Origin: Candidatus Eiseniibacteriota bacterium | GTDB lineage: Bacteria; Eisenbacteria; RBG-16-71-46 | Direction of reading: 5' to 3' | Assembly (NCBI GenBank): GCA_016223045.1 | Contig: JACRPT010000097.1 | Span: 1 to 35,912 of the forward strand | DNA: 35,912 nt | In this document: in pieces, positions 1 through 35,912 of the stretch | Position numbering within the stretch: the stretch's first letter is position 1 | Layout of the letters: each line of letters begins with the position of its first letter | The notes under the pieces: model-generated | The model's database searches: none | What the model saw: only the letters and a program-made list of their open reading frames with translations | Told to the model about the DNA's origin: nothing | Made by a program: the position numbers and the translations under genes

Positions 1-209
1 GGTTGCAGAAACGAAACAAAGCAAGGGCGTTGCATGAGCGCGAAAATAGCAGCCCGCGCTGCCGACCGGCCACCACCGGCCGAACCCCCGGAAATCAGGG
101 CTCAGAACGCGGCGGGCTCAGGGGGCTTCCGAAACTGCTGCGCGATCGGCGCGGGTGGGGAGGGGCGCCGGAGGCGCGCCCGGGAGGGAGCCCGGACGCG
201 CGCGATCCA

Positions 210-238
210 TTGCCTGCGTGCGGCGCGTGTGCTACCTG
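210..238 (+). promoter_or_regulatory. putative sigma70-type promoter TTGCCT-N17-TACCTG upstream of the histidine kinase
   Basis: TTGCCT at 210-215 and TACCTG at 233-238, 17-bp spacer, -10 preceded by TGC; gene start at 281. Confidence 0.35.
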
Positions 239-280
239 TCATCCCGCACACGGAATCCCGCCCGCGGAGGGTCGTTCATC

Positions 281-1390
281 ATGCGCAGTGAAGCCCCGGG
301 CCGCACGGTGGAACCGGAGGCGCCGCCCCGGCCGTTCTCCTGGCCCATCCAGGTGCTCGATGCGCTCGAGCAGGGGGTGGTCGCGCTCGACCGCGAGCGG
401 CGCGTCACCTACAACAACCGCCGCATCGAGGAGCTGCTCGGCGTCGAGCCGGGTGCGCTGCTGGGCCTGCCCGGGGGGAGGGTGTTTCCGGGCGCCGATG
501 CCCGCTGGCTGAAGGGCGCCTCGCGCGAGCCGCGGGACTTCCGGCTGGAGGCCGAGGGCCGGCAGGTCACGCTCAAGGCCGAGTCCCTGCCGCTGCGCGA
601 CGACGACGGCGACCTGGCGGGCTCGGTCGTGCTGGCCGAGGCGATCTCCGAGACCGAAGAGGGCGAGTTCCAGAAGAAGATCGACCGCCTGGTTTCGCTG
701 GGCGAGCTGTCGGCCTACGTGGCCCACGAGATCCGCAACCCGCTGACCGGGATCCGCACCACGGTCCAGTTCGTCGGCTCCAAGCTCAAGCCCAACGATG
801 CCCGGCGGGAAGACCTCGAGGACGTCATCAAGGAGCTCGACCGCATCGAGCAGATCATCACCGGGCTGCTGATGTTCGCCCGCCCGCCCGCCGCGCGGCC
901 GCAGCCCTGCGACGTAGGCCAGGTGCTGGACAAGACCCTGGACATGCTCGAGCTCCAGCTCGGGGACGCCCGGGTCAAGCTGTTCAAGGAGTACGCCGAG
1001 CTCGAGGACGAGATCCCGCAGGTCTACGCGGACCCCGACCTGACCCAGCAGGTGTTCCTGAACCTGTGCCTGAACGCCGTGCAGGCCATGCCGGAGGGAG
1101 GCGAACTGCACGTCGCGGTGGGCGTGCGGCGTTACCGCACGCGGCGCTCGGTGGTGGACGTGTCGTTCGGTGACACCGGGGTGGGGATCCCCAGGGACCT
1201 GATGGAGAAGATCTTCGACCCGTTCTTCACCACGCGTTCCATGGGGACCGGGCTCGGCCTTCCCATCTCGGTCCAGATCATGCGCGAGGCGGGAGGCGTC
1301 ATCACGGCGAAGAACAACCCGGGTGGCGGCGCCACGCTGCGGGTTTCCTTCCCGATCCCGGCCGAGCCGCCCGGCCGGCCCGAGGAGTAG
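281..1390 (+). CDS. cytosolic PAS-domain sensor histidine kinase (NtrB/AtoS-like)
   Basis: PAS-like N-terminus, H-box VAHEIRNPLTGIR, N-box FLNLCLNAVQAMPEGG, G-boxes GDTGVGIP and GTGLGLPI; ATG at 281 preceded by GGAGGG (ORF track opens earlier at 155). Confidence 0.9.
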   Translation: MRSEAPGRTVEPEAPPRPFSWPIQVLDALEQGVVALDRERRVTYNNRRIEELLGVEPGALLGLPGGRVFPGADARWLKGASREPRDFRLEAEGRQVTLKAESLPLRDDDGDLAGSVVLAEAISETEEGEFQKKIDRLVSLGELSAYVAHEIRNPLTGIRTTVQFVGSKLKPNDARREDLEDVIKELDRIEQIITGLLMFARPPAARPQPCDVGQVLDKTLDMLELQLGDARVKLFKEYAELEDEIPQVYADPDLTQQVFLNLCLNAVQAMPEGGELHVAVGVRRYRTRRSVVDVSFGDTGVGIPRDLMEKIFDPFFTTRSMGTGLGLPISVQIMREAGGVITAKNNPGGGATLRVSFPIPAEPPGRPEE

Positions 1391-1393
1391 CGC

Positions 1394-2767
<1,374 letters not shown>

Positions 2768-2979
2768 CACCCACAAGGAAGTGGACACCGATCCGGAATC
2801 TCCGTTCCGACAATCGCTTGTGCTCCTCGTGCCGCGTAATCCACCACGAATTTGACACTTACGGCGGTTCCTCACAGCCTTCTCCACAACCGCCGCGCCG
2901 GCTCGACCCCTTGAGCCGATTTTTCATCTCTTTCACTCACAACTGATTGCACCGTTCTGCCGTCACCAGTTCCGAGGTG

Positions 2980-2995
2980 TGGCACGCACCCTGCT
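2980..2995 (+). promoter_or_regulatory. sigma-54 (-24/-12) promoter match TGGCACG-cacc-CTGCT
   Basis: GG and GC elements separated by exactly 10 nt; 7/7 match to TGGCACG in the -24 element, one mismatch (C for T) in TTGCW. Confidence 0.6.
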
Positions 2996-3137
2996 TGGGT
3001 CACACGCGAGGCCACGTGGGGAGCTCGGGAGCTCCGCGTCGGGCCGAAGCGGCCGTGCCGTACGCGGCCAACACCAGTGTCCCAGCGACGAGTTGGGGAC
3101 TCTCCGAATCGGATCAAGACCGAGGAGGTGATTCGGA

Positions 3138-3206
3138 ATGGCGAAGAAGAAGGCTGCGAAGAAGAAGGCCACGAAGAAGAAGGGCGCTGCCAAGAAGAAG
3201 AAGTAA
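3138..3206 (+). CDS. 22-aa lysine/alanine-rich micro-protein MAKKKAAKKKATKKKGAAKKKK (H1 tail-like)
   Basis: Direct translation of ATG...TAA; GAGGAGG Shine-Dalgarno-like sequence at 3122-3128; all Lys codons are AAG. Confidence 0.65.
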   Translation: MAKKKAAKKKATKKKGAAKKKK

Positions 3207-3234
3207 GCAGGTCTCAGGACCTGGCACGTCCTCT

Positions 3235-3270
3235 GGGGATTGGTCGGCGCTCGAATGCCGACCAATCCCC
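3235..3270 (+). terminator. perfect 14-bp inverted repeat (hairpin) between micro-ORF and speD
   Basis: GGGGATTGGTCGGC-gctcgaat-GCCGACCAATCCCC; no downstream T-run. Confidence 0.6.
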
Positions 3271-3313
3271 GATTGCTGAACCCACCACGCATCGCGAGAA
3301 GGACCAACTGCCC

Positions 3314-3886
3314 ATGCGCGCTCCGGCTGGCGCCTCCACGAAACCCTCGAGCTTGTGGAAGGACCCCTGGCCCGGCAGTGGAGCGCTCTCCCGGCCGGCG
3401 TTGCCGGCCGCGGCTGCGCCCGTCGGAAGGATCTGTGAGGTGGGCTTCGGGCCGCACCTGGTCTTCGACGGCTACGGCTGCCCGGCGCGCCGCCTGGGCG
3501 ACCTGGGCCGGCTCTACGCCCTGCTCGACCGACTCCCCGACCAGATCAAGATGACCAAGATCATGCCGCCCTACGTGTTCCGACATGGTTCTCCGGACGG
3601 CGTGGCGGGGGGGCTGTCGGGCTTCGTGCTCATCGCGGAGAGCCATATCAGCATCCACACGTTCCCTGGCCGGCACTTCGTCAACGTCGACGTGTTCTCG
3701 TGCGAGAACTTCGACGTGGAGGCCGTGCTCGCCGCGCTCAAGCGCGCATTCGCGCCGCGGCGCGTCGAATGGAAGCTGCTCGACCGCGGCCGCGAGTTCC
3801 CCAAGAACATCGGCCCGTCTCGGACCGCGGTGCTGCAGGACCGTGTCGCGCTGGTGCGCGAGATGGGGCTGGAGGTTTCGCGCTAG
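3314..3886 (+). CDS. speD: S-adenosylmethionine decarboxylase proenzyme
   Basis: GFGPHLVFDGYGC and IAESHISIHTFPGRHFVNVDVFSC, with the Glu-Ser processing site of prokaryotic AdoMetDC; GAAGGA ahead of ATG 3314. Confidence 0.9.
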   Translation: MRAPAGASTKPSSLWKDPWPGSGALSRPALPAAAAPVGRICEVGFGPHLVFDGYGCPARRLGDLGRLYALLDRLPDQIKMTKIMPPYVFRHGSPDGVAGGLSGFVLIAESHISIHTFPGRHFVNVDVFSCENFDVEAVLAALKRAFAPRRVEWKLLDRGREFPKNIGPSRTAVLQDRVALVREMGLEVSR

Positions 3887-3917
3887 GGCTGGCCGTCTTC
3901 CTCCAGTTATCCAGCGG

Positions 3918-3943
3918 CGGCCCGTCCACGGAAGGACGGGCCG
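3918..3943 (+). terminator. hairpin downstream of speD
   Basis: CGGCCCGTCC-acggaa-GGACGGGCCG, 10-bp perfect stem. Confidence 0.5.
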
Positions 3944-3973
3944 TCCGCGCCCCGGCCGCCCCACCGTCCTCCG

Positions 3974-3982
3974 TGCTATAGT
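3974..3982 (+). promoter_or_regulatory. extended -10 element TGCTATAGT upstream of uvrA-like gene
   Basis: TG-C-TATAGT (5/6 to TATAAT) ~70 bp before the TTG start; no clear -35. Confidence 0.4.
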
Positions 3983-4052
3983 CCGGCGCTCACCGACCGC
4001 ACCGCGCCCGGCCCGGGCGCGGCGGCCCGCGATCCCTGCGCCCGAGGCACCG

Positions 4053-6872
<2,820 letters not shown>

Positions 6873-6903
6873 AACGCGGCCCGGGGCCGGGCAGACTCGA
6901 GCC

Positions 6904-8361
6904 ATGGCCGAGGAGAGGCCGGTCCCCGCCGGCGTCGTGCAGCTCGACGCCTACCGCTGGATGCTGCCGCGGGAAGGCGGCATGCGCGTGCCCGGCGTGC
7001 TCATCGCGAACCGCCCGCTGCTCGAGAAGATGCTCTCCGACCGGACCCTGGACCAGGTGAAGAACGCGGCGCACCTCCCGGGCATCCTCGAGGCCTCGAT
7101 CGCGATGCCCGATGCGCACTGGGGCTACGGCCTGCCGGTGGGGGGCGTGGTGGCCACGCATCCGGACGAGGGCGTGGTTTCCCCCGGCGCGGTGGGCTAC
7201 GACATCGGCTGCGGCGTGCGGCTGCTGCGCAGCCGGCTCACCCGCGCCGATCTGGAGCCCCATCTCGACGCGCTGGCCGACGCGCTCTACCGCGAGGTGC
7301 CGTGCGGCGTGGGCTCGTCGGGCGCGGTGCGCTGCAGCCTCCCCGAGCTCGACCAGGCGCTGCGCCAGGGCGCGCGCTGGGCGGTGGCGCGCGGGATGGG
7401 GCGGGCGAGCGACCTCGAGCACTGCGAGGAGGCCGGCGTGCTGGCCGACGCCGACCCGGACGCCGTGAGCCAGGCGGCACGGCTGCGCGGCAAGGACCAG
7501 CTCGGCACGCTCGGCTCCGGCAACCACTTCCTCGAGGTGCAGGAGGTCGAAGAGGTCTACGACGAGGACGGCGGGCGGGCGCTGGGGCTCGAGCCCGGCA
7601 CGGTCACCGTGATGATCCACTGCGGCTCGCGCGGGCTCGGCCACCAGGTCTGCACCGACCACGTGCGCGAGGTCGTGCACAGGCTCGCCGGCTGGGGCAT
7701 CTCGCTGCCCGACCGGCAGCTGGCCTGCGCGCCGCTCCGGAGCCCCGAGGCGCAGTCCTACCTCGCGGCGATGCGCGCCGCCGCGAACTTCGCCTGGGCC
7801 AACCGCCAGTGCATCGCGCACGGGGTGCGGCGCGCCTTCGAGCAGGTGCTGCGGCGCGGCGCCGACGACCTCGGGCTCGATCTGATCTATGACGTGGCGC
7901 ACAACATCGCGAAGTTCGAGACCCACCAGACCTCGGCGGGACGCGTGCGCTGCCTGGTGCACCGCAAGGGGGCCACGCGCTCGTACCCACCCGGTCACCC
8001 GGACGTGCCGGCGGCCTACCGCGCGGTCGGCCAGCCGGTGCTGGTGCCCGGCGACATGGGCCGCTACTCGTTCGTGCTGCTCGGCCGCCCGGGCGCGATG
8101 GCGCACGCGTTCGGCTCCTCGTGCCACGGCGCCGGCCGGCAGATGAGCCGCACCCAGGCGGTGCGCGAGACGCGCGGGCGCGACCTGGTGCAGGAGCTGC
8201 GGGCGCACGGCGTCATCGTGCGCTACGAGGGCCGCGACACGCTGCGCGAGGAGACCAGCGAGGCCTACAAGGACGTGGCCGAGGTGGTGCGAGTGGTGGA
8301 GGGCGCAGACCTGGCGAAGACGGTGGCGAAGCTCCGGCCCTTCGTCGTGGTGAAGGGCTGA
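6904..8361 (+). CDS. rtcB: RNA-splicing ligase RtcB
   Basis: MPDAHWGYGLPVGGV, GVVSPGAVGYDIGCGVR, GSGNHFLEVQ, HCGSRGLGHQV, DVAHNIAKFE. Confidence 0.95.
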   Translation: MAEERPVPAGVVQLDAYRWMLPREGGMRVPGVLIANRPLLEKMLSDRTLDQVKNAAHLPGILEASIAMPDAHWGYGLPVGGVVATHPDEGVVSPGAVGYDIGCGVRLLRSRLTRADLEPHLDALADALYREVPCGVGSSGAVRCSLPELDQALRQGARWAVARGMGRASDLEHCEEAGVLADADPDAVSQAARLRGKDQLGTLGSGNHFLEVQEVEEVYDEDGGRALGLEPGTVTVMIHCGSRGLGHQVCTDHVREVVHRLAGWGISLPDRQLACAPLRSPEAQSYLAAMRAAANFAWANRQCIAHGVRRAFEQVLRRGADDLGLDLIYDVAHNIAKFETHQTSAGRVRCLVHRKGATRSYPPGHPDVPAAYRAVGQPVLVPGDMGRYSFVLLGRPGAMAHAFGSSCHGAGRQMSRTQAVRETRGRDLVQELRAHGVIVRYEGRDTLREETSEAYKDVAEVVRVVEGADLAKTVAKLRPFVVVKG

Positions 8362-8482
8362 CGGGCGAGCGGGGTCCCGCCGCAGGCTGGCGGCGCCCGT
8401 CGCAACGCCGGCGATCCCCGGCCGACCCTCCGCGATGCGTCCTCATGGCGCGCCGGAGCGCGAGGGCCGGGGCGCCGCCGCC

Positions 8483-9388
8483 CTACGCCCCGGCCAGCTC
8501 CGCGGGGAGCGGGCGCTCGCGCGCCACCGTCGCGGCCTCGGTGGGGCCCAGCACGCCGTCCTCCACCACGACGCCGCGCAGCAGCTCCATCGGCACCAGC
8601 TCGAAGTACACGTTGCGCGGGCGCACGCCGGGGGCGGGCTCGGCCCACACCTCCGCGGGCGGCATCTCGGCGATGCGCAGCGCCGCGGTGGCGGCGGGCA
8701 GGAACTTGCGGCGCACCGCCAGCGCGTACACCGGCACCGAGTGCTCGCGCGCCGCGAGCGCGACGGCATAGGATCCCACCTTGTTGAGCACCCCGCGCTC
8801 GGTGACGGCGTCGGCGCCGAGCCACACCGCCGCGACCTGCGAGAGCAGCAGCGGAAGCGCGGCGTCCACCACCAGCCAGACCGGAATACCGGCCGCGGCG
8901 AGCGCGGCGGCGAGGGAGCGGCCTTCGAGGCCGGGACGGCCCTCGGCCAGCAGCGCCCGTGGCTCGCGTCCGGCCTGGTGCGCGCACAACAGCGCCGCGC
9001 GCACCGCGCCGCTCGCCGACAGCGTCGCGATCCAGCCGCCCCTGCAGTCGAGCAGCGCGGCTGCGGTGCGCGCCACCGCGGCCTGGGACGCCGCGAGGTC
9101 GGCGCGCTCGGCGGCGCACGAGCCGGCGAGCGAGTCGCGCAGCGCGGCGGGCGCGTCGCCGCGCGCCAGCCCCGAGTCCGCCACTTCCAGGGCGCGCGCT
9201 GCGAGCTGGTGGACGAGCGCGAGGGTGGGCTGCGCGGCCTGCGCCGCCCGCAGGCGCGCCAGCAGCGCGGCGCGCAGCGCGGGTGCGGAGGTCGAAGTGT
9301 CGGTGGCGGTCCAGCGCTCGAGCTCGCGGAGGAAGGCCAGCGCCACCTCGCCCGAACCCGAGGCCCGGTCCTCCGCGAAGCCGCTCAC
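8483..9388 (-). CDS. initiation factor 2B (eIF-2B alpha/beta/delta)-like protein
   Basis: GIPVWLVVDAALPLLLSQVAAVWLGADAVTERGVLNKVGSYAVALAAREHSVPVYALAVRRKF...NVYFELVP, typical of the IF-2B family. Confidence 0.75.
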   Translation of the reverse strand: MSGFAEDRASGSGEVALAFLRELERWTATDTSTSAPALRAALLARLRAAQAAQPTLALVHQLAARALEVADSGLARGDAPAALRDSLAGSCAAERADLAASQAAVARTAAALLDCRGGWIATLSASGAVRAALLCAHQAGREPRALLAEGRPGLEGRSLAAALAAAGIPVWLVVDAALPLLLSQVAAVWLGADAVTERGVLNKVGSYAVALAAREHSVPVYALAVRRKFLPAATAALRIAEMPPAEVWAEPAPGVRPRNVYFELVPMELLRGVVVEDGVLGPTEAATVARERPLPAELAGA

Positions 9389-9397
9389 GGGGCGCGC

Positions 9398-10150
9398 CTA
9401 CCTGCGCAGCAGGTTCTTGAGCCAGAGCACCGTGGTCTGGCGCCCCAGCTCGCCGAACGCCTCGGTGAGCGGGATCTCCTTCGGGCAGACCTCGACGCAG
9501 TTCTGCGCGTTGCCGCAGTCCACCAGGCCGCCGCGGCCCATGATGGCCTCGAGCCGCTCGTGCGCGTTCATCGCGCCGGTGGGGTGGGCGTTGAACAGGC
9601 GCACCTGGGCGATGGGGGCGGGGCCGAGGAACTCCGAGCGGCCGTTGTACTGCGGGCAGGCCTCCATGCAGCAGCCGCAGGTCATGCAGCGCGAGAACGC
9701 GTAGGACAGCTCGCGCTCGGTCTCGGCGATCCGGGGCCCGGGGCCCAGGTCGTAGGTGCCGTCGATCGGGATCCATGCCCGGACCCGCTTGAGCGCCTCG
9801 AACATCGGGGAGCGGTCCACGATCAGGTCGCGCACCACCGTGAACCGCGTGAGCGGCTCGAGCGTGATCACGCCCTCGGGAAGCCCGTCCACCAGCGCCG
9901 CGCAGCTCTGGCGCGGGGTGCCGTTCACGAGCATGGTGCAGGCGCCGCAGACCTCCTCCAGGCACGAGGCCTCCCACATCACGGGCGAGGTCTTCGCTCC
10001 CTGCTTCGTCACCGGGCGCTTGCGGATCTCCATCAGGCAGGAGATCACGTTCATCCCCGCTCGCCAGGGGATCGAGAACTCCTCCCAGCGCGGCGGTCCG
10101 GAGGGTCCGTCCTGGCGCTTGATGCGCAGCTCGATCGCGGTGCGGGGCAT
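9398..10150 (-). CDS. sdhB: succinate dehydrogenase/fumarate reductase iron-sulfur subunit
   Basis: 2Fe-2S CLEEVCGAC...C and ferredoxin motifs CMTCGCCMEACP, CVEVCPKEIP. Confidence 0.92.
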   Translation of the reverse strand: MPRTAIELRIKRQDGPSGPPRWEEFSIPWRAGMNVISCLMEIRKRPVTKQGAKTSPVMWEASCLEEVCGACTMLVNGTPRQSCAALVDGLPEGVITLEPLTRFTVVRDLIVDRSPMFEALKRVRAWIPIDGTYDLGPGPRIAETERELSYAFSRCMTCGCCMEACPQYNGRSEFLGPAPIAQVRLFNAHPTGAMNAHERLEAIMGRGGLVDCGNAQNCVEVCPKEIPLTEAFGELGRQTTVLWLKNLLRR

Positions 10151-10163
10151 CGCAGGCTCCGGG

Positions 10164-11978
10164 CTAGTCGTACTTGCGCTCGACCGGCGTGACGAGCGAC
10201 GTGTCCACCGGTTCGTCGTGGAACGAGGGGCCGTCGGGCGAGGACGTGGCGATGGTGGTCCTGAGCCAGCGCGCGTCGTCGCGCTTAGGCGCCGCGGGCT
10301 TGTAGTGCGAGCCCCGGCTCTCCTCGCGCCGCAGCGCGCCGAGCGTCACCACGCGCGCGAGCGCGAGCATCTTCTCGAGCTGGTTCAGGAACGACAGCGG
10401 TCCGTTCGCCCACGGGCTCTGGTCGAGCACCGCGGCGCGCTTCCAGCGCCCGGCCAGTTCGAGGATCTTCGCGTCGGTGGCCTGAAGCCGGTCGTTGTGA
10501 CGCACGATCGTGACGTTCTCGAGCATCGACTGACCGAGCTCCTCGGCGAGCACGTAGGCGTTCTCGTCCCCGCCGCGCTGCGCCAGCTCCGCGAAGCGCC
10601 GGGTCCAGCGCTGCTCGGACTCCTCGAACACCGAGGCCGCCACGTCGGCCGCGGCGGTCTTCTGATTGCGCGCCCAGGTCACCGCGGCCGGGCCGCCCAC
10701 CTGGCCGGCATAGATGCAGGAGAGCAGCGAGTTCGCGCCCAGCCGGTTGGCGCCATGGTACTGGTACTCGCACTCGCCCACCGCGTAGAGGCCCGGGATG
10801 TTGGTCATGTGGTTCTTCGGGCTCGCCAGGTCCAGGAACCCGTCCGCGGTGCGCTCGTAGTCCACCCACAGGCCGCCCATCGAGTAGTGGACGGCGGGGA
10901 AGATCTTCATCGGCGCCGTGTGCGGATCCTCGCCGGTGAACTTCTCGTAGATCTCGATGATCCCGCCGAGCTTGCGGTCGAGCTCCGCGCGCGGGATGTG
11001 GGTCAGGTCGAGGTAGACCATCATCTTCCCGTCCACGCCCAGCCCCTCCTCGACGCACACGCGGTGGATCTCGCGGCTCGCCACGTCGCGCGGCACCAGG
11101 TTCCCGTAGCGCGGGTACTTCTCCTCGAGGAAGTAGCTGCGCTCGGCCTCGGGGATATCCTGCGGGCGGCGCGGGTCGCCCTTCCGGCGCGGCACCCACA
11201 CCCGGCCGCCCTCGCCGCGGGCGGACTCGCTCATGAGCCGCAGCTTGTCCTCGCCCGGGATGGCGGTGGGATGGATCTGGATGAACTCGCCGTTCGCGTA
11301 CCAGGCGCCCTCGAGGTACGCGGAAGCCGTGGCCGAACCCGAGTTGATCGCGGAGTTGGTGGTGCGGCCGAACAGCAGGCCCGGGCCGCCGGTCGCCAGC
11401 ATCACCGCGTCGGCGCGGAAGGCCCTGGGCGTCATGCGGCGCTGGTCGAGCGCGACCAGGCCCACGCAGCGGCCCGCGCCGTCCCGGGCCATCCCCAGGT
11501 ACTCCCACTGCTCGTACTTGGTCACCAGCCCCGCGGCCTCGTGGCGGCGCACCTGCTCGTCGAGCGCGTAGAGCATCTGCTGCCCGGTGGTGGCGCCGGC
11601 GAACGCGGTGCGGTTGTAGAGCGTGCCGCCGAAGCGGCGGAAGTCGAGGAAGCCCTCGGCGGTGCGGTTGAACATCACGCCCATGCGGTCGAGCAGGTAG
11701 ATGATGCCGGGCGCGGCGTAGCACATCGCCCGGGCCGGCGGCTGGTGGGCGAGGAAGTCCCCGCCCTTCACGGTGTCGTAGAAGTGGATCTCGGGCGAGT
11801 CGTCCTCGCCCTTCACGTTCACCGCCCCGTTGATGCCGCCCTGCGCGCACACCGAGTGCGAGCGCTTGACCGGGACGATCGAGAACAGGTCCACGGGCAC
11901 GCCGGCCTCGGCGATCCGGATCGTGGCCATGAGGCCGGCGAGTCCGCCGCCCACCACGGCGATGCGGGGCTGCGCCAT
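10164..11978 (-). CDS. sdhA: succinate dehydrogenase flavoprotein subunit
   Basis: FAD-binding VVGGGLAGLMATIRIAEAG, HSVCAQGGINGA, HPTAIPG, MGGLWVDYERT, GANRLGANSLLSCIYAG. Confidence 0.95.
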   Translation of the reverse strand: MAQPRIAVVGGGLAGLMATIRIAEAGVPVDLFSIVPVKRSHSVCAQGGINGAVNVKGEDDSPEIHFYDTVKGGDFLAHQPPARAMCYAAPGIIYLLDRMGVMFNRTAEGFLDFRRFGGTLYNRTAFAGATTGQQMLYALDEQVRRHEAAGLVTKYEQWEYLGMARDGAGRCVGLVALDQRRMTPRAFRADAVMLATGGPGLLFGRTTNSAINSGSATASAYLEGAWYANGEFIQIHPTAIPGEDKLRLMSESARGEGGRVWVPRRKGDPRRPQDIPEAERSYFLEEKYPRYGNLVPRDVASREIHRVCVEEGLGVDGKMMVYLDLTHIPRAELDRKLGGIIEIYEKFTGEDPHTAPMKIFPAVHYSMGGLWVDYERTADGFLDLASPKNHMTNIPGLYAVGECEYQYHGANRLGANSLLSCIYAGQVGGPAAVTWARNQKTAAADVAASVFEESEQRWTRRFAELAQRGGDENAYVLAEELGQSMLENVTIVRHNDRLQATDAKILELAGRWKRAAVLDQSPWANGPLSFLNQLEKMLALARVVTLGALRREESRGSHYKPAAPKRDDARWLRTTIATSSPDGPSFHDEPVDTSLVTPVERKYD

Positions 11979-12691
11979 CAGCGGGTCCCTCCGGGGGGCG
12001 CCGGTGCGGGCAGCGGCGGGTGCTCCACGACCTTCGTCTCCGGCGCGCGCTCGAACAGGCGCACCGGCCGGTGGACGAAGGCCAGCAGGCTGTTGATCCC
12101 GACCAGCGAAAGGACCAGGAACACCGCGAGCCCGAGCCGCGCGACGTTGCGCTGGGCGCGCCGCCCGGTGGCGAGGCCCCAGTGGATGGCGAAGCCGAAC
12201 AGGCCGTTGCCGAAGTGGTAGGAGGCCGCGATGACGCCGAGCACGTAGAAGGCGAACAGGCCCGGGCTGCGCAGGTCGTCGCTCATCATGCCGAACAGGT
12301 CGGTCTCGCCGCGCATCACCTCGGGGGAGAGCCGCGTGGTCCAGACGTGGTAGAGGATGTAGGCGACCAGGAACAGGCCCGAGACGCGCTGGAGCAGGTA
12401 CATCCAGTTGTTCTGGTAGCGGTACTTCGCCGCGTTGGCCTGTCCGGTGGTGACGATGACGAGCCCGAGCACCATGTGGAAGAGGATGGGCAGCCCGATC
12501 CCGAAGACCTCGATGAGCACGACGTAGGGGATCTCGGCGAGATGTTCGGCGGCGCGGTTGAAGGCGTCCGGGCCCTGCACCGCGAACGAGTTCGTGAAGA
12601 AGTGCTCGAGCAGAAAGACGCCGACGGGGACCACGCCGGACAGCGAGTGCAGACGCCTGAGCGTGAAGTAGGTCCGATCCGAAACCGTCAT
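11978..12691 (-). CDS. sdhC: succinate dehydrogenase cytochrome b subunit (B. subtilis-type)
   Basis: Multi-TM LHSLSGVVPVGVFLLEHFFTNSFA...; TGATG overlap with sdhA start; ATG 12691. Confidence 0.85.
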   Translation of the reverse strand: MTVSDRTYFTLRRLHSLSGVVPVGVFLLEHFFTNSFAVQGPDAFNRAAEHLAEIPYVVLIEVFGIGLPILFHMVLGLVIVTTGQANAAKYRYQNNWMYLLQRVSGLFLVAYILYHVWTTRLSPEVMRGETDLFGMMSDDLRSPGLFAFYVLGVIAASYHFGNGLFGFAIHWGLATGRRAQRNVARLGLAVFLVLSLVGINSLLAFVHRPVRLFERAPETKVVEHPPLPAPAPPGGTR

Positions 12692-12731
12692 GAACGCGCG
12701 CCTCCTCCGGTCAGAGGGACAGAGCGCCGGC

Positions 12732-12740
12732 ACCTTACCA
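12732..12740 (-). promoter_or_regulatory. extended -10-like element TG-G-TAAGGT upstream of sdhC
   Basis: Minus-strand tggtaaggt ending ~40 nt from the sdhC ATG; weak -35. Confidence 0.3.
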
Positions 12741-12904
12741 GAACGCGCGCGCCGCTCCCAGGCCGGGCAGGCGCGCGCGCGGGATGAAATCGTAGCCCTC
12801 GCCCTGCTTCGGAAGGACCAGTGCAGCGGCGGAGCGCAGCCGCGGCGGCCGCGTTCGGCGAAGCGGCCGCGCCCGGGCGCGCCCGGGCGTCCGGACGCGG
12901 CAGG

Positions 12905-13774
12905 CTACAGGTGCGCGTGCGCCTCGACCGCCGTGGCGGCCTCGGTCCGCGCCGCCGCCGGGGCGTCCGGTCCGCGCGCCGGACCGGACCGGTCCGCCCA
13001 CTCGCGGTCGAGCCACTCGAGGAACCAGACCACGTCGTCGCACGACGGCAGCACGTACTCGGCCCGCGACACGATGCGGCCGACCGCGACCGCGACACCG
13101 CCGCGGCGGCGGACCATCGCGTGCACCGACTCGTCCTCCGTGTCGTCGCCGAAGAACAGCAGCGTCGCGACCCCCGGCGCGCTCCCGAGCCAGGCCTCGA
13201 GCGCCGCGGCCTTGTCCCAGCCGGTCGCGGGCATCACCTCGAACACCGCCCGGCCGTGCACCAGTCTCGCCTGGCCGCGGAACGGGCGCACCCGGCGGCG
13301 CACGCCCGCGCCGAAGGCCGGCTGGAGGCCGGGCGTCACCACGCGATAGTGGAGCGCGCACGAGCCGGGCTTCCGCTCGACCCACGAACCGGGGAAGCGC
13401 TGGCACCAGCTCTCGAGCTGGCGCACCAGCTCCACCGGCACGGACTGGTCGGGGCCCACATGGACCTCGCGGCGCCCGGCCTCGTCCAGGGTCTCGAGCC
13501 CGGCCGAGCCCACGAAGAACGCCCGGCCGAGCCCGGTCTTCGCCCGCAGGTCGTCGAGCGCTCGTCCCGACAGCAGCGCCAGGCGGGCGCCCTCGCGGCG
13601 CGAGAGGCGCTCGATCACTTCGCGCGCGCGCGGCGACAGCTCGACCGCTTCCGGCTGGTCGAGGATCGGCGTGAGCGTCCCGTCGAAGTCGAGTCCCAGC
13701 ACCAGGGACTCGCTGCAGCGCAGGCGCTCGCAGAGTGAGCCGACGTGGAGCCAGAGGGGCTTGAGGCTTGCCAT
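12905..13774 (-). CDS. otsB: trehalose-6-phosphate phosphatase-like HAD protein
   Basis: LGLDFDGTLTPI, LLSGR, ERKPGSCALHYR, FEVMPATGWDKAAAL, FFGDDTEDE; start placed at ATG 13774. Confidence 0.8.
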   Translation of the reverse strand: MASLKPLWLHVGSLCERLRCSESLVLGLDFDGTLTPILDQPEAVELSPRAREVIERLSRREGARLALLSGRALDDLRAKTGLGRAFFVGSAGLETLDEAGRREVHVGPDQSVPVELVRQLESWCQRFPGSWVERKPGSCALHYRVVTPGLQPAFGAGVRRRVRPFRGQARLVHGRAVFEVMPATGWDKAAALEAWLGSAPGVATLLFFGDDTEDESVHAMVRRRGGVAVAVGRIVSRAEYVLPSCDDVVWFLEWLDREWADRSGPARGPDAPAAARTEAATAVEAHAHL

Positions 13775-14067
13775 GACGTGGCCCTCGCGGATGGGTGCCG
13801 CGCGGCCCGGGCCCGGTGGACTTCGCGGGCCGGCCGCCTCGCCCTCGGAGGACGGCGGCGCGACGCCACCCATCGCTTGGAGCGGAGACTACTCCCGGGC
13901 CCGCCGAAGTCAACGGCCCGGTGCCCCCCGGCATTCGCGGCCGGCGCGCGAGGCAAGGCCTTTCGCGGCGCGGCCGCGCAAGGCGCCTGCCGGGGAACGC
14001 CGCCGCCGCGGGGGAAGGAGGGTGCCACGGCACCCGCCCACCGCCGGCCCGCAGCCGGCCCTGCCGG

Positions 14068-14096
14068 TTGGCAGCCCGGAGTGCCTGTGCTAACTT
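14068..14096 (+). promoter_or_regulatory. putative sigma70 promoter TTGGCA-N17-TAACTT (TGC-extended -10)
   Basis: TTGGCA 14068-14073, TAACTT 14091-14096, 17-bp spacer, upstream of the radical SAM gene. Confidence 0.45.
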
Positions 14097-14234
14097 GGCC
14101 GCCGTCCGGTCGCGGGCCGCGTGCCGCCGGTCCGGACCTTCCGACCGACCACCAACGATCCCGCCCCGGCGCGCGCCGCCACGAGCTCACCCGGCCACGG
14201 TCGGTGCCCGCCTCCCGGAGGCAGCCCTTCACCC

Positions 14235-16934
<2,700 letters not shown>

Positions 16935-16968
16935 CAGCGAGGCCTTGATACGGCCTCACGGGATCCCC

Positions 16969-18522
16969 GTGAAACAGCAGATCATCATCAACGCCGATTC
17001 GTACGAGACCCGCATCGCCATCCTCGAGGACGGCGAGCTCGCCGAGCTCCTGGTCGAGCGGGCCGACCAGCGCCGCCACGTCGGCGACATCTACAAGGGC
17101 CGCGTCAACGCGGTGCTGCCCGGGATGCAGTCCGCGTTCGTGGACCTCGGGCTGCCCAAGACCGGGTTCCTGCACGCCTCCGACCTGGCCGAGAGCCTCT
17201 CCGAGATCGAGGACCTCTCCGACGTCGAGGAGAACGGCGAGCGCGGCGGACGTCGCCGGCGCGCGCCGGTCCCCAAGATCGAGGACCACCTCAAGAAGGG
17301 GCAGGAGATCCTGGTGCAGATCACCAAGGAGGCGATCGGCACCAAGGGCCCGCGCGTCACCCAGCAGGTGAGCCTGCCCGGGCGTTTCTGCGTGCTGATG
17401 CCGGGGGTGGACCACGTCGGCGTCTCCCGCCGCATCGAGGACCGCGCCGAACGCCAGCGCATCAAGGCCATCATCCACGACCTGAAGCCCAAGGGCGTGG
17501 GCCTGATCGCCCGCACCGCGGGCGAGGGCAAGGGCGATCCCGAGTTCGCCGCCGACGTCAAACACCTGGTCAAGCTGTGGCAGAAGGTGGACCGGAAGGC
17601 CGCCTCGGTGCGCGCGCCGGCGCTCGTGCATCGCGAGCTCGAGATGACCGCGGGCCTCATCCGCGACCTCTTCACGGACGACGTGGAGGAGGTCATCATC
17701 GACGACAAGGATTCCTTCGCCGAGACCCAGACCTATCTCAAGTCGGTGTCGCCCGAGCTGCGCGAGCGCGTCAAGCTCTACAAGGGCCGCGAGCCGATCT
17801 TCGACGAGTTCGGCATCGAAACGCAGATCGAGAAGACCTTCGAACGCAAGGTGTGGCTCAAGAAGGGCGGCTACATCTGCATCGACCACGCCGAAGCGCT
17901 GGTGGCCGTCGACGTCAACACCGGCCGCTTCACCGGCAAGAAGAACCAGGAAGAGACCATCTTCCGCACCAACATGGAGGCGGCGCACGAGATCCCGCGC
18001 CAGCTGCGGCTGCGCGACATCGGCGGCATCATCGTCATCGATTTCATCGACATGGAGGTGGAAGGGAACAAGCGCGCCGTGCTCGACGAGTTGCGCAAGG
18101 AGCTGCGCAACGACCGCGCCCGCACCAAGGCGTTCGCGGTCTCCGACCTGGGCCTGGTCGAGATGACGCGCCAGCGCGAGCGCTCCAGCCTGCTCCACTA
18201 CTACACCGAAGACTGTCCGCACTGCGCCGGGCTCGGCAAGGTGCCGAGCCCCGAGACCATGCTGGTGAAGCTGGAGCGCGCGATGCGCCGCGTGTCGGCG
18301 ATGGGCGGGGAGAAGCGCATCACGGTGAAGGTGGCGCCCGAGATCGCGCTGTTCTTCGTCGAGCAGGAGGCGCGCCGGTTCGCCGAGCTGGAGAAGCGCT
18401 TCCGGATCCAGGTGGACCTCAAGGACGACCCGCAGCTCAAGCGTGGCGAGATGAAGGTGTTCTCGGGGAGCCGCAAGACCGACATCACCAGGCAGGTGGT
18501 CGGCACGGTGCCCGGGACGTAG
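16969..18522 (+). CDS. rng: ribonuclease G/E family
   Basis: IYKGRVNAVLPGMQSAFVDLGLPKTGFLH, ALVAVDVNTGRFTG, GGIIVIDFIDM, LGLVEMTRQR; GTG 16969 preferred over TTG 16945. Confidence 0.93.
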   Translation: MKQQIIINADSYETRIAILEDGELAELLVERADQRRHVGDIYKGRVNAVLPGMQSAFVDLGLPKTGFLHASDLAESLSEIEDLSDVEENGERGGRRRRAPVPKIEDHLKKGQEILVQITKEAIGTKGPRVTQQVSLPGRFCVLMPGVDHVGVSRRIEDRAERQRIKAIIHDLKPKGVGLIARTAGEGKGDPEFAADVKHLVKLWQKVDRKAASVRAPALVHRELEMTAGLIRDLFTDDVEEVIIDDKDSFAETQTYLKSVSPELRERVKLYKGREPIFDEFGIETQIEKTFERKVWLKKGGYICIDHAEALVAVDVNTGRFTGKKNQEETIFRTNMEAAHEIPRQLRLRDIGGIIVIDFIDMEVEGNKRAVLDELRKELRNDRARTKAFAVSDLGLVEMTRQRERSSLLHYYTEDCPHCAGLGKVPSPETMLVKLERAMRRVSAMGGEKRITVKVAPEIALFFVEQEARRFAELEKRFRIQVDLKDDPQLKRGEMKVFSGSRKTDITRQVVGTVPGT

Positions 18523-18532
18523 GCGGGGCCGC

Positions 18533-18566
18533 GGCGCGAGCGGGTGACGGCCGGAAGGCTCGCGCC
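18533..18566. terminator. candidate bidirectional terminator between convergent genes
   Basis: GGCGCGAGC-N16-GCTCGCGCC, 9-bp perfect inverted repeat. Confidence 0.4.
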
Positions 18567-18580
18567 CCCCGGCCGCGGGT

Positions 18581-19189
18581 TCATTCCACCACCTTCCGGA
18601 AGCTGAGCGGGCGCTGCAGCCGTTCGAACCCCGCGCGCGACGGCTCGTCCATCTGCGCGATCACGCGCTCGAGGGAGCGCATCGTGTTGAGGTCCTGCAG
18701 CACGCCGCGGTCGGACGGCGGGCCCGCCACCACCAGCACCAGCCGCAGCCGCGCGCCGACGTAGTTCCACGCCTCGGCGGCCTCGCGCGAGGGCGGGTAA
18801 CCGGGCAGCACGACGATGACGTCGGCCTGCTCGGGCAGTTGGCTCAGCACCGCGAGCGCCTCGTAGTCCCGCGGCCAGGCGGGGAGCGCCAGCACCACGT
18901 GAGCGAGCCCCATCGCGTAGGCCTGGCGGGACATCTGCGAGAGGTCGTTGATCTCCGCGGCGGTGGGGAGGCGCGCGAACTGCACGGTGGTGCCGGGCGC
19001 CAGGTCGGTGCGGTCGATGACCAGCGGCGTGCCGGCCCCGCCGCCACGCCCGTAGTTGTCGCGGAACGGGCTGCCGAGGGGCGAGCGCGGCTCGGCCGGC
19101 GGGCTCTGCGCGGTAGTGACCGGGCCGCCCGCCATGCAGCCGGCGAGCATGCCGGCGGCCAGCAGCGCAGCCGGCTTCAGGATCCTCAT
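18581..19189 (-). CDS. hypothetical lipoprotein
   Basis: Signal peptide MRILKPAALLAAGMLAGC with lipobox; no recognised domain. Confidence 0.7.
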   Translation of the reverse strand: MRILKPAALLAAGMLAGCMAGGPVTTAQSPPAEPRSPLGSPFRDNYGRGGGAGTPLVIDRTDLAPGTTVQFARLPTAAEINDLSQMSRQAYAMGLAHVVLALPAWPRDYEALAVLSQLPEQADVIVVLPGYPPSREAAEAWNYVGARLRLVLVVAGPPSDRGVLQDLNTMRSLERVIAQMDEPSRAGFERLQRPLSFRKVVE

Positions 19190-19274
19190 GGAACCTCCAC
19201 GATCCGGCGGGCGATGTCAGGCGCCAGCGCCGTCAGGGTCGGGTGCGGGGCGCGCCGCACGGAGCTGGACGGGA

Positions 19275-20348
19275 TCAGGCGTCGTCCGCCTCTGGGTCGT
19301 GCGCACCCGGGTCGGCGCGCAGGACGCCGTGCCGGCTCATCAGCCGCTTGAAATTGGGTCGCGTCATGCCCGCGAGGCGGGCGGCAGCGCTCACGGTGCG
19401 GACAGTCCGCAGGCAGAGCAGCACCGCCTCGCGCTGTCCTTCCTCTTTGGCGGCATGCAGAATGGCGTCCCGGGGAAGTGCGTCCCGGGGCAGGTCTGAT
19501 GCGACGATCTCCGCCCGGTCTCTGGCGCGTTGCGCCGCCCGCCACAGCACACCCTGCAGCTCACGCACGTTGCCCTGCCAGTCGCGCTCCATCAAGTTTC
19601 GCAAGGCGTCGGGCCCGAGCCGCTTCGCGGGTCGCGGAGGTGTGAGCCCGTCGGGCGCGAAGGCGCGCGCGCACAACCCCGGGATGTCCTCGACGCGCTC
19701 GCGGAGTGGAGGCACGGCGATCACACGCACGGGCTCCTGCGGATTCACACGGCGCCACTCGAGCCCTGCGCGGCCCGCCCACACCCGGCGCCACTCGCAC
19801 AGCGTGCGCCTGGCGAGGTGCCTGCCGCTGCCACTTTCGCCGTGCACGTAGGTCGTGGCGCAGGACTCGGCCGCGGGGCGCAGCTCGTCGAGGAAGCGCT
19901 GGGTGCGCGTAGAAGCAGCGCACCAGGCGGAGGCGTCGGCTGAGCCTGGTTCTGGCCAGGCCGGCAGTTCGGGCGCGCGGGCGTTCACGAGCGTGCACAG
20001 CGTGCAGCGCAGCTCGTCGAGGAACCCGGCTGGCCGGGCGTCGAGCGCGGCTTGCGCGTGCGCAGTGCGGGCCGCTTCCTGCGCCAGACCGCCGCTGAAG
20101 TAGGAGGTGTACAGCACGCGTGCCGCTCGTTCGGCCAGCATGACCGCGCCGCGGAGCACGGTGAAGCCCGTTCCGTCGCTCGCGAGATCGAAGTCCACGG
20201 CGACTGCGGCCCAGCCCCCGACCGAGAGCGCGCGCAACGCCTGATCCGCGCTGCACGCCACCTCGCAGGCGAAGTCCCGCTGCAGCGCATACACGATGGT
20301 GGCAGCGCGGTCGCTGTCGTCGTCCACAACCAGGACTCGGGGCCTCAC
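19275..20348 (-). CDS. atypical response regulator: REC + internally deleted sigma54-type AAA+ remnant + Fis-like HTH
   Basis: VRPRVLVVDDDSDR...AVDFDL REC; GESGSGRHLARR (Walker A Lys->Arg); no GAFTGA or Walker B; PPLRERVEDIPG, WQGNVRELQGVLWR; HTH AAARLAGMTRPNFKRLMSRHG. GTG at 20348 overlaps the upstream stop (GTGA). Confidence 0.8.
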   Translation of the reverse strand: MRPRVLVVDDDSDRAATIVYALQRDFACEVACSADQALRALSVGGWAAVAVDFDLASDGTGFTVLRGAVMLAERAARVLYTSYFSGGLAQEAARTAHAQAALDARPAGFLDELRCTLCTLVNARAPELPAWPEPGSADASAWCAASTRTQRFLDELRPAAESCATTYVHGESGSGRHLARRTLCEWRRVWAGRAGLEWRRVNPQEPVRVIAVPPLRERVEDIPGLCARAFAPDGLTPPRPAKRLGPDALRNLMERDWQGNVRELQGVLWRAAQRARDRAEIVASDLPRDALPRDAILHAAKEEGQREAVLLCLRTVRTVSAAARLAGMTRPNFKRLMSRHGVLRADPGAHDPEADDA

Positions 20349-22663
20349 CGCGTCGCCTCCTTCGGTACAGGTCGCGTCTCGGCGTTTTCCTCGTCGAACG
20401 GGAAGAGCACGCGCAGCATGAGCTTCATCATCGTGCCCGTACCCTCGGGTGAATCCTCGATGGATAACTCCCCGCGCCACCGGCGCGCCGTTTCGCGGGC
20501 GTGGGGGAGGCCGAATCCACCGCCGGGCCGCGTGGAGCAGTCGGGCCGGAATACGGCCTCACGCCGATCGTGCGGAATGCCAGGGCCGTTGTCGGCGACG
20601 AGCAGCACCACCCAGCGGTGGTCGAGCGGGTCACGAAGCACGCTGACCTGCAGGGTCGCCCCCGGCACGCCGTGCAGCGCCTCCGCCGCGTTCTCTACGA
20701 GCTGGCCCGCCAGCTCGCGCAATTCGGCGGGGTCGAAGAGCACGTGGGCGCCACCGCCCGGATCGCCGGAGAAGTGGGCGGTCACCCCGCGCTCCACAAG
20801 CAGGCGCTGCTTGGCGAGCATCGCATCGTGTGCCGCGATGTCGGCGCGGCAGCGCAGATGGCTGGCGACATCACGCCAGACGGCTGCGCACGCGTCAGAG
20901 AGCCCCTGCATCGCCGCCGACAGTTCGCGGGCGCGGTGCCCGTCCGGCGGCTCCGGGTGGCTCAGCCCCTCCTGCAGGGCGCGGGTCAGGTCTTCGATCT
21001 CCCGCACGCGGGCGGGCTCGACCGCGAGCTCTGCGGCACGCGCGGTGAACCGACACAACGCGCCCGCGCCGATCCGCACGAACTCGTCGCGCGCCCGCTC
21101 GAAGACATCGAGGGGGACCGTCTGCCCGTCCACGGTGCGCTGCGCCCACAGCCGCAGCGCACCGAAGGGCCGCACTTCCTCGAGCACTTCATGCCGGACT
21201 TGGAGGTAGTCCACGAGGAAATCGCGCGATTCCGCCGGCGTGGGCAGGCGACGGCGGCGGCGCTCGCGGCGCACGACACCGGCAGCAGTACCTGCTGCGA
21301 GCGCCGCGCCCAACACCCACGCAAGGCGGCGAGGGTCGCGTAGCGGCGACACGGGGATCAGGTCCATCGCCAGCGCACGCTGCCCGACGGCGCACACGCG
21401 CCACCGTTGCAAACCGGCCCGCGCAGGGAGGAGACGCGTCGGAGGCCCGGCTGCATTCTCGTGCCTCCGACGTCCCATGACCCTGAGGTTGCTGTCCAGC
21501 ACCAGGACATCCCGCGCCGTTGAGGCGAGCACCTCGTTGGCGCCGTCGCCGTCCACGTCCACGCAGGCCCATGCCTCGACCGCCGAGGGTTCGCCATGCG
21601 TGGCCAGCGGCTTCAAGTCACGGTTGAAGAGGCGCAGCACGCCGTCCGCCCCGCCCACGACGAAGCGCCCGGCCGCACCGTCGAGGACGCGCGGCTGGCC
21701 GAGGCCGCGGGGAAAGGACAGGCTGCGAATCTCGGCGCCGCTCGCGCCGTCGAGCACCGCGAGCCCGCAGCGCTCCGGGTTCGCGCCGCGGTGGCTGCTC
21801 GCCGCGACCACCACCCTTGCCGGGTGCCCCGGCTCACCCGGCAGCGCCGCGCCCTTCGCCTCGGTGAACCCACCCGCCAGCTCCCGCAACCAGAGCCTGC
21901 GGCCTTCCCCCGAGAGCGCGAGCACGTACGCGTGCGCGTCGTCAGTGCCATTCTCGCTCACTCCATTCGCGGGTGAAGACGTGGTGACGAGCAGCCCCGG
22001 GCGGCCGTCGCCGCGCAAGTCCGCCACGACCACGCCGTGGGGCCAGCCTCCCATCGCGTAGAACCACTCGCGCCCGCCGCTCGCCGGGTCGTAGCACGCG
22101 ATTCCGCGCGGTCCCTTCCAGACCCCACATACGAGACAGACCACGGCCGGCCCACGCCCGGGCCGGGGCAGCATCGCCACCGGGCGCAGCCAGCCCACCC
22201 AGGGTCTTCCGCGCGCGGGTGCGCCGGCGACGGGGCCGAGAGTGTCGCTCTTCATCCCGTCGCGGCTCATCAAGATCGCTCGCGTGGTGCCGTCACCATC
22301 GCGCGTCGTGACGCACACCTCGTCGAAGCCGTCGCCGTTCACGTCGAGCGCGGCTTCGACCATCGCTGGCCCTGTGAGGTTCTGCTGCCAGACCGCGCGG
22401 CATTCACCCTCCAAGAGGCGCGCGAGAACCACCTGCGAGCTGTCGCCGATGGCGAAATCGTCCACGCTGTTGCCGAGGGCATTGACGGGTGCCACGGAGA
22501 CGGGACGCGGCGCCAGCCCGACCGCTCGGAAGGCGACCCGTGGAGAGAGGCGGGAGAGCAGGCCCAGACCCGCGGCGCCCATGAGGGCGGCCGCCGCAGC
22601 GGAATACAAGAGGCTCCGGGGGCTCAGGAGGCGACCCAGGGGGTGCGGGGGCACGTGCGGCAC
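20345..22663 (-). CDS. membrane-anchored histidine-kinase-like protein with an extracytoplasmic VCBS/FG-GAP-like sensor region
   Basis: DVNGDGFDEVCV, DLRGDGRPGLLV, DVDGDGANEVLA repeats, TM near ALAAGTAAGVVRRERRRRR, HATPase N-box LVENAAEALHG, G1 DNGPGIP, G2 GGGFGLPHA; no HExxNP-like H-box seen. Confidence 0.75.
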   Translation of the reverse strand: MPHVPPHPLGRLLSPRSLLYSAAAAALMGAAGLGLLSRLSPRVAFRAVGLAPRPVSVAPVNALGNSVDDFAIGDSSQVVLARLLEGECRAVWQQNLTGPAMVEAALDVNGDGFDEVCVTTRDGDGTTRAILMSRDGMKSDTLGPVAGAPARGRPWVGWLRPVAMLPRPGRGPAVVCLVCGVWKGPRGIACYDPASGGREWFYAMGGWPHGVVVADLRGDGRPGLLVTTSSPANGVSENGTDDAHAYVLALSGEGRRLWLRELAGGFTEAKGAALPGEPGHPARVVVAASSHRGANPERCGLAVLDGASGAEIRSLSFPRGLGQPRVLDGAAGRFVVGGADGVLRLFNRDLKPLATHGEPSAVEAWACVDVDGDGANEVLASTARDVLVLDSNLRVMGRRRHENAAGPPTRLLPARAGLQRWRVCAVGQRALAMDLIPVSPLRDPRRLAWVLGAALAAGTAAGVVRRERRRRRLPTPAESRDFLVDYLQVRHEVLEEVRPFGALRLWAQRTVDGQTVPLDVFERARDEFVRIGAGALCRFTARAAELAVEPARVREIEDLTRALQEGLSHPEPPDGHRARELSAAMQGLSDACAAVWRDVASHLRCRADIAAHDAMLAKQRLLVERGVTAHFSGDPGGGAHVLFDPAELRELAGQLVENAAEALHGVPGATLQVSVLRDPLDHRWVVLLVADNGPGIPHDRREAVFRPDCSTRPGGGFGLPHARETARRWRGELSIEDSPEGTGTMMKLMLRVLFPFDEENAETRPVPKEATR

Positions 22664-22924
22664 CCGGGCATGCTACCGCAGGCGGTCCGGCGGGAGAATC
22701 GGGCTCCCTGACCCGACGGAGGAATCCGTTTCAGCGCAACGCGATGCCAGCCGCGTCGATGATCAATCTTTTCGATGTGAAGGCTTGTCGTCCGGCGGGC
22801 TGCCGCCCCCTGCGGCTCCAAGATGAGTCCTCCCTCTGCGTCGCGTCGGAGCGGTATCGATGGGAAGCATGAAGCGCGCAACCTCGAGGTGGCGGGCAAC
22901 ACGCTGGCCATCTGGAAACCCGGG

Positions 22925-23310
22925 TGGAGCTGATTCAGGCCCTGATTCCGTAGGGGCTGAAGGCAGTCGAGGGGAAGTTCCAGCAGGCGGTCATAGAACT
23001 GGTGGGGCCACGCTACCGGCGGGTCCTGGGGCTCGGCGTTATTGCCGATGGGGTCCGCAGGGCGGCTCCGTGTATCTGGCGGATCAGAAGGTGCCGGTGC
23101 GGGTGGCGCGGATGCGCGGCCAGCATGTGGGGCGCAAGGTGCGGCTGGCGCTGTACGTGCGGCTGCAGGCGCTGCGCAACGGAGACGCGCAGCTGATGGG
23201 TCGGGTCCCGCGTGGGCTGGGATGCAGCAACTACTACGACTGCCCTCGACGGTGTCGCGGCGTTTCATCCGGGCCAGCAGCGCGACGCTGCGGCGTATCC
23301 GCCCGGTGAC
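22925..23310 (+). pseudogene. degenerate transposase remnant (probably IS256/mutator-like)
   Basis: VELIQALIP*GLKAVEGKFQQAVIELVGPRYRR (frame 1, TAG at 22951), WGPQGGSVYLADQKVPVRVARMRG...GLGCSNYYDC (frame 0), STVSRRFIRASSATLR (frame 2): one transposase broken over three frames. Confidence 0.75.
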
Positions 23311-23469
23311 CTCGGGTGGGGTCGGCCACACGGGTACCGGCAGGACGTTGGAGGGGATCAGCCGACGGGCGGGGGCTGTTGTGCGTGCTGCACGGCACGA
23401 ACGGATTCCACATTGCTCAGCAGGTCGCGTGAAACTGCGCACGATCGAACTCAGACGGGAGGTGTGACG

Positions 23470-24459
23470 ATGACCACACAGCGGAAGAGGCAGCGTTGGG
23501 GGCCGTGCACCGCCGCCCTCATTCTCCTGGCGTGTGCGGTCGCGCGGCCGGCTGCGCAAGCACGCGCGTCCATTCTCTTCACTGAGACCTTCGAGGGAGC
23601 GTTCCCGGGCACGGTCTGGTGCATCGGCGACCTCAACGCCGGGAACGGATCGGATTATTGGGGGAGCGTCCCGTGTCCCTGTGTCGGATCGTATGCTGCT
23701 TGGTCCGCCCAGAACGGTGGGCAGTCGGGGTGCTCTACCTACGACGACAACATGGATGCCTACATGTACACGTGCAACGGTATTGACGTATCCGGATACT
23801 ACGACATCACAGTTGCGTTTGACAGGAAGTTCAACACGGAACCGATCTATGATTATCTGTCACTTCAATACTCCAGCAACGGTGTGACATGGAGTGAGTC
23901 GTCGTTCAGTCAGGTGTCAGGAACGAGTAGCGGTTGGCCCGACAATTGCGGCAGCGTTACCGTCGCCATTCCAGGTATGTACAGCCGGCTGTATCTCCGA
24001 TTCCTCTTCCACTCGGACGGGTCTGTACACCCTTCACAGGGTGGCGCCTACGTCGACCATATTGTCGTGCGCGGCAGTTACGGGCCCCGCATTGACTGCA
24101 GTCCGACACAGACCTTCAACGCCGGAACGCCGAGGAACTGCCCTGCAGGGCGCGACACGTTCGTGGACTATACGGTCGTGAACTTTGAGCCGTCCTCCAT
24201 GGGTATTACGTATCAGCTGAACAGTACCAGCCCGTGGGGCGGATTCCCGAAGACAGGCACGGCGACGATCCCGGTGGGGGCGAGCATCCTGCGGGTTCCG
24301 TTCCGAGTACCGTGTCTCGGGAATCCGGCGGAGCCGCCGAATCCGCTGAGTCTCTTCGTCGGGGTGCAGGGTGTTGCTGCGTGGTCGGATTCGTGCCGGG
24401 AATGGACCGTCCCGGTCGTGCGGCAGACATGGGGAGGTCTCAAGGCCCGCTACCGATGA
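23470..24459 (+). CDS. secreted hypothetical protein with beta-sandwich-like N-terminal region
   Basis: Signal peptide (ALILLACAVARPAAQARA), ILFTETFEGAFPG..., Cys-rich; GGGAGG ahead of ATG 23470; lower GC than surroundings by eye. Confidence 0.7.
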   Translation: MTTQRKRQRWGPCTAALILLACAVARPAAQARASILFTETFEGAFPGTVWCIGDLNAGNGSDYWGSVPCPCVGSYAAWSAQNGGQSGCSTYDDNMDAYMYTCNGIDVSGYYDITVAFDRKFNTEPIYDYLSLQYSSNGVTWSESSFSQVSGTSSGWPDNCGSVTVAIPGMYSRLYLRFLFHSDGSVHPSQGGAYVDHIVVRGSYGPRIDCSPTQTFNAGTPRNCPAGRDTFVDYTVVNFEPSSMGITYQLNSTSPWGGFPKTGTATIPVGASILRVPFRVPCLGNPAEPPNPLSLFVGVQGVAAWSDSCREWTVPVVRQTWGGLKARYR

Positions 24460-24463
24460 ATGG

Positions 24464-24943
24464 GTACAGGGTGGGTGCGGCGCGGGCGGGACGCATTTCG
24501 GCAGCTGGCTGGCCAACGTCGGACGCGCGAGCGAAAAACCGGGCACGCATCTGCTGGTGGGCGCCAATGTCCCGAGCGGAGACCAGACGGTCAAGGCGTA
24601 CCTGTACTGGTTCCCTGCCGGCGGGTACGTGGTGGCCGTGGATGAGGGCGGGCCGGGCGCGAGTGTCGGACTGCTCCTGCGGGTCTCGAACCGGCCCAAT
24701 CCCTTCCGCTCGACCACGACCATCGAGGCCGACGTCGCCCGACCGGGGCCACTAACGGCGGATGTCTTCGACATCAGCGGCCGTCGCGTGCGCCACCTGG
24801 AGACCATGGGGACTCCCGGCAGGGTGCGGCTGGAGTGGGATGGCCGCGCCACCGACGGCAGTCGGGCTCCGGTGGGGACCTACTTCGCGGTCGTGCGCAG
24901 CGACGGTCAGGTGGCCACGCGCAAGGTCATCCAGATCCACTGA
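24464..24943 (+). pseudogene. orphan C-terminal fragment of a secreted protein with FlgD Ig-like/T9SS-like domain
   Basis: LLLRVSNRPNPFRSTTTIEADVARPGPLTADVFDISGRRVRHLETMGTPGRVRLEWDGRATDGSRAPVGTYFAVVRSDGQVATRKVIQIH; no plausible start or signal peptide; only in-frame start overlaps the upstream gene. Confidence 0.55.
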
Positions 24944-24969
24944 CTCCCTGCGCGCACAACTCTCGAGAC

Positions 24970-25001
24970 GCCCCGACCCCCCAGCCGAAGGGGGGCGGGG
25001 C
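24970..25001. terminator. GC-rich hairpin downstream of the FlgD-like fragment
   Basis: GCCCCgaCCCCCC-agccgaa-GGGGGGcGGGGC stem with small bulge. Confidence 0.45.
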
Positions 25002-25078
25002 TCATGGTCGTGGGCACGTGTTGCCGGTTCCCCACGCCGACTACCGCCTGGAGGTTCCTGATTGCGCGCCCGGTCGCC

Positions 25079-25108
25079 TTGACCATGCCCGCGCCCGCGT
25101 GGTAGAAA
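25079..25108 (+). promoter_or_regulatory. putative sigma70 promoter TTGACC-N18-TAGAAA upstream of rplU
   Basis: TTGACC 25079-25084; TG-G-TAGAAA ending 25108; rplU ATG at 25217. Confidence 0.4.
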
Positions 25109-25216
25109 TACGCGCTTCGCGCCCACCTCAGCGGGCGCCTTCGCCTGTCCTCGGGGCGCAGCCGCGGGTCGCGGCCGCCCGTGCGGCCCGGCGCGATCCA
25201 GGGAGAGACCCCGAAG

Positions 25217-25528
25217 ATGTACGCCATCGTCAACATCAACGGCATCCAGACGAAAGCTGAGCCGGACGCCATCCTCGAGGTGGCGCGCCTCAAGGGCGAG
25301 CCGGGCAGCCAGCTCACCTTCGACCAGGTGCTTCTGCTGGCGGAGGGCGACCGGGTCGCCGTCGGCCAGCCCTACGTCAAGGGCGCGAGCCTCACGGCGG
25401 AGGTGCTGGAGCACTTCCGGGGGCCGAAGCTCAAGATCTTCAAGTACAAGCGCCGGAAAGACTACCGGCGCCGCAAGGGCTACCGCAGTGAGCTCACGCG
25501 CATCCGCGTGACCGGCATCCAGGCGTAG
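25217..25528 (+). CDS. rplU: 50S ribosomal protein L21
   Basis: [25 protein letters not shown]...[28 protein letters not shown]. Confidence 0.97.
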
Positions 25529-25536
25529 GAGAGGCA

Positions 25537-25809
25537 ATGGCTCACAAGAAAGGTCAGTCCTCATCGAGGAACAATCGCGAGTCGAACGCGCAGCGCCTCG
25601 GCGTCAAGCGCTTCGGCGGCGAGCGCGTGCGCGCGGGGAACATCCTGGTGCGGCAGCGCGGCACGCGGTTCTTCCCCGGGCACAACGTGGGCATCGGCAA
25701 GGACGACACCCTGTTCGCGATGATCGACGGCGAGGTGAAGTTCACCCGCTACCTCGGCACGCGCCGCAAGGTGCACGTCCTGCCCCCGGCCACGGCCGAG
25801 ACGAACTAG
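25537..25809 (+). CDS. rpmA: 50S ribosomal protein L27
   Basis: [61 protein letters not shown]. Confidence 0.98.
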
Positions 25810-25910
25810 CTTCCCAAGCCGCACGCACGACGCCGCGCTGCCCGGGGCCCGAGAGCCCTCGACGGCGTGGCGTTCCCGTTTCAGGTCGCTCAAGACACGA
25901 GGAGGTCGCC

Positions 25911-26846
25911 GTGAATCGCAAGGTCGCCGTCATCGGCGCAGGGAACGTGGGGGCGAGCGCAGCGCTCTATGTCGCGGAGCGCGGGCTCGCGGACGTGACG
26001 CTGGTGGACATCGTGGAAGGGATGCCGCAGGGCAAGGCGCTGGACCTGACGCAGACCACGCCGCTGTGGCACCAGGGCGGGAGGATCGAGGGCGCGAACG
26101 ACCTCGCCGCGGTCAGGGGCGCGGACCTGGTCATCATGACCGCCGGCTTCCCGCGCAAGCCGGGCATGTCGCGCAGCGACCTGCTCAAGGCCAACGCCGA
26201 CATCGTGCGGCCGGCGGCCGAGGCGGTGCGGCAGCACGCCCCGAACGCCTACGTCGTGGTGGTGACCAACCCGCTTGACGTGATGGCCTGGCTGTTCTGG
26301 AAGGTGTCGGGCTTCCCGAAGAACCGCGTGCTCGGCATGGCCGGCATCCTGGACGCGGCCCGCATGCGCGCCTTCATCGGCATGGAGCTGGGCGTGTCTC
26401 CCGCGGACGTGGACGCCATGGTGCTGGGCGGCCACGGCGACTCGATGGTGCCGCTGCCGCGCTACACCACGGTGGGCGGTATCCCGGTCGCCGAGCTGCT
26501 GCCGGCCGAGAGGATCGCCGCCATCAACGAGCGCACCAGGAACGGCGGGGCCGAGATCGTCAAGCTCCTGAAGACCGGCTCGGCCTACTACGCGCCGGCG
26601 ATGTGCTCGGTGGACATGGCCGAGGCCATCCTCACCGACACCAAGCGGCTGGTGCCGTGCTCGGTGCACCTGGACGGCCAGTACGGGATGAAGGACCTGT
26701 TCATCGGCGTCCCCATCGTGCTGGGCGGCCGGGGCGTCGAGCGGATCGTCGAGCTCAAGCTCTCGGCCGAGGAGACGGCCGCGCTCCAGAAGTCGGGCAA
26801 GGACGTGGCCGACATGATCGCCGAGCTGAGTGTCGGCGTCTCCTGA
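25911..26846 (+). CDS. mdh: malate dehydrogenase (LDH-like type)
   Basis: VAVIGAGNVGAS, VDIVEGMPQGKALDL, MTAGFPRKPGMSR, TNPLDVMAW, GGHGDSMVPL; GTG start after GAGGAGG. Confidence 0.95.
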   Translation: MNRKVAVIGAGNVGASAALYVAERGLADVTLVDIVEGMPQGKALDLTQTTPLWHQGGRIEGANDLAAVRGADLVIMTAGFPRKPGMSRSDLLKANADIVRPAAEAVRQHAPNAYVVVVTNPLDVMAWLFWKVSGFPKNRVLGMAGILDAARMRAFIGMELGVSPADVDAMVLGGHGDSMVPLPRYTTVGGIPVAELLPAERIAAINERTRNGGAEIVKLLKTGSAYYAPAMCSVDMAEAILTDTKRLVPCSVHLDGQYGMKDLFIGVPIVLGGRGVERIVELKLSAEETAALQKSGKDVADMIAELSVGVS

Positions 26847-26850
26847 GGGG

Positions 26851-28599
26851 CTATCGCAAGACCACCAGCTTCGCCGTGTTGGATTCTCTGCCGGTGGTAT
26901 CCAACGCCCGAAGGAAGTACACGCCGGCGACGAGCGGGAAGGAACCAGTCCTGAGGTCCAGCCGGAACGTGTCCGATCCCGCGCCGGAGGAGGCAACTCG
27001 CCGGTGGAGCACGAGGCGGCCCTGCAGGTCGAAGACCTGAAGGTCCAGGGGACCGGCGGTCGCATCATTCAGTTCGAGCGACACTGCCTCTGCGACCGGA
27101 CCGCCATGAACTTCCAGGCGCAGCGGCTTGCGGCATCTGCTTGGCCAACGGGCCTCTTCACTCAGCCACTCGTAGCGCTTGCCCACCGACTCGCGGCGAA
27201 TGCGGTACGCGAGCTGCCCCCGGGGAGGCGAAGAATCCGTCCAGCTCATGCTTCGCGAGTCGCCGGCCCGCAGGCGGGCGACCGGCTCGAGCTCGCCACC
27301 ATCCCGCGAGCGCAGCACGCTCCACCACGAGCCCGGGGCAGCCGACGACAGCGTCCACTGCACGGTCCGGCGCCGGCCGGCGCCGACGATGTAGGGTCGG
27401 CTCGCGGTGGCGGAACAGAACGTGTGGGCGTACCAGATCTCGGGAGCGCGCCGGCGATTCCACACCACCCAGATGTCGCCGTTCCAGTCCCGGAAGGGAT
27501 ATACCTCCGTGTAGAGATTCTCCGACCCGGGGACTTCGTCGGCCCACCAGCGACCGTTCTCCTGCCAGGCGATCGTGGCGATGTCCCGGTACGTGAACCC
27601 GTAGCCCATGTCCGACCAGGCGAGGACCGGAAGTTCTGTGCTGTCGGTGGTGGCCTCGACCCAGCCCGCGGCATAGGTTCCCTGGTCGGGATGGACGTAG
27701 CGGAGGCTCTCGGGCTGCGACCAGGCACCGTTCGCGTAGGCGATCAGATGAACCCAGTGCCAGCCTGTGTACGTCAGCCACCAGCCGCCGGACGGCTTCT
27801 TTCTGAATCGAGGGTGCAGGGCGTGCCACGGCCGGGGATCGAGGACGCCTCCGGTACCCCATGCGGGGGGATCAGCGACGATCCATCTGAGCCCCGTGTC
27901 TCCGGCGTACACCACAAGTGCTGCTCCATCCTCCAAGGGAGCGATGGCGCACATCGAGGCCGGTGCCTCCAGATCCGGCATGGCATTCCACCGGCCGGCG
28001 CTGTCGGAGAAGAAAGCTCGCAGGTACTCGCGGCCACTGTTCAGCCGGGTGTCGCTGCGGACTACCCAGCGTCGAGTCGGGGTGGCCGCTGCCGAGTACT
28101 CGTTGGCAGCATCAGAGCCTGTCGCCACCGTCTCGCGGGCTGACAGGGAGTTGCCGCTGACTCGAGCGACTTGCAGATAGCCGATTGCTGTCAACCACTC
28201 GGACGTCATCCACGCCAGGAAGGGTGGTGTTCCACGGCTGATCTCAGGAAAGTAACCTCCCTTGAAGCCGCTCAGGTCTCGCAGCATCCATGAAGAGTCC
28301 TGCCAGCCCAGAATCCCCCAATACCGAATTAGGCTCGTGTCCGCATCGGTACCGGCGACGAGCCTTGGCCAACCGGCGGAATCAGGCAAGAAGCAGGTGA
28401 AGCCGAAGCTCCGGATGCGCGGGAGGCTCACCTGGGCTGTTGGCGCCCAGGCCCTCCCTTGGGGGGCGGCCGCCGCGGGCAGCGGCGCGCAGACCAGGTA
28501 GCCGGCAGTGGCTGTTCCTGCCAGCCAGGACAGCGCGGCCAGCTGCGGTCGTGCGGGCCATCTCAGCATCAGGGGCCCTCGCCCTTCAGGCGAAATCAT
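26851..28599 (-). CDS. large secreted hypothetical protein with C-terminal T9SS/FlgD-like sorting domain
   Basis: Signal-peptide-like N-terminus; C-terminal LDLQVFDLQGRLVLHRRVASSGAGSDTFRLDLRTGSFPLVAGVYFLRALDTTGRESNTAKLVVLR. Confidence 0.7.
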   Translation of the reverse strand: MISPEGRGPLMLRWPARPQLAALSWLAGTATAGYLVCAPLPAAAAPQGRAWAPTAQVSLPRIRSFGFTCFLPDSAGWPRLVAGTDADTSLIRYWGILGWQDSSWMLRDLSGFKGGYFPEISRGTPPFLAWMTSEWLTAIGYLQVARVSGNSLSARETVATGSDAANEYSAAATPTRRWVVRSDTRLNSGREYLRAFFSDSAGRWNAMPDLEAPASMCAIAPLEDGAALVVYAGDTGLRWIVADPPAWGTGGVLDPRPWHALHPRFRKKPSGGWWLTYTGWHWVHLIAYANGAWSQPESLRYVHPDQGTYAAGWVEATTDSTELPVLAWSDMGYGFTYRDIATIAWQENGRWWADEVPGSENLYTEVYPFRDWNGDIWVVWNRRRAPEIWYAHTFCSATASRPYIVGAGRRRTVQWTLSSAAPGSWWSVLRSRDGGELEPVARLRAGDSRSMSWTDSSPPRGQLAYRIRRESVGKRYEWLSEEARWPSRCRKPLRLEVHGGPVAEAVSLELNDATAGPLDLQVFDLQGRLVLHRRVASSGAGSDTFRLDLRTGSFPLVAGVYFLRALDTTGRESNTAKLVVLR

Positions 28600-28736
28600 G
28601 CGGCAATGTTCCCACCTTCTGAGCGTTGAGCAAACCAATAGAGGACTCTTCCGGGGATCGTGGGGGTGAAAGTGCTGGCGCAGGGGGCGCGAGGGCCTGA
28701 TAGGCTGCGCCCGGGCCCTTTTCGGGAGGATGCGCG

Positions 28737-32019
<3,283 letters not shown>

Positions 32020-32027
<8 letters not shown>

Positions 32028-32535
32028 TCCGGCCGCGGGCGCGGTGCGCGTGCTGTTCCTCGACGTGGACGGCACGCTCACCGACGGCGTGATCGTCGAG
32101 AGCGCGGCGGGCGACGCGCGCCACTTCTGGGTGCGCGACGGGCTGGCGCTCCAGTGGGCGCGCGACCTGGGCGTACTGCCGGTGGCGATCTCGGGGCGGG
32201 CCTCGCGCGCGGTCGAGGGGCGCATGCGTGACCTCGGCATCGAGTGCTACGCGGGGGAGAAGGACAAGATCGCGGTGGCCGAGCGGGTGCTGGCGCGCGA
32301 GGGCGCGCGCTGGGAGCAGTGCGCGATGCTGGGCGACGACCTGCCCGACGTGCCGCTGATGAAGCGCGTGGGCTGGCCCATCGCGGTCGCCGACGCGCAG
32401 CCCGAGGTCCTGGCGGTGGCCCGCACCGTCACCGCCCGGCCGGGCGGCAGGGGCGCGGGGCGCGAGGTGGTGGAGCTGATCCTCCGGCACAACGGCACCT
32501 GGGACCAGGTGCTGCGCCGCTACGAGGCGCTGTGA
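32020..32535 (+). CDS. kdsC: KDO-8-phosphate phosphatase (HAD)
   Basis: LFLDVDGTLTDGVI, AISGRASRAVEGRMRDLGIE, MLGDDLPDVPLMKRVG. Confidence 0.9.
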
Positions 32536-33521
32536 GCGCGCAGCCGGGGAAGAGCGACCTGCTGGCGCGGGCGCGCGAGGTGGTGCGCATCGAGGGCGCG
32601 GCGGTCGCGGCGCTCGAATCGAAGCTGGATCAGCGCTTCGTCGAGGCGGTCGAGATCCTGCACGGCTGCCGCGGCAAGGTCGTGGTCGCCGGCGTGGGGA
32701 AGTCGGGCCTGCTGGCGCACAAGCTCGCCGCCACCCTGACCAGCACCGGCACGCCCGCGGTGTTCCTGCACCCGGCCGACGCGCTGCACGGCGACGCCGG
32801 CCTGTTCACGCCCGGCGACGCCGCGCTGTTCATCTCGAAGAGCGGCGCCAGCGACGAGCTGCTCGCGCTGATGCCCTACCTCGAGCGCCACGGCCTGCCG
32901 CTGGTGAGCATCGTCGGCACGCCGGGCTCGGCGCTCGGGAAGCGCAGCACGGTCGAGCTGGTGACCGGTCCGGCGCGCGAGGCCTGCCCGATGGAGCTGA
33001 CGCCCACCACCAGCATCACGCTCGCCCAGGTGATGGGCGACTGCCTCGCCATCGCCCTGCTCGAGCGGCGCGGCTTCAAGGCCGAGGACTTCCGCTTCCT
33101 GCACCCGGGCGGCCTGATCGGGCGCTCCGCGGCGCGGCGGGTCGAGGAGCTGATGCACGCCGGCGACGATGTGCCGCGCGTCACCGAGGGCGCCTCGCTG
33201 CGCGAGGTGATGCTCGAGATCATGGCCAGGTGCCTCGGCATCACCACCGTGGTGGACGCCGCGGGCGCGCTGGCCGGGGTGATCACCGACGGCGACTTCA
33301 AGCGCATCCTGATGCGCCATGCCGACCCGTGGCGGCTCCGCGCCGCCGAGGTGATGAGCCGCACGCCCAGCACCATCGGCCGCGACGCGCTGGTGGCCGC
33401 GGCGGTGCGCGCCATGGAGGAGCGGCCGGGTGGCCCGATCACCGCGCTGGTGGTGGTGGACGGGCAGGGCGTCCCGGTGGGGGTGCTCCACCTGCACGAC
33501 TGCCTGCGCGCCGGCGCCTGA
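32532..33521 (+). CDS. kdsD: arabinose-5-phosphate isomerase (SIS + CBS pair)
   Basis: VVAGVGKSGLLAHKLAATLTSTGTPAVFLHPADALHGD, SKSGASDE, CBS GVITDGDFKRIL; GTGA overlap with kdsC. Confidence 0.92.
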   Translation: MSAQPGKSDLLARAREVVRIEGAAVAALESKLDQRFVEAVEILHGCRGKVVVAGVGKSGLLAHKLAATLTSTGTPAVFLHPADALHGDAGLFTPGDAALFISKSGASDELLALMPYLERHGLPLVSIVGTPGSALGKRSTVELVTGPAREACPMELTPTTSITLAQVMGDCLAIALLERRGFKAEDFRFLHPGGLIGRSAARRVEELMHAGDDVPRVTEGASLREVMLEIMARCLGITTVVDAAGALAGVITDGDFKRILMRHADPWRLRAAEVMSRTPSTIGRDALVAAAVRAMEERPGGPITALVVVDGQGVPVGVLHLHDCLRAGA

Positions 33522-33750
33522 GCCGTCGCGCGCCAGCCGGCCCGTTCGCGCACCGCGCGGGCACGCGCGTGACCTGCCCCGCCTCCGGCGCGCTCGCCGC
33601 AGGCCCGGAAGGAGGACGCCGAACCCCTGAACCGACAGCGCGCGGCATCCGCGTCGCGTCGCGGACGTCGTTCGGCGGTCAAGTCGGGGACGGCCGAGTC
33701 CGATAACCTCCAGAGATATCAACCGGCAAACGCGCTGGCATATGCCCTGC

Positions 33751-33779
33751 TTGCGACGGTGTGGACCCTTTGTTAGCGT
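33751..33779 (+). promoter_or_regulatory. putative sigma70 promoter TTGCGA-N17-TAGCGT
   Basis: TTGCGA 33751-33756, TAGCGT 33774-33779 preceded by TGT, 17-bp spacer; predicts start just before ATG 33794. Confidence 0.35.
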
Positions 33780-33793
33780 GGCCCTCGAACGCG

Positions 33794-34374
33794 ATGAACC
33801 GGGCACCCTCGAAGCATCCGAAACCCGCGGCGCGGCCGCGGCGCGCGCTCCACGACGCAGCGCGCGCACGGCTCGCGGTGCTGTCCGTGGCGCTGCTCCT
33901 GCTGGCGGGCTGCGATCGCCAGCGCTCGGTGGTGCCGTCGCGGGCCAAGCCCCGCAGTGGAAGCTCTACGCGCGCTACTCGGCCACCTACAACGCGCGGA
34001 ACGTCGTGGTGGCCCGCGGCGTGCGCGTGGACTTCTACGACGACCGGGGCCAGCAGTCCTCGGAGCTGACCGCGCGCGAGGGCGAGATCCAGCTCCGGAG
34101 CCACAACATGACGGCGCGCGGGAACGTCGTGCTCCAGACCCGCGAGGGCACGCGCATGTCCACCGAGGAGATCCACTTCCTGAACCGCGAGCAGAAGATC
34201 ATCTCGCCGGTGGAGCAGCTGGTGCGGGTCGAGCGCGGCGGCGACGTGCTCAAGGGCTATGGCTTCGAGAGCGATCCCGGCCTCAAGCGCTTCGAGTTCA
34301 AGAAGAACGTGTCGGCCGTGGTCCACACCCAGTCCGGCGGAGGCGCCCTGAAGCGCGAGGGAGAGAGGCGTTGA
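33794..34374 (+). pseudogene. lptC: LptC-like LPS export protein with apparent -1 frameshift near 33942
   Basis: Frame 2: MNRAPSKHPKPAARPRRALHDAARARLAVLSVALLLLAGCDRQRSVVPSR; body in frame 1: GQAPQWKLYARYSATYNARNVVVARGVRVDFYDDRGQQSSELTAREGEI...; between kdsD and lptB. Confidence 0.65.
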
Positions 34375-35141
34375 GCGACGGCGCGGCGTTCGTTCCGCCC
34401 ACCGGGGAGGCCCGCCCGGAAGACGGTCTGGTCGCGCGCGGCCTCGAGCGCTACTACGGCCGCTGGCGCGTGGTGAGCGAGGTCAGCTTCAACGTGCGCC
34501 GCGGCGAGGTCGTCGGGCTGCTGGGGCCGAACGGCGCGGGCAAGACCACCTCGTTCTACATGATCGTGGGCCTGCTGCGGCCGAACCACGGGAGGATCGT
34601 GCTGGAGGGCCGGGACATCACGAACGAACCGGTCTACCGGCGCGCGCGCATGGGGCTCGGCTACCTGGCGCAGGAGCCCAGCATCTTCCGGCGGCTCACG
34701 GTGCGGGAGAACGTGATGGCCGTGCTCGAGACCATGCCGATGACCAGGGCGGAGCGCGAGGCGCGGCTCCATCAGCTGCTGGAGGATCTCAACCTGACGC
34801 ACCTCGCGACCCGCATGGCGACCAGGCTCTCCGGCGGGGAACGCCGGCGCGTCGAGATCACGCGCGCGCTGGCCCGCCGGCCGTCCTATTTCCTCCTCGA
34901 CGAGCCGTTCGTCGGCATCGACCCGATCGCGGTCGCCGAGATCCAGGACATCGTCGCCCGCCTGCGCGACCGCGGGCTGGGCGTGCTCATCACCGACCAC
35001 AACGTGCGCGAGACGCTGCGCATCACCGACCGCGCGTACATCATGTACGAGGGCCGCATCCTGCTCCAGGGCACCGCCGAGGAGCTGGCGAACGACACGA
35101 CGGCCCGCGAGATCTACCTGGGCGAACGTTTCAGCCTCTGA
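34371..35141 (+). CDS. lptB: LPS export ABC transporter ATP-binding protein
   Basis: [78 protein letters not shown] start overlaps lptC stop. Confidence 0.95.
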
Positions 35142-35172
35142 GGACGCACCAACGACGGGGAGCCTCACATCC

Positions 35173-35720
35173 ATGGAAATGAAGCCTTCGCTCAACCTGA
35201 CGCTCCGCCCGGCGCTCATCATGACGCCGCGCCTGCAGCAGGCGTTGAAGCTGCTGCAGGTGCCGACGCTCGCGCTCCAGCAGATCCACAAGCAGGAGAT
35301 CATGCAGAATCCCCTGCTCGAGGAGGTGGACGACCGCACCGACAGCGAGGACCTGGCCAAGGAGGACTCGCCGGAGGAGAAGGCGAACCAGGAGGCCGAG
35401 GACCCGGCCGAAGAGGATCCGATCGACTGGTCGGAGTACATGCAGGACGGCGCCTTCGACCGCGCCTACATCCCGCAGCAGGAGACCGCGACGGAATTCC
35501 TCGAGCGCGTGCCGGTCACGCGCACCACGCTGGCCGAGAGCCTGCTCGAGCAGCTCCACTTCCTGAACCTGCCGGAGCGCGAGCTGGCGCTGGCCGAGTT
35601 CATCGTCGGATCGCTCGACGACCGCGGCTACCTGGCGACGCCGCTCGAGGAGGTGGCGCAGGCCACCGGGGCGGACCCCGGCCTGTGCGAGCGCCTGCTC
35701 CGGGTCATCCGAACCTTCGA
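35173..35720 (+). CDS. rpoN: RNA polymerase sigma-54 factor, N-terminal portion, broken off at the contig end
   Basis: [37 protein letters not shown]...[19 protein letters not shown]...[12 protein letters not shown]; expected PPGVGARDL continuation absent. Confidence 0.9.
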
Positions 35721-35912
35721 CGTACGCCTTCAAGAAGCCAGGAAAACGCGTCGTGCGCCCGCTGCTGCGGAACTGCGCATCCTAGACCGCGATGTCGACC
35801 GTCGTTTGCTCGACTTGCGCATCGACCATCTGGCTGGCGACCGTCCGCTTCCAGATCAGCTCATACAGCCGGCTCGCGTCGCGCCCCATGGCGTGCTCGA
35901 CTTGGGGCATGC
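35721..35912 (-). pseudogene. topA: topoisomerase I (TopA)-like fragment with an in-frame stop, apparently joined to rpoN
   Basis: Minus-strand translation [62 protein letters not shown] resembles the conserved TopA core RLYELIWKR-VASQM...TTVDI...FPGFLKAY. Confidence 0.65.

Follow-up and report, generated by a model that had tools for sequence, protein, structure and literature searches.

A conserved lysine-repeat micro-ORF behind a putative sigma-54 promoter in Candidatus Eisenbacteria, probably the smallest form of an H1-tail-like family

What is encoded between the gene for an NtrC-type activator and speD in Candidatus Eisenbacteria, and is it a gene at all? The window, a stretch of 35,912 nucleotides that represents one contig of a 3.88-Mb genome of this group, contains at this site a lysine-rich reading frame of only 22 codons. 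An earlier note, made from the DNA letters alone, had described this frame as part of a sigma-54-dependent micro-operon with speD and had offered two functions, either a tiny H1-tail-like nucleoid protein under stress- or nitrogen-type control, or a polycationic leader peptide attenuating speD. The micro-ORF is best explained as a real gene with its own transcription unit, and its product as a sigma-54-switched, H1-like polycation stripped to lysine repeats that would bind nucleic acid or another polyanion, a reading to which we assign a probability of about 0.7 as a whole. The features described in the earlier note were confirmed with small corrections, and its interpretation holds in part. 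The features of the locus are compiled in Table 1.

Table 1. Features of the micro-ORF locus, with positions in the window and the basis of each assignment
Feature	Position	Strand	Basis
Sensor histidine kinase (PAS, HisKA, HATPase_c)	281..1390	+	Pfam; H-box HEIRNPL; syntenic in relatives
NtrC/AtoC-type sigma-54 activator (receiver, AAA+ with GAFTDA, Fis-type HTH)	1394..2767	+	Pfam, NCBIfam, motif
Putative activator site 1, TGACAC-N11-TGGACA	2765..2787	+	Starts at the NtrC stop codon; binding predicted
Putative activator half-site 2, TTGACACTTA	2852..2861	+	Recurs in many f1 genomes; binding predicted
Sigma-54 -24/-12 promoter element TGGCACGCACCCTGC	2980..2994	+	Motif search and conserved place
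Shine-Dalgarno region CCGAGGAGGTGATTCGGA, including AGGAGGTGAT, complementary to the 3' end of 16S rRNA	3120..3137	+	Anti-SD match
Micro-ORF, 22 aa, MAKKKAAKKKATKKKGAAKKKK	3138..3206	+	In-frame conservation, 32 genomes
Conserved 3' motif GGACCTGGCACGTCCT	3217..3232	+	Identical in 19 of 20 f1 genomes
Terminator-like hairpin, 14 bp, without T-run here	3235..3270	+	Many relatives have a T-run behind the corresponding hairpin
speD, probably beginning at GTG 3440; an optional neighbor outside the unit	3440..3886	+	Homology, Pfam

The micro-ORF starts with ATG at 3138 and ends with TAA at 3204-3206, and 13 of the 22 residues of MAKKKAAKKKATKKKGAAKKKK are Lys, not 14 as counted in the earlier note. 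The strong ribosome-binding site claimed for it is present as AGGAGGTGAT, a 10-nt perfect match to the anti-Shine-Dalgarno (anti-SD) sequence, and matches of 9 to 13 nt were found in every genome of family f1 that was scored. Conservation in relatives, proposed as a check, was assessed in a search set of 47 genomes for the phylum (a search of the class gave the same set) with a pattern of a strong SD followed by MxxKKKxxKK. There was exactly one match in each of 29 of the 47 Eisenbacteria genomes and, for the reversed pattern used as the control, 0 matches across all 47; RNA-model matches revealed three more copies, which differ in start or spacing. Short forms of 11 to 25 aa with KKKxx repeats are present in 32 of these genomes, in single copy and in frame, including all 20 genomes of f1, and they differ in length mostly by whole KKKxx units, with 2 to 4 repeats per micro-ORF. 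The substitution rates in f1 were 0.042, 0.104, and 0.159 at codon positions 1, 2, and 3, respectively, so that the third position varied most.

Outside the phylum, the pattern matched in 9 of 338 genomes. Those matches that were inspected were mostly similar micro-ORFs of 12 to 50 aa, and none of the eight that were located had a neighbor strongly matching the kinase, the activator, or uvrA from this locus. Two genomes of other phyla (G117 and G258, at L142:1510 and L143:1510) contain an ORF of 39 to 41 aa with KKK repeats, directly followed by an ORF of 98 to 118 aa with a basic H1-like tail. A search of open-access papers gave no report of Eisenbacteria micro-proteins.

The near-consensus -24/-12 element reported earlier is indeed located at 2980-2994, where TGGCACGCACCCTGC is the sole exact TGGCACG-N5-TGC in the window and agrees with TGGCAC-N5-TGC, including the GG/GC spacing. 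Such a motif by itself proves nothing, because exact TGGCAYG-N5-TGC sites were no rarer in the genome (29) than sites of the reversed control (39). The significance of the box comes instead from its place, which is conserved in 36 genomes. When all positions from the NtrC stop codon to the ORF were scored in 36 regions, with dinucleotide shuffles as the null, the -24/-12 site was the top-scoring position in all 36, and the shuffles equaled its score in less than 2% of cases for 33 of them. The distance from the box to the ORF is 104 to 165 nt in f1 and about 460 to 500 nt in other families, where the box lies just upstream of a receiver-only gene. One genome, G034, is without a clear sigma-54 box, which counts against the best explanation. 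Transcription would be expected to start at about 3005. Upstream of the box, conserved TKGACA half-sites look like binding sites of the activator: a dyad TGACAC-N9/11-TGGACA that begins at the stop codon of the NtrC gene and is nearly the same in most f1 genomes, and a TWGACRSTTA-like site (TTGACASTTA) at +84 to +92 from this stop codon in many of them. Other families have related dyads such as TGTCCACAAAGTGGACA.

Across the families, the order of genes at this slot is kinase, NtrC, (receiver), basic ORF, (speD), and uvrA, with the receiver-only gene present in the other families and absent there in f1. The sequences themselves show the ORF, its promoter, and the synteny to be conserved, and the slot to be equivalent. 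In 28 of the 32 micro-ORF genomes, the unit immediately follows an NtrC-type gene. Of the four others, two lie at contig edges; the absence of an adjacent NtrC gene in G026 and G035 counts against the best explanation. The activator directly upstream (1394-2767) and the presence of rpoN in the same window had both been described correctly: rpoN starts inside the window with a Sigma54_AID domain from about 35182 (Pfam), so that an RpoN N-terminal domain and an adjacent enhancer-binding activator gene, as required for a sigma-54 unit, are both at hand. The kinase and the activator scored best against the AtoS/AtoC models of NCBIfam; for the best matches listed, none of the scores reached its curated cut-off. 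Of the control proposed earlier, the sigma-54/NtrC type is in agreement with the conserved box and the conserved adjacent NtrC gene, but these scores do not point to nitrogen control. In the activator, GAFTDA takes the place of the usual GAFTGA, another point against the best explanation. The pair has the same protein architecture as AtoS/AtoC, ZraS/ZraR, and NtrB/NtrC, which act with sigma-54 promoters, and resembles these systems also in the promoter right after the activator gene. It differs from them in its scores, which are under the curated subfamily cut-offs shown, and in its apparent target, a basic micro-protein plus, in most families, a receiver-only protein.

The nature of the product is suggested by what occupies the same slot elsewhere. 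In families f4, f6, f8 (G032), f9, f10, and f11, it contains genes for proteins of 37 to 138 aa that consist nearly entirely of repeats of K, R, A, T, and V, and the same kinase, NtrC, and receiver genes immediately precede every one of these genes. A long, repeat-rich form from G034 matched the Pfam family HC2 with an E value of 4.9e-5 and 23.9 bits, compared to a cut-off of 40, and the NCBIfam Burkholderia H1-like model with 0.0019, also below the cut-off. The micro-peptide itself matched no Pfam family and did not reach the gathering cut-off of Hc2 (PF07382), and no convincing second H1-like protein came up when this genome was searched for one. The H1 likeness is one of composition and position, with no family threshold passed. 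This counts against the best explanation, as does the fact that likeness between low-complexity sequences can arise by convergence.

The closest known system is the chlamydial histone H1-like Hc2 (PF07382), together with BpH1 of Bordetella. Hc2 binds DNA and varies in size through lysine-rich pentamers (PMC2848022). Lysine-rich pentamers and a change in size by repeat units were also found here, with more repeats in the other families. Hc2 measures 165 to 237 aa, compared to 11 to 25 aa for the short forms and up to 138 aa in other families, and in the literature consulted neither the linkage to sigma-54/NtrC nor the 3' motif is a feature of Hc2. AlgP of Pseudomonas aeruginosa is of a similar kind, with a DNA-binding, H1-tail-like repeat region and links to polyphosphate and starvation, and its tail can influence where polyphosphate granules are located (PMC9239181). 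AlgP comprises 154 aa of KPAA repeats and a separate N-terminal helical domain, which is without a counterpart here. An H1-like role is preferred for the micro-peptide mainly because longer H1-like proteins fill the same slot in most other families, along with the parallels to Hc2 and AlgP. The idea of a tiny H1-tail-like protein also fits the conserved ORF, start site, box, and NtrC gene, and the micro-ORF is best read as the smallest form of an H1-tail-like family positioned at the same spot across the phylum.

The alternative function given in the earlier note, now taken as attenuation of speD by a lysine-rich leader peptide with polyamines or lysine as the signal, has very little probability. 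A short ORF, a hairpin, and speD do follow each other in this genome, and the downstream gene is a speD (Pfam AdoMet_dc, 2.5e-25), which is also adjacent in six other genomes. Yet this makes only 7 of 32 micro-ORF genomes (G000, G002, G003, G006, G007, G012, and G021); speD was not found in the interval after the micro-ORF in the other 25, uvrA being usually next, so the linkage is not conserved. For this reason, the leader reading was rejected and the analogy to the eukaryotic AMD1 uORF with it. The perfect 14-bp hairpin seen earlier between the micro-ORF and speD is present (arms 3235-3248 and 3257-3270) and recurs in relatives, but the sequence of its arms changes between groups. This change, together with the T-run that follows the equivalent hairpin in many relatives, indicates that it is best read as a terminator, and that the unit looks like a separate transcript rather than a leader of speD. 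Termination is less certain in this genome, where the T-run is missing. Since the arms vary while the 16-nt motif before them stays constant, the sequence comparison argues against a conserved antiterminator. The homology of SpeD begins at VGFGPH, making GTG 3440 (VGFGPHLVFDGYG) a likelier start than the ATG at 3314 assumed before, which would probably put the beginning of speD about 230 nt beyond the micro-ORF stop codon and about 170 nt beyond the hairpin. To speak of a "micro-operon" with speD was, in consequence, wrong, and the closeness of the micro-ORF to speD is incidental. Least probable of all is that the AAG repeats are an untranslated accident of low complexity. The sequence is rich in repeats, and in one genome the frame is down to 11 codons, the shortest form. 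Against this stand the in-frame conservation with a strong SD in 32 genomes, the varied codons for Ala, Thr, and Gly with some AAA for Lys, and the longer basic ORFs in the same slot.

An alternative with more weight, albeit still unlikely, is that the locus serves mainly to make a regulatory RNA, dependent on sigma-54, that pairs with target mRNAs or binds a protein through its 16-nt motif, with the micro-ORF being secondary. In dual-function small RNAs such as SgrS/SgrT, a small ORF, a conserved noncoding segment, and a terminator are part of one short transcript. Here, too, a predicted short transcript with its own terminator contains a small ORF and a conserved segment; the parallel does not extend to a target or a demonstrated pairing. 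No other part of the region is as conserved as the motif GGACCTGGCACGTCCT (3217-3232), which the earlier note had missed. It is unchanged in 19 of the 20 f1 genomes and more conserved than the peptide-coding sequence, and it recurs as GGATTGGGCACGTCCT in f5, as GGATTGGCCACGTCCT in f3, and in weaker versions in f2 and f8, always 0 to 2 nt before the hairpin. Its distance from the stop codon varies out of frame, which makes it noncoding. A pure protein-coding role leaves this near-invariant motif unexplained, and this counts against the best explanation. On the other side, the motif is weak or absent in the families that retain the gene with a long ORF, no target emerged, and motif-like sequences were not clearly enriched across genomes. 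Pairing of the motif with its own SD (7 of 8 bases complementary, the folding being unreliable) was equaled by permuted motifs in 8% of cases, was inconsistent across genomes, and was discarded. Likewise, a GGAC/GTCC hairpin inside the motif was unsupported across f2 and f8, and a single RNA model for the 3' end mixed the invariant motif with the group-variable, terminator-type hairpin. A search of positions 2700-4100 against Rfam returned only a chance hairpin match, mir-497, with an E value of 0.56. By eye, the f5 version of the motif resembles the 16S 3' end in about 11 of 16 bases. The most far-reaching proposal is doubtful to a similar extent: throughout the phylum, the NtrC/sigma-54 switch would control one transcript of about 265 nt that yields a nucleoid peptide, an H1-like chromatin polycation cut to lysine repeats, and that also works as a regulatory RNA through a trans-acting 16-nt 3' element.

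For the polycation reading, a sequence of events can be proposed. A signal would probably act on the sensor kinase (281-1390) and the NtrC-type activator (1394-2767), which may bind to the TKGACA-type sites located at and downstream of the stop codon of its gene, and thereby open the sigma-54 promoter at 2980-2994. An RNA of about 265 nt, ending at the 3235-3270 hairpin, should result, and the near-perfect SD would allow strong translation of the 22-residue lysine-repeat peptide with a charge of about +13. When the switch is on, the peptide would most likely act by its charge, through the binding and condensation of DNA, RNA, or a different polyanion, for instance polyphosphate. Here we infer the activation by this particular NtrC-type protein, the abundance of the peptide, its binding, and its cellular role. 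What is new is the way in which these features come together, in an H1-like gene that is linked to sigma-54/NtrC throughout the phylum and has been reduced to a lysine micro-ORF; the 16-nt element is new as well. Annotation usually skips genes so short, yet here one has been kept throughout a phylum together with a promoter and an activator of its own. If the reading is true, a two-component/sigma-54 signal would be linked directly to a chromatin-like neutralization of charge, and the natural size series from 11 to 138 aa would address how short a working H1-like tail can be.

A second conserved structured RNA of about 88 nt was noticed at 3863-3951, between the micro-ORF, or speD, the 3' end of which it overlaps, and uvrA. 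It had no Rfam match and was present in none of the other families. Within f1, it was found in 18 of 20 genomes, with and without speD, in one copy each except for a weak second match in G005. Seven of its 17 pairs exhibit two-sided changes, and it contains the hairpin loop CANGGANG and a conserved GCGCTAGGGCTGGCCGTC.
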